Shown here: one piece after another, positions 1-64,000 of the stretch
Position numbering within the stretch: position 1 is the first letter of the stretch
How the letters are laid out: the number at the start of each line of letters is the position of its first letter
NCBI GenBank assembly: GCA_003244205.1
Contig: QHBW01000034.1
Location: 1 to 64,000 of the forward strand
Direction: 5' to 3'
Length of the DNA: 64,000 bases
DNA from: Solirubrobacterales bacterium
GTDB lineage: Bacteria; Actinomycetota; Thermoleophilia; Solirubrobacterales; Solirubrobacteraceae
The notes under the pieces: generated by a model
Seen by the model: the letters and a program-made list of their open reading frames with translations, nothing else
The model's database searches: none
Told to the model about the DNA's origin: nothing
Program-made: the position numbers and the translations under genes

Positions 1-81
1 GAGGTCATCGTTGGGTTGAATATTTCGACCTAACGACAACCGCGCCCCGCTCGGCGAGCAGCGCCGGTGCCACGGCCAGGA

Positions 82-996
82 CTACGTCGCCGCTCCGGAG
101 ATCCGTTCCCGCTGTGGTCCCACGGTGAACGCCGGGTCGCGCGCCGAGGCGAATCCCGCGCGAAAGACCGCCCAGCGCTGGCAGACCGACCCCGCCAGCA
201 GCGCGGCCGCACCGAGCACGTCGCCGCGACGCCGGCCGCCGCCCGCAGCCATCAGCACAGCTCCGGCCGTCGTCAATCCCCGGGCCGCGCGAGCGAACGG
301 CCGTGTCGCCGGATCCTCGCGGTAGGGGGCGGCGAGGCGCCCCAGACGCCGCTCCATGCGAGCCACAGCGAGCAGCTCCACGAGCGCGCCGAACACGGCC
401 ATCCGGCGCGCCGGCGCCGCGAGGTTTGCCGGGCTCACGAGCGTGACGGCGGCCCCGGCGCTCGCCGCCGCCGAGCCGGCGAAGACGAAGGGCAGCTCGC
501 CGCGAGCCTCGTGCCAGGCCGGAACGGCGGTGTCTGCGAGCAGCACAGCGGTGTAGGTGGCCAGCGCGGGACCGAGCGCTGCGGCCCCGACTGCGCCCGC
601 GCGCCCCAGCCGCACGGGCCATCCGAGCGTCGAGCGACTCGCGGCGGGCGCCACGCAGAGCCCAAAGCCTGTGAGCACCCACGACCCGACACTCATCGGC
701 GAGCTCAGCTTGAACAGCCGCAACATGTTGAAAAACCGCCGCGGTCGCCCGAGGTCGGCGATCAGCAGCGGCGGGCTGACGGCAAGCGCCCCGATCGACA
801 CCAACCAAGCTCGGCGAGCGAGACGTGCGTGCCCGCCGAGCTGGCAGGCGAGGGCAAATGGCGCGCAGGCTCCCGCCGTTCCCCCGAAGAAGAAGTACCA
901 AGGGATCTGCCACGTCCACACCGGCTGGTTGATCACCGGCTGGCCGTAGTAGGACTCGGGTCGGGCGCGCGGGACTACCTGTGCGGTCGTGCTCAT
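82..996 (-). CDS. NrfD-type membrane anchor subunit of formate dehydrogenase
   Basis: A 304-residue polytopic protein, probably the quinone-reactive membrane subunit that takes electrons from the adjacent iron-sulfur subunit. The N-terminus has a soluble lead (PESYYGQPVINQPVW) followed by the hydrophobic WYFFFGGTAGACAP helix, typical of NrfD/PsrC-family subunits rather than of cytochrome-b-type FdnI. About eight hydrophobic segments follow. The ATG at 996 forms an ATGA overlap with the stop of the upstream beta subunit; longer in-frame starts exist but would run deep into that gene. It is the third gene of the alpha-beta-gamma order. The family call is strong; the exact electron acceptor (menaquinone) is inferred. 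Confidence 0.85.
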   Translation of the reverse strand: MSTTAQVVPRARPESYYGQPVINQPVWTWQIPWYFFFGGTAGACAPFALACQLGGHARLARRAWLVSIGALAVSPPLLIADLGRPRRFFNMLRLFKLSSPMSVGSWVLTGFGLCVAPAASRSTLGWPVRLGRAGAVGAAALGPALATYTAVLLADTAVPAWHEARGELPFVFAGSAAASAGAAVTLVSPANLAAPARRMAVFGALVELLAVARMERRLGRLAAPYREDPATRPFARAARGLTTAGAVLMAAGGGRRRGDVLGAAALLAGSVCQRWAVFRAGFASARDPAFTVGPQRERISGAAT

Positions 997-1844
997 CGAC
1001 GTGCCACCGCCGCTGCCGCGCCGAGGGCGAGCGTCGCGCCGGCGAGCGCCGCCGTGCGCCACATCTCCCCCAGTTTCCGGGTCCCGACCACCGGGTCGGG
1101 CGGGAGGCCGTAGGTCTCCGGAGCGTCGAGCAGAAGGAAAAAAGCGCCGAAGCCCCCCACACCGTCCCCCGGACTCTCACCGTAGAGGCGGGCCTCCTGC
1201 ACCCCGGTCTCATGCAGCGTCTCCACGCGTGCGCCGGCGCGCTCGCGCAGGTCTTCCAGCTCGCCGAACTGGATCGAGTCGGTCGGGCACGCTTTCGCGC
1301 ACGCCGGCTCCTCGCCCACCTGCAGGCGGTCGTAGCAGAGCGTGCACTTCCAAGCACGGCCGTCACCCTTGCGTTGGTCGATCACCCCGAAGGGGCACGC
1401 GGGGATGCAGTAGCCACAGCCGTTGCAGACATCCTCCTGGACCACCACCGTGCCGAACTCGGTGCGAAAGAGCGCTCCCGTCGGACAGACGTCCAGGCAG
1501 GCCGCCTCGGTGCAGTGCTTGCAGACGTCGGAGGACATCAGCCAGCGCATGCCGGTGCTGTTGTCGCCATCACCCCCGGCACCGGGCGGCGCCTGCTGCA
1601 ATGACAGCGGCTTCTCCTGCTCGATGAAAGCGACATGACGCCAGCTGTCGGCTCCGAGCCCGCCGGTGTTGTCGTAGGAGTTGCCGGTGAAGTCGAGGCC
1701 GTCCTCGGGAACGCCGTTCCACTGCTTGCATGCGACCTCGCACGCCTTACAGCCGATACACACCGAGGTGTCGGTGAAGAAGCCCATCCGCGGGCGCGCC
1801 TCAGCGCCGTAGTTGCCCGGCCAGACGTGGGTGTCGAGCTTCAC
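993..1844 (-). CDS. fdhB: Formate dehydrogenase beta subunit, four-cluster ferredoxin-like
   Basis: A 283-residue iron-sulfur subunit that carries electrons from the molybdenum/selenium active site to the membrane subunit. The first cysteine cluster is CIGCKACEVAC at residues 29-39. Three more follow: CKHCTEAACLDVC, CNGCGYCIPAC and CTLCYDRL..CAKAC, giving four [4Fe-4S] sites as in FdnH/FdoH. A hydrophobic stretch near the C-terminus (LAGATLALGAAAAVA) could anchor it. The GTG start at 1844 overlaps the stop of the alpha gene (GTGA), so the longer open frame upstream is not used. Translational coupling to both neighbours supports a three-subunit complex. Confidence 0.92.
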   Translation of the reverse strand: MKLDTHVWPGNYGAEARPRMGFFTDTSVCIGCKACEVACKQWNGVPEDGLDFTGNSYDNTGGLGADSWRHVAFIEQEKPLSLQQAPPGAGGDGDNSTGMRWLMSSDVCKHCTEAACLDVCPTGALFRTEFGTVVVQEDVCNGCGYCIPACPFGVIDQRKGDGRAWKCTLCYDRLQVGEEPACAKACPTDSIQFGELEDLRERAGARVETLHETGVQEARLYGESPGDGVGGFGAFFLLLDAPETYGLPPDPVVGTRKLGEMWRTAALAGATLALGAAAAVARR

Positions 1845-4800
1845 CGCAGACCCGCCTCGCGCTGATAGCGCTCGACGAGCTCGCGGCGGGCGCGTCCTCG
1901 CGGTCGGCGGCCCGGTCGCACGTCGCAGGTCGCCGCCTTGTACTCGCCGATGTGGACGTTTGAGTCCATCGCGATCGAGAGCAGCTCGTTGGCAGCGTCT
2001 CCGGTGGCATACCCCTGATCGCCCCAGTGGTAGGGCAGCCCGACCTGGTGCACCAGACGCCCCTGCACCCGCAGTGGCTTCACGCGATCGGTCACCAGCA
2101 CGCGCGCCTCGATCGCCCCGCGCGCGGTGATGATCGTCGCCCATCCCGCGTTCTCGAGACCGCGCTCACGCGCGAGCTCTGCTGAAACCTCAACGAACAT
2201 CTCGGGCTGGAGCTCTGACAGGTAGGGCAGCCAACGCGACATGCCGCCGGCGGTGTGATGCTCGGTCAGACGGTAGGTCGTGAAGACATAGGGGAACACA
2301 TCGGCGTGCGCGTCGCCGTCACTGGGGTGGTAGAGATTCTCGGGTCCCGGCAGCTGCTGGCGCGCTGGGTTTGCCCTGATCCCGTAGAGGGCGTTGTCGA
2401 ACGGTGACTCCTGGGGTTCGTAGTGGGTGGACATCGGGCCGTCGGTCAGGCCGCTGGGCGCAAACAGCCAGCCCCGCCCATCGGCCTGCATGATGAAGGG
2501 CTCATCGCCACGCAGCGCGTCCGGGCCCCTGGAGCCCTCGTCGGGGACGTAGTCGGGACGCATGTCCTTGACGAAGTCCGGGATGTCCTCCCCCGTCCAC
2601 TGCTCGCTGTCCTGATCCCACCAGACATAGCGTTTGCGCTCCGACCACGGGTTGCCGTGCGGGTCCGCCGAAGCGCGGTTGTAGAGGATGCGGCGGTTCA
2701 TCGGCCACGCCCACCCCCACTCCGGCGCCACCCAGGTCTGCTCGGCGCCCGGCTTGCGACGCGACGCCTGGTTGACGCCCTCAGCGCGTACCCCTGAGTA
2801 GATCCAGCACCCGCACGCCGTCGATCCGTCGGCCTCGAGCGCCAGGAAGGAAGGCAGCGGCTTGCCCGAGGCGACCTCGTAGCCGTTGATCTCCGACAGC
2901 ACCGCGTCGGCGCTGGGCTCCTCGATCGCTCCATCGGTCGGGTATTCCCAGGTCAAGTCGAGGATCGGGCGATCGCGGGGATCGCTTGACGCCGCGAGCT
3001 TCGCACGCACCCGGCGGCCGAGGTGGTACATGAACCACAGCTCCGAGCGGCGGTCCCCCACCGGTGCCACGGCGGCGTGGTGCCACTGCAGCAGGCGCTG
3101 GGTGTTGGTGAAGGAGCCGTCCTTCTCGGTATGTGCAGCCGCCGGCATGAAGAAGACCTCTGTCCCGATGTCCTGGGATCGCAGCTCGCCGGACTCGATC
3201 TCGGGCGATTGCTTCCAGAAGGTCGCGGTCTCGATCAAGGAGAAGTCGCGCACCACCATCCACTTCAGCCGCGAGAAGGCGAGCCGGTGCAGGCGCGAGT
3301 TGGCGGTCCCCACGACGGGGTTCTCCCCCATCACGAAGTACCCGTCGACCTTGCCCTCGAGCATGTCCATCGAGGTGCTGTAGTGAGAGTGATCGCCGCT
3401 GATGCGCGGGAGGTGGTCATAGCAGTAGTCGTTCTCCGCTGTGGCGGCTTCCCCGAACCACGCCTTCAGAAGCGAGACGATGTAGGTGTCGGTGTTACCC
3501 CAAAAGCCCGCCGGCGTCGTGTTCGCCTCGATGTAGCGCTCGAGCGTCGGGTGCTTCTGGGCGTCGGGCATCGGCAGATAGCCGGGGAGGATGTTGAAGA
3601 GCGTGGGGATGTCGGTCGATCCCTGGATCGAGGCATGACCGCGCAACGCGAGGATGCCGCCACCGGGGCGCCCGATGTTCCCCAAGAGCAGCTGGATCAC
3701 CGCCGCGGTGCGGATGTACTGCACGCCGACGGTGTGCTGCGTCCAGCCCACCGCGTAGCAGAAAGCAGACGTGCGCTCGCGCCCGGAGTTCTGGCACAGC
3801 GCCTCGGCGACCTCCAGGAACTGGGCGCGCGGCACGCCGCAGATCTCCTCCACCTTCTCCGGGGTGTAGCGCGAGTAGTGACGCTTGAGGATCTGAAAGA
3901 CACAACGCGGATCCTCGAGGCTGTCGTCGACAGCTGAACGGTCGCGTTGGTGAAGCCTTCCGCCGTGCGCGCCGTGCGCCTGCTCGCCGCTGGGTGCGCC
4001 AGCCTCTTGGTGTCCCACTGCGGCGCTCGCCTCCATCTCCTTGTACTGCCATGAGGAGTTGTCATAGGACGCCGTCGCTTGGTCATAGCCCGAGAAGAGA
4101 CCGTCCAGATCCTCGGTGTCGCGAAAGTCGTCGGAGACGATCGTGCTCGCATTGGTGTACGCGAGCACGTAGTCGCGGAACTCGCGCTCGTTGGAGAGGA
4201 TGTAGTTGATCACCCCGCCCAGGAAGGCGATGTCAGAGCCCGCTCGCAGTGCGACGTGCCGGTCGGCGACGGCGCTCGTCCGGGTGAAGCGGGGATCGAC
4301 GTGGATGACGCGCGCGCCGCGCAGCTTGGCCTCCATCACCCACTGGAACCCCACCGGGTGGTTCTCGGCCATGTTCGACCCCATGATCACGATGCAGTCG
4401 GAGTTCTGCAGGTCCTGCTGGAAGGTGGTGGCGCCGCCGCGCCCGAACGAGGTCCCCAGACCGGGAACCGTCGAGGAGTGTCATATGCGCGCCTGGTTCT
4501 CGATCTGGATCGCGCCCATCGCCGAGAAGAACTTCTTGATCAGGTAGTTCTCCTCGTTGTCGAGCGTCGCCCCGCCGAGATGGGCGAAACCCCGCGTGCG
4601 CCGGAGTCTGACCGTCTCGCCCCGATCGTCCTCGATCTCCTCCTCCCAGCCATCGCGGCGGGCGGCGATGACGCGGTCGGCGATCATGTCCATCGCTTCG
4701 TCGAGCTCGAGCTCCTCCCACTCGGTGGCGTGCGGCCGGCGATAGCGGACCCGCTGCTCGCGCGCGGGGTGCGTGACCAGCTGGAGCGTGGCCGAGCCCT

Positions 4801-5095
4801 TCGGACACAGCCGCCCGCGAGAGATCGGAGAGTCGGGGTCGCCCTCGATCTGCACGACGCGCTCGTCTTTGACGTAGACCCGTTGGCCGCAGCCGACGGC
4901 GCAGTAGGGACAGACGGAGGCGACGATCCGGTCCGCGCTCGCGGTCCGAGGCTCCAGGCGCTGGGATCGCGCCGAGCGCGCCGCCGGGCCGAGCCCGAGC
5001 GGGTCACCGCGCAGCTGGCGGCCGAGGGGGATGGCGTCGAGGGGGTTGCGCGAAGGCATGCGCGGGGCGGCGGGCTTGCCGAGCGACGTACCCAC
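1841..5095 (-). CDS. fdhA: Selenocysteine-containing formate dehydrogenase alpha subunit
   Basis: The catalytic subunit oxidises formate to CO2 at a bis-molybdopterin-guanine-dinucleotide metal centre. The frame is interrupted only by TGA at 4481-4483 (residue 205), preceded by ENQARI and followed by HSSTVPGLG. This is the exact context of selenocysteine in E. coli FdnG/FdoG (ENQARI-U-HGPTV), so it is read as Sec and not as a stop. The product is about 1084 residues, usual for the family. An N-terminal [4Fe-4S] motif CPYCAVGC starts near residue 57. Later landmarks are NPVVGTANS, NRRILYNRASADPHGNPW and TYRLTEHHTAG. No twin-arginine signal is visible. The GTG at 5095 is taken as start; ATG MPSRNPLD is an alternative. 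It needs SelA, SelB, SelD and tRNA-Sec, none of which is in the window. Confidence 0.93.
4451..4483 (-). promoter_or_regulatory. Bacterial SECIS element with UGA selenocysteine codon
   Basis: The UGA codon (4481-4483) is followed by a hairpin in the minus-strand mRNA. Its stem is GGTTCCC (4469-4463) pairing with GGGGACC (4457-4451), enclosing the loop GGTCT (4462-4458). The GGUCU apical loop equals that of the E. coli fdhF/fdnG SECIS recognised by SelB, and the distance from the UGA (11 nt to the stem) fits bacterial SECIS geometry. Seen directly in the sequence; SelB binding is inferred from the family. Confidence 0.9.
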
Positions 5096-5108
5096 CTGCC
5101 GGCGATGT

Positions 5109-6242
5109 CTAGCGCGAATCGCCGCTCGGCGCCTCGAGCCGCCGGGCTCGAAAGAGCTTCTGCTCGCGGCGAACGCCGCGCAGCGAGCGGTCGCCCGCGA
5201 ACGACCAGGCGAACCGCTCGCCGGCCTGGTCGCGCACCTCCTCGGAGGCGAGCACGCTCCCAGGACGCGCGATCGCCGTGATCCGGCTGGCCAGGTTCAC
5301 CGGCTGCCCGTACCAGTCACCGCTGCGATTGAGCGCGAGCCCGGCCGCGACGCCGATGTGCAGTTCGGGGAAGTCGTCGCCCTCCCCGTCGGCACGGTCC
5401 AGCAGCTTCAGCGTGGCGTCGAGCAGCGGCGCGGACTCGGGCGCGACCAGCATGACCGCGTCGCCGATCGTCTTCACCAGACGGACGGGGCTCTCGGCCA
5501 CCTCGGTGGTCACGATCTCGAGCCGATGGGCGATGGCGCCGAGCTCATTGGCATCGAGATGCTGGCCCAGGCGGGTGTAGCCGACCAGGTCGGCGAACGC
5601 GACGGCTATCGGCTTCCCACGCGAGGCTTCGTCGCCGAGTTCGGCAACGCGCACTGCCTGCTGGCGAACCTGGTCGCGCAGATGCACCGTCAGCAGCGCC
5701 TGCAGCAGGGGACCAACCTCGGGAAGCAGCTGCTCGGCCGCCTCGGCGTTGCGCCGAGCCAACTCGCGCTCGCTGACCCCCTCGCCCTGGAAGGAGCGCT
5801 CGATCAGCAGCCGAATCGCCTCGGCGCCCTGGGACATCCCGCGTCCGAGCACGCGGGTGACGTCGAACATCGCCTCCTCCTCCAGGCCCGCGTCGCGAAA
5901 GCGCGCCGCGAGCCGCGCGTTCTCGAGGTCGTAGTCGTCGTAGGCGGCCTCGTCGGGCGGCGCCACGGCCATCCCCGACGCCTGCCGCAGCCGCAGCAGG
6001 AAGTCGAGCGGCAGGCCAACCCGCTCGGCGATCTCCTCGGCGGTGTAGCGCGCGCGGCCCGCGAGGGCTCGATCGACGGGCAGCAGGACGAGGCGCTCTT
6101 CGGCCGCCGCCTCGCGAATCTCCTCGAGGCTGGCGCCCGCGGCGACGAGGTCCTCCAGCAGCTGCTGGCGCGACGAGCGCGCGTCGCCCTTGAGCTCGTC
6201 GAGGAGCCCCTCCGCCTCCCAGTCGATGCGCTCCGGGCTCAG
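5109..6242 (-). CDS. Class III adenylate cyclase with N-terminal regulatory domain
   Basis: About 377 residues. The N-terminal ~200 residues are helical (ERIDWEAEGLLDELKGD, YTAEEIAERVGLPLDFLLRLRQASG) and resemble the autoinhibitory regulatory domain of mycobacterial Rv1264-type cyclases. The C-terminal class III catalytic domain, from about residue 207, shows the metal-binding strand AVAFADLVGYTRLGQ, the VKTIGDAVMLV hairpin and GQPVNLASRIT with the transition-state arginine. It should make cAMP from ATP in the cytosol. No in-frame ATG, GTG or TTG lies near the domain start. The frame enters from inside the acyl-CoA dehydrogenase gene, and CTG at 6242 overlaps that gene's TGA (CTGA), so the start is uncertain. 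Confidence 0.8.
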   Translation of the reverse strand: MSPERIDWEAEGLLDELKGDARSSRQQLLEDLVAAGASLEEIREAAAEERLVLLPVDRALAGRARYTAEEIAERVGLPLDFLLRLRQASGMAVAPPDEAAYDDYDLENARLAARFRDAGLEEEAMFDVTRVLGRGMSQGAEAIRLLIERSFQGEGVSERELARRNAEAAEQLLPEVGPLLQALLTVHLRDQVRQQAVRVAELGDEASRGKPIAVAFADLVGYTRLGQHLDANELGAIAHRLEIVTTEVAESPVRLVKTIGDAVMLVAPESAPLLDATLKLLDRADGEGDDFPELHIGVAAGLALNRSGDWYGQPVNLASRITAIARPGSVLASEEVRDQAGERFAWSFAGDRSLRGVRREQKLFRARRLEAPSGDSR

Positions 6243-7546
6243 CGGATGTGCAGTCCGGAGATAGCGCGGGAGATCACGAGGCGCTGGATCTCCGATGTCC
6301 CCTCGAAGATCGTGTAGATCTTGGCGTCGCGGTGCATCCGCTCCACTGGGAACTCGCGCGTGTAGCCGTTTCCGCCGAGGATCTGGATCGCGCGCTCGGT
6401 CGCCCAGACCGCCACTTCGCCGGCCTTGAGCTTGCTCATCGAGCCCTCGGCGTTGGTGAACTCGTGGTTGTTTCGCCCCATCCACGAGGCTCGCCAGACG
6501 AGCAGACGCGCGGCGTCGATCTCGAGCTTCATGTCGGCGAGCGTGAAGGCGATTGCCTGGTTCTCGATGATCGCGCGGCCGAACTGCTGGCGCTCCTTGG
6601 CGTAGTCCAGCGCGTACTCGTAGGCGGCGCGAGCGATGCCGATGGCCTGCGCGCCGACCGTCGGGCGACTGGCCTCGAAGGTCTGCATCGCCGCCTGGCT
6701 CTTGGCGCGCGTGCCCTCGCGGGCGCGGGCGAGGCGCTCGTCGAGCTTCTCCTTGCCGCCGAGCAGACAGGACCCCGGGACGCGGCAGTCGTCGAGGAAG
6801 ACGTCGGCGGTGTGCGAGGCGCGCAGCCCGTGCTTTTTGACCTTGGTCCCCATCTCGAGACCCTCGGTGGCGGGCGGGATCACGAACGCGGCCTGCCCGC
6901 GCGCGCCGAGCTCGTGATCGACGGAGGCGACCACGACGTGCACGTTGGCGATGCCGCCGTTGGTCGCCCAGGCCTTCTGGCCGTTGAGCACCCATTCCTC
7001 TGATGCCTCGTCGTAGCGAGCGCGGGTGCGCAGCGAGGAGACATCCGACCCAGCGTCGGGCTCGGACACACAGAACGCCCCGACCTTCGGATCCTCCGTC
7101 GTCCCGTAGCACTGCGGGACCCACTCGCCGAGCTGCTCGGGCGTGCCGGCCGAGAAGATCCCCGCCACTGCCAGGGTGGTGCCCATGATCGCCATCCCGA
7201 TCCCGGCGTCGCCCCAGAAGAGCTCCTCGTTGACCATCGGCAGCGTAATTCCCGACGGGTCGGCGAAGAACTGCGCCAAGGACTCGAAGCCATAGAGTCC
7301 GATCTTGGCCGCCTCCTGGATGATCGGCCAGGGCGTCTCCTCGCGCTCGTCCCATTCCGCCGCTGCCGGGCGGACTACGCCCTCGGCAAAGCCGTGCACC
7401 CACTCGCGGATGTCGCGCTGGTCCTGGGAGAGCTCGAGCGAGAACGGCGCCGTCTCGTCTCCGTTCTGCACGGCCGTGGCGGCATCGACGGCGGCGTTTG
7501 CGGCGGCCGTCGCGGCTGCGCTCGGGCTGACGATGTCGGCGTCCAT
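6239..7546 (-). CDS. Acyl-CoA dehydrogenase
   Basis: A 435-residue flavoprotein that desaturates acyl-CoA, passing electrons to ETF. The fold is complete: N-terminal helical domain (LSQDQRDIREWVHGFAEGVVRP), middle beta domain with CVSEPDAGSD and NGQKAWATNG, and C-terminal helical domain with ILGGNGYTREFPVERMHRD. The catalytic base should be the glutamate of IYTIFEGTSEIQR. About 50 residues of Ala-rich N-terminal extension precede the family core. ATG at 7546 is preceded by a strong leaderless promoter. It is the first gene of the unit running into the cyclase and formate dehydrogenase genes. Substrate chain length cannot be read from the sequence. Confidence 0.92.
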   Translation of the reverse strand: MDADIVSPSAAATAAANAAVDAATAVQNGDETAPFSLELSQDQRDIREWVHGFAEGVVRPAAAEWDEREETPWPIIQEAAKIGLYGFESLAQFFADPSGITLPMVNEELFWGDAGIGMAIMGTTLAVAGIFSAGTPEQLGEWVPQCYGTTEDPKVGAFCVSEPDAGSDVSSLRTRARYDEASEEWVLNGQKAWATNGGIANVHVVVASVDHELGARGQAAFVIPPATEGLEMGTKVKKHGLRASHTADVFLDDCRVPGSCLLGGKEKLDERLARAREGTRAKSQAAMQTFEASRPTVGAQAIGIARAAYEYALDYAKERQQFGRAIIENQAIAFTLADMKLEIDAARLLVWRASWMGRNNHEFTNAEGSMSKLKAGEVAVWATERAIQILGGNGYTREFPVERMHRDAKIYTIFEGTSEIQRLVISRAISGLHIR

Positions 7547-7554
7547 GCGGCGCC

Positions 7555-7584
7555 AGTGTAGCCAAGCGTGTAAATGACTGTCAA
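7555..7584 (-). promoter_or_regulatory. Strong leaderless sigma-70-type promoter of the ACAD-cyclase-FDH unit
   Basis: On the minus strand, TTGACA (7584-7579), an 18-nt spacer, then TACACT (7560-7555). The ATG of the dehydrogenase lies 8 nt beyond the -10 hexamer, so the expected transcription start coincides with the start codon. No Shine-Dalgarno can fit. This is the best consensus promoter in the window. Confidence 0.8.
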
Positions 7585-7662
7585 CCCGAGGGTTGCGCGC
7601 CTTGTCGGAACGCCCAGAAGCGCGGGTCCAACGCACCGAGGCGGTCGTGACGAGCAGGGGCC

Positions 7663-9303
7663 GTGGGCCGATCGTCGTCAGCGCGCGTTGCGGCCGGCTC
7701 GGCGCGCCGGCGGTGGCCACGCGGCGACCGGCTGCTCGGAGGGCTGGCCGCGGGTGGAGCGGGCCTCGCCATCCTGCTCCTTGGCGGCGCGGCACTGCAG
7801 CAGATCGAGCTTTGCGATCCCAACGCCCAGGCGGCGTCGAGCTCTACGCAGCCAGCCGGCTCCGGCGAGCCGCGCGCGACGCCGTTCGCGCGGCGCGACA
7901 TTCCGGCCCGCTACCTGCGCCTCTACCAGCAGGCTGGATCGTTGTACGGGATCGATTGGTCGGTGCTCGCGGGCATCGGTTGGATCGAATGCGACCACGG
8001 CCGCAGCCGCGATCGCTCGTGCTGGCAGCCCGGAGCTGTCAACGGCGCCGGAGCCGGCGGGCCGATGCAGTTCCTCGCTGCCACCTGGGCCGCATACGGG
8101 GTTGACGGCAACCACGACGGCCGGCGCGACCGCTGGGACGCCCGCGACGCAGTCCCCGCCGCCGCGAACTACCTGCGGGCCTCGGGCGCGCCCGGCGACT
8201 ACCGCCGTGCGATCTTCGCCTACAACCACGCCGACTGGTATGTCGCGGCCGTGCTGCACCGAGCGCGGCTCTACGCCGCCCACGCTCCGCCGGCGAGCAG
8301 CGCCGCGGCGACCGGCTCCGACCCCGTCCCCGTGGCGACGCTACGGGCGTCCAATACCGGTTCCCAGTTCAGCTTCCAGGACCTCAATCATCCCCGCGTC
8401 ACGCCAGGCTGGGGCGCGAGGGGGTGGGAATCGGCTTTCAACGACCACACCACGGCGAGCGGCATCCCGGCCGACGGCCCCTACCCCGGGGTCTCCTTCT
8501 GGCACGGGCCCACGCTCGGCGGCTACTGGGCGGTCACCTTTCCCAATGCGCGTACGCTCGTGCTCCGCCAGATCGACACCGGGCCGAACGTCGCGCTACA
8601 CCGCCTGGTGGACATCGACTACGCGGCGCTGATGCGCGCCGGCTACACGATCGGGAGCTTCCCCACGGGCGGCCCGGCCGACCCCTCGGCGCAGGCCACC
8701 GTCCTCTATCTCGGGCGCGATCCGCGCTGGGAGGCACTCAACGGCACGGCGGTCAGCGCGAACAGCGGCACCCCGGCGGGCGACACCGCAGCAGCCTGCC
8801 CGAGTCCCGGCGTCGGCGATGGCGCGAACGCCGTCGGCGGCTACGTCAACCCCTTCCTGCACGCTGCGGTGACCGCCGAGCGCATCGACCAGGGCGTCGA
8901 CTACGCGGGCCGCGGCGCGATCACCGCGATCGGCAACGCGGTGGTCGGCTACGCCTCGTCATTCCCCGGCTGGCCCGGCAACTACATCGCCTACACCCTT
9001 CTCGACGGTCCCGCCGCCGGGAGATCGATCTACCTTGCCGAGGGCGTTGCCCCGACCGTGCGCGCGGGCTCGCGGATTGCTGCGGGGCAGACGATTGCCA
9101 GCTTCATTCCCAATTCCCCCACCGGCATCGAAACCGGCTGGGCACAAGGTCAGACCGGGAGCTGGCAACCGCTGGCGAAGGTCACCGGAGGCTACAGCGA
9201 GGGCCAGCGCACGGCGGCCGGCGACGCCTTCAGCAGCTTCCTGCGCGCGCTCGGCGCGCCGCCGGGGCTGGTCGAGGGACGCCAGACCGTGGGGCGCCTC
9301 TGA
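7663..9303 (+). CDS. Membrane-anchored lytic transglycosylase with degenerate peptidase-like C-terminus
   Basis: 546 residues. An N-terminal arginine-rich stretch precedes one transmembrane helix (LLGGLAAGGAGLAILLLGGA). Residues about 85-210 form a lysozyme-like SLT domain: YGIDWSVLAGIGWIECDHG with the catalytic glutamate, GGPMQFLAATW and a closing AIFAYNHADWYVAAVL. It would cleave peptidoglycan glycan strands outside the membrane. The C-terminal part (RIDQGVDYAG, then a beta-rich region) recalls an M23 peptidase fold but lacks the HxH zinc motif, so it is probably a binding module. Similar proteins act as VirB1-like components of conjugation systems; a secretion-like operon lies 40 kb away. 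The GTG start is weakly supported. Confidence 0.75.
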   Translation: MGRSSSARVAAGSARRRWPRGDRLLGGLAAGGAGLAILLLGGAALQQIELCDPNAQAASSSTQPAGSGEPRATPFARRDIPARYLRLYQQAGSLYGIDWSVLAGIGWIECDHGRSRDRSCWQPGAVNGAGAGGPMQFLAATWAAYGVDGNHDGRRDRWDARDAVPAAANYLRASGAPGDYRRAIFAYNHADWYVAAVLHRARLYAAHAPPASSAAATGSDPVPVATLRASNTGSQFSFQDLNHPRVTPGWGARGWESAFNDHTTASGIPADGPYPGVSFWHGPTLGGYWAVTFPNARTLVLRQIDTGPNVALHRLVDIDYAALMRAGYTIGSFPTGGPADPSAQATVLYLGRDPRWEALNGTAVSANSGTPAGDTAAACPSPGVGDGANAVGGYVNPFLHAAVTAERIDQGVDYAGRGAITAIGNAVVGYASSFPGWPGNYIAYTLLDGPAAGRSIYLAEGVAPTVRAGSRIAAGQTIASFIPNSPTGIETGWAQGQTGSWQPLAKVTGGYSEGQRTAAGDAFSSFLRALGAPPGLVEGRQTVGRL

Positions 9304-9348
9304 GCGCTACTCGCCCTGCCGCGCATACGTGCCACGCGTCGAAACAAG

Positions 9349-9419
9349 CGGGGGACCCAGGAGTCGAACCTGACGTTGCGGTTTTGGAGACCGCCGTGTT
9401 ACCGATACACCAGTCCCCC
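9349..9419 (-). tRNA. tRNA-Trp (CCA)
   Basis: A complete 71-nt cloverleaf. Acceptor stem GGGGGAC pairs with GTCCCCC, discriminator G. The D stem is GTGT/ACAC. The anticodon stem GCGGT/ACCGC encloses loop CTCCAAA with anticodon CCA. The T arm is TCAGG-TTCGACT-CCTGG. CCA is not encoded. The G73 discriminator and anticodon are the tryptophan identity elements; the first pair is G-C instead of the usual A-U. Confidence 0.92.
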
Positions 9420-9484
9420 TCGACGGCGCGCCATTGTAGGTCGCGGTCCTCGGGCCTTGGTGGCCGGTCCGTGGTGGCGACCGA

Positions 9485-9568
9485 TGCGGGCGGAGGGACT
9501 CGAACCCCCAAGGGCTTGCGCCCACCGGCACCTAAAGCCGGCATGTTTGCCAATTCCATCACGCCCGC
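9485..9568 (-). tRNA. tRNA-Leu (UAG)
   Basis: An 84-nt class II tRNA. Acceptor GCGGGCG pairs with CGCCCGC, discriminator A. The anticodon stem CCGGC/GCCGG holds loop TTTAGGT, anticodon TAG, reading CUN codons. It has the long variable arm typical of leucine tRNAs and a T loop GTTCGAGTC. It lies 65 nt from the Trp tRNA in the same orientation. Confidence 0.95.
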
Positions 9569-9657
9569 GGGAGGGGGCGCCACCGCACCTGCAGCGAAAG
9601 CACGCGCATCGCGGAATGCAGCACGCTCCCGGCAGAGACAATAGAGTTCCGCGACAA

Positions 9658-10176
9658 ATGCCGACCATCACGGAGGAGGATCGCGAGCGCGGCTATCGCA
9701 TCGATCGCCCGAACCGACGCAAGGCCACGAGCAAGGCCACCAAGGCGGTCGTCATCCTCCTGCTGCTGGCGACAGCAGTGCTCATGCTGGCGATCACGAT
9801 CGGCGGCTGGGCCGCGCTGTCGGGCGCCAAGCCCGTCCAGATCGCGTTCATCGTCATCTACTTGATCATGGCCTGGCAGACGGCGCGCTGGAGTCGCGGC
9901 ACGCTTCCGCTCGCTGCCGCGTTCGCGATCATCCTCGGCATCTTCGCCGTGGTCGCCGGGCCGGGCTGGTTCGATCGCGACAAGACCGGCTTCACCAACC
10001 CGACGTTCCCCTCCAACATCGACGGCTTGCTGACGCTGCTGGTGATCCCGATTCAGCTGCTGCTGATCGCGTTCGCGATGCGCGGCTTCCAGCAGGAATG
10101 GAACGTCGAGGTCGAGATCCCGCTCGAAGACGACGGCGAGCACGAGCAGCACCGCGGCGCGCCTCTTCCCGCCTGA
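9658..10176 (+). CDS. Four-helix integral membrane protein of unknown function
   Basis: 172 residues. A charged N-terminal 30 residues (TEEDRERGYRIDRPNRRK) is followed by four hydrophobic segments: VVILLLLATAVLMLAITIGG, IAFIVIYLIMAWQTA, LAAAFAIILGIFAVVAG and LLTLLVIPIQLLLIAFAMR. The tail is acidic and His-rich (PLEDDGEHEQH). No enzymatic motif is visible. ATG at 9658 lies 10 nt after a TAGAGT hexamer, suggesting a nearly leaderless transcript; the long open frame upstream only runs through the tRNA genes. I do not recognise the family. Confidence 0.7.
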   Translation: MPTITEEDRERGYRIDRPNRRKATSKATKAVVILLLLATAVLMLAITIGGWAALSGAKPVQIAFIVIYLIMAWQTARWSRGTLPLAAAFAIILGIFAVVAGPGWFDRDKTGFTNPTFPSNIDGLLTLLVIPIQLLLIAFAMRGFQQEWNVEVEIPLEDDGEHEQHRGAPLPA

Positions 10177-10253
10177 ACCGCCCCGCGTCCTGGATGGCGC
10201 GCGGGCCGCAACTTCCGCCCCGCCAATGGGTCCTGTCTAACATGCCCCTCCAT

Positions 10254-11462
10254 ATGCTCAAGACCAAGACGATGACCTCCAGCAGACGTCGCGCCCTGTT
10301 TCTCCTGCTCGCGCTGGCCTCCGTGCTGGCGATCGCCCGCCCCGTCCCCGCCCACGCAGCCGGTATGCAGATCGCCGTGGAGGACGAGAGCTCGTTCTTC
10401 GGCCCCTCTTACCTGCAGATGGCGGCCGTCGGTCACGCCTCGGAGCTCAGTACGAGCTACATCCGGGTGAACCTGATCTGGGCAGGGGTGCCCGGCGCCG
10501 CCGCGAACTCAAAGCGCCGCCCCAAGGTCGTCCGCTATAGCTTCGCCAAGATCGACAACCTCGTCGCGCTAGCCGCCACGCAGAAGATCCGCCTCCAGCT
10601 GACGCTCACGGGCCCGGCTCCGGCGTGGGCGAGCAGCGCTCACCATGCCGGGGTAGTCGGTCCCAACGCGACCGCCTACGCCGATTTCGTGCGCCAGGTG
10701 GCGACACACTTCAAGGGCTCGATCGAGCGCTACTCGATCTGGAACGAGCCAAACCTGACGAACTGGCTCCAGCCGTCGGGCGGCTGCAAGCACTTCGGTC
10801 CCTGCATCGAGCGCATCCCCGGGCTCTATCGCGCGCTCTACACCAAGGCCTACAGCGCGATCAAGCGCGCCGATCCTAAGGCCCAGGTCCTGATCGGCGA
10901 GACCAATCCCTACCTCGGGCTGGTCGGGCTCGCGCCGCTGCGCTTCATTCGCGCGGTCGCGTGCCGCGACGACCACTACCGGGTGCTGCGGCATTGCCCC
11001 GGGCTGACCGCGGATGGCTACGCCCATCATCCCTACGAGTTCCTTCACGCTCCCAACTACAAATACCCTGGAGGCGACAACGCCACGATCGGCGTGCTCG
11101 GACGCCTGACGGGCACGCTCGACAAGCTGGCGAGGCTGCGCGCCCTGCGGAGCCCGTCCGGCAGGGCGCTGGACCTCTACCTCACGGAGTTCGGCTACTA
11201 CCACACCGGTAAGCGCGGCCAGCCGGTCGCGCGACGCGCGGCCTGGGAGGTCCAGGCGTTCAGCATCGCGGCCCACAACCCGCGGGTCAAGGAGATGCTG
11301 CAGTACCTGCTGTTCCCGCTGACCCCCAACCCCGGCGGGCGCGGTTTCGATACCAGCATCCTGGATCCAGGCGGCATGCCGAACCAGGAGTTCCGCGCGC
11401 TGCAGCAGTGGATCGCTGGGGCGCTGGCCAGTGGACTGGTCGCCGCGCCCGGCTCCGGCTAG
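10254..11462 (+). CDS. Secreted TIM-barrel glycoside hydrolase, clan GH-A type
   Basis: About 402 residues with a classical signal peptide (Arg-rich start, LFLLLALASVLA, ending near PAHA). The mature protein shows the two hallmarks of clan GH-A: acid/base in YSIWNEPNLTNWL and nucleophile in LYLTEFGYYH, spaced as expected for strands 4 and 7 of a beta/alpha barrel. KADPKAQVLIGE-type and FIRAV segments recur in actinobacterial glycosidase-like proteins. It should act outside the cell on a polysaccharide, substrate unknown. Three starts are possible (10242, 10254, 10272). A TAACAT hexamer at 10238-10243 would disfavour 10242. The next ORF continues in the same frame after the TAG stop. Confidence 0.75.
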   Translation: MLKTKTMTSSRRRALFLLLALASVLAIARPVPAHAAGMQIAVEDESSFFGPSYLQMAAVGHASELSTSYIRVNLIWAGVPGAAANSKRRPKVVRYSFAKIDNLVALAATQKIRLQLTLTGPAPAWASSAHHAGVVGPNATAYADFVRQVATHFKGSIERYSIWNEPNLTNWLQPSGGCKHFGPCIERIPGLYRALYTKAYSAIKRADPKAQVLIGETNPYLGLVGLAPLRFIRAVACRDDHYRVLRHCPGLTADGYAHHPYEFLHAPNYKYPGGDNATIGVLGRLTGTLDKLARLRALRSPSGRALDLYLTEFGYYHTGKRGQPVARRAAWEVQAFSIAAHNPRVKEMLQYLLFPLTPNPGGRGFDTSILDPGGMPNQEFRALQQWIAGALASGLVAAPGSG

Positions 11463-11477
11463 ACCGTCGCGCACAGT

Positions 11478-11517
11478 CGCCACCAGCGGGCTGGGGGTCG
11501 CTGGGTCGCTGGTGGCG
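11478..11517. terminator. Perfect 11-bp inverted repeat after the glycosidase gene
   Basis: CGCCACCAGCG (11478-11488) and its exact reverse complement CGCTGGTGGCG (11507-11517) are separated by 18 G-rich nucleotides. They lie 15 nt after the glycosidase stop. It could form a strong hairpin and act as a terminator, but no T-tract follows. Alternatively it could be a protein-binding site. Confidence 0.45.
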
Positions 11518-11648
11518 GCACCGGCCCGTGCGCGCGGCGGTACGCTCCCCGGGCGCGCCGCCTAGCTTCGGCCCGGGGCCCGTCCAAGCGCCGTTTCATC
11601 TCCCGCCCGATCGGTCCGAGCGGCCCGACCGGTCCGCGCGGCAGCACG

Positions 11649-12071
11649 TTGGATTTCGCCGAGTTCTATGCGCTCATGCCGCCGGACAACCCGGCCCTTG
11701 TGTTCCCGGGCGACGTTGTGCAGTTCCCCCGTGACGGGCCTTCGAGCGGCTCGGGCGTGATCCTCCGGTTCGGCTCTTCGACCTTCGCCTTCGTCCTGAA
11801 CGCTGCCGGCACCTACCGCGTTTCGTTCAAGGTCGCCGTCGACGAGGCCGGTCAGCTCGAGCTCGTGCTCAACGGGCTGCCGCTCGGCTACACCGTCGTA
11901 GGTAGGGCCACCGGCACCACGCAGATCGTGGGGGAGGCGTTGGTCCAAACCACGGTCCCCTCCGTGTTCGGCGTCGTGAATCCGGTCGGGGACCCTGCGC
12001 TGACCATCACGCCCAACGCCGGGGGCCTCGACCCGGTTAGCGCCTCGCTGGTGATCGAACGGATTCAGTAA
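11649..12071 (+). CDS. BclA-like C-terminal domain with short collagen-like stub; start unclear
   Basis: 140 residues from TTG at 11649. The sequence (FAEFYALMPPDN, GDVVQFPRDGP, GTYRVSFKVAVDEAGQL, GLPLGYTVVGRATGTTQIVG) matches the trimeric TNF/C1q-like head domain at the end of collagen-like BclA-type surface proteins. The codons just before TTG read GPS-GPT-GPR-GST, four Gly-X-Y triplets, so coding sequence must extend upstream. Yet no ATG, GTG or TTG exists in that frame back to the TAG of the glycosidase gene at 11460. The gene may have lost its N-terminus, use a rare start, or be expressed by readthrough. As written it has no signal peptide. Confidence 0.6.
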   Translation: MDFAEFYALMPPDNPALVFPGDVVQFPRDGPSSGSGVILRFGSSTFAFVLNAAGTYRVSFKVAVDEAGQLELVLNGLPLGYTVVGRATGTTQIVGEALVQTTVPSVFGVVNPVGDPALTITPNAGGLDPVSASLVIERIQ

Positions 12072-12111
12072 CCGGCAACCACCACTCCCTGAAAGCTCGA
12101 GAGAAGGCCAG

Positions 12112-12195
12112 TGCGGGTGGTGGGACTCGAACCCACATGCCCCGAAGGACAGCGCCTTTTGAGGGCGCCCTGTCGACCAATTGCAGCACACCCGC
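12112..12195 (-). tRNA. tRNA-Leu (CAA)
   Basis: An 84-nt class II tRNA. Acceptor GCGGGTG pairs with CACCCGC, discriminator A. Anticodon stem GCGCC/GGCGC encloses loop CTCAAAA, anticodon CAA, reading UUG. It has a long variable arm (TGTCCTTCGGGGCA) and T loop GTTCGAGTC. CCA is not encoded. Confidence 0.95.
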
Positions 12196-12264
12196 GAGGG
12201 GCCTCTACGGTACTCGCCCGGAACGGCAGGACTCCCGGCTCACCCACCACCGGGGCCGACGTGG

Positions 12265-13653
12265 TCAAGCGATCGTAGGACGCCGCTCGGTCCACGGGCG
12301 CGCCGACTCGAGCTGTCCGGCGATCGAGAGGAGGGTCGCTTCACCACCCATGCGCCCCACCAGCTGGGCCGCGACGGGCATGTCGGCGGCGTCGAAGCCG
12401 GCTGGGACCACGCACGCCGGCTGGCCGGTGTGATTCCAGAGCGGTGTGTAGGGCGTGAGCCGCGCGACAAGGTTGAGCGTCACGAACGCCCCACGCCCCT
12501 CGTATTGTCCGATCCGCGGCGCCGGCCGTGCGAGGGCTGGCGTCAGCAGCAGGTCGTGCTCGGCGAAGAAGGGAGCCAGGCGCCCGTGGTGAGCCTTCTC
12601 CATCGCGCGGGCACGCGCGAGCGCCCCCGGCGTCGCGGTGGCCCCGAGCAATGCCATCCCGCGGGTGCGCCGCTCGAGGCGCTCGGGATGCTCCATCGCC
12701 CGGGCGTCGTCGTGAATCCCCCGCAGGTAGCGCTGCAACGCCGCCCACCACATCCCGAACGAGTACGGCGGGTCGCGCTCGACGACCTCGTGTCCCAGCT
12801 CGCGCAACGTGTCGGCGGTGCGCTCAGCGGCTTCTCGCCAGGCGTCGTCCAAGCGCCCGAGCTGGCCCGGAATCAGCCCTGTGGAAAGGGCGATCCGCAG
12901 CTTTTGGGGCGGTTGCGCGGCGGCCTGCTCGAAGGACTGGCCGGCGGCGGGCGCGGCGCCGATCGCATCCATGAACACGCCGGCATCGCGGACCGTGCGG
13001 GTGATCGGCCCCCAGGTCGCCATCCCGTGCCAGGGTTCGCGCTTGGGTGCGGTCGGCACCGTGCCGCGCTGCGGCTTGATCCCAAAGAGCCCGCACCAGG
13101 CCGCCGGAATCCGGATCGACCCGGCGCCGTCGGAGCCCAGCGCCGCTCCGGCGAGCCCGGCGGCCACCGCGGCGGCGGCGCCAGCGCTTGACCCTCCGGG
13201 AGTGCGCTCAAGGTTCCACGGGTTGCGCGTGATCCCGTGCGTCACGGTCTCGGCGAAGGGCCAGATCGTGAGCTCAGGGACGTTGGTCTTGCCGATCACG
13301 ATCGCGCCCGCGGCGCGCAGGCGCGACACGACCTCGGCGTCGGCTGTCGCCGGGGCGCCGTAGGCACGGGTGCCAAACGCCGTCACCTCACCAGCGACGT
13401 CGATGTCGTCCTTGATCGCGACCGGGACGCCCAGCAGTGGCCGCTCGTCGCCACCCTGCAGGCGTGCCTGCGCCTGGTCGGCCTCGGCGAGCGCGCGCTC
13501 GCCGAGCACGACCCGATACGCGTTGATCTTCGGATCAATTCGCGCGATGCGCTCGAGGTAGCACTCGACCAGCTCGCGCGCGCTCAGCTCGCGCGCGCGC
13601 AGCCGCGCGGCCTGCGCCGCGATCCCGGCGAAGGCGAGCTCGTCAGCGCTCAT
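12265..13653 (-). CDS. Amidase signature family hydrolase
   Basis: 462 residues, full length for the family. The Ser-cisSer-Lys triad is visible: lysine in GVPVAIKDDIDVAG, cis-serine in TPGGSSAGAAAAVAAG and nucleophile serine in GSDGAGSIRIPAAWCGLFG. It hydrolyses a carboxylic amide; the substrate cannot be told from sequence. GatA is unlikely because no gatB or gatC is nearby and the N-terminus is family-generic. The start ATG at 13653 faces the peptidase-like gene at 13708 divergently. The 3' end lies 69 nt from the Leu tRNA. Confidence 0.88.
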   Translation of the reverse strand: MSADELAFAGIAAQAARLRARELSARELVECYLERIARIDPKINAYRVVLGERALAEADQAQARLQGGDERPLLGVPVAIKDDIDVAGEVTAFGTRAYGAPATADAEVVSRLRAAGAIVIGKTNVPELTIWPFAETVTHGITRNPWNLERTPGGSSAGAAAAVAAGLAGAALGSDGAGSIRIPAAWCGLFGIKPQRGTVPTAPKREPWHGMATWGPITRTVRDAGVFMDAIGAAPAAGQSFEQAAAQPPQKLRIALSTGLIPGQLGRLDDAWREAAERTADTLRELGHEVVERDPPYSFGMWWAALQRYLRGIHDDARAMEHPERLERRTRGMALLGATATPGALARARAMEKAHHGRLAPFFAEHDLLLTPALARPAPRIGQYEGRGAFVTLNLVARLTPYTPLWNHTGQPACVVPAGFDAADMPVAAQLVGRMGGEATLLSIAGQLESARPWTERRPTIA

Positions 13654-13707
13654 CGGCGAACGCAGCGTGCATCAGCAGCGCAAGCCTATGGGATCATCCC
13701 GCGCCGC

Positions 13708-14886
13708 ATGGACCGCGGAGAGATAGTCCGGGGGCTCGCTGGCTTCCGCGGGCGCGCAGCTGGCAGCGACGCCGAGCGCCGCGCCGCGATTTGGCTGCGC
13801 GACAGCGTGCGCTCACGCGGTCGCGCGGCCGAGCTGCAGGCGCTGTGGGTGCACCCCCGGTGGGGCATGACGTATGCGTGGCATGCAACGCTCGCGCTCG
13901 CGGGAACGCTGGTAGCCGCGACCGCCGACGAGGGCATCGGCTTCGCTCTGCTCGCACTCGCGCTGGTCTCGTTGCTTGCAGACCTCTGGGGCCGTGCCCA
14001 TCTGCTGCGGCGGCTCACCCCGCGCCGAGCGACCCAGAACGTCGTCTCGACCCCGCCGCCAGGCGCCGCCTCCAAGCCTGCGCGGCTCGTGATCATGGCT
14101 TCTTACGACATACCGCCAAGTGGGCTGATCCTGCGCCACACGCCCCGGCGCTGGGCGTTGGCGATCGAGGGCCTTTTCGGCGGCCATGGCCCAGGGATGG
14201 CCGGGGTCCTGGTCGGATCGATCACCGTGCTCTGCGCGCTGGCCGCCGCGGGCGTCGCGGGCGCCGGTGCCTGGACGCGGCCCGCGTCGCTGCCGTTCGC
14301 GGTCATCCTCGTCGTGGCTGTCTTCCTGCTGCTCGATCTCGGCCCGGCACGACGAAGCGACGCCGGGATGGCCGACGCCAGCGCCGTCGCGGTTGCGCTC
14401 GCGCTCGTCGACGCGCTCACTGCAGCGCCACCGCTCCAGCTCGCCGTGGAGCTGGTGCTCAGCGGTGCCGGGCATTCCCCCGCGCTCGGCGCACGCGCGT
14501 GGGTGCGCTCCCAGCGCGGCGCGGCGCGCGAGCGCACCGTTGTGCTCAACGTTGCCCCGGCGACCGCCGGTCCGCCCCGCTTTACGACGCGCGAGGGGGT
14601 CGGCTTTGCGATCCGCTTTCACGCTCAGCTCGTCGGGTTCTGCCGGCGCGTGGCATCCGAGGAACCCCGCCTGGGGGCGCGCGGGCGCGTGTCGCGCTTC
14701 CCCTCCGGCGCACTTCCCGCGCGCCTTGCCGGCTTCCCGGCGATCACGATCGGGACCGCGCCATCGCCGGCGACGCTCGAGCCATCGGAGGCCGCGATGC
14801 GCGGGGTGCTCGAGCTCGGCCTTGCGCTCGTGGATCTGGTGGACGAGGCGGTGGGCCAGCAGCTCGCGCCGGCGGGCAGGGGCTGA
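13708..14886 (+). CDS. Membrane protein with degenerate M28 peptidase-like fold
   Basis: 392 residues. The N-terminus (ERRAAIWLRDSVRSRGRAAE) resembles the lead of M28 aminopeptidases. It is followed by two membrane helices, then by strands that align with the M28 gene at 46011. Zinc ligands are missing: LAHHDAA becomes IMASYDIPP, CGSEET becomes LSGAGHS, and the final His is absent. Only the aspartate of MADASAVA (matching GANDNLTAV) survives. It is probably catalytically dead and structural or regulatory. ATG at 13708 lies 54 bp from the divergent amidase. A GC-rich repeat follows directly after its stop. Confidence 0.6.
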   Translation: MDRGEIVRGLAGFRGRAAGSDAERRAAIWLRDSVRSRGRAAELQALWVHPRWGMTYAWHATLALAGTLVAATADEGIGFALLALALVSLLADLWGRAHLLRRLTPRRATQNVVSTPPPGAASKPARLVIMASYDIPPSGLILRHTPRRWALAIEGLFGGHGPGMAGVLVGSITVLCALAAAGVAGAGAWTRPASLPFAVILVVAVFLLLDLGPARRSDAGMADASAVAVALALVDALTAAPPLQLAVELVLSGAGHSPALGARAWVRSQRGAARERTVVLNVAPATAGPPRFTTREGVGFAIRFHAQLVGFCRRVASEEPRLGARGRVSRFPSGALPARLAGFPAITIGTAPSPATLEPSEAAMRGVLELGLALVDLVDEAVGQQLAPAGRG

Positions 14887-14887
14887 C

Positions 14888-14972
14888 GCCGGCGGTCGCG
14901 GGTCGCGGGCCGCGGGCCGCGGGCCGCGGTCGCGGGCGGGCGCGGTCGCGGGTCGCGGGCCGCGGGCCGATA
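14888..14972. repeat. Low-complexity GC tandem repeat
   Basis: Imperfect tandem units of GCGGGTC, GCGGGCC and GCGGTC run for about 85 bp between two convergent genes. The block CGGTCGCGGGTCGCGGGCCG occurs twice, near each end. It is purely intergenic; its many overlapping CCGCGG palindromes may form structure in transcripts from either side. Confidence 0.8.
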
Positions 14973-15049
14973 ACCGCGAGCCCCGCCATTTCCGTTCTTC
15001 TTCAGCGGAAATGATGGGTCTCACCGGCGGCAGCCGGGGGGCAGGGCGT

Positions 15050-16573
15050 CTACACCGGCGCCAGCCCGTGGCGCTTCGCCGGCCACTGCCGCCGCTTGCC
15101 CGCGTACAAGGCGAAGCGACGTACCAGCTCCTCGCGCAGCTCCGCAGGCTCGATCACGGCATCCACGACGAGCTCCGAGGCCAGGTGCAGCAGGTCGACG
15201 TCGTCGGCGTACTCGCGCTGCAGCTCCTCGGCGCGGGCCGCGCGCTCGGCGTCGTCGGCGATCGCGGCGAGCTGGTTGGCGTAGACGGCGTTGATCGCAG
15301 CCGAGGGGCCCATGACCGCGATCCGCGCGCTCGGCAGCGCGAGGCAGCAGTCGGGATCGAAGGCCGGGCCGGCCATCGCGTACAACCCGGCCCCGTAGGC
15401 CTTGCGCACAATCACCGAGATCTTCGGCACCGTCGCCTCGGAGACGGCGCTGATCATCTTCGCGCCATGGCGGATGATCCCGTCGCGTTCGACCGCTGTG
15501 CCAATCATGAAGCCCGGGACGTCGGCCAGGAACAGCAGCGGCACATTGAAGGCGTTGCATGTCCAGATGAAGCGTGCCGCCTTGTCTGCGGAATCGACGA
15601 ACAGCACACCGCCCTTGACCTTGGGCTGGTTGGCGACGATCCCCACCACCGAGCCGTCGAGGTGCCCGAAGCCGACGATCAACTCGCGCGCCCAGCGCGC
15701 GTGGACCTCAAAGAACGAGCCGCCGTCGAGCACCCGCTCCAGCAGCTCGCGCACGTCCCACGGCTTGTTCTCGTCCGCCGGGATCAGCGTCCCCAGCTCG
15801 CCGGGGTCGAGAGCAGGCTCGCGCGGGGCCGCCGGCGGCGGCGCGTCGTCAAAGGAAGAGGGCAGGTAGGCGAGATATTGGCGCGCCGCGGCGATCCCCT
15901 CCTCGTCGCTGGCAACCAACAGGTGCCCGCAGCCACTCACCCCGGTATGCATCCGCGCCCCACCCATCTCCTCCAGCGTCACCTTCTCGTTGATCACTAC
16001 CTCCGCCATCCGCGGCGAGCCGAGGTACATCGAGGCGTTGCCGTCGCGCATGATCACGATGTCGCAGAAGGCGGGGATGTAGGCACCGCCAGCGGCGCTC
16101 GGGCCGAAGAGCACGCAGACCTGTGGAACGCGGCCTGACAAACGAACTTGATTGAAGAAAATTCTGCCGGCGCCCCGCCGACCGGGGAACATCTGCACCT
16201 GCTCGGTGATGCGAGCGCCGGCAGAGTCGACGAGATAGACCATCGGCACCGACTGCGTGAGCGCCTGCTCCTGGACGCGCAGGATCTTCTCCACCGTCTT
16301 CGGTCCCCACGAGCCGGCCTTGACCGTCGGGTCGTTGGCCATCAAGCAGACTGGGCGTCCGCCGATCCGGCCAATCCCAGTGACCACGCCCTCGGCGCCG
16401 AGACCCTCCTGCTCCCAGCTCGCCAGCAGCGCGTCCTCGGCGAAGCTGCCGGGGTCGAGCAGCCGCGTGACGCGCTCGCGGACAGGCAGCTTCCCCTGAT
16501 CGGCGGCCTTCTCGTGGTGACGGCTCGGCCCGCCGGCGACCGCACGCGCGTGGGCTTGGTCGAGGTCGGCCAT
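15050..16573 (-). CDS. Acyl-CoA carboxylase carboxyltransferase (beta) subunit
   Basis: 507 residues with the two crotonase-like halves of the AccD/PccB/MccB family. It transfers the carboxyl group from biotin to an acyl-CoA. Landmarks are HHEKAADQGKLPVRERVTRLLDPGSF at the start (split family motif), VDSAGARITEQVQMFPGR, the first oxyanion site GPSAAGGAYIPAF and the second half with DVPGFMIG and KAYGAGLYAMAG. The RIFFNQ and GGARMHTGVSG segments lean toward the methylcrotonyl/propionyl group. HMG-CoA lyase and enoyl-CoA hydratase nearby fit leucine breakdown. The biotinylated alpha subunit is not in the window. ATG at 16573 is chosen because longer frames run into the next gene. Confidence 0.88.
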   Translation of the reverse strand: MADLDQAHARAVAGGPSRHHEKAADQGKLPVRERVTRLLDPGSFAEDALLASWEQEGLGAEGVVTGIGRIGGRPVCLMANDPTVKAGSWGPKTVEKILRVQEQALTQSVPMVYLVDSAGARITEQVQMFPGRRGAGRIFFNQVRLSGRVPQVCVLFGPSAAGGAYIPAFCDIVIMRDGNASMYLGSPRMAEVVINEKVTLEEMGGARMHTGVSGCGHLLVASDEEGIAAARQYLAYLPSSFDDAPPPAAPREPALDPGELGTLIPADENKPWDVRELLERVLDGGSFFEVHARWARELIVGFGHLDGSVVGIVANQPKVKGGVLFVDSADKAARFIWTCNAFNVPLLFLADVPGFMIGTAVERDGIIRHGAKMISAVSEATVPKISVIVRKAYGAGLYAMAGPAFDPDCCLALPSARIAVMGPSAAINAVYANQLAAIADDAERAARAEELQREYADDVDLLHLASELVVDAVIEPAELREELVRRFALYAGKRRQWPAKRHGLAPV

Positions 16574-16604
16574 CGCGCCGGAGTCTATGTCGGCGGCTTG
16601 GGCG

Positions 16605-17597
16605 TCAGGAGGGATCGCCAGGCCGAAGCTGGATCGGCGGAAGGGCGTCGCCGTCGGAGGCACCACCTGGCTCGGGAGGCAACGGACGGCTTGGTCGCAG
16701 GCCAGACGCGATCGCCAGGCCACCGATCACCAGCAGCGCCAGCGGCCAGCCGACGATGCTGCGGGCACCACCGCGGTTCACCGGCGCCACAAGCGCGACG
16801 AAGCCCAGCAGCGTGACGACCCCGAGGTAGCCGGGGGCCCGCTCGTGATCGGCCCCCGAGAAGGCGACGAGCCCGCAGCCCGCGGCGAGGACGACGAGCT
16901 CCCAGCCCCAGGCGACGCCGGCGCGCGCGCTGGACGGCTCCAGCCGCCCGCTGAAGTACGTCGCCAGCAGCCGCGGCGCGTAGCGATCGATCAACAGCAG
17001 CACGACGATCGCCACGACGGCCAAGCCCGCCGCAACGACGAGCGCCGCCGCGTGGCGCGGCCGTCCACCCCGCAGCAGCACCGAGCCGAGCACGAGCGCG
17101 GCCACCGCGCCCAGCAGCACGTAGCGCACGCTGGCTCGATCGCCGGCCGCGAACAGCCAGTCCACGAGCGCGACCAGCGTCGCCACCCAGGACAGCGCGG
17201 CCAGCAGGGTGCAGATCCACGCGTTGCGCCACCACGCGCAGCCGCTCGCGATCAGCGCGAACAGCGCAGCCATCCAGGCGCTCGTCTTGGCCGCGCGCGG
17301 CGCATCGAGGACGTTTGCGAGCTCGAAGATCGCGAGCAGCGTGAGCACCAGCCCGGTCACCAGCAGCACGACCTGATAGGAGCGCGGCCGCGCGAACTCG
17401 AGCGGAGAGAGCAGCGCCATCCCCAGCAGCGAGGCGGCGGCGACGACGGTCACCGCCAGGGTCGCCTGCTTGCTCCAACCCAGCCGCAGCTCGGCGGCGA
17501 GCAGTCCCACCGCCAGCGGAACGGCCCCCGCGGCGATCAGGTCGCCGCGCCATGGCTTTGGCGTGATGAAGGCGAGCGCTCGCGGTCGCTCCTGCAC
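16605..17597 (-). CDS. Polytopic membrane protein, unknown function
   Basis: About 330 residues with roughly ten hydrophobic helices (for example LIAAGAVPLAVGLLAAELRLG, YQVVLLVTGLVLTLLAIFELA, ALVVAAGLAVVAIVVLLLIDRY). The short C-terminal tail (RPSRPLPPEPGGASDGD) is hydrophilic. No catalytic or transport motif is recognised. The GTG at 17597 is preceded by GAGG about nine nt upstream; the longer open frame belongs to the shadow of the upstream dehydrogenase gene. It lies 11 nt after that gene and probably shares its transcript. Confidence 0.7.
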   Translation of the reverse strand: MQERPRALAFITPKPWRGDLIAAGAVPLAVGLLAAELRLGWSKQATLAVTVVAAASLLGMALLSPLEFARPRSYQVVLLVTGLVLTLLAIFELANVLDAPRAAKTSAWMAALFALIASGCAWWRNAWICTLLAALSWVATLVALVDWLFAAGDRASVRYVLLGAVAALVLGSVLLRGGRPRHAAALVVAAGLAVVAIVVLLLIDRYAPRLLATYFSGRLEPSSARAGVAWGWELVVLAAGCGLVAFSGADHERAPGYLGVVTLLGFVALVAPVNRGGARSIVGWPLALLVIGGLAIASGLRPSRPLPPEPGGASDGDALPPIQLRPGDPS

Positions 17598-17608
17598 TTG
17601 CGCTCGCC

Positions 17609-18493
17609 TCAGATCCCGGGGTTCGCGACCGGCTCCTCGCCCCGGTACTCGTAGAAGCCCTTGCCCGACTTCTTCCCGTACCAGCCGGCAGCGAGCAGCT
17701 TGCGCAGCGTCGGAGGCTGGGCGAAGCGCCGTTCGCGGAACTCGTCGAACATCACGTCGCAGATCGAGCCCAACGTGTCGAGCCCGACGAAGTCCGCGAG
17801 CGTGAGCGGGCCCATCGGGTGGGCGGCGCCAGCCTTCATCGCCGCATCGATCTCCTCGATCGACCCGACACCCTCCTCGTAGGCGCGGATCGCATCGAGC
17901 ATGTAGGGCACGAGCAGGCGGTTGACGATGAACCCCGCCTTGTCCTTCGTCTGCACCGTGAGCTTGCCGAGCTGCTTTGCGAAGGCCACGCCTGCCGCGA
18001 GCGCTTCGTCGGAGGTCGTCACGCACTTGACCACCTCCACCAGCTTCATCACCTGAGCCGGATTGAAGAAGTGCAGGCCGAAGAAGCGCTCGGCGCGATT
18101 CGTGACCGCGGCCTGGTTGATCACCGGCAGCGACGAGGTGTTCGTGGCAAAGAGCGCGTCGGGCTTGACGATCTCGTCGACCTCGCGCCACATCTCGAGC
18201 TTCAGGGGGAGGTTCTCGGTGATCGCTTCGATCACGAGGTCGCAGTCGGCAAGCTCGCCGTACTGCGTCGTGCCCGCGATGCGACCACGCAGCGCGTCGG
18301 CGCCGGATTGCTCGATGCGTCCCTTCTCAACCGCCCGTGAGAGCTGCTTCTCGATCCTCCCAAGCCCCTTGGTGAGGTGCTCCTCGTCAACCTCGCGCAG
18401 CACCACCTCGAATCCGGCATCTGCACTCACCTGGGCGATGCCGTGGCCCATCAGCCCCGCGCCGAGCACGCCGACGGTCTTGATCTGCGCCAT
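17609..18493 (-). CDS. hbd: 3-hydroxyacyl-CoA (3-hydroxybutyryl-CoA) dehydrogenase
   Basis: 294 residues, usual for the stand-alone enzyme. It oxidises 3-hydroxyacyl-CoA with NAD(P), or reduces acetoacetyl-CoA. The Rossmann motif GVLGAGLMGHGIAQ is at residues 8-21. The catalytic histidine is in GLHFFNPAQVMKLVEVV, and KDKAGFIVNRLLVPY and AAHPMGPLTLADFVGLD are family signatures. ATG at 18493 has an upstream purine-rich GGAAGGCAGGA site. Its direction could serve butyrate-type synthesis or beta-oxidation. Confidence 0.93.
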   Translation of the reverse strand: MAQIKTVGVLGAGLMGHGIAQVSADAGFEVVLREVDEEHLTKGLGRIEKQLSRAVEKGRIEQSGADALRGRIAGTTQYGELADCDLVIEAITENLPLKLEMWREVDEIVKPDALFATNTSSLPVINQAAVTNRAERFFGLHFFNPAQVMKLVEVVKCVTTSDEALAAGVAFAKQLGKLTVQTKDKAGFIVNRLLVPYMLDAIRAYEEGVGSIEEIDAAMKAGAAHPMGPLTLADFVGLDTLGSICDVMFDEFRERRFAQPPTLRKLLAAGWYGKKSGKGFYEYRGEEPVANPGI

Positions 18494-18637
18494 CTCCGAT
18501 CCTGCCTTCCTTTCGCTTGGAGCCGCCGCTGCTGCCGGAGGCGGCGGGAGCCTAGATGATCATGATCGATCCCCGCACGATCCACGCACCGTGGGCGATA
18601 GCCTGCTGTCCCGGCCGACCCCGCGAAGGGAGCTCCC

Positions 18638-19411
18638 TTGTCGATCGTCACCACCGTGGACCGAGACGCCGTCCGCCACGTCGTCCTCAACCGCCCCGAG
18701 AAGCGCAACGCGATGAATCAGGAGCTTCTGCTCGCGCTGACGCAGGCGCTGCGCGATGCCGCGGCCGACGGTGACGTTCACTGCGTCGTTCTGCGTGGTG
18801 AGGGCCCGGCGTTCTCGGCCGGGGTTGACCTCGTTGAGCTTGGTGGTCAGGCAACCGACCCCAACGGTGCTGCCACCCTGCGCCCGTTCCGCGCCGTCTT
18901 CCTCGGCGTAGCCAACCTCTGCGAGGAGATGCCCAAACCGGTCATCTGCCAGATCCACGGCGCGTGCCTGGGCGGGGCGCTCGAGGTGGCGCTCGGCTGC
19001 GATCTGCGCGTTGTCGCAGCCGGGGCGCGGCTCGGGCTGCCCGAGGTTCGCCTCGGCCTGATTCCGGATGTCGGCGGCTGCTCGCGGCTGCCGGCCGTCG
19101 TCGGCCTCGGACGAGCCAAGGAGCTGATCATGACCGGCCGCGAGCTCGGCGCCGAAGAGGCCGAGCGGATCGGCCTGGCGAACCGCGTGGCGTCCCCGGA
19201 GGACCTCGACCGCGTCACCGCCGAGCTTGCCGAGGGGCTGACAGCTGGGGCGCCGGTGGCCGTTGGTCACGCCAAGCGTGTGATGGACGCTGCCGCCAAG
19301 CCTGCGCTTGCCCAGACGCTCGAGCACGAGCTCACCGTGCAGGAGCTGTGCGTGGCCAGCCTGCGCGCACAAGCCGACGCAGCGGAGCCGGTCGCGGCCA
19401 TCGGTGGGTAG
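18638..19411 (+). CDS. Enoyl-CoA hydratase/isomerase
   Basis: 257 residues with the crotonase fold. It hydrates trans-2-enoyl-CoA or a related substrate. Signatures are VVLRGEGPAFSAGVDLVEL (first oxyanion loop), CQIHGACLGGALEVALGCDLRV (second oxyanion loop) and PEVRLGLIPDVGGCSRLP. The second acidic residue typical of true hydratases falls in the latter segment (PEVRLGL-I), so other crotonase reactions such as methylglutaconyl-CoA hydration remain possible. It starts at TTG 18638 with a GAAGGGAG ribosome site. It is convergent with HMG-CoA lyase, 6 bp apart. Confidence 0.88.
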   Translation: MSIVTTVDRDAVRHVVLNRPEKRNAMNQELLLALTQALRDAAADGDVHCVVLRGEGPAFSAGVDLVELGGQATDPNGAATLRPFRAVFLGVANLCEEMPKPVICQIHGACLGGALEVALGCDLRVVAAGARLGLPEVRLGLIPDVGGCSRLPAVVGLGRAKELIMTGRELGAEEAERIGLANRVASPEDLDRVTAELAEGLTAGAPVAVGHAKRVMDAAAKPALAQTLEHELTVQELCVASLRAQADAAEPVAAIGG

Positions 19412-19417
19412 GGGCGC

Positions 19418-20341
19418 TCAGGCCGCCGGGCGCTCCCAGTCGACCGGGCCAGCGACGAGCAGGTGCGATCCGAGCGCGCGCCCGAGAACCTTGCGCGCCG
19501 CCCGCGCAGCCTCGAGCAGGCGATCGAGCGCGACCCCCGTCTCGATCCCCATCTCGTGCAGCATCGAGACGAGGTCCTCGGTCGCGACGTTGCCGGTCGC
19601 GCCAGCAGGGACCGGGCAGCCGCCCAGCTCGCCGAAGCTCGACTCGAAACTGTCGATCCCGGCCTCCAGCGACGCCAGCACGTTGGCCAGCGCTGCTCCT
19701 CGAGTGTTGTGGAAGTGCGCCGTCAACTCGACTGCGTCACCGAGCTCCTCACGGGCACGGGTGAAGAAGTTGCGGACCTGAATCGGGTTGGCCATCCCGG
19801 TCGTGTCGCCGAAGGCGACCTCCTGTGCGCCTGCGGCGACCAGCGTGCCAGCGATCCCCAGCACGCGCGCGGGATCCACGCGGCCCTCATAGGGGCAGCC
19901 GAAGCTCGTCGAGATCACTCCCTCGCAGCGCAGGCCGGCTTCGCGGCCGCGCACCAGCACGCGCTCGAGCCCGGCGAGCGACTCGGCCACCGAGCGGTTG
20001 ACGTTGCGGCGGTTGTGGGTCTCCGACGCCGAGAGGAAGACGTTGATCTCCTCGAAGCAGTCGCGGTGCTCGAACGCGGCGTCAAGGCCGCGCTCGTTGG
20101 GGACCAGCACGCTGCGGTCGACGTCGGCCGGAAGTTGCGCACGCTCGAGGACCTCAGCGGCGTCGGCCAGCTGCGGAATGACGTCGGCGCGCACGAAGCT
20201 GGTCAGCTCGATCCGCCGCAGACCGCTGCCGCCGAGCAGCTCGATCAGACGCAGCTTGTCCTCGGTGGCGATGATCTCGGGCTCGTTCTGGAAGCCGTCG
20301 CGGGGTCCGACCTCGCGCACGCGCACCGTGCTGGGCAGCAT
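19418..20341 (-). CDS. mvaB: Hydroxymethylglutaryl-CoA lyase
   Basis: 307 residues. It cleaves HMG-CoA to acetyl-CoA and acetoacetate, the last step of leucine breakdown. The TIM-barrel DRE-type motif REVGPRDGFQNE is at the N-terminus. The metal site includes HFHNTRG, and the catalytic cysteine lies in GGCPVPAGATGNVATEDL, the family signature. ETHNRRNVNRS is also typical. It starts at ATG 20341 with only 25 bp to the divergent F420 reductase gene and no room for a ribosome site, so it is probably leaderless. Confidence 0.93.
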   Translation of the reverse strand: MLPSTVRVREVGPRDGFQNEPEIIATEDKLRLIELLGGSGLRRIELTSFVRADVIPQLADAAEVLERAQLPADVDRSVLVPNERGLDAAFEHRDCFEEINVFLSASETHNRRNVNRSVAESLAGLERVLVRGREAGLRCEGVISTSFGCPYEGRVDPARVLGIAGTLVAAGAQEVAFGDTTGMANPIQVRNFFTRAREELGDAVELTAHFHNTRGAALANVLASLEAGIDSFESSFGELGGCPVPAGATGNVATEDLVSMLHEMGIETGVALDRLLEAARAARKVLGRALGSHLLVAGPVDWERPAA

Positions 20342-20351
20342 CGGGCGAACC

Positions 20352-20358
20352 CTATACT
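20352..20358. promoter_or_regulatory. Overlapping divergent -10 elements for mvaB and fno
   Basis: The 25-bp gap between the two starts contains TATACT on the plus strand (20353-20358), 8 nt before GTG 20367. On the minus strand TATAGG (20357-20352) lies 10 nt before ATG 20341. Both would give leaderless or nearly leaderless transcripts, and only one RNA polymerase could occupy the site at a time. Confidence 0.6.
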
Positions 20359-20366
20359 TCGCCGCC

Positions 20367-21065
20367 GTGCCGCCCGACAGCAGTGGTCACAGGGAGGTGG
20401 CCATCATCGGCGGTACCGGGGCGCTCGGGTTCGGCCTCGCACTGCGACTCGGGGCCGCCGGCGTAAGCGTCACGATCGGCTCGCGAGACGCACGGCGGGG
20501 CGAGGAGGCCGCGGGCAAGCTCGCCGAGCAGGTGCCCAGCGGCACGTTCGCGGGGGCTGACAACGGCGCTGCGGCTGCGGCCGCGGCCGCGGTCGTGCTC
20601 TCGGTTCCGTTTCGCAATCACGCCGAGACGCTAGGCAACCTGCGCGACGCGCTCAGCGGGGGTCAGCTGGTCATCGACGCCACTGTGCCGCTCGCCGCCG
20701 CGTTTGGAGGCAAGGCGACGCGGACACTCGGTGTGTGGCAGGGCTCAGCGGCCCAGCAGGCTGCCGAGATCGTGCCCGAGGGTGTGCGCGTCGTCTCCGC
20801 CCTGCACACGGTCTCCGGCGCCCATCTCGCCGACCTCGACGCACCGCTCGACGAGGACGTCCTGGTGTGCGGAGACCGACGCGCCGACAAGGCCGAGGCG
20901 GCCGCGCTGATCGAGCGCGCCGCGGGCCTGCGCTGCGTTGACTGCGGGCGCCTCGAGCAGGCGCGGCTGACCGAGCAGCTCACAGCCCTGCTGATCGGTG
21001 TCAACAGCCGCTACAAGACGCGCGCTGGGATTCGCGTGACGGGGCTGCCCGACGCGCTGTGGTGA
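20367..21065 (+). CDS. fno: NADPH-dependent F420 reductase (F420H2:NADP+ oxidoreductase)
   Basis: 232 residues. It exchanges hydride between NADPH and coenzyme F420, charging F420H2-dependent enzymes. The N-terminal Rossmann motif is VAIIGGTGALGFGLALRLG, followed by the NADP-phosphate-binding GSRDARRGEE. VLSVPFRNH and RVVSALHTVSGAHLAD are characteristic of the Fno/NpdG family. GTG 20367 follows a TATACT hexamer by 8 nt. It overlaps the start of cofD (GTGA), so reductase and cofactor synthesis are translationally coupled. Confidence 0.93.
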   Translation: MPPDSSGHREVAIIGGTGALGFGLALRLGAAGVSVTIGSRDARRGEEAAGKLAEQVPSGTFAGADNGAAAAAAAAVVLSVPFRNHAETLGNLRDALSGGQLVIDATVPLAAAFGGKATRTLGVWQGSAAQQAAEIVPEGVRVVSALHTVSGAHLADLDAPLDEDVLVCGDRRADKAEAAALIERAAGLRCVDCGRLEQARLTEQLTALLIGVNSRYKTRAGIRVTGLPDALW

Positions 21066-21979
21066 GCCCACAATCCGCCAGCGTCGTGGTGCTCGCGGGG
21101 GGTACTGGGGGGGCGAAGCTCGCGGCCGGCTTCCAGGCGCTCGTGGGAGAGCGCCTGACGGTGATCGCGAACACCGGCGACGACATCGAGGCGTATGGCG
21201 CCCACGTCTCGCCCGACCCCGACCTCTGCCTGTACTGGCTCGCCGGCCGCATCGACGAGCGCGGTTGGGGCCTGCGGGACGACAGCTTCACCGTGATGGA
21301 GGAGCTGCACGCGCTCGGAGAAGACGTGTGGTTCAACCTCGGTGACCGGGATCTCGCCATCTGCATCCAGCGAGCGCGGCGGCTCGGAGAGGGGGCCCGC
21401 CTGACCGAGGCCATTGGCGAGCTGCGCCGCTCGCTGGGCGTCGCGGCGCGGGTGCTGCCGATGTGCGACGAGCCGGTCCGTACCTGGGTGCGGACTCAGG
21501 ATCGCTGGTGGCCCTTCCAGGAGTTCATGATCCGTGCTGGTGGCGCCGGGCCCGTGCAGGATGTGGCCCACCGAGGCGCCGACGCAGCCGAGCCAACGGC
21601 GGAGGTGCGCGCGGCGCTCGAGCAAGCCGAGGCGATCATCGTCGGACCATCGAACCCCGTGATCTCGATCGGACCGATCCTGGCAGTGCCCGGGGTGAGC
21701 GATGCGCTGCGCGCGACGACGGCGCCGGTCGTTGCGGTCTCGCCGTTGGTACACGGAGCGGTGGTCAAGGGTCCCACGAGGCCATTCCTGGAATGGGCGG
21801 GCCAGCCGCTAACGAGCGATGGCATCGCGGCGATCTACGCCGATCTGCTCGACGGGATCGTCGCCGACGTGCCCTGCGCGGCGCTGCCGACGCTCGAGAC
21901 AGATGTGCTGATGGCCGACGCGGCTGGCCGACTGCGCCTCGCCGACGAGACCCTGCGCTTCGCTGCATCGCTGCGTTGA
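21059..21979 (+). CDS. cofD: 2-phospho-L-lactate transferase (F420 biosynthesis)
   Basis: 306 residues. It joins the phospholactyl (or phosphoenolpyruvyl) group from its GDP conjugate to the deazaflavin FO, making F420-0 or its dehydro form. The N-terminal LAGGTGGAKLAAGFQALVG is the CofD/FbiA signature. NTGDDIEAYGAHVSPDPDLCLYWLAG, FNLGDRDLAI and IVGPSNPVISIGPILAVPG follow. Tandem GTG codons at 21059 and 21062 are both possible starts; the second overlaps the fno stop. Member of the fno-cofD-cofC-cofE run. Confidence 0.95.
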   Translation: MVSPQSASVVVLAGGTGGAKLAAGFQALVGERLTVIANTGDDIEAYGAHVSPDPDLCLYWLAGRIDERGWGLRDDSFTVMEELHALGEDVWFNLGDRDLAICIQRARRLGEGARLTEAIGELRRSLGVAARVLPMCDEPVRTWVRTQDRWWPFQEFMIRAGGAGPVQDVAHRGADAAEPTAEVRAALEQAEAIIVGPSNPVISIGPILAVPGVSDALRATTAPVVAVSPLVHGAVVKGPTRPFLEWAGQPLTSDGIAAIYADLLDGIVADVPCAALPTLETDVLMADAAGRLRLADETLRFAASLR

Positions 21980-22067
21980 TCCCGCAAACAGCGGCGTCGA
22001 GTTACCAAGCCGCGACCGCCACAAGCCGGAGTGACGAACGTGGCGCGGTAGCGTTAGCGACTGGACG

Positions 22068-22739
22068 ATGCGCACGGTCGCGGTCCTACCCGTCAAGCGG
22101 TTCAATCACGCCAAACAGCGGCTGGCGCAGTCGGGGTTGTCGGCCGCCTGGCGCCGAGCGCTCGCCGAGGCGATGGTCACCGATGTGCTGACCGCACTGC
22201 GTCGGGCCGCCAGCGTCGATGAGACGATCGTCGTCACCGCCGAGCCGATCGCCCGCCAGCTCGCCGAGGCCCGTCAGGTCAGCGTCGTGATAGATCGCGT
22301 GGAGGGCGGCCAGAGCAGCGCTGCTCAGCTCGGGATCGAGCGAGCCCTGGCCGAGGGTGCCGAGCGTGTCTTGCTGGTACCTGGGGATTGTCCGATGCTC
22401 GATCCGCGCGACATCGACGCGCTGCTCGGACCCGATCACCCGGGCGTCACGATCGTTCCGGACCGCCATGGGACGGGCACCAACGCGCTGGTATTGCTCC
22501 CGCCCGACGCCCTCGCCCCGGCGTTCGGCCGCGACTCGCTGTCTCGGCACCGCGCGCACGCCCAGGACGCGGCCGTCCCCGTCCAAGTCCAGCCGATCCC
22601 GACGCTTGGCCTCGACATCGACACGGCCGACGATCTCGCCGAGCTCGAGGCCGGATTGGCGGAGAGGCGCGGAGGCGCCGCCTACACGCGCGGGATGCTT
22701 GCGCAGCTCACACGCCAGGCGATCGCCGGCGCCGCCTAG
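22068..22739 (+). CDS. cofC: 2-phospho-L-lactate (PEP) guanylyltransferase
   Basis: 223 residues, nucleotidyltransferase fold (CofC/FbiD). It activates phospholactate or PEP with GTP for CofD. Motifs are VLPVKRFNHAKQRLA, where the basic residues bind triphosphate, LLVPGDCPMLDPRDIDAL with the metal-binding Asp, and PDRHGTGTNALVLLPP. LGLDIDTADDLAEL closes the fold. It sits 88 bp after cofD and 29 bp before cofE. Confidence 0.94.
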   Translation: MRTVAVLPVKRFNHAKQRLAQSGLSAAWRRALAEAMVTDVLTALRRAASVDETIVVTAEPIARQLAEARQVSVVIDRVEGGQSSAAQLGIERALAEGAERVLLVPGDCPMLDPRDIDALLGPDHPGVTIVPDRHGTGTNALVLLPPDALAPAFGRDSLSRHRAHAQDAAVPVQVQPIPTLGLDIDTADDLAELEAGLAERRGGAAYTRGMLAQLTRQAIAGAA

Positions 22740-22768
22740 CCTGCGCGTCGCTCCTTGGCCCGCGCGCG

Positions 22769-23521
22769 ATGAGGATCGAGATCCGGACGCTGCCCGGCGT
22801 GCCGGAGATCGCTGCCGGCGACGACCTCGCTGCGCTCCTGGTGGCAGCGCTCGAACCCGAGGGCTTCAGCGAGGGAGACGTCCTCGTCGTCTCTCACAAA
22901 GTGATCTCCAAGGCGGAGGGCGCGGTCAGAGCGCTGCGCGGTGTTGTCCCCGGGCCCGACGCCCGCCGGCTGGCCGCCGCCCACGACAAGGACGCAAGGG
23001 TGGTTCAGGTCGTGCTCGAGCAGACCCGTGCACTGCTCCGCGCGCAGGGCGGCGTGCTCATCTGCGAGACCCACCACGGGTTGGTCTGCGCCAACGCGGG
23101 CGTCGACGCCTCAAACGCTGCGCGAGACGGCGACGTCGTGCTGCTGCCGCGCGACCCCGACGCCTCGGCGCGCACCCTGCGCGCCCGCATCGCGGACCTG
23201 ACGGCGACGTCTCCGGGGGTACTGATCGCCGACTCCTTCGGACGTGCGTGGCGCAACGGTCAGTGCGACGTGGCGATCGGCTGCGCCGGCATTTCCCCGC
23301 TCGATGACTGGCGCGGGCGCAACGACGCACGTGGGCGTCCACTGCGGGCGACGTGGATCGCCGTCGCCGACGAGCTCGCGGGCGCAGCAGACCTCGCCCG
23401 CAAGAAGGATTCACGCGAGCCCGCAGTGCTCATTCGCGGCGTGGCGCGGTTCGTCACTGACGACGACGGCGAGGGCGCTACGGCGCTACGGCGCCCGGCT
23501 GCGGAGGATCTGTTTCGCTGA
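22769..23521 (+). CDS. cofE: Coenzyme F420-0:L-glutamate ligase
   Basis: 250 residues. It adds L-glutamates to F420-0 using GTP. The length corresponds to stand-alone CofE; the C-terminal nitroreductase-like domain of mycobacterial FbiB is absent. Signatures are VLVVSHKVISKAEGAV, ETHHGLVCANAGVDASN, VLIADSFGRAWRNGQCDVAIG and VAVADELA-like IAVADELAGAADL. ATG at 22769 is chosen; the longer open frame upstream overlaps cofC out of phase. Without an FbiB-type domain, reduction of dehydro-F420 would need another enzyme. Confidence 0.94.
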   Translation: MRIEIRTLPGVPEIAAGDDLAALLVAALEPEGFSEGDVLVVSHKVISKAEGAVRALRGVVPGPDARRLAAAHDKDARVVQVVLEQTRALLRAQGGVLICETHHGLVCANAGVDASNAARDGDVVLLPRDPDASARTLRARIADLTATSPGVLIADSFGRAWRNGQCDVAIGCAGISPLDDWRGRNDARGRPLRATWIAVADELAGAADLARKKDSREPAVLIRGVARFVTDDDGEGATALRRPAAEDLFR

Positions 23522-23530
23522 AGCGTGCTG

Positions 23531-24262
23531 CTAGGAGCAGACGGGCCAGGCGGCGCTGCGACCCTGCGTTGCCAGGATCCAGGCCGCGCGCCGGTACTGC
23601 TCGTCGGCGGGTGCCTGGGCCGGATCACCGAGCCCGCCCGCGCGGTACCAGCTCTCCATGTCGAACTGATAGCGCCCGCGGTAGAGCCCGCCGTCGGAGA
23701 GCTGGTGGACGTCGTTGCCCGACTCACAGCGGGCAATCTTGTGCAGCTCGGCGCGGACCGCGCTCGCGGGTCCCCGGATCGCGTCGGCCGCCGGGGCGGT
23801 GAGCGGGGGCAGCGGCGGCTGGTAGGCGGGGTCGAGTCCCATGGCAGTGAGCGTCGCGGCACTGGAGACGCCGGTGACTGCGAGTCCGTGGACGGCCTGG
23901 AAGTGGCGCAGAGCGTGCTCGGTCTGCGGACCCCAAGCCCCGTCGGCGCGGAGCCCGAGAACGTGCTGGATCATCTGCAGCCCTGTCTCACGGACCGCTC
24001 CTCGGTGCAGCGAGTTGCGGCTCGCACCGCCGCGGACCTGGGTGCCGGCGGAACCTTGGGCGCCACCCGGCACCTGGACGCCGCCGTTGCTGGCGACGGC
24101 GAGCCCGCTCCCGGCGACGAGGATGACGAGCGCCAACGACGCAGTCCGACGGCGGCGACCACGCCATAGCCGCGCGCTGGCGACGAGTGTCCGGCGCCGC
24201 TGGGATCGACGCAACGAGGCCTTACAGTGGGCGGCAGCGTGGTCATGCGGCGCAGCGAGCAT
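23531..24262 (-). CDS. Rpf-like peptidoglycan hydrolase with peptidoglycan-binding domain
   Basis: 243 residues. A basic N-terminus leads to one membrane or signal helix (TASLALVILVAGSGLAVAS, about residues 41-59). A peptidoglycan-binding domain follows (MIQHVLGLRADGAWGPQTEHALRHFQ). The C-terminus is a transglycosylase-like Rpf domain: IARCESGNDVHQLSDGG with the catalytic glutamate, YRGRYQFDMESW and DEQYRRAAWILATQG, ending in cysteine. It should cut cell-wall glycan during growth or revival from dormancy. ATG at 24262 is 8 nt after AAAGG; another ATG at 24266 is out of frame. Control by the c-di-AMP riboswitch just upstream is expected. Confidence 0.85.
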   Translation of the reverse strand: MLAAPHDHAAAHCKASLRRSQRRRTLVASARLWRGRRRRTASLALVILVAGSGLAVASNGGVQVPGGAQGSAGTQVRGGASRNSLHRGAVRETGLQMIQHVLGLRADGAWGPQTEHALRHFQAVHGLAVTGVSSAATLTAMGLDPAYQPPLPPLTAPAADAIRGPASAVRAELHKIARCESGNDVHQLSDGGLYRGRYQFDMESWYRAGGLGDPAQAPADEQYRRAAWILATQGRSAAWPVCS

Positions 24263-24280
24263 CCATCTTGCCTTTCTCTG

Positions 24281-24429
24281 GCGCCTACGGGGTAAGCTGA
24301 CGGGCTCGCGCTGAGAAAGGCCGCGCTACACCGCCGACGCCGACGATCTCTCGACGGCGGGCGGTGATTCGCCCCGGGCCCGCTCCGCTGTGGAGCGTTG
24401 GGCCATTGGGTCCCCCGCTCCCGGGCGCC
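24281..24429 (-). promoter_or_regulatory. Cyclic di-AMP riboswitch (ydaO-yuaA class)
   Basis: In minus-strand order the leader shows the conserved class features: GGCGCC opening, AGCGGGGGACCCAA, GGGGCGAATC, GTAGCGC, GGCCTTTCTC, then GAGCCCGTCAGC and TTACCCCGTAGGCGCC closing the P1 helix. The last blocks match the actinobacterial consensus nearly base for base. It ends 19 nt before the start of the Rpf-like gene, a usual target of this riboswitch in actinobacteria, where c-di-AMP binding turns expression off. A separate terminator hairpin is not obvious. Confidence 0.9.
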
Positions 24430-24519
24430 TGGGGCGCTCGGGACTCGGCTGGTTATGACAACGGCGCGGGACTGTAGCAAGGACCGTCGACAGGGACAGC
24501 CGCGCGCATGCTTGGCAGC

Positions 24520-26730
24520 CTATGCAGCGATCGGCTCGTGCCTGCTGCGGATTTCGTAGAGCGTGGTGCGCTCGGCTGCTGGTCGGCCGGCCGCGTGCGC
24601 GGCGGCGATCAGCTGGGCGGGCTCGAGGCGGACGCCGTGGTAGGAGCCCGCCATGCGGCTGATCGATTCCTCCATCAGCGTGCCCCCGAGGTCGTTGACT
24701 CCCCAGCGCAGCGACTCGGTCGCGGCCTCGAGTCCCATCTTCACCCATGACGCCTGGAGGTTCTTGATCGTCCTGCCCAGGGCGAGACGGAAGACGGCGG
24801 TGTGCTTGAGGTTCTCCTCGCGCGAGATCTCCTCGACGCCGTGGGTTCGGCCGAGCAGGGTGTGGAAGGGAATGAAGGAGAGCGGCACGAACTCGGTGAA
24901 GCCCCCGGTGCGCTCCTGTAGCTCGCGCACAACGAGCATGTGCTCGGCCAGCTCCCACGGTTCCTCGATGTGGCCGAACATCACGGTCACCGTCGAACGC
25001 AGCCCGGCGCGGTGGGATGCTTCGATGATCTCGACCCAGCGCGCAACCGGAAGCTTGTTGGGCGAGATACGCTGGCGCACGCCGTCGTGGAGCACCTCCG
25101 CAGCAGTCCCGGGCGTCGAGTCCAGCCCGGCCTCGCGCAGGCGCTCGAACACCGCGCCGGGCGATAGCGCGGCGAGCCGGCACATGTGGTCGACCTCCAT
25201 TGCCGAGTACGCGTGCAGGTGCAGCTGGGGTGCGATCTCCTTGGCCAGCCGCAGCCAAAGCTCGTAGTCCTCGAGCGTCCAATCGGGATGGATGCCCGAT
25301 TGGATGCACAGCTCGCTGGCGCCGAATGCGACTGCTTCGTTGACCTTGGCGACGAAGTCCTCGCGCGCTATCTCGTACGCGTCGGGGGAGCGCATGCCCT
25401 GGCCGAACCCGCAGAAGGCGCAGCCGACGACGCAGACGTTGGAGATGTTGATGTTGCGGTTCACGACGTAGGTGACCGTCTCGCCTGCGAGCTCGGCGCG
25501 CAGCTCGTCGGCGGCCAGGCGAAGGTCCTCGATCACCTCGGGGCGTTGCTCGGCGAAGAGCGCGCCGATCTCCTGGCCATCAAGGGAGCCTCCGGCTCGC
25601 GCACGCTCGATCGCCCCCGGGGCCAGCTCCGGGTCGACCGTTCGCTCCTCGCGGCGCCCGGATCCCCGTCGCGGGATGAACGACCAGTAGCGCGCCTTGA
25701 CAACGTCCAGCACCCCTTGGGAGACCCAAGCGGGATCGAGGTACTGGGGATACGCGCAGAGGCGCTCGGTGAGCGCGACGCCATCCCCGGCGAGGCGCTT
25801 TCGCACCTCGTGCGGGGAGGGGAACGCGTGCTCCGGGGAGATGTGGTCGCCGTTGGCCGACAGGCCCCCGAGATCGGTGGCGCCGGCGCGCACGAGCTCG
25901 GGCCACCAGTCGGCGAGGTTCGGAGGCACCTGGATGCCCACGCCGGGGAGCAGCCGGCGTGCCTCGGCGATCAGTCGCACCATGTCCGCGACCGTGATCG
26001 GGCTCGCCCACGAAGGCCGCGGCACCGTTGGGCCCTCGGTGATGCCCGACTCCCAGCGGCGACTCGCAGCATCGTCGGCGATCTCCGCGGGCTCCTCGCC
26101 GTAGTAGCGGCGGTGGGGGACGAAGTTCTGCAGGATCACCTCCTGGAGGTGCCCATGCTCCGCGTGCACCGCGGCGAGCGCCTCCAGCGAGGCGACGCGC
26201 TCCTCCTCGTTCTCGCCGATCCCCACGAGGATGCCGCTGGTGAACGGGATTCGCAGCTGGCCGGCGGCGCGGATGGTCTCCAAACGGCGCTCGGGATGCT
26301 TGCTCGGAGAACCGGCGTGGACGGTCCTCATCAACCGCGAGGACACAGATTCGAGCATCAGGCCCTGTGATGCCGTGACCTCGCGCAGGCGCGCCAGGTC
26401 CTCGGCTGAGAGCACGCCGAGGTTGGTATGGGGAAGCAGCCCGCGGTCGAGCGCGCGGGTGCAGACCCACGTCACATAGGAGGTGAAGTCCTCGTGGCCG
26501 AGCGCGGCGAGCCGGCGTGAAACTTCGGGGTTGACCTCCGGACGCTCGCCGGTGAGCACGAGCAGCTCCTTGACGCCGCGCCGCGCCGCGCCGTCGAGTT
26601 GGCGCTCGACGTCGTCGGGATCGTGCAGATGGGCGCCATGGGTGGCGAACGAGCAGTACTTGCAGTAGCAGCGGCACGTGCGCGACAGCGACAGCGTGAG
26701 GTTGCGCGAGAAGGTGACCCGGCGCCGCAT
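24520..26730 (-). CDS. fbiC: FO synthase, fused CofG-CofH radical SAM enzyme
   Basis: 736 residues. It builds the deazaflavin FO from 5-amino-6-ribitylaminouracil and tyrosine using two radical SAM centres. The CofG half carries CRCYCKYC (Cys 19, 23, 26); the CofH half carries CVVGCAFCGFGQG near residue 430. QVPPNLADWWPELVRAGATDLGG and SPNKLPVARWVEIIEASHRAG are family signatures. The single fused protein is the actinobacterial arrangement. Start ATG 26730 is preceded by a leaderless promoter, so the 64 extra residues of the longest open frame are rejected. Convergent to cofE across the Rpf-like gene. Confidence 0.95.
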   Translation of the reverse strand: MRRRVTFSRNLTLSLSRTCRCYCKYCSFATHGAHLHDPDDVERQLDGAARRGVKELLVLTGERPEVNPEVSRRLAALGHEDFTSYVTWVCTRALDRGLLPHTNLGVLSAEDLARLREVTASQGLMLESVSSRLMRTVHAGSPSKHPERRLETIRAAGQLRIPFTSGILVGIGENEEERVASLEALAAVHAEHGHLQEVILQNFVPHRRYYGEEPAEIADDAASRRWESGITEGPTVPRPSWASPITVADMVRLIAEARRLLPGVGIQVPPNLADWWPELVRAGATDLGGLSANGDHISPEHAFPSPHEVRKRLAGDGVALTERLCAYPQYLDPAWVSQGVLDVVKARYWSFIPRRGSGRREERTVDPELAPGAIERARAGGSLDGQEIGALFAEQRPEVIEDLRLAADELRAELAGETVTYVVNRNINISNVCVVGCAFCGFGQGMRSPDAYEIAREDFVAKVNEAVAFGASELCIQSGIHPDWTLEDYELWLRLAKEIAPQLHLHAYSAMEVDHMCRLAALSPGAVFERLREAGLDSTPGTAAEVLHDGVRQRISPNKLPVARWVEIIEASHRAGLRSTVTVMFGHIEEPWELAEHMLVVRELQERTGGFTEFVPLSFIPFHTLLGRTHGVEEISREENLKHTAVFRLALGRTIKNLQASWVKMGLEAATESLRWGVNDLGGTLMEESISRMAGSYHGVRLEPAQLIAAAHAAGRPAAERTTLYEIRSRHEPIAA

Positions 26731-26737
26731 CGTCCGC

Positions 26738-26767
26738 AGTCTACGGGGGGGCCCGCCCGTCACGCAA
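26738..26767 (-). promoter_or_regulatory. Leaderless promoter of fbiC
   Basis: Minus strand: TTGCGT (26767-26762), 18-nt spacer, TAGACT (26743-26738), then 7 nt to the ATG. Transcription start and start codon should coincide. Confidence 0.65.
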
Positions 26768-26785
26768 CGGGTTCGACGGACACCT

Positions 26786-27793
26786 ATGCTCGCGCTCGTG
26801 GGGCGCACTCCCGGAGGCTCGCTCTTGACGGCGCTGCTCTGCTGCGCTGCCAGCGGCTGCGGCGGCTCAGCCGCGAGCCCGCCCAACAGCGACGCCACCC
26901 TGCTGCTCGACTTCACCCCCAACGCGGTGCACGCGGGCGTCTATTCAACCGTGGTGCGCGGCTTTGACACCGCCGAAGGGGTGACGCTGCACGTGCGCGA
27001 GCCCGGCAGCTCGACCGACTCCGTCAAGCTGCTGGCGTCGGGGCGAACGGAGTTCGCGATCCTCGACATCCACGACCTGGCGCTCGCCCGCGCGCGCGGA
27101 GAGGACCTCGTCGGGGTGATGGCGATCGTCGAGCAGCCGCTGGCGGCGCTGGAGGCCCAGCCCGCGATTCGCAACCCTCGACAGCTGATGGGCCGCGCGG
27201 TGGGCGTCAGCGGACTTCCATCCGATAACGCGGTGCTGCGATCGGTCGTGGCCGGCGCGGGCGGAAATCCGTCGCGGGTGCGGCGCGTCACGATCGGATT
27301 CAATGCCGTCCCCGCGCTGCTCGCCGGCCGCGTCGCGGCCGTGACCGCCTTCTGGGATGTGGAGGGGCTGCAGCTGCATGCCCGCAGTCCAGCGATCCAC
27401 GAGTTCCGCCTCGAGCGCTTCGGCGCCCCGGCGTATCCGGAGCTCGTGCTGTGCGTCAGTGCCAGAACGTTGCGAGAGCAGCCGTCCCTCGTCGGGGCGA
27501 CGGTGGCGGCGCTGCGGCGCGGCTATGCGGTCACGTTGAGCGATCCCCAATCCTCCGTCGAGGACGAGCTCTCGCGAGTGCCCGGCCTGGACGCAGGAAC
27601 GCTGCGAGCACAGCTCGACGCTCTCGGGCCCGCGTTTGCGGGCAGCGAGCCGGCATTTGGCACACTCGACCGCTCAGCCCTGCGTGCCTGGGCCACATGG
27701 GAGGCGCGCTTCGGCGTAGTTCCGCGGTCGCCCGATGTCGGCGCGATGTTCGACGCCCGCTATGCCAACGCCCCGCCGCCACCGGACGCCTAG
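26786..27793 (+). CDS. ABC transporter substrate-binding lipoprotein, NMT1/THI5-like
   Basis: 335 residues. A lipoprotein signal (LLTALLCCAASGC, lipidated Cys followed by Gly) is followed by a periplasmic-binding fold. LLLDFTPNAVHAGVY is the family opening seen in thiamine-precursor and related NMT1/THI5-like binding proteins. FAILDIHDLALARARGEDL, MGRAVGVSGLPSDNAVL and VTAFWDVEG also fit. It likely captures a small pyrimidine-like or aromatic ligand; no permease or ATPase gene adjoins it. The ATG at 26786 lies inside a TATGCT hexamer that is 7 nt before GTG 26798, so GTG 26798 may be the real, leaderless start. Confidence 0.78.
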   Translation: MLALVGRTPGGSLLTALLCCAASGCGGSAASPPNSDATLLLDFTPNAVHAGVYSTVVRGFDTAEGVTLHVREPGSSTDSVKLLASGRTEFAILDIHDLALARARGEDLVGVMAIVEQPLAALEAQPAIRNPRQLMGRAVGVSGLPSDNAVLRSVVAGAGGNPSRVRRVTIGFNAVPALLAGRVAAVTAFWDVEGLQLHARSPAIHEFRLERFGAPAYPELVLCVSARTLREQPSLVGATVAALRRGYAVTLSDPQSSVEDELSRVPGLDAGTLRAQLDALGPAFAGSEPAFGTLDRSALRAWATWEARFGVVPRSPDVGAMFDARYANAPPPPDA

Positions 27794-27838
27794 CGTTCAG
27801 GATGGTTGACGGCGTCGCCGGTTAGGGCCGCAGCCGGG

Positions 27839-28237
27839 TTACGGCGCAGCGGCCGTCGCCCGACGACCCCACCAGCTGGCGCCGCGCAACGGCGCGGTAA
27901 TCAACCTCGCGACCACCGCATAGACGACGATGGCGAGGCCCCAGTTGAGAGCGATCGATCCTTTGTGACTGCTGAGGCTGAAGATGCCGTCGAATGGACC
28001 CGCGAGCGTCTTTGCCCAGTCGCGGACGTGCGAGACGATCGTGTTGCTGGTATTCGCGTCCAGCACAACGAACAGGATGCCCAAGGCCACGATCAACACC
28101 ACCACTCCCAGCGCCAGCATGATCAGCCGCACCAGCAGCGTGCTCGTGCCGCCTACCACTCGGCGGCCGGCGAGCGCAGCCCCGCCCCCTGGACCAGCAG
28201 ACTCATCGACTTCCGCGGCTCTCCTTCGACGAAACAT
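27839..28237 (-). CDS. Small two-helix membrane protein
   Basis: 132 residues with a charged N-terminus and two hydrophobic helices (LIMLALGVVVLIVALGILFVVL and ALNWGLAIVVYAVVARLI) separated by a conserved-looking loop (NTIVSHVRDWAKTLAGPF). Small membrane proteins of this layout are common in actinobacteria without known function. ATG at 28237 has an excellent AGGAGG site 6 nt upstream, which decides the start. Confidence 0.72.
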   Translation of the reverse strand: MFRRRRAAEVDESAGPGGGAALAGRRVVGGTSTLLVRLIMLALGVVVLIVALGILFVVLDANTSNTIVSHVRDWAKTLAGPFDGIFSLSSHKGSIALNWGLAIVVYAVVARLITAPLRGASWWGRRATAAAP

Positions 28238-28322
28238 CCGGTCCCTCCTATTCCCTGGATTCCGGGCCGTAACGGGTGTACCCCATGCGCGTAAGCCACA
28301 AGCGTGAGATGCGTCGGCGGCC

Positions 28323-30041
28323 CTACCCGGACGCCTGCTGTGAGACGCGCACAGGCGCCGCTGCGGACATCCCCGCGCGCAGCGCAGCCAGCGGAGGACG
28401 CTCGTGGATCGCAACCAGCGGGGTTTCGAGACCGCCGCCGCGAGCGCGGGTGATGTGCGCGGAAGTGCTCAGGGGCTCCAAGGAGAGTCGGCGCTCTGCG
28501 GCAATCAGGATCGCGTAGGCCATCTCCCCAAGGGCCCCCAGTGACTGGTGGCGATTCTGGCGCACCCCGAGGTTGACCTGGGCGAGCGCGTCGAGACCAC
28601 ATAGTCGCTCGGCGTCAACCAGCAGACCGAGCTCGACCCCGTAGCCTTCGGCGAAGGGCAGCGCCTCCAGCAGGCCGCGCCGGCCCGCCGTCTCCCCCGC
28701 CAGCGGCTGGACAAAGCCGGCGAGTGCGGGGAAGTGGAGGTTGATCAGCGGCCGAGCCATCAGCTCGGTCACGCGCCCGCCGCCATCGGGGATCGTCGCC
28801 TGGCCAACGCGAAACGGGCGACCGAAGGCCCCCTTCACCAGCCCGATGCTCGGCTCGCCAAGCAGTGGTCCGAGCAGACCAAGCGCGAAGCCGGCGTCAA
28901 ACGCCGTCGTATCGCTGTCGATGTAAGCCACGATCTCAGAGCTCGTGGCACTCAAGCCGCGCCACATTGCGTCGCCCTTGCCGCACGCGGGGCCCTGTTC
29001 GGCGAGCAGCTCGGACTCCTGGGCAACCGTTGCGCCATGGCGCTCGGCAACGGCGGCGGTGCCGTCTTGCGAAGCGGCGTCTACGACAAGCAGCTCGTCG
29101 ACAAGGCCGGCCGCCTGCAGCGGCAGGAGCGCGTCAACGATCGGCCCGATCGTTTCGGCGACCTCGCGTGCAGGGAGCACGAGGGCGATCGACTCGCGCT
29201 TGAGCGCCAGCAGCCCTTCCAGCGTGTAGTCAGAGCCCTCATAGCTGCGTCGGGCGAACCAGTCCGCCACAGCGAGGTCGCGCGCGAGCCCGCGATCTGC
29301 CCGGCCGCGGCGGCGCGCCGACGTGGTCACGCGGACCGTGCCAGCGTGATCAATGGGGACGCGGTGACGACGCAGCATTCGCTCGAAGCCCTCGTCCTCC
29401 AACGCCGGGTGCGGATCGAGGCCGCCCACCTCGGCGTAGGTGGCCACCGTCACCGACATCGAGGCGCCGCTGAACTGACCATGGGCGGGCGCGCTGGTGA
29501 ACGTGCGCTCACCACGATGTTCCGCGAGCGGGCGCACGTGCTCAGCGCGACGCGCGAGCATGCGAGCGCGATCTCCCAACACCTGCGCGGGCAGGAGCGC
29601 GGCTTCACCCGGGTCGAGGTCGATGCGCCCGCCGATGGCCCGAGCGCCTCGCCGGACGGCGTCCAGCTGAGCGCGCAGCCAATCGGCGGCAACGCGCGTG
29701 TCCGCGTCGGTGCACGCGATCAGACCTTCGCTCCGTCCCAACGCGAGCAGGCGCGCGCATGCGAAATCCATCCCGATCCGACGCGCGGCTCCAACGCCTC
29801 GTCCCGGGCCCTGCCGCAATTGCAGACGTAGATGCGGATGCCAAGCGGCGGCCTCCAAGGCGCGCTGCTCGGTTTGGTCGCGGCAACGGTCGAGCACGAC
29901 AATCACCTCGTAGGCCTCCGGCGCGATCCCCACCTGGTCCGCCAGCGCCTCGAGGCAAGCGGCGATGCGCTGCTGCTCATCGTGAGCAGGGACGACGACG
30001 CACGCCTGCAGCGACGCGTCGGGAGGCAGGATCGGGCTCAC
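28323..30041 (-). CDS. Bifunctional glycosyltransferase: GT2 domain fused to glucosyl-3-phosphoglycerate-synthase-like domain
   Basis: 572 residues with two GT-A folds. Domain 1 (about 1-280) has VVVPAHDEQQRIAACLEALADQ and the metal-binding DxD as ACTDADTRV. Domain 2 (about 285-510) closely follows GpgS: PAREVAETIGPIVDALLPL, GPACGKGDAMWRGL, YIDSDTTAFD, GGGRVTELMARPLINLHFP and LAGFVQPLAGE. GpgS adds glucose to 3-phosphoglycerate, the first step toward glucosylglycerate or methylglucose lipopolysaccharides. Fusion of the two in one chain is unusual. GTG 30041 overlaps the stop of the upstream gene (GTGA). It is the last gene of a seven-gene operon. Confidence 0.85.
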   Translation of the reverse strand: MSPILPPDASLQACVVVPAHDEQQRIAACLEALADQVGIAPEAYEVIVVLDRCRDQTEQRALEAAAWHPHLRLQLRQGPGRGVGAARRIGMDFACARLLALGRSEGLIACTDADTRVAADWLRAQLDAVRRGARAIGGRIDLDPGEAALLPAQVLGDRARMLARRAEHVRPLAEHRGERTFTSAPAHGQFSGASMSVTVATYAEVGGLDPHPALEDEGFERMLRRHRVPIDHAGTVRVTTSARRRGRADRGLARDLAVADWFARRSYEGSDYTLEGLLALKRESIALVLPAREVAETIGPIVDALLPLQAAGLVDELLVVDAASQDGTAAVAERHGATVAQESELLAEQGPACGKGDAMWRGLSATSSEIVAYIDSDTTAFDAGFALGLLGPLLGEPSIGLVKGAFGRPFRVGQATIPDGGGRVTELMARPLINLHFPALAGFVQPLAGETAGRRGLLEALPFAEGYGVELGLLVDAERLCGLDALAQVNLGVRQNRHQSLGALGEMAYAILIAAERRLSLEPLSTSAHITRARGGGLETPLVAIHERPPLAALRAGMSAAAPVRVSQQASG

Positions 30042-31210
30042 TTGAAGGCGGCTCCTGCCGCCACCTGCTGTTGGCCGCGCTCGTAGTCCTCGTCGCGGTC
30101 GTGGGTGAGCACACCGACGAGGATCCCGTCGAGGCCATAGCGGACAGTGAACGCTCCCTCGCCGTGATCGATGAAGTCGAGCTCGTCGAAGCCATCGCCC
30201 CAGGCGACGTACTTGAGCGTACGCGAGGCGATCGTCGACCAGAACCCCGGTGCAGCATCCCAGCATCGCTGCACCCCGGCGAGCCGGCCACCGACCACGG
30301 CACCGTGGTTGAGCGCTTCCCCCCAGTGCTCGACGCGCAGGCGTCGGCCGGCCCGCGGGTGCTCAGCGCAAGCGACGTCTCCAGCGGCCCACACCCGCTC
30401 GTCGGCGGTGCGCAGCGCGGCGTCCGTGGCAATCGCGCCCTCCTCGGCCAGCTCAATACCAGCGTCCTCGGCGAGCTCGACTCGAGGGCTGACGCCAACC
30501 GCCATCAACACCACATCGGCGGTCGTCTCTTGGCCGAGCTGGTCGCTCACGGTGAGACCTCCGCTGTGCTGCACGATGCGCTCGACAGGCGCTCCCAGGC
30601 GCAGCGATACGCCGCCGTCGCGCAACCAGGCCGTGATCCGCTCGCCGACCTCCCCGCCCAGTCGCCCCGCCTGCGGGAGAGCCTCGTCGGTGACGAGCAT
30701 GACCTCGAGACCCCGCGCAGACAGCGACGCAGCCGCCTCACAGCCGATGAAGCCCGAGCCGACGACGACGGCTCTGGTGCCCGCGTGCACTCGCCGGCAC
30801 AGCTCGTCGGCATCGGCGAGCGAGCGCAGCGTGCACACCCCAGGGGCCTGCGAGCCGGGCACCGGCAGCCTTGACGGTCGACTGCCCGTAGCGACCACGC
30901 AGTGGTCGTAGCAAACGCGCTCGCCGGCGGCGGTCTCGACGACGCGCTGGACCGCGTCGAGCGCGATGACCTTCGCCTGACGCAGCTCGATGCTGCGATC
31001 CGCGAAGAATCGCGGCGGTTCGATCGGCAGTTCGTTGGCCGCGAGCTCGCCGCGCAGGTACTCCTTGCTGAGCGGGGGCCGCCGATAGGGCGGGCATCCC
31101 TCCTCGGAGAGGATGACGACATCGCCGCTGCCGCCCGCGCTGCGATAGGCACGCACGGTTGCCAATGCTGCTGGTCCACCACCGACGATGACGATGCGTT
31201 CACGGCTCAC
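30038..31210 (-). CDS. FAD/NAD(P)-dependent pyridine nucleotide-disulfide oxidoreductase
   Basis: 390 residues, ferredoxin-reductase-like. The FAD motif IVIVGGGPAALATVRAYR is near residue 5, the NAD(P) motif AVVVGSGFIGCEAAASL near residue 145, and the third FAD motif ERVWAAGDVAC later. PPYRRPPLSKEYLRG and VEHWGEALNHG are typical of rubredoxin/ferredoxin reductases and lack a redox-active CxxxxC. It could feed electrons to the acyl-CoA-dehydrogenase-like protein encoded two genes upstream or to an oxygenase elsewhere. GTG 31210 overlaps the upstream stop by 4 nt. Confidence 0.85.
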   Translation of the reverse strand: MSRERIVIVGGGPAALATVRAYRSAGGSGDVVILSEEGCPPYRRPPLSKEYLRGELAANELPIEPPRFFADRSIELRQAKVIALDAVQRVVETAAGERVCYDHCVVATGSRPSRLPVPGSQAPGVCTLRSLADADELCRRVHAGTRAVVVGSGFIGCEAAASLSARGLEVMLVTDEALPQAGRLGGEVGERITAWLRDGGVSLRLGAPVERIVQHSGGLTVSDQLGQETTADVVLMAVGVSPRVELAEDAGIELAEEGAIATDAALRTADERVWAAGDVACAEHPRAGRRLRVEHWGEALNHGAVVGGRLAGVQRCWDAAPGFWSTIASRTLKYVAWGDGFDELDFIDHGEGAFTVRYGLDGILVGVLTHDRDEDYERGQQQVAAGAAFK

Positions 31211-31782
31211 CGCGTTCGATCGAGTCGATCCAGCCGGAAGCGGCGCTCGCAATGGGCCACAGCTGGCTCGAGCCGGGTGTTGGCAAGCAACCGGCGGTGA
31301 ACTTGATCGCCTGAGAGCGCATGGCTCGCCGCGCGTCCTCGCCAGTGCACTGAGAGCAGGCTGCCACCGGGCGCAAGCGCCTGCTCGAACGCCCGCTGGG
31401 CCTGTGCCAGCCGGGCGGGCGGCCAGTAATAGAGGACCTCGGAGCAAACGATGAGGTCGAACGGGCCGGGTGGAGTTTGCTCTGGCAGTTTGCGCTGCTG
31501 GACATGGACATGGGGGAGCCCGCGCAGGCGCTGTCGCGCACGCCTCAGCGCCGTGGGGGACACATCGACCGCGACCAGATCGTCACACAGTCCTGCCAGG
31601 CGCTCGGTGAACACACCAATCGAGCAACCCACTTCCAGCGCGCGGCGGTAGCGCCGCGCGCCGAGCGCCTCGAGCGTACGGTCGTATTTGAAGGCCTCAT
31701 ATGCGCTCGTCGCGAATCGCCAGGGATCATCCGCGCGCCGGTAGAGCGACTCGAAGTGGGCGATGCTCGGGGCCGGGCTCAT
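31207..31782 (-). CDS. NodS-like SAM-dependent methyltransferase
   Basis: 191 residues, class I fold. SAM-binding motif I is ALEVGCSIGVFTERLA, with the acidic ribose ligand in LVAVDVSPTALRRAR and motif IV as FDLIVCSEVLYYW. The N-terminus FESLYRRADDPWRFATSAYE is a hallmark of the NodS group, whose founding member N-methylates the deacetylated glucosamine of Nod factors. A polysaccharide deacetylase lies two genes upstream, making N-methylation of a freed amine a reasonable guess. Its ATGA start overlaps the upstream flavoprotein gene. Confidence 0.82.
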   Translation of the reverse strand: MSPAPSIAHFESLYRRADDPWRFATSAYEAFKYDRTLEALGARRYRRALEVGCSIGVFTERLAGLCDDLVAVDVSPTALRRARQRLRGLPHVHVQQRKLPEQTPPGPFDLIVCSEVLYYWPPARLAQAQRAFEQALAPGGSLLSVHWRGRAASHALSGDQVHRRLLANTRLEPAVAHCERRFRLDRLDRTR

Positions 31783-32873
31783 CGCCTTGCTTCGAGCTCC
31801 ACCAGCCCGGCGCGTGCGAGCAGCGGATCGAGACGATGCTGGACGACGAACAGCTCGAGGTCGCGGCGGGCCCGATCGAGGGTGGCGCCCTGAGCGAGGG
31901 CACGCGCACCGCACGCACGCGTGGCCTCGTCCACGATTGCGCCCCCAGCCGCGGCGATCGCCGCCCGTAGCTGGATCGAGAGCTGCGTCATTGGGGCATA
32001 CGGAGCCGCCTCGGCCTGCCGGGCGGCCGCGTCCAGCCAAAGGTCGATGGCGCGGCGAGCGGTGATCAGCCTGGCGGCAGCCAGGCCCTCGATCGATGTG
32101 GGCTGGCCTCGGCGTGCGAGCTGATCCAACGCCGCGTCCGCGACGGCGTCCGCGGTACCAGCCCAGGTGGCGGCCGTGCGGATCGCGTCGCGCGAGAACC
32201 ACGGCTCTCGTCCGAGCTCGCCCGGCACCCCCAGTGGCGCGATGACGCGCGCACCGTGGAAAATGACACGGTGACTCTCTGAGGCGCGCATGCCGCTGCC
32301 CTGAAACCAGCTGTGATCGACCTCGACGCCCTCGGCGAGGTCGACATAGACCAGCAGCGGTGGTCCGGACCCGTCGGGCGCCTGGGCGAGCACGAGCGCG
32401 CGATGGAGGCCCCCGGCCCCGGAGCAGAACACCTTGACCCCCTCGAGGCAATCGCCACGCACGCGCGCGGGCTCGCCTTCATCCGGTCCCGGATCGGCGC
32501 CCCAGACCCCCAGCCAGAGTGCGCCCCCGGCTATCTCGGCGAGCTCTCGCGTGCGCAGGGGCTCGGGCGCGAGCGCGACGAGTCGCTCGACGGCGTTGAG
32601 ATGACCGTCGAGGATCCGGCTCACCGATGCATCCGCGCGCGCGACCTTGCGTACCACCTCCCACTCGTGCCCGAATGCGCCGGCATGGCCGCCCGGGGCC
32701 GTGAACGACAGCGCACCAGCTGCTGCGAGCGCAGCGATGGAGTCGCGCGGAAACGCGGGGTTGCGATCGCGCTCCTGGGCGCCCTCAGCGATGCTCGCAA
32801 GCGCGGCGGAGAGAGCCGGGGCGTCCAGACGGGAACCTGCGGGAGGGGACGTGATCGTCAAGTCGGGCAGCAT
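31779..32873 (-). CDS. Acyl-CoA-dehydrogenase-like flavoprotein
   Basis: 364 residues with the helical-beta-helical layout of acyl-CoA dehydrogenases (PRDSIAALAAAGALSFTAPG, then VKVFCSGAGGLHRALVLA). The C-terminal catalytic-Glu segment FEGTxxIQ is not found, and the last third is short (RRDLELFVVQHRLDPLLARAG). It may therefore use another base, act as an oxidase or bind a non-CoA substrate. Proteins of this type recur with GT2, NodS-like and deacetylase genes in other bacteria. Start ATG 32873 overlaps the deacetylase gene by 16 nt. Confidence 0.78.
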   Translation of the reverse strand: MLPDLTITSPPAGSRLDAPALSAALASIAEGAQERDRNPAFPRDSIAALAAAGALSFTAPGGHAGAFGHEWEVVRKVARADASVSRILDGHLNAVERLVALAPEPLRTRELAEIAGGALWLGVWGADPGPDEGEPARVRGDCLEGVKVFCSGAGGLHRALVLAQAPDGSGPPLLVYVDLAEGVEVDHSWFQGSGMRASESHRVIFHGARVIAPLGVPGELGREPWFSRDAIRTAATWAGTADAVADAALDQLARRGQPTSIEGLAAARLITARRAIDLWLDAAARQAEAAPYAPMTQLSIQLRAAIAAAGGAIVDEATRACGARALAQGATLDRARRDLELFVVQHRLDPLLARAGLVELEARR

Positions 32874-33469
32874 CTCAGCGCGGCGGAGACGGTCGTTGGC
32901 TCGCAGCCGCGCTCGCGCAGCGCGCGCACGAGTGGGGCCAGCAGGCGCACCGTCTCCCCGCACAGCGTTCGCCGTGCTCCCGGGCCCAAACCGTCGTGCA
33001 TCAGCACGATCGCGCCTGGACGCAAGCCGGGGGTCACGTGCTCCAGCATGGTCACAGCCCGGTCCCCGCGCCAGTCATGGGTGTCGAGGTCCCAGCCGAT
33101 GACGCGCAGGCCGCGTGTGCGGGCAATCCTGGGCGTACTGGGGCCGAGCTGACCCCAGGGCACGCGCCACCAACACGGGTGCACGCCGACGCCGCCGAGG
33201 GCCTCGAGGGCGCGATTGGTGTCCGCCTCGATGACCGCGGCGGAATGACGGCCGTGGCGCAGGTGCCTCCAGCAGTGCAGCCCGATCTCGTGCCCGCCGT
33301 GGAGGATCTTCTCCACGAGCCGTACGTGGCGCTCGGCCTGGGCCGCGTGTACGAAGAAGGTGGCGCTGGCATCACAGGACTGCAGCGCAGCGAGCACCCG
33401 TGGCGTCCAGACCGGATGCGGTCCATCGTCGAAGGTCAAGGCGACGGCCCTGTCGCAAGGTGATGGCAT
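32858..33469 (-). CDS. Polysaccharide deacetylase (NodB homology domain)
   Basis: 203 residues, CE4 family. The catalytic base motif is ALTFDDGPHPVWT; metal ligands fit HEIGLHCWRHLRHG (family H-x3-5-H). PWGQLGPSTP replaces the usual arginine motif RxPxG with WWRVPWG. GWDLDTHDWRG and GAIVLMHDGLG complete the fold. It removes N- or O-acetyl groups from a sugar polymer. No signal peptide is visible, so it may act on a cytosolic, lipid-linked or nucleotide-linked substrate. ATG 33469 is preferred; a longer frame adds 12 residues. Confidence 0.87.
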   Translation of the reverse strand: MPSPCDRAVALTFDDGPHPVWTPRVLAALQSCDASATFFVHAAQAERHVRLVEKILHGGHEIGLHCWRHLRHGRHSAAVIEADTNRALEALGGVGVHPCWWRVPWGQLGPSTPRIARTRGLRVIGWDLDTHDWRGDRAVTMLEHVTPGLRPGAIVLMHDGLGPGARRTLCGETVRLLAPLVRALRERGCEPTTVSAALRCCPT

Positions 33470-33511
33470 TGCAGGTACCTCGCTGCCCGCCCGGGAACCG
33501 GTCAAAACCCG

Positions 33512-33880
33512 TCAGTGGAGCCGCGGGCGGGCCGTCAGCTCGGCGACCAGCGCCGCGGCGTCGCGCACGAGGCGCGAGCGGGGCACCACGAGGTCGAAGC
33601 CCGCCTGCAGCGCTCGCGTCTTCGCCGCTGCGTCCACGTGGGCGTAGCTGGCAAGCGCCGGCACCGGGTTCCGCTGTGGACCAGCACGGAAGGCGCTCAA
33701 CAGCTCATCCGGATCGATCCCCCCGGCGGCCAGGTCGACGACCAGCACATCGCAAGCCTGCGCATGCTCCGGCGCACGCCTCCAATCGCCGAGGAGCTCG
33801 ACCTCGTGACCGGCGGCACGCAGCGTTCCGGCGAGGTTGGAGCCGAACAGCAGGTCCCCCACGATCGCCACGCGCGCCAT
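33512..33880 (-). CDS. Receiver-like (pseudo-response-regulator) protein
   Basis: 122 residues forming one alternating alpha/beta domain. VAIVGDLLFGSNLAGTL resembles strand 1 of response regulators but with one acidic residue. DVLVVDLAAGGID holds an aspartate where phosphorylation would occur. The strand-5 lysine is replaced (FDLVVPRSRL). No output domain follows. It may bind a partner without phosphorylation. It is 5 nt after the upstream orphan gene and 42 nt before the deacetylase. Confidence 0.65.
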   Translation of the reverse strand: MARVAIVGDLLFGSNLAGTLRAAGHEVELLGDWRRAPEHAQACDVLVVDLAAGGIDPDELLSAFRAGPQRNPVPALASYAHVDAAAKTRALQAGFDLVVPRSRLVRDAAALVAELTARPRLH

Positions 33881-33884
33881 CGAT

Positions 33885-34247
33885 CTACTGTCCGCGAAGG
33901 CGGCGAAACTCCTCGCGGAAGGACTCGGGCCTCCCCCACATCGGAACGATCTCGTGGCGTCCAGAGCGCACATCGCGCACGGCAATCTCGGCCGCGATAC
34001 GCGCGTCGTCGAGCAGCTTCAGCGACCCGTGCACGGTCGGCGCGGCGGCCGCATGACCAAAGTGATGAGCGACGAGGATCCGCCAGTGCCAGTCGTGCTG
34101 GGAGTAGGGCTGGGCGTTACAGGTGACGAGGTACGTGGCCGCCTCGATGTAGCGCGACTCGTCGCGCAGGCGCAGGTCGAGCTCGAGGTCGGTCCAATCG
34201 GACGGCAGGACGTCGATAACCGCCCGGAAGGTGTCGGCGAGGTCCAC
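33885..34247 (-). CDS. Conserved-looking small protein, unknown function
   Basis: 120 residues, soluble, rich in Trp and His (SQHDWHWRILVAHHFGHAAA). DWTDLELDLRLRDESRYIEAATYL and WGRPESFREEFRRLRG suggest a compact alpha/beta fold. I do not recognise the family. It starts at GTG 34247, 25 bp from the divergent ygfZ gene, and heads the glycosyltransferase operon. Confidence 0.65.
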   Translation of the reverse strand: MDLADTFRAVIDVLPSDWTDLELDLRLRDESRYIEAATYLVTCNAQPYSQHDWHWRILVAHHFGHAAAAPTVHGSLKLLDDARIAAEIAVRDVRSGRHEIVPMWGRPESFREEFRRLRGQ

Positions 34248-34258
34248 GGGCCGCGAAG

Positions 34259-34264
34259 CCTATC
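34259..34264 (+). promoter_or_regulatory. -10 element for leaderless ygfZ transcript
   Basis: TATCCT lies 8 nt before GTG 34273 within a 25-bp divergent gap. The complementary strand reads GATAGG near the same bases, pointing to the opposite gene, so the two promoters probably overlap. Confidence 0.5.
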
Positions 34265-34272
34265 CTCGACAC

Positions 34273-35259
34273 GTGGCCCCCGGTGCCCTACCCGGCGAGC
34301 GGCTCCTCCCCGCCGAGGAGTACACGCTGCTGACCAGGGCCGCGGGCGTGCTGGACCGCTCCGAGCGTGGCAAGCTCGCGCTGACTGGTAGCGGCGCCAA
34401 GGAGTTCCTCCAGGGGCAGGTCTCCAACGACGTGTCCAGCCTCTGCCCCGGAGCGGGCTGTTACGCGGCGATGCTGACGCCGAAGGGCAAGATGCTCGGC
34501 GACATGCGCATCCTCGACACTGGCGAGGAGCTGCTGCTGGATTGCGAGCGCATCGCGCTCCAGCCGATCTTCAACCGCATTCGCGCCACTGCTGTCGGCT
34601 TTGACGTCGAACTGCACAAGCGAACCCTGCAGCGCGCGCTGATCTCGGTGATCGGACCGCTGGCGCGAGCGATCACCGGCTTCGCGTCGCTCGCCGACGC
34701 AGAGCACGCCAACGTCGCCTCGTCGCTGGCTGGAGTCCCCACGATCGCGGTCGCCACCGACGTCGGGGTCGACCTGATCGTGGAGTCCGGCGCGCCGGCG
34801 GACGCCGTCCTCGCCACGCTACTTGAGCGTGGTGGGAGGCCGGTCACCGAGGAGGCCGCTGAGCTGCTGCGCATCGAGCGTGGACGCCCGCGTTACGGCA
34901 TCGACCTCGACGACTCCGTGATCCCCCAGGAGGCAGGGCTCAACGCCCGCGCCGTCTCCTTCACCAAGGGCTGTTACGTAGGTCAGGAGACGGTTGCCCG
35001 GATGCACTACAAGGGCAAGCCGAACCGCCACTTGCGCGGACTGCGCCTGACCCGCCCGGCTGAGCGGGGCGCGGAGCTGACGCTCGCCGAGGACGGGCGC
35101 GCGGTGGGATCGCTCGCCAGCGCCGCCGTGCACCCCAGCCTCGGTCCGATTGGCCTCGCGCTCGTGCGCCGTGAGGCGGCGCAACCGGGCACCGATGTGC
35201 TCGTCGGCGCGACCGACCCGGCGAGCGTCGTGGTGCTTCCGTTCTCCGCTACGAACTAG
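34273..35259 (+). CDS. ygfZ: YgfZ/GcvT-like folate-binding protein
   Basis: 328 residues. YgfZ proteins bind tetrahydrofolate and support repair or assembly of iron-sulfur enzymes. The diagnostic motif KGCYVGQE is present (SFTKGCYVGQETVARMHYKG). The fold is GcvT-like, but the aminomethyltransferase catalytic pattern is absent. It starts at GTG 34273 behind a -10 hexamer with no leader. Iron-sulfur enzymes in the window (formate dehydrogenase, FbiC, MoaA) are plausible clients. It overlaps the convergent nuclease gene by 11 bp. Confidence 0.88.
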   Translation: MAPGALPGERLLPAEEYTLLTRAAGVLDRSERGKLALTGSGAKEFLQGQVSNDVSSLCPGAGCYAAMLTPKGKMLGDMRILDTGEELLLDCERIALQPIFNRIRATAVGFDVELHKRTLQRALISVIGPLARAITGFASLADAEHANVASSLAGVPTIAVATDVGVDLIVESGAPADAVLATLLERGGRPVTEEAAELLRIERGRPRYGIDLDDSVIPQEAGLNARAVSFTKGCYVGQETVARMHYKGKPNRHLRGLRLTRPAERGAELTLAEDGRAVGSLASAAVHPSLGPIGLALVRREAAQPGTDVLVGATDPASVVVLPFSATN

Positions 35260-36976
35260 CAGCCAACCTGTGGCCCGCCAGCGCGGCCAGCCGCTCAGGC
35301 TCGGCGGCGTCCCGGAGGTCGATCACGCACGCCTCTGGGTGGGTGGCCAACCAAACGGCGATGATCCGCACCTCGTCGACCTCCTCGGCCGGAATCCACG
35401 CGCTGCCTGGCGGATCTGTGGGGGTCACGTTCACAAGCGCTGCGGCACTGCGAACACTCAGCTCCTCGAGTCCCGGCCGCCGTCCCCAATCGACGAGCCG
35501 CCCGGCGACCAGCCACAGGGCATCACCGGGGCCGGCATCCGCGCCCCGCGGATGGGGCGCGAGCACGAGGCGTGAGCGGGCATGCGTGGCCGCGATCACG
35601 CCCCCCACACGCTCCAGCAGCATGCCCAGCCGCTTCTGTCGCCGCCGCAGGGCGCCAGCGCGCTCGTAGCGGTACTCAGCGGCGGCGGCGCGCATTTGCT
35701 CGTCGACGTGCGCGAGCAACCGGGCGCTGCCAGCGCCGAGCACGGCGAGCGCCTCCTCCAGCCGGCGGCGATAGAGGTTTGGGTCGAGGTTTCCGAGACA
35801 GGGTGAAAGGCAGCGCCCCATCTGCCCGTATGCGGAAGGGAACCTGCGCCGCGCGAGTCGCCGGCCGCAGTGGCGCAGTCCGAAGAGCGAATTGAGCTGT
35901 TCGACGAGCTCCGCCGCCGCTGCCCGGCCCCGCAAGGGACCGATGTTGATGGCTCGGTAGGGCGCAGGAGTGGGCGCAACCTCGAGCACCGGATAGGGGA
36001 TGTCGAGCCGGCAGCGCAGATAGACGTAGCGATCCAGGCGCCTCAGGCGAACGTTGCCAGCCGGTAGGAGCTCCTTGATCAGCCGGTTCTCGAGCACCAA
36101 CGCGCCGAGCTCTGAGCCCGTTGGCCGGTGATCGACGACGGCTGCGCGTGCGGTCCACGCGCCCTCCTGCGCGCCCGGGTGGAAGTGGGCGCGAGCCCGT
36201 GATCGCAGCGAGATCGACTTGCCCACGTAGAGCGCTTCTCCGAGCTCGTCGCGGAACAGGTACACGCCCGGCTCGCCCGGAAGGGCGTCGAAGCGCAGCC
36301 CGGGTGGCGGCCGTGGCGGGCTCGCGCGAACTCGAGCGGGATGCCTGCTGGTGGCGCGCCGTCGGGGCGCGAGAGCCGCGAGCGCGTCCGCAACCGTGGC
36401 CGCGTGGGCGCAGAGCCTTGGAAAGAGCGCACAGAATACCCGCGCGCAGGTCTCAGCATCGGGGAGCGCGCGGTGCGCAGCAGCGACATCGATGCCGAGC
36501 GCGGCGGCTAAGCTGCCCAGCCGCCGCTCTCCAACGAGCGGTGCAAACCGCCTAGCCAGCGCGACCGTGCACAAGGTGGGCGGCGCGGGCCAGGCCAGTC
36601 CCGACGCGGCAAAGGCGCCGCACAGCACACGACGGTCGAAGGCCGCCGAGTGGGCGACGAGCACGCGCCCCTCCAAGAGCTCCCCGAGATGCCCAAGCAC
36701 GCCGTCGGGGCACTCTCCGTCATCCACCATCTCCTGGGTGATCCCCGTGAAGCGCTGGATCCCGCGGCCCAGGGGACGTTGCACAGAAACGACGGCCGAG
36801 AACCGCTCGTGCAGCTCGCCACCGCCCACCAGCACTGCGCCGACTTCGGTGAGCTCGCATTCGGCACCTGACCGTCCGTTGGTCTCGACATCGACCGCGA
36901 GAAACTCCGCCGTTCGCAGGGGATCGGCGAGCAAGTCCATCGGCGTCTGATATCTCGGCAGCGGGACGGCATGCAT
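35249..36976 (-). CDS. DEDDh exonuclease fused to UvrC-like GIY-YIG nuclease
   Basis: 575 residues. The N-terminal exonuclease domain has Exo I FLAVDVETNG, Exo II region VLVAHSAAFDRRVL and Exo III AHRALPDAETCARVF (HxxxxxD), as in DnaQ. From about residue 225 a GIY-YIG domain follows (GEPGVYLFRDELGEALYVGKSISLRSR), then a UvrC-like region with the cysteines of CGRRLARRRFPSAYGQMGRCLSPC and a UvrB-interaction-like segment. It is not UvrC itself: the RNase-H and HhH parts are missing. It probably acts in a DNA repair side pathway known mainly from actinobacteria. ATG 36976 or MDLLADP at 36940 may start it. Confidence 0.85.
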   Translation of the reverse strand: MHAVPLPRYQTPMDLLADPLRTAEFLAVDVETNGRSGAECELTEVGAVLVGGGELHERFSAVVSVQRPLGRGIQRFTGITQEMVDDGECPDGVLGHLGELLEGRVLVAHSAAFDRRVLCGAFAASGLAWPAPPTLCTVALARRFAPLVGERRLGSLAAALGIDVAAAHRALPDAETCARVFCALFPRLCAHAATVADALAALAPRRRATSRHPARVRASPPRPPPGLRFDALPGEPGVYLFRDELGEALYVGKSISLRSRARAHFHPGAQEGAWTARAAVVDHRPTGSELGALVLENRLIKELLPAGNVRLRRLDRYVYLRCRLDIPYPVLEVAPTPAPYRAINIGPLRGRAAAAELVEQLNSLFGLRHCGRRLARRRFPSAYGQMGRCLSPCLGNLDPNLYRRRLEEALAVLGAGSARLLAHVDEQMRAAAAEYRYERAGALRRRQKRLGMLLERVGGVIAATHARSRLVLAPHPRGADAGPGDALWLVAGRLVDWGRRPGLEELSVRSAAALVNVTPTDPPGSAWIPAEEVDEVRIIAVWLATHPEACVIDLRDAAEPERLAALAGHRLAASS

Positions 36977-37060
36977 GAACGCTTGCGCCTGCCGTCATGC
37001 CGACGGAGCGCGGCGCTAGAGTCCGCCCCTCTCCTGACCCGCAAGCCCAAAGGAGGCGCC

Positions 37061-37276
37061 GTGACCGCAACTACCAGCGACCGTCCTGGAAGCGATCTGG
37101 ACGACCGTACACGGCGCGCCTGGACGGCCTACCGCGAGAGCCTCCGTGATCTCGACGGACGCGACTACGAGGAAGCCGAGACGCGATCGTGGAAACGCCT
37201 CCAGGGTCGTCTGAGCGAGCTGGCAGGCCAGCGCGCAGAGCTCGAGTCCAGTCGCCGACCGCGCCGCGGCGACTGA
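37061..37276 (+). CDS. Small charged protein, unknown function
   Basis: 71 residues, highly charged and probably helical (DDRTRRAWTAYRESLRDL, GRLSELAGQRAELESSRR). No known domain. The GTG at 37061 has a perfect AAAGGAGG ribosome site six nt upstream, which supports real translation and fixes the start. It could be a DNA-associated or coiled-coil regulator, but nothing in the sequence proves it. Confidence 0.65.
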   Translation: MTATTSDRPGSDLDDRTRRAWTAYRESLRDLDGRDYEEAETRSWKRLQGRLSELAGQRAELESSRRPRRGD

Positions 37277-37398
37277 GGCGCCCGGCGCCGGGCGCCCCTG
37301 TGAGTCCCAGCGAGCCGGCCGACGACACGGTCGTGGCAGCAAACCGTCGGGTAGGGTTCGCGCGGTCCCGCGGCCTGCGCGCGGAAGCGCTTCCCAGG

Positions 37399-37887
37399 AT
37401 GGAGAGCATGCACCGAGCCTCATCCCTGTCCCGGCGTGGCTGGGCCCTCGCGCTCGCGGGGGCCGCGATGCTGACCGCGGCGACGCTGCTGAGCGCTTGC
37501 GGCAGCGGGTCCAACTACGCCAACAACCCGCGACCGCCGTCGCCGATCGACCTCGGTACGTCGATCAACGACCACCGCGTCTCGGTATCGCCGTCGCACT
37601 TCGGCGCCGGCCCGGTCGTGCTGGTGGTCACCAATCAGAGCAGCGCCGCGCGCTCGCTGCGCGTAAGGACCACGATCATCGGGGCGAGTTGCACGAGCCC
37701 CAACGGCACACGCGGACCGATCGATCAGTCGACCAGCCCGATCAGTCCGCAGGGGACCGGACAGCTCCAGGTCGACCTCTGTCAGGGTCGCTACGCGGTG
37801 AGCGTCGACGACGGCGCCATCCAGGCCGCCGACCTCGTCGTGGGGCCTCAACGCGCCAGCGCGCAGAACCAGGTGCTCCAGCCTTAG
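37399..37887 (+). CDS. Secreted lipoprotein, cupredoxin-like length, unknown function
   Basis: 162 residues. The lipoprotein signal has a membrane stretch (LALAGAAMLTAATLLSACGS) ending in a lipobox with Cys. The mature part is beta-rich (INDHRVSVSPSHFGAGPVVLVVTNQSSAARSLRV) and resembles an immunoglobulin or cupredoxin fold without copper ligands. CTSPNG and DLCQGRY offer a possible disulfide. The TAG stop shares bases with the GTG of the next gene (TAGTG), so both are probably cotranscribed. Confidence 0.75.
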   Translation: MESMHRASSLSRRGWALALAGAAMLTAATLLSACGSGSNYANNPRPPSPIDLGTSINDHRVSVSPSHFGAGPVVLVVTNQSSAARSLRVRTTIIGASCTSPNGTRGPIDQSTSPISPQGTGQLQVDLCQGRYAVSVDDGAIQAADLVVGPQRASAQNQVLQP

Positions 37888-39419
37888 TGGATGCGTCCGT
37901 GGCGGGTGCGGTGAGCGCTGCCCCGGGACGGATGCGCGGACGCACTGGGCTAGCGCTTGCAGCGATCACCGCGCTCGCTGCGGCGTTGCGCTTCGTCGAC
38001 CTCGGACATCAGAGCTTCTGGTTCGACGAGAAGATCACCGTCGACCTGATGCACGTCAGCTGGTCGACGCTGCTGCGGACGCTGCCTCACAGCGAGTCGA
38101 CCCCACCGCTGTACTACCTCGCGGCGCTCGCGTGGAGCAAGCTCTTCGGGGTCTCGGAAGTCGGACTGCGATCGCTCTCTGCGGTGGCCGGAACGCTCAC
38201 GGTCCCCGCGGCCTACGGCACAGGCGCAGCCCTCGTCTCGCGCCGAACGGGCTTGATCGCTGCTGCTCTGGTGGCCGTCAACCCCTTTCTCGTCTGGTAT
38301 TCACAGGAGGCCCGCGCCTATGCCGTGGCGGTCCTCTTCAGCGTGCTCGCGCTGCTGTACTTCGCGCGGGCGATCACCGGGGCGCGGGCGCGTGCCGTCG
38401 ATCTCGCGCTCTGGGCGCTGAGCAGCACACTGGCGCTGGCGACCCACTACTTCGCCATTTTCCTCATCGCCCCGATGGGCCTGTGGCTGGCGTGGCGTGC
38501 CCGCCCCCGTCGGTCGGCGCTGATCGCCTGCGGCGCCATCGTGATCGCGATCGCGGCGCTGGCTCCGCTCGTGCTCTCCCAGCAGGCCAACGGCCGCGCC
38601 ACGTGGATCAGCCACATCGCCCTCGGGCTGCGGCTGCGTCAACTCGCCCAGCAGTACCTGATCGGCTTCGACGCACCGGCGCGCCTGGCACTGCTGTTTG
38701 TGTCGCTCGCGCTGGTCGCGACGGCGGTCGGCCTGCTCGCGCTCCGCGGCGGCGAGCGCGAGCGGCGCGGAGCCGCGCTCTGCGCCGGGCTCGCCGTGAG
38801 CGGGCTCCTGCTGCCGTTGCTGTTTACCGCCGCCGGCGACGACTTCCTGATCTCGCGAAATACGATCCCGGTGCTTGTGCCGCTGCTCGTGGCCGGCGCG
38901 TGCGCGTTCGGCGCCACGCGGACAGGCCTGCTCGGACTGGCGGCGAGCGGGGCGCTATGCGTCGTCGGCGTGGTTGCGGTGGTCGCGGTCGACCGCGACC
39001 GCAGCCTGCAGCGACCCGACTGGCGTGGCCTCGCCGCCGCGCTCGGACCCGCTCGCCAAGCGCGAGCGGTAGTGGTGCCCGGCGGCTACCGCTCCCAGCC
39101 TCTGCGGCTCTACCTGCACAACAGCGACTACTTCACCGCTCGCTCGCTGGCGGTGTCGGAAATCGACGTGGTCGCGGCCCGCTCTCCGCGTCACCGTGCG
39201 TGCTGGTGGGGAGCCGCGTGCAATCTCCCGAGCCTGGCGATCTCGACGTCGCCGCCGCTGCGGGGCTTCGTCTTCGCGGGCCGCCGGGACGATGGGCTCT
39301 TTACCGTGCTGCGCTTCCAGGCACCAAGGGTGGTGCCCGTCACCCCGGGCGAGCTGCAAGCGGCAGTACCGACGCTGCCTAAGTACCCACGGGTGCTGGT
39401 GTACGTGCAGCGAGCTTGA
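37887..39419 (+). CDS. Membrane glycosyltransferase, ArnT/PMT (GT39/GT83) type
   Basis: 510 residues from GTG 37887 or 495 from ATG 37932. Around 11 transmembrane helices follow the GT-C plan. The first outer loop carries the catalytic acidic motif HQSFWFDEKITVDL, and WYSQEARAYAVAVLF is the second family landmark. It should transfer a sugar from a polyprenyl-phosphate donor onto protein or lipid outside the membrane. The C-terminal soluble region (DNSDYF-type, YLHNSDYFTARSLAVSEIDVV) may bind the acceptor. Coupled to the lipoprotein gene, which could be its substrate or partner (inference). Confidence 0.82.
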   Translation: MDASVAGAVSAAPGRMRGRTGLALAAITALAAALRFVDLGHQSFWFDEKITVDLMHVSWSTLLRTLPHSESTPPLYYLAALAWSKLFGVSEVGLRSLSAVAGTLTVPAAYGTGAALVSRRTGLIAAALVAVNPFLVWYSQEARAYAVAVLFSVLALLYFARAITGARARAVDLALWALSSTLALATHYFAIFLIAPMGLWLAWRARPRRSALIACGAIVIAIAALAPLVLSQQANGRATWISHIALGLRLRQLAQQYLIGFDAPARLALLFVSLALVATAVGLLALRGGERERRGAALCAGLAVSGLLLPLLFTAAGDDFLISRNTIPVLVPLLVAGACAFGATRTGLLGLAASGALCVVGVVAVVAVDRDRSLQRPDWRGLAAALGPARQARAVVVPGGYRSQPLRLYLHNSDYFTARSLAVSEIDVVAARSPRHRACWWGAACNLPSLAISTSPPLRGFVFAGRRDDGLFTVLRFQAPRVVPVTPGELQAAVPTLPKYPRVLVYVQRA

Positions 39420-39479
39420 ACTTCTTCGACCGTCTGTGCAATACTTGCGTGCATGCAATCAACTGCATCGCGCACGCAA
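39416..39479 (+). promoter_or_regulatory. Promoter with MarR-type palindromic operator
   Basis: TTGAAC (39416-39421), 18-nt spacer, AATACT (39440-39445), then 7 nt to the ATG of marR, so the transcript is leaderless. An inverted repeat TTGCGTGC (39445-39452) and GCACGCAA (39472-39479) brackets the start codon. Binding by the MarR protein would block the polymerase, giving autorepression of marR and the transporter. Confidence 0.68.
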
Positions 39480-39956
39480 GCAACTAAGCCCCCCCTCGGG
39501 ACCACCGACGTCGCGTCGGACCTGACCGCCTTCATCGTCTATGTAACGAAGGAGTCAGGTCGCGACTTTTTCCGGGCGGTGGGCGAGCTCGAGCTCTCGA
39601 TCACGCAGATCAAGGCGCTCATGCTGCTCGACCGTGCCGATGAGGAGCTGACGCTCAAGACGCTGGCCGGTGAGCTGTCGGTCTCATTGCCGGCGGCCTC
39701 GCGCTCCGTCGAAGGCCTGCACGGCAAGGGGTTCGTCGAGCGCCGCGAGGATCACGAGGATCGCCGCATGAAGCGTGTACGCATCACGGCTACCGGGCGC
39801 GAGGTCATCCAGAGCCTCACCGAGGCCCGCCTGGCCGGCATCGAGCAGTTTGTGAGCACGCTGTCAGCCCGCGAGCGCCGGCTGCTCAGCGGCGCCGTCG
39901 CCGCGCTGCTCGAGCGCCGAGAGATTTCCGCCTGTCGACCCCGAGGTGTCCGATGA
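39453..39956 (+). CDS. MarR family transcriptional regulator
   Basis: 167 residues. A winged helix-turn-helix is visible: LTLKTLAGELSVSLPAASRSVEGLHGKGFVERREDHEDRRMKRVRITATGRE, with the DxRxxR wing. It likely senses a small lipophilic or aromatic compound and represses the adjacent drug-transporter gene, whose ATG overlaps its stop (ATGA). The start codon sits inside the presumed operator, and the -10 hexamer 7 nt upstream leaves no room for a ribosome site. Confidence 0.92.
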   Translation: MQSTASRTQATKPPLGTTDVASDLTAFIVYVTKESGRDFFRAVGELELSITQIKALMLLDRADEELTLKTLAGELSVSLPAASRSVEGLHGKGFVERREDHEDRRMKRVRITATGREVIQSLTEARLAGIEQFVSTLSARERRLLSGAVAALLERREISACRPRGVR

Positions 39957-41563
39957 CGCAGTACGTCCGCGCCCGCGCGCGCGCTCTCTCTCTCAACGAT
40001 GACAACCGCCGCTGGTGGACGCTCGCGGCGATGTGCTTTGCGCTGTTCATGATCATGCTCGACAACACTGTCGTCAACGTCGCGCTGCCGAGCATCCAGC
40101 GCAGCCTCCACGCCAACCTCTCAAGCCTGGAGTGGACCGTCAACGCGTACACGCTGACGTTCGCGGCGCTGCTCGTCAGCGGTGGGCGCCTGGGCGACAT
40201 CTACGGGCGCCGGCGGATGTTCCTCTTCGGGGTTGTGACCTTCGCCGTGTCGAGCGCCCTGTGTGGTTTCGCCCCAACCGACACGGCGCTCGTGATCGCC
40301 CGCGCGGTGCAGGGCATCGGCGCGGCGTTCATGATGCCCGCGACGCTCTCGATCATCACGAACGCCTTTCCGCCCCACGAGCGCGGCAAGGCGATCGGAA
40401 CGTGGGCGGGAGTTTCAGCGATGGCGCTGGCGCTCGGCCCGGTGCTCGGCGGCTTCCTCACGCAGGCCGTGTCATGGCGGGCGATCTTCTACATCAACCT
40501 GCCCGTCGCGGTCGGCGCCGTGGTCATCACGCTCTTCGCCGCGCGCGAGTCCCGCGACGAGACCGTGACCCGGTCGGTGGACTTCGCGGGAATCGGCGCC
40601 GTCACCGCCGGCCTGGCCGCAATCGTGCTCGCGCTCGTAGAGGCCAACAGCTGGGGCTGGGGCTCGGCGCGCATCATCGCGCTGCTGGCCGCAGGCATCC
40701 TTGCGCTCTTCGCCTTCGTCGTGATCGAGCTGCGCGTGCACGCTCCGATGATCGACTTCAGCTTCTTTCGCGCGCGCACGTTCCTGGGCGCCAATCTGGT
40801 CGCGTTCATCGTTTCGTTCTCGATGCTGGCGATGTTCTTCTTCATTGCCCTCTACATGCAGAACGTGCTGCACTACACGCCCCTTCAGGCAGGTGTGCGC
40901 TTCCTGCCCTCCACCGCGCTGATCATGGTCGTCGCCCCGCTCGCGGGGCGCCTGACCGACCGCGTCGGGCCACGCTGGCTGATCACCGGCGGCCTGCTGG
41001 CGGTGGCAGGTGCGCTGTTCTGGCAGTCGCACGTAACGATCCACTCGGGCTACACGACGCTGCTCCCGGGCTTCGTGCTGATGGGCGTCGGCATGGGGTT
41101 CACGATGTCGCCGATGTCAACGGCCGGCATGAACGCGGTTGATCGCACGAAGGCCGGCGTCGCATCTGGCGTGCTCTCGATGAGCCGCATGGTCGGCGGC
41201 AGCTTCGGCGTCGCCGCGATCGGAGCGCTCGTCGCAGGCGTCGGTCGCAGCCAGCTGGACAAGCTTCTGCCCGCCGTTGCACCCGCCCAGCGCCACGTGC
41301 TCGCCGAGTCGCTCGGGGCCGGTGCGCTCCCGCGCGGGAGCAGCATCGGCCAGGCGGTGAACCAGGCCTTCGTGACCGCACTCGGTGACGGGCTGCGCCT
41401 CAGCGCGGCGATCGCCGTCATCGGCGCGCTTGTGGCCGCCCTCCTGATCAGCCCGGTGGTCCGCTCGACCGCTGCACCCCAGACGGCGGGCGACGACAGC
41501 GAGCTCACGCCACAGGACGTCGCAGCGTCCGAGCAGCCCGCGTTGGTTGGCAGCACGCCGTAG
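39953..41563 (+). CDS. MFS multidrug efflux transporter, 14-helix DHA2 type
   Basis: 536 residues with about 14 transmembrane helices. LDNTVVNVALPSIQRSL near residue 35 is the DHA2 opening motif. GRLGDIYGRRRMFLFG is motif A, and GPVLGGFLTQAVSWRAIFYINLPV is motif C/antiporter. It should export drugs or amphiphiles against the proton gradient. It is cotranscribed with and repressed by the upstream MarR protein. The N-terminus is Arg-rich (VRARARALSLNDD), which is ordinary for the family. Confidence 0.93.
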   Translation: MTQYVRARARALSLNDDNRRWWTLAAMCFALFMIMLDNTVVNVALPSIQRSLHANLSSLEWTVNAYTLTFAALLVSGGRLGDIYGRRRMFLFGVVTFAVSSALCGFAPTDTALVIARAVQGIGAAFMMPATLSIITNAFPPHERGKAIGTWAGVSAMALALGPVLGGFLTQAVSWRAIFYINLPVAVGAVVITLFAARESRDETVTRSVDFAGIGAVTAGLAAIVLALVEANSWGWGSARIIALLAAGILALFAFVVIELRVHAPMIDFSFFRARTFLGANLVAFIVSFSMLAMFFFIALYMQNVLHYTPLQAGVRFLPSTALIMVVAPLAGRLTDRVGPRWLITGGLLAVAGALFWQSHVTIHSGYTTLLPGFVLMGVGMGFTMSPMSTAGMNAVDRTKAGVASGVLSMSRMVGGSFGVAAIGALVAGVGRSQLDKLLPAVAPAQRHVLAESLGAGALPRGSSIGQAVNQAFVTALGDGLRLSAAIAVIGALVAALLISPVVRSTAAPQTAGDDSELTPQDVAASEQPALVGSTP

Positions 41564-41635
41564 GCTCCCGGCCGCCTGAGAGGAGGCACATCACCTCCCA
41601 ATCAAACCTTCACATCGCTGCGCCAGCCTATAGCC

Positions 41636-43102
41636 GTGACCGTAAACGTCCGAGCTCCCCTGCGCCTGCTGAGCGGGCTAGCCGCGATCGCCATCCTGGC
41701 AATCGGGCTCTACGGGACATTTAGCTACGTGGACGCCTATAACAAATACCGCGGCTTCGCTCCCCCGAAGGATCCCAAGGGCGTCCCCCCCGGTCACGTC
41801 GAGCAGGTCGGCTTCTACTCGGAAGCGCTGCATCGCCAGCGCAGCTACCTCGTTTACGAGCCACCGGGCTACCAGCAGCTGGTGGCTGGCGGCGGCCGAC
41901 TGCCCGTGCTCTATCTGCTGCACGGGGCTCCGGGCCTACCGATCAGCTTGTTGCAGATCGGCGACACCGGCGTCCAGCTCGACATCCTGCTCCACCAGCA
42001 CCTCGTGCGCCCGATGCTGCTCGTGATCCCCGATGGAAGCTCGGGCGGCTTCTACTCCGACACCGAGTGGGCCGACTCTGCCAAGGGCCGCTACGAAACG
42101 CTGATCCTCGACGTCATCCACGACGTCGACCGGCGCTTCCCGACGCTCCCCTCGCGACTGGATCGTGCCGTAGCCGGCTACTCGCAAGGCGGCTATGCAT
42201 CCGTCAACTTCGCCTTTCACCACCTCGGAGAGGTTTCGATCGCCGAGAGCTGGTCGGGCTACTTCACGCAGACCAACAACGGCGTCTTCAGCGACGCGGC
42301 ATCGCCCCAGCTGGCCTACAACAGCCCCGCGGTTTACCTGGACGAGATTGCCCCGCGACTGCACCACACGCCGCTCTCGGTTTTCATCTACTCCGGGGAA
42401 GTCGATCCCGGGACGCCCGTCGTACAGGCCTTTGCGGCGCGTCTGGCCGGTGCCGGCGCCAACGTGATCGCCGCCGCCTACCCCGGCGCCCACGACTGGC
42501 GCCTGTGGCGCAATCACATCGACGACTCGCTGCGCTTCGCCAGCCGTTACTTCGGAGTCACCAAGCGCGGGCCCTCGATCCTGCACCTCGCCTCCGAGCA
42601 GCAGCTCGCGGCCGCGCGCGCCCAATACGCCGCTGCGCGCGCCCGCGCCCAGCTGGCCTACTGCCGCCGCCACGGAGTCGCCTCGCGAGCCTACTGTCCG
42701 GTTGTCCTCGGGCTCGTCCCGACGCCGAACAGCAACGAGCCCGCGATGCTGACGCTGACGCTCGCGGCCCCTGACGTCACGGCGCTGCAGCCGGGCGGAA
42801 CGCTGCACGGGACGCTCGCCAGCGACCGCGCCGGCGCCTTCATCCTCACGGCGACGCTGCCCGCCGCTCGTCGCCACAACCGCGGCTTCAGACACGGCCG
42901 CGAGCGCCGGCGGATCGTGGTGGCGAGCGGATCGGCGAACTTCGCCACAGCCGGCGTGACGCCGCTCGATCTCATCCTCACACCACAGGGACGACGGACG
43001 CTGCGCGCCCGGCGAGGCACGAACCTGGTCATCAGCGCCACAGGCGCTCGCCCAGATGGATCTCCGCTCGCCCTCGAGCTGACGGTCTTCATCGGTCGCT
43101 GA
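41636..43102 (+). CDS. Membrane-anchored esterase (alpha/beta hydrolase) with beta-rich tail
   Basis: 488 residues. One N-terminal helix (LSGLAAIAILAIGLYGTF) anchors or exports it. The catalytic domain resembles esterase D and antigen-85-type hydrolases: LPVLYLLHGAPG, nucleophile in RAVAGYSQGGYASVNF, aspartate in YSGEVDPGTP and histidine in YPGAHDWRLWR. After a coiled Ala/Arg/Gln segment (EQQLAAARAQYAAARARAQ) a beta-sandwich-like tail of about 110 residues follows. It acts outside the membrane on an ester, possibly a cell-envelope lipid or glycan. It starts at GTG 41636. Confidence 0.8.
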   Translation: MTVNVRAPLRLLSGLAAIAILAIGLYGTFSYVDAYNKYRGFAPPKDPKGVPPGHVEQVGFYSEALHRQRSYLVYEPPGYQQLVAGGGRLPVLYLLHGAPGLPISLLQIGDTGVQLDILLHQHLVRPMLLVIPDGSSGGFYSDTEWADSAKGRYETLILDVIHDVDRRFPTLPSRLDRAVAGYSQGGYASVNFAFHHLGEVSIAESWSGYFTQTNNGVFSDAASPQLAYNSPAVYLDEIAPRLHHTPLSVFIYSGEVDPGTPVVQAFAARLAGAGANVIAAAYPGAHDWRLWRNHIDDSLRFASRYFGVTKRGPSILHLASEQQLAAARAQYAAARARAQLAYCRRHGVASRAYCPVVLGLVPTPNSNEPAMLTLTLAAPDVTALQPGGTLHGTLASDRAGAFILTATLPAARRHNRGFRHGRERRRIVVASGSANFATAGVTPLDLILTPQGRRTLRARRGTNLVISATGARPDGSPLALELTVFIGR

Positions 43103-43218
43103 GGCGGCGACGCCGTAGGCGGCGCCGACACCGGCCTGCCCTGCTCCCCCCGGGGCGCGGCGGAGGTCAGGCTACGATAGCCCGCGCCAGGACAGCGAGG
43201 AAACGAGGAACGATCACC

Positions 43219-44469
43219 GTGGCAGTCGATCTCAGCCAAGTCGCCCATGTCGAGACCGAGCCGGGCGAGCTGCCCGCGACGATGGCTGCCTGGGTGATCC
43301 GCCAGGACCGCGAGGGAGAGCCGATCGACGCCTTCCAGGTCGAGGAGATCGAGGTGCCCGAGCCCGCCGCGTTCGAGGTGATCGTGCGCGTGATGGCCGC
43401 CGGCGTGAACTTCAACAACGTCTGGGCAGCGCGCGGCGTGCCCGTATCCGTGTTTCGCTCCCATCCCGAGGTCGATCACCACATTGGCGGCTCCGACGGC
43501 TCGGGCATCGTCTGGAAGGTCGGGGCCGGCGTGACGCGCTGGAAGCCCGGTGACGAGGTCGTGATCCACTGCAACCAGGCGTCCTACGAAGATCCCGAGG
43601 TACATGGCTTCGATCCGCTGGCCGCGCCGTCGCAGAAGATCTGGGGCTATGAGACCTCGTGGGGCTCCTTTGCCCAGTTCACAAAGGTGCAGGCTCAGCA
43701 GCTGCTGCCCAAGCCACACAACCTCACATGGGAGGAGTCGGCCGCGTACGGGCTCACCTACTTCACGGCCTACCGCATGCTGATCGACCAGTGTGAGCTG
43801 CAGGCCGGTCACCGGGTGCTGATCTGGGGCGCCGCCGGAGGCCTCGGCGTCTTCGCCACCCAGCTGTGCAAGATCGCCGGCGCACGCTCGGTCGGCGTGG
43901 TCAACTCTGACGAGAAGGGGGAGCTCGTTGCGCGACTCGGAGCCGAGGGCTTCATCAACCGCAACGAGTTCGCGGGCATGATGCGCACGGGCGGTGAGAC
44001 ACCAGAGGAAGAGAAGGCGCGCTTTGGCGAGTCGCGCCGCTTCGGCAAGGCTGTCAAGGAGATCCTCGGCGCCTCGCCCGACATCGTCTTCGAGCACGTC
44101 GGACAGGCCACCTTCCCCACGTCCGTGTTCGTGGTCAAGCCCTTTGGCAAGGTGGTCATCTGTGCCGGCACGACGGGCTACAACCTCGACTTCGACGTCC
44201 GCTACCTGTGGATGCGTCAGAAGCAGATCATCGGATCGCACTTCGCCAACGCCTGGGAGTGCAACAAGGCCAACGAGCTGATCGAGAACGGCCTGATCCG
44301 CCCCGTGCTGTGGCGGACGATGCCGTTCGACGGCGTCGGGGAAGCCCATCAGCTGATGCGCGAGAACAAGCACCTCGGCAAGATCGCCATCCTCGTCGGG
44401 GCCGAACGCGAGGGCCTCGGGAAAACGGCCGAGGGTCCAGGCGCGATCTACGCGGAGGTGGGGGTCTGA
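43219..44469 (+). CDS. ccrA: Crotonyl-CoA carboxylase/reductase
   Basis: 416 residues, medium-chain dehydrogenase/reductase family without zinc. It reduces crotonyl-CoA with NADPH and CO2 to ethylmalonyl-CoA. The long N-terminal lead (VAHVETEPGELPATMAAWVIRQDREGEP) and segments GVNFNNVWAARGVPVSVFR, GGSDGSGIVWKVG, IWGYETSWGSFAQFTKVQ, NADP-binding IWGAAGGLGVFATQLC, and the CO2-pocket FEHVGQATFPTSVF are characteristic of Ccr. It may serve the ethylmalonyl-CoA pathway or supply extender units; a MaoC hydratase lies at 62 kb. GTG 43219 follows GAGGAA. The next ATG overlaps its stop (TGATG). Confidence 0.93.
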   Translation: MAVDLSQVAHVETEPGELPATMAAWVIRQDREGEPIDAFQVEEIEVPEPAAFEVIVRVMAAGVNFNNVWAARGVPVSVFRSHPEVDHHIGGSDGSGIVWKVGAGVTRWKPGDEVVIHCNQASYEDPEVHGFDPLAAPSQKIWGYETSWGSFAQFTKVQAQQLLPKPHNLTWEESAAYGLTYFTAYRMLIDQCELQAGHRVLIWGAAGGLGVFATQLCKIAGARSVGVVNSDEKGELVARLGAEGFINRNEFAGMMRTGGETPEEEKARFGESRRFGKAVKEILGASPDIVFEHVGQATFPTSVFVVKPFGKVVICAGTTGYNLDFDVRYLWMRQKQIIGSHFANAWECNKANELIENGLIRPVLWRTMPFDGVGEAHQLMRENKHLGKIAILVGAEREGLGKTAEGPGAIYAEVGV

Positions 44470-44831
44470 TGGCCACCGCCGGCACCGTCCACATCCCGTG
44501 GTACGCGACCGTCTTCCGTGGCGACAAGGTCGCGGCCGCCTTGCAGGAGATCGCGCCGATCGCGCTGCGCTACGGCGCCACGGGCTACGCGGTGCATCGC
44601 TCGCGCGACGACCGTTACAGGTTCCTGCAGACCGCGACGTTCGAGCGCAAGATCGACTTCGAGCGCTACTGGTATGGAGCGGAGTTCTCGGCGTGGCGCG
44701 AGCAGTACTCCAGCCACTACCAAGTCCCCATCGTCTATGTGTGGCACGACGTCATCGCCTCCGGCTCCTTCGATCCGGATGAGTCGTGGGGCGGCGGGGC
44801 GACCCAACCCGTGGCCGACGCGCCCGCGTGA
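44469..44831 (+). CDS. Small protein coupled to ccr, unknown function
   Basis: 120 residues, soluble. HIPWYATVFRGDKVAAALQEIAPIALRYGATGYAVHRSRDDRYRF fits the length and ferredoxin-like rhythm of dimeric ABM/stress-response barrel proteins, but no catalytic signature is certain. FERKIDFERYWYGAEFSAW is aromatic-rich. It overlaps ccr by one base and the galactokinase start by 4 bases, so the three genes are translationally coupled. Confidence 0.65.
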   Translation: MATAGTVHIPWYATVFRGDKVAAALQEIAPIALRYGATGYAVHRSRDDRYRFLQTATFERKIDFERYWYGAEFSAWREQYSSHYQVPIVYVWHDVIASGSFDPDESWGGGATQPVADAPA

Positions 44832-45886
44832 GCACGAGCAGCGGCGCGAGCGCCACTGAATCGGTAGTCGCCTTTGCCCCCGGCCGCGTCAATCTGATCG
44901 GGGAGCACACCGACTACAACCAGGGTCTGGCGCTGCCGTTCGCGATCGCCCCCGGGGTGACGGTGACGGCGGCGGTGCTGCCCGGCGACGAGATCGAGGC
45001 GGAAGCGCATGATCTCGGCGAGCGCGACCACTTCGCGATCACCAACCCCCCGCACGTCAACGGCTGGAAGGGCTTCGTTCACGGAGTGGTCGCGGAGCTG
45101 CGCGCCGAGGGTCACACGATCCCTGGAGCACGACTGCACATCGCCGGCGAGCTGCCGCGCAACTCCGGGCTGTCCTCGTCGGCCGCGCTGACCGTGGCGC
45201 TCGCGCTTGCGCTGTTGAAGCTGTCGGACTCCGGTGAGGTCAATCCCGTCGGTGTTGCTCAGCTCGCCTCGCGGGTCGAGCGCGACTGGGTCGGCGCCGA
45301 CACTGGGCTGCTGGACCAACTCGCGATCCTCTGCGCGGCCCCTGGCCGGGCGGTCTTCATCGACTTCCGCTCGCTGGAGATCGAGCCGGTACCGCTCGCC
45401 CTGGGAGAGTGGCGACTGGCGCTGCTTGACTCGGGTCGCCCGCACGACCTCGCCGCCGACGGCGCCGGCTATCAGCAGCGCCGGCGCGAGTGCGAGCAGG
45501 CGGCGCAGCTGCTCGGGCTGAGCTCCCTGCGCGACGCGACGCTCGCCTCGGCACAGACTCTGCCGCCGCCCCTGGACCTGCGCGTCCGTCACGTCGTGGC
45601 CGAGAATCGCCGGGTGGAGGCGACGGTGGCCGCGCTGCGACGCGGAGACTTCGCGGAGGTTGGCCACCTACTCGACCTCTCCCACGCGAGCCTGCGCGAC
45701 CACTACGAAGTCTCGACGCCCGAGGTGGAGCGCATGGTGGCGCGAGCGAAAGCCGCTGGCGCCACCGGCGCCCGGCTGGTCGGGGGCGGCTTCGGAGGCC
45801 ATGTCCTGGGTCTGTTTGCCCCCGACGTGGGTGTCCCCACCGACTCGTTCGAGGTGCGACCGCGTGCCGGAGCACGGCTGCTGTAG
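44828..45886 (+). CDS. galK: Galactokinase (GHMP kinase)
   Basis: 352 residues. It phosphorylates galactose at C1 with ATP, or a close sugar substrate. Signatures in order: FAPGRVNLIGEHTDYNQG (galactokinase signature), the ATP-binding GELPRNSGLSSSAALTVAL, the catalytic Asp region WVGADTGLLDQLAIL and the C-terminal GARLVGGGFGGHVLGLF. All motifs are intact. GTG 44828 overlaps the preceding stop (GTGA). No galT or galE adjoins it. Confidence 0.92.
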   Translation: MSTSSGASATESVVAFAPGRVNLIGEHTDYNQGLALPFAIAPGVTVTAAVLPGDEIEAEAHDLGERDHFAITNPPHVNGWKGFVHGVVAELRAEGHTIPGARLHIAGELPRNSGLSSSAALTVALALALLKLSDSGEVNPVGVAQLASRVERDWVGADTGLLDQLAILCAAPGRAVFIDFRSLEIEPVPLALGEWRLALLDSGRPHDLAADGAGYQQRRRECEQAAQLLGLSSLRDATLASAQTLPPPLDLRVRHVVAENRRVEATVAALRRGDFAEVGHLLDLSHASLRDHYEVSTPEVERMVARAKAAGATGARLVGGGFGGHVLGLFAPDVGVPTDSFEVRPRAGARLL

Positions 45887-46010
45887 GGGTTCCCCGCCCG
45901 GTGCCGCGCCCTGGGGCCGGTTGGACTGAAATAGTCAGCACAGTCGGCCACTCGTCGCCCGACGGACTTGCTTTGCGCCGCGCGACGCGACGTGTTGGTA
46001 CGGTCGCGCC

Positions 46011-47231
46011 GTGCCCCGGATCGCCCGCCCCTCGCCCACGGACGCAGCCTGGCGACCGCCGATCGAGGGGCTGCGCGCGACGATCGAGGCCCTCGCCCCC
46101 CTCGAGCGCTCGTCGGGCACGGCCGGAGAGCGCGAGGCCGCCGACTGGATCGCCGCGCGCTTGGAGGATCTGGGCTGCGACGCAAGCGTCGACGAGGAGA
46201 GCGCATACGACAGCTTTGCCGTGCCCGTCGCCGGGATGAGCGCCATCGGGGCGGCCGCAGGGGTGATGGCGCTGAGCCGGCGGGGGCGGCTCGCGGGCGC
46301 CGCGCTGTCGGCGCTCGCCGCCGCCGGCCTGGCGGACGACGTTGCCAACGGCGCTCGCTGGTTCCGCCGCGCGACGATGAAGTCGAAGCCGACGTGGAAC
46401 GTCGTCGCCGAGGCCGGCGACCGCGCGGCCGCCCGCACGCTGGTAGTGCTGGCTCACCACGATGCTGCCCGCTCGGGGCGGGTATTCGACCAGTCGCTCC
46501 AGCGCTGGCTCGGCGATCGCTTCCCCGGGATCATCGAGCGCATCGACACTTCGCTGCCGCTCTGGTGGCCGGTGGTCGGCGCGCCTGCGGGGGTCAGCGT
46601 GGCCGCGCTGCGCCGCCAGTCCGGCCTGACCGCAGCGGCCGCCTCCGTCTGCCTGCTGGCCACCGCGGCGCTCGCGGACATCGCCCGCAGTCCGATCGTG
46701 CCCGGCGCCAACGACAACCTCACCGCCGTGGCAGCGCTTGTCGCGGTCGCCGAATACTTGCGCGAGCAGCCGCTGACCGGGTTGCGGGTACTGCTCGTCT
46801 CGTGTGGCTCCGAGGAGACGCTCCAGGGCGGCGCACGCGCCTTCGCGGCGCGCCACTTTGCAGCGCTGGACCGCGAGCAGACCTGGGTACTGAACCTCGA
46901 GACGATCGGCTCGCCTGAGCTGATGATGCTCGAGGGCGAGGGCACCCTCGTAATGGAGGACTACCACGGCCGCGGCTTCCGCGACCTCGTCGCTCGTGCC
47001 GCCGATCGCGCGCGCATCCCCGTGCGGCGGGGAATGCGAGCGCGCTCGAGCACCGATGCGGTGATCACGAGCCGCGCCGGCTACCCCACCGCCACGCTCA
47101 GCTCGATGGACCGCTACAAGGCGCTGAGCAACTACCACCAGATGACCGACACGCCCGACAACGTCCGCTACGAGACCGTCGCGGCGGCGACCGGAGTTGT
47201 CGACGCGGTGGCGCGGGAACTAGCGGGGTAG
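46011..47231 (+). CDS. Membrane-associated M28 family zinc aminopeptidase
   Basis: 406 residues. An M28 core is interrupted by hydrophobic helices (AGMSAIGAAAGVMAL and VVGAPAGVSVAAL regions). Zinc ligands are intact: LVVLAHHDAA, VPGANDNLTAVAAL, LLVSCGSEETLQGG with the catalytic glutamate pair, LNLETIGS and the last His in NYHQMTDTPDN. It should remove N-terminal residues from peptides or amides. It has a catalytically dead relative at 13708. The start is GTG 46011. Confidence 0.85.
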   Translation: MPRIARPSPTDAAWRPPIEGLRATIEALAPLERSSGTAGEREAADWIAARLEDLGCDASVDEESAYDSFAVPVAGMSAIGAAAGVMALSRRGRLAGAALSALAAAGLADDVANGARWFRRATMKSKPTWNVVAEAGDRAAARTLVVLAHHDAARSGRVFDQSLQRWLGDRFPGIIERIDTSLPLWWPVVGAPAGVSVAALRRQSGLTAAAASVCLLATAALADIARSPIVPGANDNLTAVAALVAVAEYLREQPLTGLRVLLVSCGSEETLQGGARAFAARHFAALDREQTWVLNLETIGSPELMMLEGEGTLVMEDYHGRGFRDLVARAADRARIPVRRGMRARSSTDAVITSRAGYPTATLSSMDRYKALSNYHQMTDTPDNVRYETVAAATGVVDAVARELAG

Positions 47232-47272
47232 GGCTGAGCGAGAGGCCACGGCGCTCGCGGTGGGCAGGTCGC

Positions 47273-47833
47273 TCAGCGGGAGCGGCCGAGACGGTCGCCG
47301 ACGTCGGCGTGACCACGAGCGTTGGCCACATCCGCAGGCGTGTCGCCGGCATCGCTGCGAGCTTCCACGTCGGCCCCGGCACCCAGCAGCATCTCGACAA
47401 GCGTGGAGTCGCCGTTCGCGGCGGCTGAGTGCAAAGCGGTGTAGCCGTCGCGCTGGGCGGCGTCGACAGCCGCACCGCCGTCGAGCAACGCCCGCACAAC
47501 CGCGCCGTGCTGCCGTGCTGCGGCGGCGTTGAGCGGCGTGACCGCCATCGCGTTGTTGGCTCGCGCATTGACGTCGGCGCCGCGCTCGAGCAACAGGCGT
47601 ACGACTTCCTCATCGTTGGTGAAGAGGGCAGCCAAGTGCAGCGGGGTAAAACCGACCTCGGCGGTGGCGCCGACCAGATCCGGGCTCCCATCCAGCAGCT
47701 CAGTCAAGCGGTGGCGCTCACCGAGCCCGGCCGCCTCGAAGACGTCGAGCTGACGGTCTCGCGACGCTTCGCTCGCCTCGCCGTCGTTGCCGGCGTAGAG
47801 CGCCTGCAGGATGGGGGACGAAGGCGCATCCAC
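47273..47833 (-). CDS. Ankyrin repeat protein
   Basis: 186 residues. After an N-terminal lead (DRQLDVFEAAGLGERHRLTELLDG) come four ankyrin repeats with the TPLHLAA/LLLERGADVNA pattern: GFTPLHLAALFTNDEEVVR, AVTPLNAAAARQHGAVVR, GYTALHSAAANGDSTLVE and GDTPADVANARGHADV. It is a soluble protein-binding module; the partner is unknown. It lies 10 nt after the YqgE gene and is probably cotranscribed with it. Confidence 0.88.
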   Translation of the reverse strand: MDAPSSPILQALYAGNDGEASEASRDRQLDVFEAAGLGERHRLTELLDGSPDLVGATAEVGFTPLHLAALFTNDEEVVRLLLERGADVNARANNAMAVTPLNAAAARQHGAVVRALLDGGAAVDAAQRDGYTALHSAAANGDSTLVEMLLGAGADVEARSDAGDTPADVANARGHADVGDRLGRSR

Positions 47834-47843
47834 GATACGTGGA

Positions 47844-48389
47844 TCAGTTCATCGACGGGTCGAGTGGCATGCGTGCGACCAGCGCGTACGCGCCGCCCAT
47901 GCGTTCCAGCAGCTGTTCCCACAAGCCGTCGGAGGGTTCCTCGAAGAGGTCGTCCGACGCCATCGGCGCGACGATCCAGTCCTCCTGCTCGAGCTCGGCC
48001 TCGAGTTGACCGGGGCCCCATCCCGCGTGACCGGCGAATACACGCGCCCGCCGTACACCAGCGCCGAGCTGCTCGAGATCCGCGTCGCTTGCCGGCAGCC
48101 CAAGGTCACCGTCGATCTGCACGCCTACCAGGCCGGGGTCGTCGAACTCGCCGAGCACGATCACGCCGCCCGGGGCAACCGGCCCGCCCACATGGATGAC
48201 CTCGTCGCCGTCGGTGATCGCCGCTAGCTCGTCAACCACGTCGGACACGACGGCGTCAGTCGGGCGATTGAGCACAAATCCGAGCGCGCCGTCCTCGGAA
48301 TGTGCCGCTATCAGCACGACCGTGCGGCGGAAGTTGGGGTCGTGGAGGGTGGGAGCCGCGATCAGCAGTTGCCCCGCGAGCGAATCCAT
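47844..48389 (-). CDS. yqgE: YqgE/AlgH family protein
   Basis: 181 residues, full length. The DUF179 signatures are visible: SLAGQLLIAAPTLHDPNFRRTVVLIAAHSEDGALGFVLNRPT, HVGGPVAPGGVIVLGEF and RVFAGHAGWGPGQLEAELEQEDW. The family's biochemical role is unsettled; it is often linked to transcription or exported-protein control. The next gene on this strand encodes ankyrin repeats. ATG 48389 is chosen because homologs begin at this point. Confidence 0.9.
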   Translation of the reverse strand: MDSLAGQLLIAAPTLHDPNFRRTVVLIAAHSEDGALGFVLNRPTDAVVSDVVDELAAITDGDEVIHVGGPVAPGGVIVLGEFDDPGLVGVQIDGDLGLPASDADLEQLGAGVRRARVFAGHAGWGPGQLEAELEQEDWIVAPMASDDLFEEPSDGLWEQLLERMGGAYALVARMPLDPSMN

Positions 48390-48461
48390 GCCGCCACGGT
48401 AGCGCTCGCGGCGCGGCCTCGCGACGTCCAAGGCCGGGAATCGCCGCGACGAGCAAGGGCC

Positions 48462-49019
48462 GTGCTCAGCCGCCGCCCACCAGAGCCTGTCGTGCTGCTC
48501 TTCGACGATGAGCCCTCGGTCGCCGACCAGCCCTGGATTGACCGCGAGCCGTCCCCCAACCGGCGATCGGCCGAGGCCTCCGTCCAGCGCGCCTCTCCGT
48601 CGCGGCTGCTCGCGGCGACCACCGCCATAGCGCTCACCGCAGCGGGCGCCGTGCTGCTGTTGGTCGCGATCCACGTCTCGCGGCGCCCAGGCCTGGTGGC
48701 CAGCGCGACAGCTATGCGCAGCCTTCCCGACTCGCGAGCCCAGCCGCGGCTACCTGTGCTCGTCGTGCCACGCTCCCCGCGGCTGCTACGAGCAGCGCAC
48801 CAGCGCGCGTTGAAGCGTCAGCGAAGAGCAGGGGCCCCGCGGGGCGCTCCCCCTGTGAGGCAGCCGGCACTGGCAAGGGTGTCGGTCAACGCCGCCGTTG
48901 ACCTCGCGGCGGCGAAGCCGGTGTCCGCGGCAGCGCCTGCCCCGCCCGCGGCCGGCGAGGGTGCTGTTGGCGGGCACGGCCGACCAGGCGCCGGTGGAGG
49001 ACTGACGTTCGGTGGGTAG
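48462..49019 (+). CDS. Single-pass membrane protein at head of type IV secretion-like operon
   Basis: About 185 residues. A short cytosolic part (PVVLLFDDEPSVADQPWIDREP) precedes one transmembrane helix (LLAATTAIALTAAGAVLLLVAIHV) and a basic, Ala/Pro-rich outer segment (RAAHQRALKRQRRAGAP) ending in a Gly-rich tail. No family is recognised; the shape recalls accessory envelope-spanning proteins. It overlaps the TcpC-like gene by 8 bases. GTG 48462 is preceded by AGCAAGGGC, a modest ribosome site. Confidence 0.6.
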   Translation: MLSRRPPEPVVLLFDDEPSVADQPWIDREPSPNRRSAEASVQRASPSRLLAATTAIALTAAGAVLLLVAIHVSRRPGLVASATAMRSLPDSRAQPRLPVLVVPRSPRLLRAAHQRALKRQRRAGAPRGAPPVRQPALARVSVNAAVDLAAAKPVSAAAPAPPAAGEGAVGGHGRPGAGGGLTFGG

Positions 49020-49869
49020 CGTCAGCGTCGGGAGCGTTTCGGCCAGAGCCCAGTGGCTGCGCGCGATGGGGCCCCGGTGGTTGTGGTTGGCAATGGTGAC
49101 GCTGCTCGCGCTGGCGGGCCTGCGGCACGTTGTCCTTCCGCCCCGCCCGCTCGTGCTCGAGCACACCTCGGCCGCCAGGGCGACGGTCGACCCTGCGCCC
49201 GCCGACGCCTTTGCGCAGGCGTTCGCGCGCGCGTATCTGACCTTCGACGCCCGCCAGCCGCAGTCCCACGATCAGGCCGTCGCGCCATTTCTCGCGCCAG
49301 GTGTCGATCTGGCGGGCACCGTGACGCCCGCCTCCGGGCCGGCACAGAGCGTCATCTGGACCGCGGTCGCAGCGCACGCGCATCCCGCTGCCGGGTCGGG
49401 CTTGATCACCGTGGCTGTAGCGCTAGCGGGGGAGGCCGCTCTGCGCTATCTCGCCGTCCCCGTCGCAAGCGGCGCCGGTGGATCGTTGGCGGTTACTGGT
49501 TTCCCGGCGCTCGTCGCCCCTCCGCCGCTCAACGACCGCGCCCCTCCGCCGAACGGCGACGATGTCAGCGATAGCGCGCTGCGGACGGTGGCCGTCCGGG
49601 CCCTGTCCGCCTACCTGCGCGGCAGTGCAGATCAGCTCGACGCCGACCTCCTACCCGGCACGCATGCGTCCGTACCGGCGTCCCCGCTCACGATCGAGGA
49701 CATCGCATCGATCACGTGGACCTCCGCGAATGAGATTGCCCTGGACGCAACGGTCCACGACCCCGCTGGCACGGGCTACGAGCTGCGCTATCTGCTGACC
49801 GTAACGCGTCGTGACCGCTGGTATGTGCTCGCCATCAACCCCTCCGACCCCACGGGAGGCTCCTCGTGA
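49012..49869 (+). CDS. TcpC/VirB8-like type IV secretion channel component
   Basis: 285 residues. One N-terminal membrane helix (WLWLAMVTLLALAGLRHVVL) is followed by two NTF2-like periplasmic domains: ADAFAQAFARAYLTFDARQPQSHDQAVAPFL and SDSALRTVAVRALSAYLRGSADQLDADL. This layout matches TcpC, the VirB8-like protein of Gram-positive conjugation machines. It should form part of the outer membrane-proximal channel. It overlaps neighbours on both sides by 4-8 bases. Confidence 0.78.
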   Translation: MGSVSVGSVSARAQWLRAMGPRWLWLAMVTLLALAGLRHVVLPPRPLVLEHTSAARATVDPAPADAFAQAFARAYLTFDARQPQSHDQAVAPFLAPGVDLAGTVTPASGPAQSVIWTAVAAHAHPAAGSGLITVAVALAGEAALRYLAVPVASGAGGSLAVTGFPALVAPPPLNDRAPPPNGDDVSDSALRTVAVRALSAYLRGSADQLDADLLPGTHASVPASPLTIEDIASITWTSANEIALDATVHDPAGTGYELRYLLTVTRRDRWYVLAINPSDPTGGSS

Positions 49870-50210
49870 CCCGTTTCATCGTCCGTCCGTTTCGTACGCG
49901 GGGGCTCGTCGCCGCCGCCCTGTTCGCGGCTCTGCTCGCGGCGGCGCTGCTCGCGGCGCTGATCGCACCCGCCATTGCCGCCGCCGACATCACCAACGGG
50001 GGAAACCGAGCCCAGCAGATCTTCAACTCGTGGGCGCGTCCGCTGGCGGCATGCATCATCGTCGTCGGGGCGATCCGCGCGATCGCGCGGCGCAACCTCG
50101 TCGGAATCGCCACCTTCCTCGCCCTGGTCCTGCTGCTCGGCGGCTTCGTGATCGATCCCCAGCGCGGGCTGAGCCTGTCGAACTCGCTGCTGTCGAAGAT
50201 CCTCGGCTAA
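49866..50210 (+). CDS. VirB2/TcpD-like small membrane protein
   Basis: 114 residues. A long signal-like segment ends in PAIAAAD, followed by two hydrophobic helices (LAACIIVVGAIRAIA and LVGIATFLALVLLLGGFVI). Size, cleavable leader and two-helix mature part match VirB2-type pilins or the equivalent small proteins of Gram-positive systems. Sequence similarity alone is weak; position between TcpC- and TcpE-like genes supports the call. Confidence 0.65.
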   Translation: MTRFIVRPFRTRGLVAAALFAALLAAALLAALIAPAIAAADITNGGNRAQQIFNSWARPLAACIIVVGAIRAIARRNLVGIATFLALVLLLGGFVIDPQRGLSLSNSLLSKILG

Positions 50211-50220
50211 CGGCGAGCAG

Positions 50221-50832
50221 ATGCGCGACGATGAGCCCGGTCCCACCAGGCCGCATCCGATCGAGTTGCGCTCCTACCGCGCGGTGTTCGAGCTCGAGTA
50301 CCGCATCTACCGCGTGCAGCGCTGGTCGCTTCCGCTGGCAAACGGCATCGCGCTGAGCACGATCTGCTGGACGATGGGAGCGGCCGTCGCGATGCTCCTG
50401 CTGCGGGCGGCGCCTCTGCTCGGCAGCGCGCTCGGAGCGCTTCCGGATCCACTGCGCTACGTCGCACTCCCCGCTGCGTTCGGCGTCGCGATGTCGCGTT
50501 ACCGGCCAGACGGACGTCCGCTGCATCGCTTCATCGCCGCGGCCTTGCGTCACCGCGGCAGCGCGCGCTGCGTCGATGCCTTTCTCGCCTCCCCTGCCGC
50601 AGAGCGTGAGGAGCGCTTCGTCGAGGCTATCTGCATCTGTGCAGGGCCGTCGGAGCAGCGCTACCGAAGTGGTTGTTTGGGGGGCCCTGCGGTCGTCGCG
50701 CTGCGCGGCCAGGCCCAGATCCGCGGACGTCCCCACGGCGTAGAGCTCGTCGCCGCCGGAGGCCAGCTGCGCGCGCGTCCACGTTGGCTGACCCTGGGCG
50801 CGGGCGAGACCCTGCGGGTGATTGGTCGATGA
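50221..50832 (+). CDS. TcpE/VirB3-like type IV secretion protein
   Basis: 203 residues. YRAVFELEYRIYRVQRWSLPLANGIAL is close to the TcpE family start, in which a short amphipathic lead precedes two helices (ALSTICWTMGAAVAMLLLRAA and LRYVALPAAFGVAMSRY). After these a beta-rich cytosolic extension of about 90 residues follows (GPAVVALRGQAQIRG), longer than usual. It probably docks the ATPase encoded next, whose ATG overlaps its stop (ATGA). Confidence 0.75.
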   Translation: MRDDEPGPTRPHPIELRSYRAVFELEYRIYRVQRWSLPLANGIALSTICWTMGAAVAMLLLRAAPLLGSALGALPDPLRYVALPAAFGVAMSRYRPDGRPLHRFIAAALRHRGSARCVDAFLASPAAEREERFVEAICICAGPSEQRYRSGCLGGPAVVALRGQAQIRGRPHGVELVAAGGQLRARPRWLTLGAGETLRVIGR

Positions 50833-53273
50833 GGACCCCGATACGCGCGATCGACGGCAACGTCGTCTTCGGCGCCCAGTTGAGCGACGCGTGGGCGATC
50901 TACCACCTCGAGCTCGAGTCCTACGAGGGCCTGACGATCGAAGACAAGCTGCGGTTATGGGCGGAGCTGGCGAGCTTCGGCTACGCGATCAGGGCCGACT
51001 TCCAGTTCTTGCGCGTCAGCGGCACATGGTCGCTCGAGCACTATGCGACGGGCGCGCGCAACGCGCTCGATCCACGCCACGGGTACCCGACCGCGCTCGA
51101 CGCTCACCTCGCCGCCGACTGTCAGGCGCTCGCCGAGCACCAGGTATCGCTTCCCCGGCTCTACCTGGGCGTGCACCTCGCCGACCCCGCCGCCAGCCCG
51201 CTCGATCGCCTCGCCGAGGAGGCGGGCCGCGCCGCGCTGCGTCCGCGCGGAGTATGGCGTCAGCTTCGCGAGCTGGGCGCAGAGCGCGATCCGCGCGCAC
51301 TCAGTCAGCGCCAGCGCAGGGCGCTCCTCGGGCGTGAGCGGCGCGCGTTCGAGACACTGTCGCGCTTCTTTGCTGCCCGTCGAGCGGAGACGCTCGAGCT
51401 GCAGTGGCTGATTCGCCGTGCGTTCTGCGCAGGCCTCGGTGAGCCCGAAATCGATGCGCTCTTCACGCCGCGGGCGCTGGAGGTGCAGGCAGGAGACGAG
51501 CTCCACTGGCGGCCGCTGGAGATCGATCTGCTGCGTCTCTTTCGCTCGCCGATCGTTGTCGGCGAGCGGGCGCTGCGCATCAGCTCGGAGCTGGGGACGT
51601 CTCACCAGGCGCTGCTCGCGCTGGGTGCCCTGCCAGAGAGCGCTGAGTTTCCCGGTCGCCAGGCGGAATTGCTCTCCGCACCGCTCGATGACGTGGACTT
51701 CCCGATCGACGTCGGCTTCTCGGCGTTTTGGCTCCCCAACGAGCGCGCCGCCAGGCTCGTCCGTAACAAGCTCGTCCATGCCGACCACATCCTCAGTGAG
51801 GAGGCGGCCGGCGAGCACGGTGCCTCGAGCGCGACGGAGGGGCGTCCCCACGCGGCGCGCGCGCTGCGTGACTACCTCGAGGGTGAGGTCCGTCCGCCGC
51901 TGCTGATCGCGCTCAGCACGCTGCGCGTCAGCGCGCCCTCTGCGGACGAGCTCGAACGCCGCGTGACCGCGGTCGCCGAGGCCTACCGGCCTGTGCGCGT
52001 GCACCGGCCCTACGGCGAGCAGCTGCGCCTCTTCCGAGGGCTGTTCCCGGGCCAGAAACCGGCCCTCGCAGACTTCTGCGAGCACCTGCTGCTCGAGCAG
52101 ATGGCGGGACTGATGCCGCTCGCCCAGCACGCGGTCGGCGCCCCCGCGGGTCTCTTGATCGGTCGGACGGCATTTGCGGGTAGGCCTGTGCTGGCCGACT
52201 TACGCCAAGCATCGCATGCCAACCGTCCCCCCGCCACGCTGCTCTCGGGGACGCTGGGCTCCGGCAAGACGATGCTGCTGCAGCTGCTGCTCTTCGGCGC
52301 CTTCCTGCTCGGATCGCGAGTCGTTGACATCGACCCGAAGGGCGACCACGCCCTCCACAGGCTGCTCGCTGCACGCTTCGGCCCTGGAGCCGTGGAAGAG
52401 ATCGTGCTGGGCAGCGATTCGATCCATCGGGGGCTGCTGGATCCGCTGCGGGTGGCGCCCGAGGGGGCGCGCGAGGACGCTGCCGCCTCCTTCTTCCTTG
52501 AATTGCTTCATCCCTGTCCGCCGAGCTGGCGCACGGCGATCAAGCGCGCGCTGAAGACCGTCGCCGCCGCCCCGCCGGAGCGTCGCACCTGTGCAGCCGC
52601 CGTGGCTCAGTTGCGAAGCGGCGATGGGGTCTCGCGGGAGGTCGCCGATGCGCTCGAGGTGTACGCCGACGGGGGCCTCGCGCAGCTTGGCTTCGCCTCT
52701 GCGTCGGACCCCCCGCGCGAGGCCGGCGCGGCGCCGTTCACCTACATCCAGATCCGCCGCCTTCCCCGGCCGCTGCCGGGAACGCCGCGAGACGAGCTCA
52801 CCGAGGAGCAGCGTGTCGGCGTCGCGGTGATGCGGCTGCTCGCCTCCTACGCGATGCACCTGATGGGTGAAGACCGTACCCGCCACAAGGTGCTCGGTTT
52901 TGACGAAGCGTGGTTCCTGCTGCGCGACGCGACCGGACGCGAGCTGATCGAGCAGCTCAACCGCTGGGGCAGATCGGAGTTCGCCACGCCGATCCTCGTC
53001 ACCCATCTGGCGTCGGATGCGATCGACAGCCAAAACCTGATCGGCACGCGCTTCGTCTTTGGCCAGGAGACGACCGACGAAGCCGCGGCCGGTCTGCGCA
53101 TGCTGCGCCTGGATCCGCGCGACGAGGGACTGCTGCGTTGGCTGCTGCAGGCGCGCGAGGGTCGCTGCCTACTGCGCGACCTCGATGAGCGGGTCGCCAA
53201 GGTGAAGATCAACCTCGACGCCCACCCCGAGTTGCTGGAGACCCTGAGCACGACGCCCAGCTTCGCGCTATGA
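50829..53273 (+). CDS. VirB4/TcpF-type secretion ATPase
   Basis: 814 residues, the length expected for VirB4-family ATPases. The N-terminal half (about 1-430) carries the non-ATPase domain. Walker A is LLSGTLGSGKTMLLQLL near residue 471; DIDPKGDHALHRLLAARFG follows; Walker B is KVLGFDEAWFLLRD near residue 690, with FATPILVTHLASD and a sensor-like VFGQETTDEAAAGLRML. It would power assembly or substrate movement at the inner membrane. The ATG 50829 overlaps the TcpE-like stop, and its own stop overlaps the next start. Confidence 0.88.
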   Translation: MRTPIRAIDGNVVFGAQLSDAWAIYHLELESYEGLTIEDKLRLWAELASFGYAIRADFQFLRVSGTWSLEHYATGARNALDPRHGYPTALDAHLAADCQALAEHQVSLPRLYLGVHLADPAASPLDRLAEEAGRAALRPRGVWRQLRELGAERDPRALSQRQRRALLGRERRAFETLSRFFAARRAETLELQWLIRRAFCAGLGEPEIDALFTPRALEVQAGDELHWRPLEIDLLRLFRSPIVVGERALRISSELGTSHQALLALGALPESAEFPGRQAELLSAPLDDVDFPIDVGFSAFWLPNERAARLVRNKLVHADHILSEEAAGEHGASSATEGRPHAARALRDYLEGEVRPPLLIALSTLRVSAPSADELERRVTAVAEAYRPVRVHRPYGEQLRLFRGLFPGQKPALADFCEHLLLEQMAGLMPLAQHAVGAPAGLLIGRTAFAGRPVLADLRQASHANRPPATLLSGTLGSGKTMLLQLLLFGAFLLGSRVVDIDPKGDHALHRLLAARFGPGAVEEIVLGSDSIHRGLLDPLRVAPEGAREDAAASFFLELLHPCPPSWRTAIKRALKTVAAAPPERRTCAAAVAQLRSGDGVSREVADALEVYADGGLAQLGFASASDPPREAGAAPFTYIQIRRLPRPLPGTPRDELTEEQRVGVAVMRLLASYAMHLMGEDRTRHKVLGFDEAWFLLRDATGRELIEQLNRWGRSEFATPILVTHLASDAIDSQNLIGTRFVFGQETTDEAAAGLRMLRLDPRDEGLLRWLLQAREGRCLLRDLDERVAKVKINLDAHPELLETLSTTPSFAL

Positions 53274-55573
53274 GGGTCCGAGCGCTGGCTGCCGCTGCAG
53301 TCGCGCTCAGCGTCGCCCTGCTGGCGCCCGCCCCAGCGCTCGCGGGCTCGAAAGGGGCGCCGGACTGGCTGGAGACCTTCACCGGTCCCTCGCCGCTGTG
53401 CGCGAGCGCAATCCACGGCGCGCCGAGTACCAACTGCCGGGCGACGGGGAAGGTCGAGACGCCCTACCCGCTCGGTCACTACCAGTTCGACTGGCACATC
53501 ACCACCGGGCCCACGCACTGGCAGAACGACGTCGCAGCGCTCATCCAGTGGCTCTCGTCCCTGTGCTGGACGCTCACGCTGACCGTGCTGGAGGTCGTGC
53601 TCGCGGCGCTGCAGTGGGCGTTCTCGCTCGACATTGTCCACAGCGCGCTCGCCCCGCTGCGCGAGACGCTGCACCGGGTGCACGACGATGTCCTCGGGGC
53701 ACCCTGGCAGACGGTCGCCCTCGGTGTGCTCGCGCTCGGCGCGCTCTATCACGGCATGGTGCGCCAGGATCTCGCCGAGAGCGTGCTCGGCAGCGCACTG
53801 GCGATCGTGATGATCGGCGTCGGGCTCTACCTGATTCAGCGCCCGACGGAGACATTGGGGCCGTTCTCGCAGCTCGCCAACGAGACCGCCGGCGGATTCC
53901 TCGCCGGCGCCGCCACCGGCGATCCCACCCACCCCGATCAAGGTGTTGCCGCCGCCAGCGCCTCGATCTTCGACACCGCTGTGACGCGTCCGTGGTGTGC
54001 GATCGAGTTTGGCGACGTCAGCTTCTGCCTCTCACCGGCACCCGGCGCAATGACCTGGGCGCAGCGCTGGCTGCGCTACGCGCCCGGGACCCCCGAACGC
54101 GACGCCGAGTACGACGCGCTCGCGGGCAATCCCTTGCCAGGCGCGGGATTCACGCCCTTCGGCCTGCTGCCGTTCCTGGCACCGACGCGCAATACGTCCC
54201 ACGATCATCAGGTGGCCGGCGTGCACCGCCAACCCCAGCGGGTGGCCTTTCAAACCGAGCCGGCCACCGTCTTCCGGGCCACGATCGTGATCGTGATGTG
54301 TGCCGGTCTGTGGTGCTGCATCCTGCTGATCGGCTGGCTCACCGCTTTGCTGCTGGCCCAGAGCATCTTCGAGCTTGCGCTCGTGCTCGTGACGCCCGCG
54401 GTGTGCCTGGCTCCAGCGTTTGGGCGCCGTGGGCGAGGGTACTTCGTTCGTTGGCTGGGCCTGCTCGCGTTCACGGTCGTCGGACGCGCGGTGTACGCTT
54501 TTGCGCTCGCGATCGTGATCTCGGTCACGGCTGTGCTTGCCCGGGTCGCGTCGGCGCTCCCCTACGGGATCGGCTGGGCGCTGATGACCGGGGCCTGGCT
54601 GCTGGCGTTCAGGCACCGCGACGCGCTCTTCGCAAGCCTCACCGGCGGGCGCCACCGCGGCGCGGAGGTGCGCGCCCTGCTGGCGGCGCCACGCGGCGCG
54701 GTTCACGGGGCCATCGGCGTCGCTGGCCTCGCGCAACGGACAACCCGCCGCACCGGCGCCGCACTCTCCACGCCGGCCCAGGGAGCTCTTGCCTGGGCCG
54801 CTGGGGACGGACAAGGCTCTGCTCGGGCCGAGGGGGCGGCGCGCAGCACCGCACGGCGGATGCGCAAGCAGGAGGCTGCGATGGCCGAGCGACAGGTCGC
54901 CGACTGGCGCGGGCGCCTGGAGGATCACGATCGCGCAAAGGCCCGGCGCGAGAAGATCGACAGCACGCTCGCGCTCAACGCCTTCGAGCAGGCCAAGCTC
55001 GACGCCGAGCTCGCACTCCCAGGGGATCCCGCGCGCCAGCTCGAGCTGGCGGCCAGCCGGCGTCGCCTCGAGGCCGAGCGGATCGGCCTCACCGCCGAAC
55101 GCAGCGGTCTCGAGCCGCGGCTGCTCGATGCGCGCACGGCGGCGGGGCTGGGGCGCCGGCTCTCGTGGCTGCAGAGCGGCGGGGACAGCCGCGACGGCAT
55201 CCCTGCCTTACACGATCCACATGTGGCGCCAGCCCCCCCGATTCCCGCCAGGCGCGGGCTGCCTGCGCCGAGGGAGACCTATGCCTTCGGCGCGGCTCTG
55301 CGCGAGTGGGAGGACGCGAAGATCGCCGACGCCGAGCGCCGCAAGCAGGCGCACACCCCCGGTGGCTGGCGGCGGCCTGGAGCCGACATCCCGATTCTCC
55401 CGCTTCCCCCGCGACAGGCGGCCGCGCACGCGGAGATCGACGCGATGCTCGAGCGCGAGCGAGATCGCCGCCGCCGCGCAACGGATCGCGCCCGCGAGCG
55501 ACGCGCCGAGAAACGAGCGCTCGAACAAGAGGCAAAACGGGCACGCGAGGAGGATTCACAGGACCCTGGATGA
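53270..55573 (+). CDS. VirB6/TrbL/TcpH-like polytopic channel protein
   Basis: 767 residues. A cleavable signal (RALAAAAVALSVALLAPAPALAG) is followed by six or so transmembrane helices, including ALYHGMVRQDLAESVLGSAL, TIVIVMCAGLWCCILLIGWL and LLAFTVVGRAVYAFALAIVI, in the VirB6/TrbL pattern. The final ~280 residues are a long charged, probably coiled cytosolic tail (RRMRKQEAAMAERQVADW, RDRRRRATDRARERRAEKR). The N-terminal outer domain contains paired cysteines. It completes the operon. There is no peptidase domain as in some TcpG/TcpH fusions. Confidence 0.78.
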   Translation: MRVRALAAAAVALSVALLAPAPALAGSKGAPDWLETFTGPSPLCASAIHGAPSTNCRATGKVETPYPLGHYQFDWHITTGPTHWQNDVAALIQWLSSLCWTLTLTVLEVVLAALQWAFSLDIVHSALAPLRETLHRVHDDVLGAPWQTVALGVLALGALYHGMVRQDLAESVLGSALAIVMIGVGLYLIQRPTETLGPFSQLANETAGGFLAGAATGDPTHPDQGVAAASASIFDTAVTRPWCAIEFGDVSFCLSPAPGAMTWAQRWLRYAPGTPERDAEYDALAGNPLPGAGFTPFGLLPFLAPTRNTSHDHQVAGVHRQPQRVAFQTEPATVFRATIVIVMCAGLWCCILLIGWLTALLLAQSIFELALVLVTPAVCLAPAFGRRGRGYFVRWLGLLAFTVVGRAVYAFALAIVISVTAVLARVASALPYGIGWALMTGAWLLAFRHRDALFASLTGGRHRGAEVRALLAAPRGAVHGAIGVAGLAQRTTRRTGAALSTPAQGALAWAAGDGQGSARAEGAARSTARRMRKQEAAMAERQVADWRGRLEDHDRAKARREKIDSTLALNAFEQAKLDAELALPGDPARQLELAASRRRLEAERIGLTAERSGLEPRLLDARTAAGLGRRLSWLQSGGDSRDGIPALHDPHVAPAPPIPARRGLPAPRETYAFGAALREWEDAKIADAERRKQAHTPGGWRRPGADIPILPLPPRQAAAHAEIDAMLERERDRRRRATDRARERRAEKRALEQEAKRAREEDSQDPG

Positions 55574-55665
55574 GCCCAGGATGGGGAAGCGGAAGGGCAA
55601 GCGTCCTTGTCCGGGGCTTTCTGTCGCACGAGCGGCGTCCTTGCGAAGCATTAGGGTCTGGCGCG

Positions 55666-56853
55666 ATGGTCGGAGCGCCGAACGGAATTTGCGCTCTGGT
55701 GGGCCGATTCGATCCCACCGTGCTCGACGATGCCACCCTCGACGGGCGCCTGCGCCTGCGCTTGCGATGTGAGCAGGATGCCTGGGACGTGGTGGTCGAG
55801 AACCGCGAGGCTCGCCTGACGAAGGCGGGGCGGGGCGTACCGGACGCCTTGCTGGAGGCAGACCGCGCGACCTGGGGGCGCATCGCTGCCGACGTTCGGG
55901 GCGGCATGCATGCCTTCGGCTCCGGGCGGCTACGGATACGCCACAACCTCCATCTTGGGATCGCCTTGCTCGCGTCCACGAGCGGGATGACCGGACCCGA
56001 GAGGCTCCGCTTCGGGCGTGCGAGCAGCGGTCGTGGCGACATCTCCTACTTCGAGGCCGGCACGGGACGGCCGATCGTGCTCGTGCACGGGCTGGGCGCC
56101 ACCAAGGCCTCGATGTTGCCGACTGTGGTCGCGCTCGCGGAGCGCTTCCGCTGCATCGCGATCGACCTTCCTGGCTTCGGCGATTCCGACAAGCCGCTGG
56201 CGGCAGCCTACGATGCGCAGTTCTTCGCGCGCTCGGTCGTCGGCTTACTCGATTCGCTGGGTATCGAGCGCGCCGACGTCATCGGCAACAGCCTCGGTGG
56301 CCGGATCGCCCTCGAGCTAGGGCTGATCGCACCGCAGCGCGTCCGTCGCCTGGTGCTCCTGTGCCCGTCGCTGGCGTGGCGCCGCGGGCGCCCGTGGGCT
56401 CCGTACCTGCGCCTGCTGCGACCCGAACTCGGGCTGCTTCAGCCGGTGCCACGTCCGCTCGTGGAGGCGGTCGTGCACCGCGTGATCCCGGGCGGCAACG
56501 ACGGCTGGGTCGCCGCAGGCGTGGACGAGTTCCTGCGCGCCTACCTGCAGCGGCGCGGTCGCGCGGCGTTCTACGCCGCAGCGCGCAGCATCGTGCTCGA
56601 GGAGCCCGAGGGGCGAGACGGGTTCTGGACGCGGCTGTCTGGCCTGCGGACGCCATCGCTGTTCGTCTGGGGACGCCGCGACACGCTCGTTCCGCTCGCC
56701 TTCCAGCGCCACATCCGCGAGACGCTCCCAGCGGCGGCCCACGCCGTGCTCGATTGCGGACACGTACCGCAGCTCGAGAGCCCTGACGAGACGCACCGCG
56801 CGGTGCGTGCGTTCCTCGAGGCACGCACGCGCAAGCAGTCCCTGGCGGCCTAG
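55666..56853 (+). CDS. SCP2-like lipid-binding domain fused to alpha/beta hydrolase
   Basis: 395 residues. Residues about 10-105 resemble a sterol-carrier/SCP2 domain (TLDGRLRLRLRCEQDAWDVVVENREARL, ADRATWGRIAADVRGGMHAFGSGRLRI). An alpha/beta hydrolase follows: IVLVHGLGATKASMLPTV, AIDLPGFGDSDKP, nucleophile in DVIGNSLGGRIAL, aspartate in VWGRRDTLVP and histidine in LDCGHVPQLESP. All triad residues are intact. The fusion suggests hydrolysis of a lipid presented by the SCP2 part. ATG 55666 follows a TAGGGT hexamer by 8 nt, hinting at a leaderless message. Confidence 0.85.
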   Translation: MVGAPNGICALVGRFDPTVLDDATLDGRLRLRLRCEQDAWDVVVENREARLTKAGRGVPDALLEADRATWGRIAADVRGGMHAFGSGRLRIRHNLHLGIALLASTSGMTGPERLRFGRASSGRGDISYFEAGTGRPIVLVHGLGATKASMLPTVVALAERFRCIAIDLPGFGDSDKPLAAAYDAQFFARSVVGLLDSLGIERADVIGNSLGGRIALELGLIAPQRVRRLVLLCPSLAWRRGRPWAPYLRLLRPELGLLQPVPRPLVEAVVHRVIPGGNDGWVAAGVDEFLRAYLQRRGRAAFYAAARSIVLEEPEGRDGFWTRLSGLRTPSLFVWGRRDTLVPLAFQRHIRETLPAAAHAVLDCGHVPQLESPDETHRAVRAFLEARTRKQSLAA

Positions 56854-56893
56854 CTCGCGCTCACGCCCGAGCGGATCCCAGGCCCGCTGACGA

Positions 56894-57385
56894 TCACAAG
56901 CGCAGCTGCCACCAACCGACGTCACGCCAGCCGTCGAGCTTGTGTCCGACCTCTTCGAAGACGCCCACGGCGGTGAAGCCCAGCGCCTCGTGGAGGATCA
57001 CCGACGCCGGGTTTGGCAGCGTGATCCCCGCGGTTGCCAGATGGAAGTCGCGCTGTGAGAGCTCCCGCAGCTCCGCCGCGTAGAGCGCGCGGCCGAGCCC
57101 TTGCCCTACGGCAGCCCGATCCATGTAGATGGTGGTCTCGGCGGTCGATCGGTAGGCCGGCTTGGGACGAAACTCCGCGGCGGTGGCATAGCCCACGACC
57201 ACTCCGTTGCGCTCGCGCACCATCCACGGGTAGCCCGCCGCGCACGCCGCCTTCCACTTCTCCTTCCAGGCCCGCGCACTCGGCGCCTGGAGGTCGAAGG
57301 TGATGTAGGTCTGCTCGACGTAGTGGGCATAGATCGACGCGATCGTCTCGAGGTCGCCGGCGCACGCCGGACGGATCTCGGCCAC
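56894..57385 (-). CDS. GNAT N-acetyltransferase, phosphinothricin-acetyltransferase-like
   Basis: 163 residues. It transfers acetyl from acetyl-CoA to an amine. The N-terminus IRPACAGDLETIASIYAHYVEQTYITFD is characteristic of PAT/YncA-type enzymes. The acetyl-CoA loop is AVGQGLGRALYAAEL, and NPASVILHEALGFTAVGVFEEVGHKLDGWRDVGWWQL is the family end. Natural substrates of such enzymes are often methionine derivatives. Its GTG shares bases with the stop of the lipoprotein gene (TAGTG). Confidence 0.9.
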   Translation of the reverse strand: MAEIRPACAGDLETIASIYAHYVEQTYITFDLQAPSARAWKEKWKAACAAGYPWMVRERNGVVVGYATAAEFRPKPAYRSTAETTIYMDRAAVGQGLGRALYAAELRELSQRDFHLATAGITLPNPASVILHEALGFTAVGVFEEVGHKLDGWRDVGWWQLRL

Positions 57386-57861
57386 TACGGCGACGGGCCG
57401 CTGCTAGCGGTGGGGCCCGCCGGGTTCTGCACTGGCTGGGGCGTCGCGAGCTGGGCCACGCGCCATTGATTCCCCTGCTTGACGAGCTGGACGACATCGG
57501 TCGCGGGGGTCTCGCGGTCGGCGGTCGAGTGGACCACGGCCGTCGCAGTGCCGCCGCGGACAGTGATCTTCCCGATCGTCAGGTGCGGGTTTCTGACGTT
57601 GGCGAGGCCGGCCCGCAGCACCTGTTCGCAGGGCAGGCCCCGCTGGGTCAGCGTGTCGATCAGCGAGCGCGTGAAGACAGCGCCACAGAGGGCGGCGTAA
57701 TCGTGGCGCGCGGTGGCGCCCGCGAGCCGGTCCAAGGTCGCGCGCACGGCCTGGGCCTCCCCCCCATCGCCGCATCCAGACCACAGCCCGCAGACGCACA
57801 CCGCGGCGGCGACCGCCAGTAGCCGCGAAGCAGTCGATGAGCCGTGGAGGGTCACGGTCAC
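57385..57861 (-). CDS. Secreted lipoprotein with NTF2-like domain
   Basis: 158 residues. The lipoprotein signal (LLAVAAAVCVCGLWSGCGDGG) contains a lipobox ending in Cys. The mature part has helix-strand order typical of NTF2-like folds (AVRATLDRLAGATARHDYAALCGAVFTRSLID, then VVQLVKQGNQWRVAQL). Similar anchored domains are common in actinobacterial envelopes and have no defined role. Divergent from moaA with a 43-bp gap. Confidence 0.78.
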   Translation of the reverse strand: MTVTLHGSSTASRLLAVAAAVCVCGLWSGCGDGGEAQAVRATLDRLAGATARHDYAALCGAVFTRSLIDTLTQRGLPCEQVLRAGLANVRNPHLTIGKITVRGGTATAVVHSTADRETPATDVVQLVKQGNQWRVAQLATPQPVQNPAGPTASSGPSP

Positions 57862-57904
57862 AGACCCTAAATGATCGCTTGACGAGCGCGGGTACCCTCA
57901 AAGC

Positions 57905-58900
57905 ATGGGAATCGAGCCACTGCGCGACGGCCACGGCCGCAGGATCTCCGACATGCGCCTGTCGGTCACCGACCGCTGCAGCTTCCGCTGCCGCTATTGC
58001 ATGCCGGCCGACGGCATGCCGTGGCTGGCTCGCGACGAGCTGTTGAGCTTCGAGGAGATCGCGCGCCTCGTGAGGTTGTTCGCGCGGCTCGGCGTCAGCG
58101 ATCTCCGCCTGACCGGCGGCGAGCCGCTTCAGCGTCGCGAACTGCCGCGGCTGGCGGGCATGCTCGCGCAGATCGAAGGCATCGAGGACCTCAGCCTGAC
58201 GACCAACGGTCTGCTGTTGGAACGTCATGCCGAGGCGCTGGTCGCAAGCGGCGTCAAGCGCTTCAACGTCTCGATCGACTCGCTCTCGCCCGAGCGCTTC
58301 CACCAGCTCACGCGGCGTGACGCGCTGCACCGGGTGCTGCGGGGGCTCGAGGTGCTGGCGCAGTTCCCGCAGGCGCGGCCGATCAAGATCAACGTCGTTG
58401 CGCTGCGCGGCTTCACAGAGCTCGAGGTCATGCCGTTTGCCCGCTTCGCCCGCGAACGCCCCTTCGAGGTCCGCTTCATCGAGTTCATGCCACTGGACGG
58501 GGACCGCACCTGGACGCCCGAGCAGGTACTCACCGGCGCCGAGATCCGCGACGCGATCGCCACGGAATGGCCGCTCGAGCCGCTTGTGCGCGAACCCGGA
58601 GCGACCGCGCGGGTGTACCGCTTCGCCGATGGTCGCGGGCGCATCGGCTTCGTCAATCCGGTCTCCGAGCCGTTCTGCGCCGACTGCAATCGCATCCGCC
58701 TGACCGCCGACGGGCGCCTGCGCACGTGTCTGTTCTCACTTGGGGAGACCGACCTGCGCGGTCCGCTGCGCGCGGGCGCCGATGACGCCGACGTCGAGGA
58801 TGTGATCCGCACAGCGGTGTGGCACAAGGAGCTCAAGCACCACGTCAACGATCCCGGGTTCGTGCGCCCCGCGCGCTCGATGTCGGCGATCGGCGGCTGA
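57905..58900 (+). CDS. moaA: GTP 3',8-cyclase, molybdenum cofactor biosynthesis
   Basis: 331 residues, radical SAM. It converts GTP to 3',8-cyclo-GTP, the first step of molybdopterin synthesis. The N-terminal cluster is CSFRCRYC in VTDRCSFRCRYCMPADG. LRLTGGEPL and the C-terminal second cluster (PFCADCNRIRLTADGRLRTC) bind the substrate. It ends in Gly-Gly, as required for activity. A TACCCT hexamer lies 6 nt before the ATG. The formate dehydrogenase in the window needs this cofactor. Confidence 0.95.
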   Translation: MGIEPLRDGHGRRISDMRLSVTDRCSFRCRYCMPADGMPWLARDELLSFEEIARLVRLFARLGVSDLRLTGGEPLQRRELPRLAGMLAQIEGIEDLSLTTNGLLLERHAEALVASGVKRFNVSIDSLSPERFHQLTRRDALHRVLRGLEVLAQFPQARPIKINVVALRGFTELEVMPFARFARERPFEVRFIEFMPLDGDRTWTPEQVLTGAEIRDAIATEWPLEPLVREPGATARVYRFADGRGRIGFVNPVSEPFCADCNRIRLTADGRLRTCLFSLGETDLRGPLRAGADDADVEDVIRTAVWHKELKHHVNDPGFVRPARSMSAIGG

Positions 58901-58921
58901 CCAGCCAATCAGCGCTCAGCC

Positions 58922-59533
58922 TCAGCGACTCATCAGATGGGCCTCGGCGAGCGGGATGTCCTCGGGTCGGTTGACGTTGATCAGCACTTCGGGCGCTACG
59001 GCTATCAGCCGGGGAAACAACCTCCCCAGCACGATCTCGGTCACGGCGGAGTCTGGGGGTGCTGCGGCGAGCGCCGAGAGCGCGCCTGGCTCATAAATCC
59101 CCAGCAACGGCTGGGGCGCTGCGGGGGCCGCGCCGCCGGTCGTCGTCGCGATTACGGCGACGGACCCGCCTCGTGCCGTCAGCAACGCGGCGACCGTCGC
59201 CGCGTCGACCAGCGGAAGGTCGACCGCGCACACCAGCACCGCGCGGCCGTCGGCGACGCGCAACGCATGGGCGATCCCTTCGAGCGGATGGCTCGTCGTG
59301 GCGGGCTCGACCCAGAGCGCGACGTCGACGGGCAGCGGCGGGAGGTGACTGCCCCCCTTGGCGACCACCGCGACGTCCTCGAGTACCGCTCGTAGGCTCG
59401 CGAGCGACCACTCCAGCATCGACCGACCGGCGACCACGACAGAGGCCTTGTCGCCGCCCAGGCGGCGACCGCGGCCCCCAGCAAGGATCACGCCGATCGG
59501 GGCCGCGACGGGCTCGCCCACGACACGCAGCAT
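58922..59533 (-). CDS. mobA: Molybdenum cofactor guanylyltransferase
   Basis: About 203 residues. It attaches GMP to molybdopterin to give the guanine-dinucleotide cofactor used by formate dehydrogenase. The nucleotide-binding motif is GVILAGGRGRRLGGDKASV; VLVCAVDLPLVDAATVAAL carries the metal aspartate; VLINVNRPEDIPLAE ends the family fold. The ATG at 59533 lies within a TATGCT hexamer that is 7 nt before GTG 59521, so GTG may be the true leaderless start. Convergent to moaA across 21 bp. Confidence 0.9.
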   Translation of the reverse strand: MLRVVGEPVAAPIGVILAGGRGRRLGGDKASVVVAGRSMLEWSLASLRAVLEDVAVVAKGGSHLPPLPVDVALWVEPATTSHPLEGIAHALRVADGRAVLVCAVDLPLVDAATVAALLTARGGSVAVIATTTGGAAPAAPQPLLGIYEPGALSALAAAPPDSAVTEIVLGRLFPRLIAVAPEVLINVNRPEDIPLAEAHLMSR

Positions 59534-59538
59534 AGAAT
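59533..59538 (+). promoter_or_regulatory. -10 element in 15-bp divergent gap
   Basis: TAGAAT lies 10 nt before ATG 59549 on the plus strand and overlaps the TATGCT hexamer that serves mobA on the minus strand. The two promoters must be mutually exclusive. Confidence 0.5.
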
Positions 59539-59548
59539 CGGACGCGCG

Positions 59549-60130
59549 ATGGAGGGATCCACCCACCAGGGGACCGCACGAAGCTGGCTGCGCTGCTACC
59601 GCTGCTGGTCGCAAAACCTCGAGGTCCAAGTCCACTACGAGGGAATTCACCGGATCGATCCGCTCACCGGCGAGCGAGCCGAGGCGGTCGATGAGCTTCA
59701 GGAGGCCGTGGTCCAGTGCCTCGACTGCATGCACGACCAACCCCACCTCGGTTATCACAACGGCCGCGTCGAGCCAATCGAGGATCGCTGGGAGCGGATG
59801 ATCGCGGGCACCCCGTGGGTCGCGTCTTGTACCGTCACAGTCGACGCCGACGACGTCGAAACCTGCTCGGGACCTGAGGCCGGAGACGCGCTCTCCTACG
59901 CGGCATTCGGTGACCACGGGACGCGCGAGTTCTTCACCCACGTCCGCTTCCACAAGCACGAGGGCGAAGGAAGCGAGGAACGCATCGTCGTCCATCTGCT
60001 CGTCGAGCTCTACGCGCGTTCGGCCGAGGAGGCCACCGAAGTGCTCGAGCAAGCCTCCCGTGGGGCCCTGGCGATCACCTCGCTGGCCGAGGAGTCGCGG
60101 CCGCCGGCCTCGACCGACGACCCCCACTGA
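59549..60130 (+). CDS. Zinc-ribbon-like protein with two CxxC pairs, unknown function
   Basis: 193 residues, soluble and acidic. The N-terminal part has CYRCWSQ and, about 40 residues later, CLDCMHDQPH, four cysteines fit to bind one zinc. The remainder (CTVTVDADDVETCSGPEAG, FFTHVRFHKHEGEGSEERIVVHLLVELYARSAEEATEVLEQAS) looks like an alpha/beta domain. I do not recognise it. ATG 59549 follows a -10 hexamer by 10 nt. It lies divergently from mobA. Confidence 0.65.
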   Translation: MEGSTHQGTARSWLRCYRCWSQNLEVQVHYEGIHRIDPLTGERAEAVDELQEAVVQCLDCMHDQPHLGYHNGRVEPIEDRWERMIAGTPWVASCTVTVDADDVETCSGPEAGDALSYAAFGDHGTREFFTHVRFHKHEGEGSEERIVVHLLVELYARSAEEATEVLEQASRGALAITSLAEESRPPASTDDPH

Positions 60131-60156
60131 CGCTCAGCGCCCGAGCTGGCTGACGA

Positions 60157-60231
60157 TCAGCGCAGGCCGCGGCGGCGCATGTCGCGCCGGCGGCGGAAGA
60201 TCCGAAAGAAGCGGCGCAGCAGTGATCCCAT
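60157..60231 (-). CDS. Possible 24-residue arginine-rich peptide
   Basis: An ORF starting with ATG three nt after the pckG stop encodes MGSLLRRFFRIFRRRRDMR followed by RRGLR. Eleven or more of its residues are arginine. Very short basic proteins such as the bS22-type ribosomal peptides are often missed, but the sequence here is not an obvious match. Its tight spacing to pckG suggests coupling; it may be chance in GC-rich DNA. Confidence 0.3.
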   Translation of the reverse strand: MGSLLRRFFRIFRRRRDMRRRGLR

Positions 60232-60234
60232 CGC

Positions 60235-62049
60235 TCAGCGCAGCCCCTGTTCGAGCGCCGCGAGCTGACGACGCAGCTCGTCGGGCAACCGATCGCCGAA
60301 CTTCGCGTAGTGCTCCTGGATCGACGGCAGCTCGCCTTGCCACTCGTCTGCGTCGACCTCGAGCAGCATCCGCAGGTCCTCCTCGGAGACGTCGAGCCCG
60401 CTGACCTCGATTGACTCAGGTGTCGGGAGCAGGCCCACCGGTGTCTCCACCGCCTCCGCTTCACCTTGACAGCGCCGGAAGATCCACGCCAGCACACGGG
60501 AGTTCTCACCGTAACCGGGCCACAGCCAGTGACCGTCAGCCGCCTTGCGAAACCAGTTGACATAGAAGATCTTCGGCAGCTTGTCGGCGTCCCCGCGTTC
60601 GCCGACGCTCAGCCAGTGGGCAAAGTAGTCGGCCATGTGGTAGCCACAGAATGGGAGCATCGCAAACGGGTCGAGGCGCAGCTTGCCGACCGCGCCCGCC
60701 GCGGCCGCAGTCGTCTCCGAGGACATGATCGAACCGAGGAAGACGCCGTGGGCCCAGTCGAAGGCCTCGCGCACCAGCGGGACCACCGTCGACCGCCGGC
60801 CGCCGAACAGCATCGCGTCGATCGGCACTCCGACCGAGTCCTCCCACTCCGGTGCAATCGCTGGGTCCTGGGAGGCGGGCGTGGTGAAACGCGCATTGGG
60901 GTGTGCTGCCGGGTTGTCCGAGCCAGCCGACCAGTCGTTGCCATGCCAATCGATCAGGTGTAAGGGAGCTTCGTCCGTCAGTCCCTCCCACCAGACGTCG
61001 CCGTCATCGGTGCGCGCACAGTTGGTGAAGATCGAGTTCTCCCGGAGCGTCTCGAGCGCGTTCGGGTTGGTCTTGAACCCCGTCCCCGGCGCGACGCCGA
61101 AGAAGCCGGCCTCCGGGTTGATCGCGTAGAGGCGCCCGTCGTCGCCGAACTTCATCCAGGCGATGTCGTCGCCGATCGTCTCGACCTTCCACCCCTCCAG
61201 CGTGGGGATGAGCATCGCGAGGTTGGTCTTCCCGCAAGCTGACGGGAACGCCCCGGTGACGAACTTGGTGTCGCCCTCGGGGGAGGTGAGCTTGAGGATC
61301 AGCATGTGCTCGGCCATCCAGCCCTCGTCGCGCGCCATCACCGACGCGATCCGCAGCGCGAAGCACTTCTTGCCCAGCAGCGCGTTGCCGCCGTACCCCG
61401 ACCCGTATGACCAGATCTCCCGGGTCTCGGGGTAGTGCACGATGTACTTGTTGTCAGCGTTGCAGGGCCAGGGCACGTCCTCGACGCCAGCGCTGAGCGG
61501 CATGCCGACCGAGTGCAGGCACGGGACAAACTCTTCTCCGTCGCCGAGCGCGTCGAGCGCACCCTGACCCATGCGGGTCATGATGCGCATGCTCGTGGCC
61601 ACGTAGGCAGAGTCCGTGCACTGGACGCCGATGTGGCTCTTGTCGGACCCCAGCGGCCCCATCGAGAACGGGACCACGTACATAGTGCGCCCGACCATCG
61701 AGCCGCGGAAGAGCTCGGTGAGCAGTGCACGCATCTCGGCCGGATCGCGCCAGTGGTTGGTCGGCCCGGCGTCGTCCTCGGATTCCGAGCAGATGAACGT
61801 CCGATCCTCGACGCGCGCCACGTCGGCCGGATCGGAGCGGGCAAGGTAGGAATTCGGGCGCTTGGCGTCGGACAGGCGCTCGAAGGTGCCGGCGTCGATC
61901 AACAGCTGGCAGAGATGGTCGTACTCCTCGGCGGATCCATCACACCAGTGGATCGTCTCGGGCTGCGTGAGCTCGGCGAGCTCCTCGACCCACGAGATCA
62001 GGCGCTGGTTGCTGGTCGGGGCGGTCGTCTCGGCGGAGCTTTGGGACAC
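60235..62049 (-). CDS. pckG: Phosphoenolpyruvate carboxykinase, GTP type
   Basis: 604 residues from GTG 62049. It interconverts oxaloacetate and PEP with GTP in gluconeogenesis or anaplerosis. Family signatures: [47 protein letters not shown], the P-loop [15 protein letters not shown] near residue 271, [31 protein letters not shown] and [16 protein letters not shown] at about 62106 could add 19 residues, but it would abut the -10 hexamer TATAGG (62101-62106). The chosen start is preceded by AGGAG. Confidence 0.95.
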
Positions 62050-62100
62050 GGGGACAGGTGACTCCTGGGGGTTTGAATGAAGATCGGTGTTCGCAGGCAC

Positions 62101-62106
62101 CCTATA
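62101..62106 (-). promoter_or_regulatory. -10 element upstream of pckG
   Basis: Minus-strand TATAGG directly precedes a GTG triplet but lies about 52 nt before the GTG chosen as start. A leader of about 45 nt with AGGAG would result. No convincing -35 is seen. Confidence 0.4.
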
Positions 62107-62149
62107 CCCGCCTGCTGGACGCGCGACGCCGCGCCTGGGCGAGACGCTG

Positions 62150-62695
62150 CTACTCGACGTTGCCGTCGGCCCCGGGCGTCTCCTCGCCCGGGGTCTTGCG
62201 CGGCACGAGCACGAGGCGCTTGAACTCGGCCACCAGCAGCCCGTCCTGGTTGAGCACCCGCGTGTGCACCCTGACGGTGCCGCGGTCCGGCTTGGACTGT
62301 GACGGACGCACGTCGAGCACCTCGGTCTCACAGAACAGGGTGTCGCCGTGGAACACCGGTGCCGGGTGCTTGAGCTCCTCGGTGGCGAGGTTGGCGATCG
62401 CCTTGCCAGAGATGTCGGAGACCGACATCCCGAGCGCCAGCGAGTAGACCAGCGGGCCTACGACGACGTTGCGGCGCTGCTGTGACTGGGCCGCGTAGAC
62501 GTCGTTGAGGTGCAGCGGATGGTGGTTCATCGTGATCAGGCAGAAGAGGTGGTCGTCGGCCTCGGTGACCGTCTTTGCCGGCCAGTGCTTGTAGACCGCG
62601 CCGACCTCGAACTCCTCGAGGTAGCGGCCGTAGGGATGGGCGCCCGAGGCCTCGCGGGCGGCTTGGTCGGTCTCGACGGCTTCAGTGTCTGGCAT
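62150..62695 (-). CDS. MaoC-like acyl-CoA hydratase
   Basis: 181 residues, single hot-dog domain. The hydratase 2 motif with catalytic Asp/His appears as [26 protein letters not shown]. The later [17 protein letters not shown] and [23 protein letters not shown] follow mesaconyl-CoA hydratase and R-specific enoyl-CoA hydratase relatives. With a Ccr gene in the window, a role in the ethylmalonyl-CoA pathway is possible. ATG 62695 has CAGGAG nine nt upstream. Confidence 0.85.
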
Positions 62696-62736
62696 CTGGG
62701 CGCTCCTGGGTGGGGTTGGCGCGCGAGGGTACCGCG

Positions 62737-62753
62737 CGGCGGCTCAGCCGCCG
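62737..62753. terminator. Short GC palindrome at end of secreted-protein gene
   Basis: CGGCGGCT and AGCCGCCG (62737-62744 and 62746-62753) flank one base and overlap the stop codon of the minus-strand secreted-protein gene. It could form a compact hairpin at the 3' end; no T-tract follows, so terminator function is uncertain. Confidence 0.3.
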
Positions 62754-63520
62754 GTAGGCAACGCGCCGTTTGCCGCGGCTTGGCGTGGCGCGCGCGCGGG
62801 GCACGCGATCGACGGCTGGGCGGCCAACGGGCAGAGGATTCGATCCGACGCCGCGCCGGCGCTCGGCCCACACGGGGGACAGCAGAGGCCGCTTATGCCG
62901 ATGCAGGCGCCGACGTCCAGCGCCCTGGCGAAGGCCGAATCGTAAGGGCGGTTGCACGCCGCATCGAGCGATTGGGCCAGCACGGTGTGGGGGCCGTAGC
63001 CGAAGCTCGCCCCGACCTGCAGGACGACATGCCCACTCGCCACGGCCGGGGCGCCGACATCACAGAGACCAGCCTTGGGCATCGGGACGGCCCGGCCGGC
63101 CCGGCGCGCCGTGAATGGGTTTGCCACCTCGATCGCGCTCGGGCCCCGCGACAGCCGGCCCCCCGCGACGCGCAGCCCGATCCTGGCGATGTCGGGGTAG
63201 AGCGCGCCCGCTGGGCGGCGGTTGGCGATCGCCGCCAGCAGCGTGACGCGACCGTGCGCGAGCGTCGGGAGCCGCTCCACGGTGACGTAATCGAGCCCCG
63301 AGCCCGTGGGCAGGGTGACGTGCGCGGTCCCGCTTGGCGCTCCCCGCACGTGTTGGCCGAGACGGAAGTCCAGGCGAGCCACCGTGACATCGGCGCGCGC
63401 GGGACCCTGGATGCCGACCAGCCAGGCGCCGTGGCCATCGCGTGCCACCCTCGTGGCAGCGGCGGCCGACGCCCCCAGCGCCACGACCAGCGCCACGACC
63501 GCGGTCAGCAACCGATACAC
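62744..63520 (-). CDS. Secreted protein with cysteine-rich C-terminus, unknown function
   Basis: 258 residues. A signal peptide (LLTAVVALVVALGASAAAA) leads to a beta-rich domain (GAWLVGIQGPARADVTVARLDFRLGQ, GRVTLLAAIANRRPAG). The last 70 residues contain eight or so cysteines, including CIGISGLCCPPCG. This cluster may form disulfides or bind metal outside the cell. No known family is recognised. Confidence 0.65.
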   Translation of the reverse strand: MYRLLTAVVALVVALGASAAAATRVARDGHGAWLVGIQGPARADVTVARLDFRLGQHVRGAPSGTAHVTLPTGSGLDYVTVERLPTLAHGRVTLLAAIANRRPAGALYPDIARIGLRVAGGRLSRGPSAIEVANPFTARRAGRAVPMPKAGLCDVGAPAVASGHVVLQVGASFGYGPHTVLAQSLDAACNRPYDSAFARALDVGACIGISGLCCPPCGPSAGAASDRILCPLAAQPSIACPARAPRQAAANGALPTGG

Positions 63521-63573
63521 GCCAACCGTCCTAGCACACCGCGGCTGGGCGGAGCCGGCGCCACAGGGGCCAC

Positions 63574-64000
63574 TCAGGCCGCCCAGCGAAAGCCGATCGC
63601 CTCCAGCGCGGGCGCCAGCGGGCTGGCAGGCAACCCCGCCGCTGGATCGCTGTCGTTGTAGGCACTCGGAGCGATGTCGTTAGGCGCATCGGGATGAAAG
63701 AGCGCGGCGAGGTACTGGATCTGGCCCCGGCCCGGGCCAAGCTCGAACTGACCGCCTCCATAGGCGCCGATCCCGTGCTGCTCGCAATGGTCGTAGGCGT
63801 TGCAGAGCTCCTGCAGCGAGCCGAGCCTCGACGGCTTGATGTTGACCATGCGCGGCTGGAAGGGCAGGCCTTCGATATCCGCCACGGTGTGGATGTTGGC
63901 GTCCCACGTGATGCGATCGCGGTAGGGCACGAGAACCGGGTCGGTGTGCTCGTCGAGCGCGGGATCCTCGATCCAGGCGTCGGGGAAGGCCTGCGCGACG
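63574..64000 (-). CDS. Enolase-superfamily enzyme, C-terminal part (runs off window)
   Basis: Only the last ~141 residues are present; the gene continues past the right edge. DAWIEDPALDEHTDPVL and ITWDANIHTVADIEG match the metal-binding strands of a muconate-lactonising or o-succinylbenzoate-synthase-like barrel. VNIKPSRLGSLQELCNAYDHCEQHGIGAYGGGQFELG holds the catalytic lysine strand and closing loop. The reaction cannot be fixed from this fragment. Confidence 0.75.
   Translation of the reverse strand, partial: VAQAFPDAWIEDPALDEHTDPVLVPYRDRITWDANIHTVADIEGLPFQPRMVNIKPSRLGSLQELCNAYDHCEQHGIGAYGGGQFELGPGRGQIQYLAALFHPDAPNDIAPSAYNDSDPAAGLPASPLAPALEAIGFRWAA

What the first reader, a model, noticed from the sequence alone, without database searches (positions are those of the whole stretch)
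28323..34247. Seven-gene operon combining NodB-, NodS- and GpgS-like functions with two flavoproteins
Overlapping minus-strand genes encode a GT2-GpgS double transferase, FAD reductase, NodS-like methyltransferase, ACAD-like protein, NodB-type deacetylase, degenerate receiver and an orphan protein. A glycosyl transfer, N-deacetylation, N-methylation and oxidation series can be imagined, analogous to Nod-factor chemistry but with a glucosylglycerate-type acceptor. I know related GT2/ACAD/NodS/PIG-L clusters exist in other phyla without assigned function; here a CE4 deacetylase takes the PIG-L place.
Basis: partly seen in the sequence, partly recalled or inferred. Interest (0 to 1): 0.82.

Follow-up and report, generated by a model that had tools for sequence, protein, structure and literature searches.

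The report
Unassigned amino-sugar operon with swapped deacetylase
A five-gene bacterial operon that probably builds and modifies a small amino-sugar compound is real and conserved, and is the Thermoleophilia/Rubrobacter form of a pathway of unknown product found in at least five bacterial phyla, in which one kind of deacetylase was replaced by an unrelated one, apparently once.

Summary
The operon is real, but it has five genes, not seven: CE4 (NodB-like) deacetylase, ACAD-fold flavoprotein, NodS-like methyltransferase, FAD reductase and a GT2::GpgS fusion (window 28323-33469, minus strand). The two upstream genes are an order-wide housekeeping pair that lies elsewhere in relatives.

Among 76 non-redundant loci, 47 (Solirubrobacterales, Rubrobacter) carry CE4-ACAD-NodS-[FAD reductase]-GT2-[GpgS]. 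The other 29 (other Actinomycetota, Pseudomonadota, Deinococcota, Bacteroidota, Cyanobacteriota) carry a PIG-L deacetylase with ACAD-NodS-GT2; none carries both. In the ACAD tree one branch (100/100) separates the two types, so the deacetylase was swapped apparently once. GpgS is fused to GT2 or a separate gene at the other end of the operon, and is degenerate in some Rubrobacter.

The 'ACAD' lacks both catalytic glutamates of acyl-CoA dehydrogenases. By sequence and fold it is nearest to flavin monooxygenases (DszC, MsuC) and amino-sugar N-oxygenases (DnmZ, KijD3).

Best reading, inferred: GT2 builds a cytosolic glycoside, in this lineage perhaps on glucosylglycerate; its HexNAc is de-N-acetylated, N-methylated and flavin-oxidised. 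Product and activities are untested; an open-access library held no paper on the cluster.

The parts
32858..33469 (-). CE4 polysaccharide-deacetylase (NodB-like), 203 aa, starts directly at the catalytic domain, so probably cytosolic
   Evidence: PF01522 83 bits; TFDDG, HxxxH, WRxPWG, DxxDW and LxHD motifs present in 46 of 47 homologues, the exception being a truncated gene
31779..32873 (-). ACAD-fold flavoprotein, probably a group-D-like flavin monooxygenase, 364 aa
   Evidence: AF2 pLDDT 94; Foldseek best hits include DnmZ, TdsC, DszC, KijD3; both ACAD catalytic Glu positions replaced
31207..31782 (-). NodS-like SAM-dependent methyltransferase, 191 aa
   Evidence: PF05401 78 bits; best PDB profile hits 4isc (165 bits) and NodS 3ofj (108 bits)
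30038..31210 (-). FAD-dependent NAD(P)H reductase (putidaredoxin/rubredoxin-reductase type), optional member present in 32 of 47 CE4-type loci
   Evidence: PF07992 193 bits; PDB 3fg2, 1q1r
29211..30041 (-). GT2 glycosyltransferase domain (aa 1-277) of the fusion, DxD and xED motifs intact
   Evidence: PF00535; motifs conserved across CE4- and PIG-L-type loci; fusion model pLDDT 92
28323..29210 (-). GpgS (GT81) domain (aa 278-572): glucosyl/mannosyl-3-phosphoglycerate synthase, motifs intact
   Evidence: NF010496 356 bits against cut-off 262; DSD, GKGD, GGGRVTEL, NRHQ present; 44% to R. xylanophilus MpgS 3f1y; the only GpgS found in this genome
33512..33880 (-). receiver-like protein, 122 aa: upstream neighbour, NOT a cluster member
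   Evidence: 125 of 151 genomes of the order, next to the orphan gene, away from the cluster
33885..34247 (-). orphan conserved protein, 120 aa: NOT a cluster member
   Evidence: 144 of 151 genomes of the order

Best explanation
The five genes encode a cytosolic pathway that builds and modifies a small amino-sugar glycoside. The GT2 domain transfers an N-acetylhexosamine (probably GlcNAc) to an acceptor. The CE4 enzyme removes the N-acetyl group, the NodS-like enzyme methylates the freed amine, and the ACAD-fold flavoprotein oxidises the sugar (N-hydroxylation is the most likely chemistry) with reduced flavin from the FAD reductase. In Thermoleophilia the fused GpgS domain supplies the acceptor or its precursor, glucosyl- or mannosyl-3-phosphoglycerate. 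The start resembles mycothiol and bacillithiol synthesis (GlcNAc transfer, then de-N-acetylation); it then takes an N-methyl/oxidation branch instead of cysteine ligation. SHOWN here: gene content, conserved linkage, intact GT2, CE4 and GpgS motifs, loss of the dehydrogenase glutamates, and CE4/PIG-L replacement. INFERRED: every substrate, the order of steps, N- rather than O-chemistry, and the product.
For: Conserved gene set in 76 non-redundant loci, CE4 in 47 and PIG-L in 29, never both. Two unrelated deacetylase folds in the same slot, with one branch separating the types in the ACAD tree (100/100), make N-deacetylation of an amino sugar the best supported step. NodS itself N-methylates a de-N-acetylated glucosamine (established knowledge), and this protein is a NodS-family member by Pfam and PDB profile. 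ACAD: the catalytic Glu positions carry invariant Arg232 and, in CE4-type members, His346; the RxxFG segment of true ACADs is missing; nearest solved relatives include the sugar N-oxygenases DnmZ, KijD3 and ORF36. Group D monooxygenases take reduced flavin from a separate reductase and are known to N-hydroxylate (PMC5481743, PMC6165268); a flavin-dependent NAD(P)H reductase is present in 32 of 47 CE4-type loci. GpgS is fused at the 3' end in most Thermoleophilia loci or is a separate gene at the 5' end (L075, L082, L083, L122), a Rosetta-stone pattern. The acceptor-phosphate motif G-R-x-T described for GT81 is kept (PMC7185993). The GT2 signature is shared by both types.
Against: No activity or product is known. 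GpgS is degenerate at 8 Rubrobacter loci, missing at other CE4 loci and not found at PIG-L loci, so a glucosylglycerate acceptor cannot be general. The catalytic His of DszC/SfnB-type monooxygenases is Gln345 here, so the monooxygenase assignment rests on fold and homology. The FAD reductase resembles ferredoxin reductases and is missing at 15 of 47 CE4-type loci. NodS-like enzymes could methylate O or a carboxylate. One locus (L062) has ACAD-NodS-FADR-GT2 with no deacetylase on its 10-kb contig.
Confidence: 0.5

Rival explanations
1. Same pathway core, but GpgS makes glucosylglycerate as an independent compatible solute; its fusion to GT2 reflects only co-expression, and the acceptor of GT2 is something else (a polyol, lipid or phosphate).
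For: GpgS is widespread in the order outside the cluster and present somewhere in most cluster-bearing genomes of both types (39 of 43); it is degenerate or absent at many CE4 loci.
Against: GpgS is fused to GT2 in most Thermoleophilia loci and in the window genome is the only copy found; it occurs at two different places in the operon.
Confidence: 0.35
2. The product is a cell-envelope glycolipid or polysaccharide (mycobacterial MGLP-like or a lipid-linked amino sugar) rather than a small soluble glycoside.
For: GT2 and CE4 families often act on polysaccharides; GpgS starts MGLP synthesis in mycobacteria (PMC4555173); single loci sit beside LytR-CpsA-Psr or PMT-type genes.
Against: The modelled GT2::GpgS fusion is two soluble GT-A domains, the CE4 protein starts directly at its catalytic domain, and no transporter, polymerase or flippase was seen to recur at the loci examined.
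Confidence: 0.25
3. The ACAD-like enzyme is a dehydrogenase/reductase acting on an acyl or amine group without O2, with the FAD reductase as electron partner.
For: ACAD fold; several true ACADs appear among the Foldseek hits with similar TM-scores; the partner resembles ferredoxin reductases.
Against: Neither catalytic Glu position is retained and the RxxFG segment is missing; sequence profiles favour DszC, MsuC, KijD3 and ORF36 over ACADs.
Confidence: 0.15
4. The genes are merely adjacent and serve unrelated pathways.
Against: The other five recur together in two classes of Actinomycetota, and the four-enzyme core recurs in at least five phyla.
Confidence: 0.02

Closest known systems
Unassigned ACAD / PIG-L / NodS / GT2 clusters (Acinetobacter, sphingomonads, roseobacters, Deinococcus, Spirosoma, Nostoc, many Actinomycetota)
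   Same: Homologous ACAD, NodS and GT2 genes in a tight cluster with a deacetylase
   Different: Deacetylase is PIG-L there and CE4 here; no FAD reductase or GpgS found at those loci
Mycothiol / bacillithiol biosynthesis (MshA-MshB, BshA-BshB)
   Same: Logic: transfer of GlcNAc to a small acceptor followed by de-N-acetylation
   Different: GT2 instead of GT4, CE4 instead of PIG-L, methyltransferase and flavoprotein in place of a Cys ligase (comparison from general knowledge)
Nod-factor NodB/NodS
   Same: CE4 deacetylase and NodS-fold methyltransferase acting on an amino sugar (inferred)
   Different: Scores below NodB and NodS equivalog cut-offs; no NodC or NodA model matched by the cluster proteins
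GpgS/MpgS (GT81) of mycobacteria and Rubrobacter xylanophilus
   Same: Domain passes the GpgS equivalog model; catalytic and phosphate-binding motifs intact
   Different: Fused to a GT2 inside a modification operon; donor (Glc or Man) not resolved
Group D flavin monooxygenases: DszC/TdsC, MsuC, DnmZ, KijD3, ORF36
   Same: ACAD fold, nearest solved relatives by profile and among the nearest by fold
   Different: Separate clade (100/98); DszC/SfnB catalytic His replaced by Gln345

Membership tests
NodB chitooligosaccharide deacetylase (TIGR04243) | Score above equivalog cut-off 240 | tested here: not met
   116 bits
CE4 deacetylase | Five catalytic motifs TFDDG, HxxxH, RxPWG, DxxDW, LxH | tested here: met
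   All present in the window protein and in 46 of 47 homologues; the exception (L071) is truncated
NodS nodulation methyltransferase (NF041650) | Score above equivalog cut-off 300 | tested here: not met
   93 bits; the broader Pfam NodS family PF05401 is met at 78 bits against 24
Nod-factor pathway | NodC-type chitin-oligomer synthase and NodA acyltransferase | tested here: not met
   No NodC or NodA model hit for the cluster proteins or immediate neighbours
Glucosyl-3-phosphoglycerate synthase GpgS (NF010496, GT81) | Equivalog cut-off 262; DxD; acceptor-phosphate motif G-R-x-T | tested here: met
   356 bits; DSD, GGGRVTEL and NRHQ present
Glucosyl-3-phosphoglycerate synthase GpgS (NF010496, GT81) | Glucose rather than mannose donor | not testable with these tools
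   Closest solved structure is R. xylanophilus MpgS, whose dual specificity is stated in the title of a paper cited in PMC4555173
Acyl-CoA dehydrogenase | Catalytic Glu at the MCAD or IVD position | tested here: not met
   His346 and Arg232 at the aligned positions (equivalence to the MCAD/IVD residues is from general knowledge of those enzymes)
Acyl-CoA dehydrogenase | Pfam middle-domain cut-off PF02770 | tested here: not met
   16.9 bits against 33.3
Group D flavin monooxygenase | ACAD fold with closest relatives among group D enzymes | tested here: met
   Profile and Foldseek hits, although true ACADs also score well in Foldseek
Group D flavin monooxygenase | Catalytic His above the flavin near the C-terminus (DszC/SfnB position) | tested here: inconclusive
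   That position is Gln345; an adjacent His346 occurs in CE4-type members only
Group D flavin monooxygenase | O2- and reduced-flavin-dependent oxygenation | not testable with these tools
   Needs purified protein
MftF mycofactocin glycosyltransferase (TIGR03965) | Cut-off 280 | tested here: not met
   69 bits for the GT2 domain
Mycothiol/bacillithiol pathway | Cys ligase (MshC/BshC) at or near the locus | not tested
   No dedicated search was made

The most novel reading that the evidence does not exclude
The module makes a previously undescribed class of intracellular N-methylated, N-oxygenated amino-sugar glycosides, in Thermoleophilia built on glucosyl- or mannosylglycerate, that helps hardy soil and desiccation-tolerant bacteria (Rubrobacter, Deinococcus, Acinetobacter, Sphingomonas) withstand stress, much as mycothiol and bacillithiol are lineage-wide small glycosides.
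Probability: 0.25. Interest if true: 0.85.

Novelty: new variant of a known kind. Interest (0 to 1): 0.62.

Why it matters
A four-enzyme core (GT2, deacetylase, ACAD-like flavoprotein, NodS-like methyltransferase) occurs in at least five phyla, including Deinococcus radiodurans and Acinetobacter plasmids, and the searches here found no paper that assigns it a product. The CE4 variant sharpens the chemistry: two unrelated deacetylase folds filling one slot argue that N-deacetylation of an amino sugar is the shared step, and the GpgS fusion names a concrete candidate acceptor. That makes the pathway directly testable by deletion and metabolomics in culturable hosts.

Tried and rejected
Seven-gene operon: rejected, as the receiver-like and orphan genes form an independent pair. 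Literal Nod-factor pathway: rejected on cut-offs. True acyl-CoA dehydrogenase: disfavoured by alignment with real ACADs from the same order. H91 as a discriminating catalytic residue: dropped, because many true ACADs share it. An apparent absence of the xED motif in PIG-L-type GT2s was an artefact of too strict a search pattern. GpgS presence elsewhere in the genome as support for a shared acceptor: uninformative, since nearly all cluster-bearing Actinomycetota genomes of both types have one. Ten literature searches found no description of the cluster (cluster-directed ones; open-access library only). The first window gene-call script had a bug and was redone. A GpgP phosphatase was not looked for.
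Full report
CHECK OF THE OBSERVATION. The seven minus-strand ORFs are present. With refined starts they are orphan 33885-34247, receiver-like 33512-33880, CE4 32858-33469, ACAD-like 31779-32873, NodS-like 31207-31782, FAD reductase 30038-31210 and GT2::GpgS 28323-30041. The last four genes are joined by 4-bp overlaps, and the CE4 and ACAD genes overlap by 16 bp. The window lies in a 2.66-Mb, 100-contig genome that is 93% complete; the relatives that carry the CE4 cluster are Solirubrobacterales and Rubrobacter.

FAMILY CALLS. The GT2 domain matches PF00535. The GpgS domain scores 356 bits against a curated cut-off of 262. The reductase is Pyr_redox_2, 193 bits. The NodS-like protein scores 78 bits for PF05401 but 93 against 300 for the nodulation equivalog. 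The ACAD-like protein only grazes Pfam Acyl-CoA_dh_N (23.2 against 22.9) and misses the middle-domain cut-off. The CE4 protein scores 83 bits for PF01522 but 116 against 240 for NodB. The receiver-like and orphan proteins match nothing.

WHICH GENES BELONG TOGETHER. Order-level searches with GT2::GpgS and with the ACAD led to 26 loci taken with their surroundings. In them the order NodB-ACAD-NodS-[FAD reductase]-GT2(::GpgS) recurs. The receiver-like and orphan genes do not. The orphan is in 144 of 151 genomes of the order and the receiver-like gene in 125 of 151, next to each other and elsewhere in genomes that also have the cluster (for example G146: cluster on C10, pair on C6; G061: C33 and C80). 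They are neighbours, not parts.

DISTRIBUTION. A scan of 84,980 species genomes with the ACAD profile found the same cluster in Rubrobacter and Thermoleophilia, and PIG-L versions in Spirosoma and Dyadobacter. Plasmid records gave Rubrobacter indicoceani (CE4) and Deinococcus, Acinetobacter, sphingomonads, Sulfitobacter, Paracoccus, Roseomonas, Jiella and Nostoc (PIG-L). A phylum search found 47 of 396 Actinomycetota genomes with the ACAD. About half belong to one family (f20, whose loci match Rubrobacter records) and are CE4-type where examined; most of the rest carry PIG-L. The combined tally is 76 non-redundant loci, 47 CE4 and 29 PIG-L, none with both. The FAD reductase is in 32 and GpgS in 31 of the 47 CE4 loci, and neither was found at PIG-L loci. 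Exceptions are L062, and L208 where no deacetylase was detected. Loci were gathered through the ACAD, so the tally is conditional on that gene.

ONE DEACETYLASE SWAP. In a tree of 79 ACAD sequences (45 CE4-type, 29 PIG-L-type, 5 outgroups) the CE4 rows form one side of a 100/100 branch, and the whole family is separate from true ACADs and from DszC/SfnB-like proteins (100/98). The GT2 domains of both types share one signature, P-[AV]-[RKH]-x-E, D-[AG]-D, G-[AT]-[NS] and ED. CE4 and PIG-L are unrelated folds with the same chemistry, so their mutual exclusion in one slot supports an N-deacetylation step.

THE ACAD-LIKE PROTEIN. The AlphaFold model has mean pLDDT 94. Foldseek ranks DnmZ nitrososynthase, TdsC, DszC and KijD3 among the best hits, mixed with ACADs. 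A profile search ranks DszC (73 bits), MsuC (73), KijD3 (58) and ORF36 nitrososynthase (55) above the best true ACAD (53). Aligned with real ACADs of the same order, the position of the C-terminal catalytic Glu (EGT) holds His346 in CE4-type members and Pro in two PIG-L-type members. The alternative position holds invariant Arg232. The segment that in ACADs contains RxxFG is missing, and the position of the DszC/SfnB His is Gln345. Group D monooxygenases have this fold, take reduced flavin from a partner reductase and include N-hydroxylases (PMC5481743, PMC6165268). The assignment is therefore likely but not proved.

GT2::GpgS. The fusion is modelled at pLDDT 92 as two GT-A domains. The GpgS half is closest to Rubrobacter xylanophilus MpgS (44%) and mycobacterial GpgS (about 40%) and keeps DxD, GKGD, GRxT and NRH. 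It is the only GpgS found in this genome. In L075, L082, L083 and L122 GpgS is a separate first gene of the operon. In eight Rubrobacter-group loci the fused domain has lost its motifs, and genomes of that group generally have a better-preserved GpgS elsewhere. GpgS makes glucosyl-3-phosphoglycerate, the first step of glucosylglycerate and MGLP synthesis in mycobacteria (PMC4555173).

MECHANISM. Shown: linkage, motifs, replacement. Inferred: HexNAc transfer by GT2; de-N-acetylation by CE4; N-methylation by the NodS-like enzyme; flavin-dependent oxidation of the sugar by the ACAD-like enzyme with electrons from the reductase; glucosyl- or mannosylglycerate as acceptor in this lineage only. My confidence is about 0.5 for the chain as a whole, higher for the deacetylation step and lower for the acceptor.

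NOVELTY. No description of either cluster form was found in ten full-text searches of an open-access library; subscription papers and preprints were mostly not covered. The PIG-L form is visible in annotated records, so this is a new variant of a known but unassigned kind.

Noticed in passing
L094, L095, L100, L120, L213, L216, L217, L222 (Rubrobacter-group loci): The GpgS domain fused to GT2 has lost DxD, GKGD, VTEL and NRH motifs and looks like a dead enzyme kept as a fused tail.
   Followed up: partly
window 33512-34247: Orphan 120-aa protein and receiver-like partner: near-universal pair in the order (144/151 and 125/151 genomes) with no Pfam or NCBIfam match; unknown housekeeping function.
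   Followed up: partly
L140 7543-9882; L150 6717-9080 (Deinococcus): The ACAD gene is about 780 aa long, with some 400 aa of unidentified sequence in front of the ACAD domain.
   Followed up: no
L141, L142, L143, L150 and others: PIG-L-type clusters often lie near catalase, Dps, Crp/Fnr regulators or trehalose-6-phosphate synthase; a stress link not tested statistically.
   Followed up: no
L062 (G061 contig 33): ACAD-NodS-FADR-GT2 without any deacetylase on the contig; two PMT-type genes stand upstream instead.
   Followed up: partly
L074, L077, L078 (Solirubrobacter): An M28-family peptidase gene on the opposite strand is inserted between the ACAD and NodS genes.
   Followed up: partly
L080 7641-8716, L222 6425-7490, L223 6160-7229: ACAD gene split over two frames or by a stop in otherwise intact clusters, in genomes of few contigs; error or real lesion not decided.
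   Followed up: no
window 35249-36976: DEDD exonuclease fused to a UvrC-like region on the minus strand, below the cut-offs of the NCBIfam PRK07883 models.
   Followed up: no
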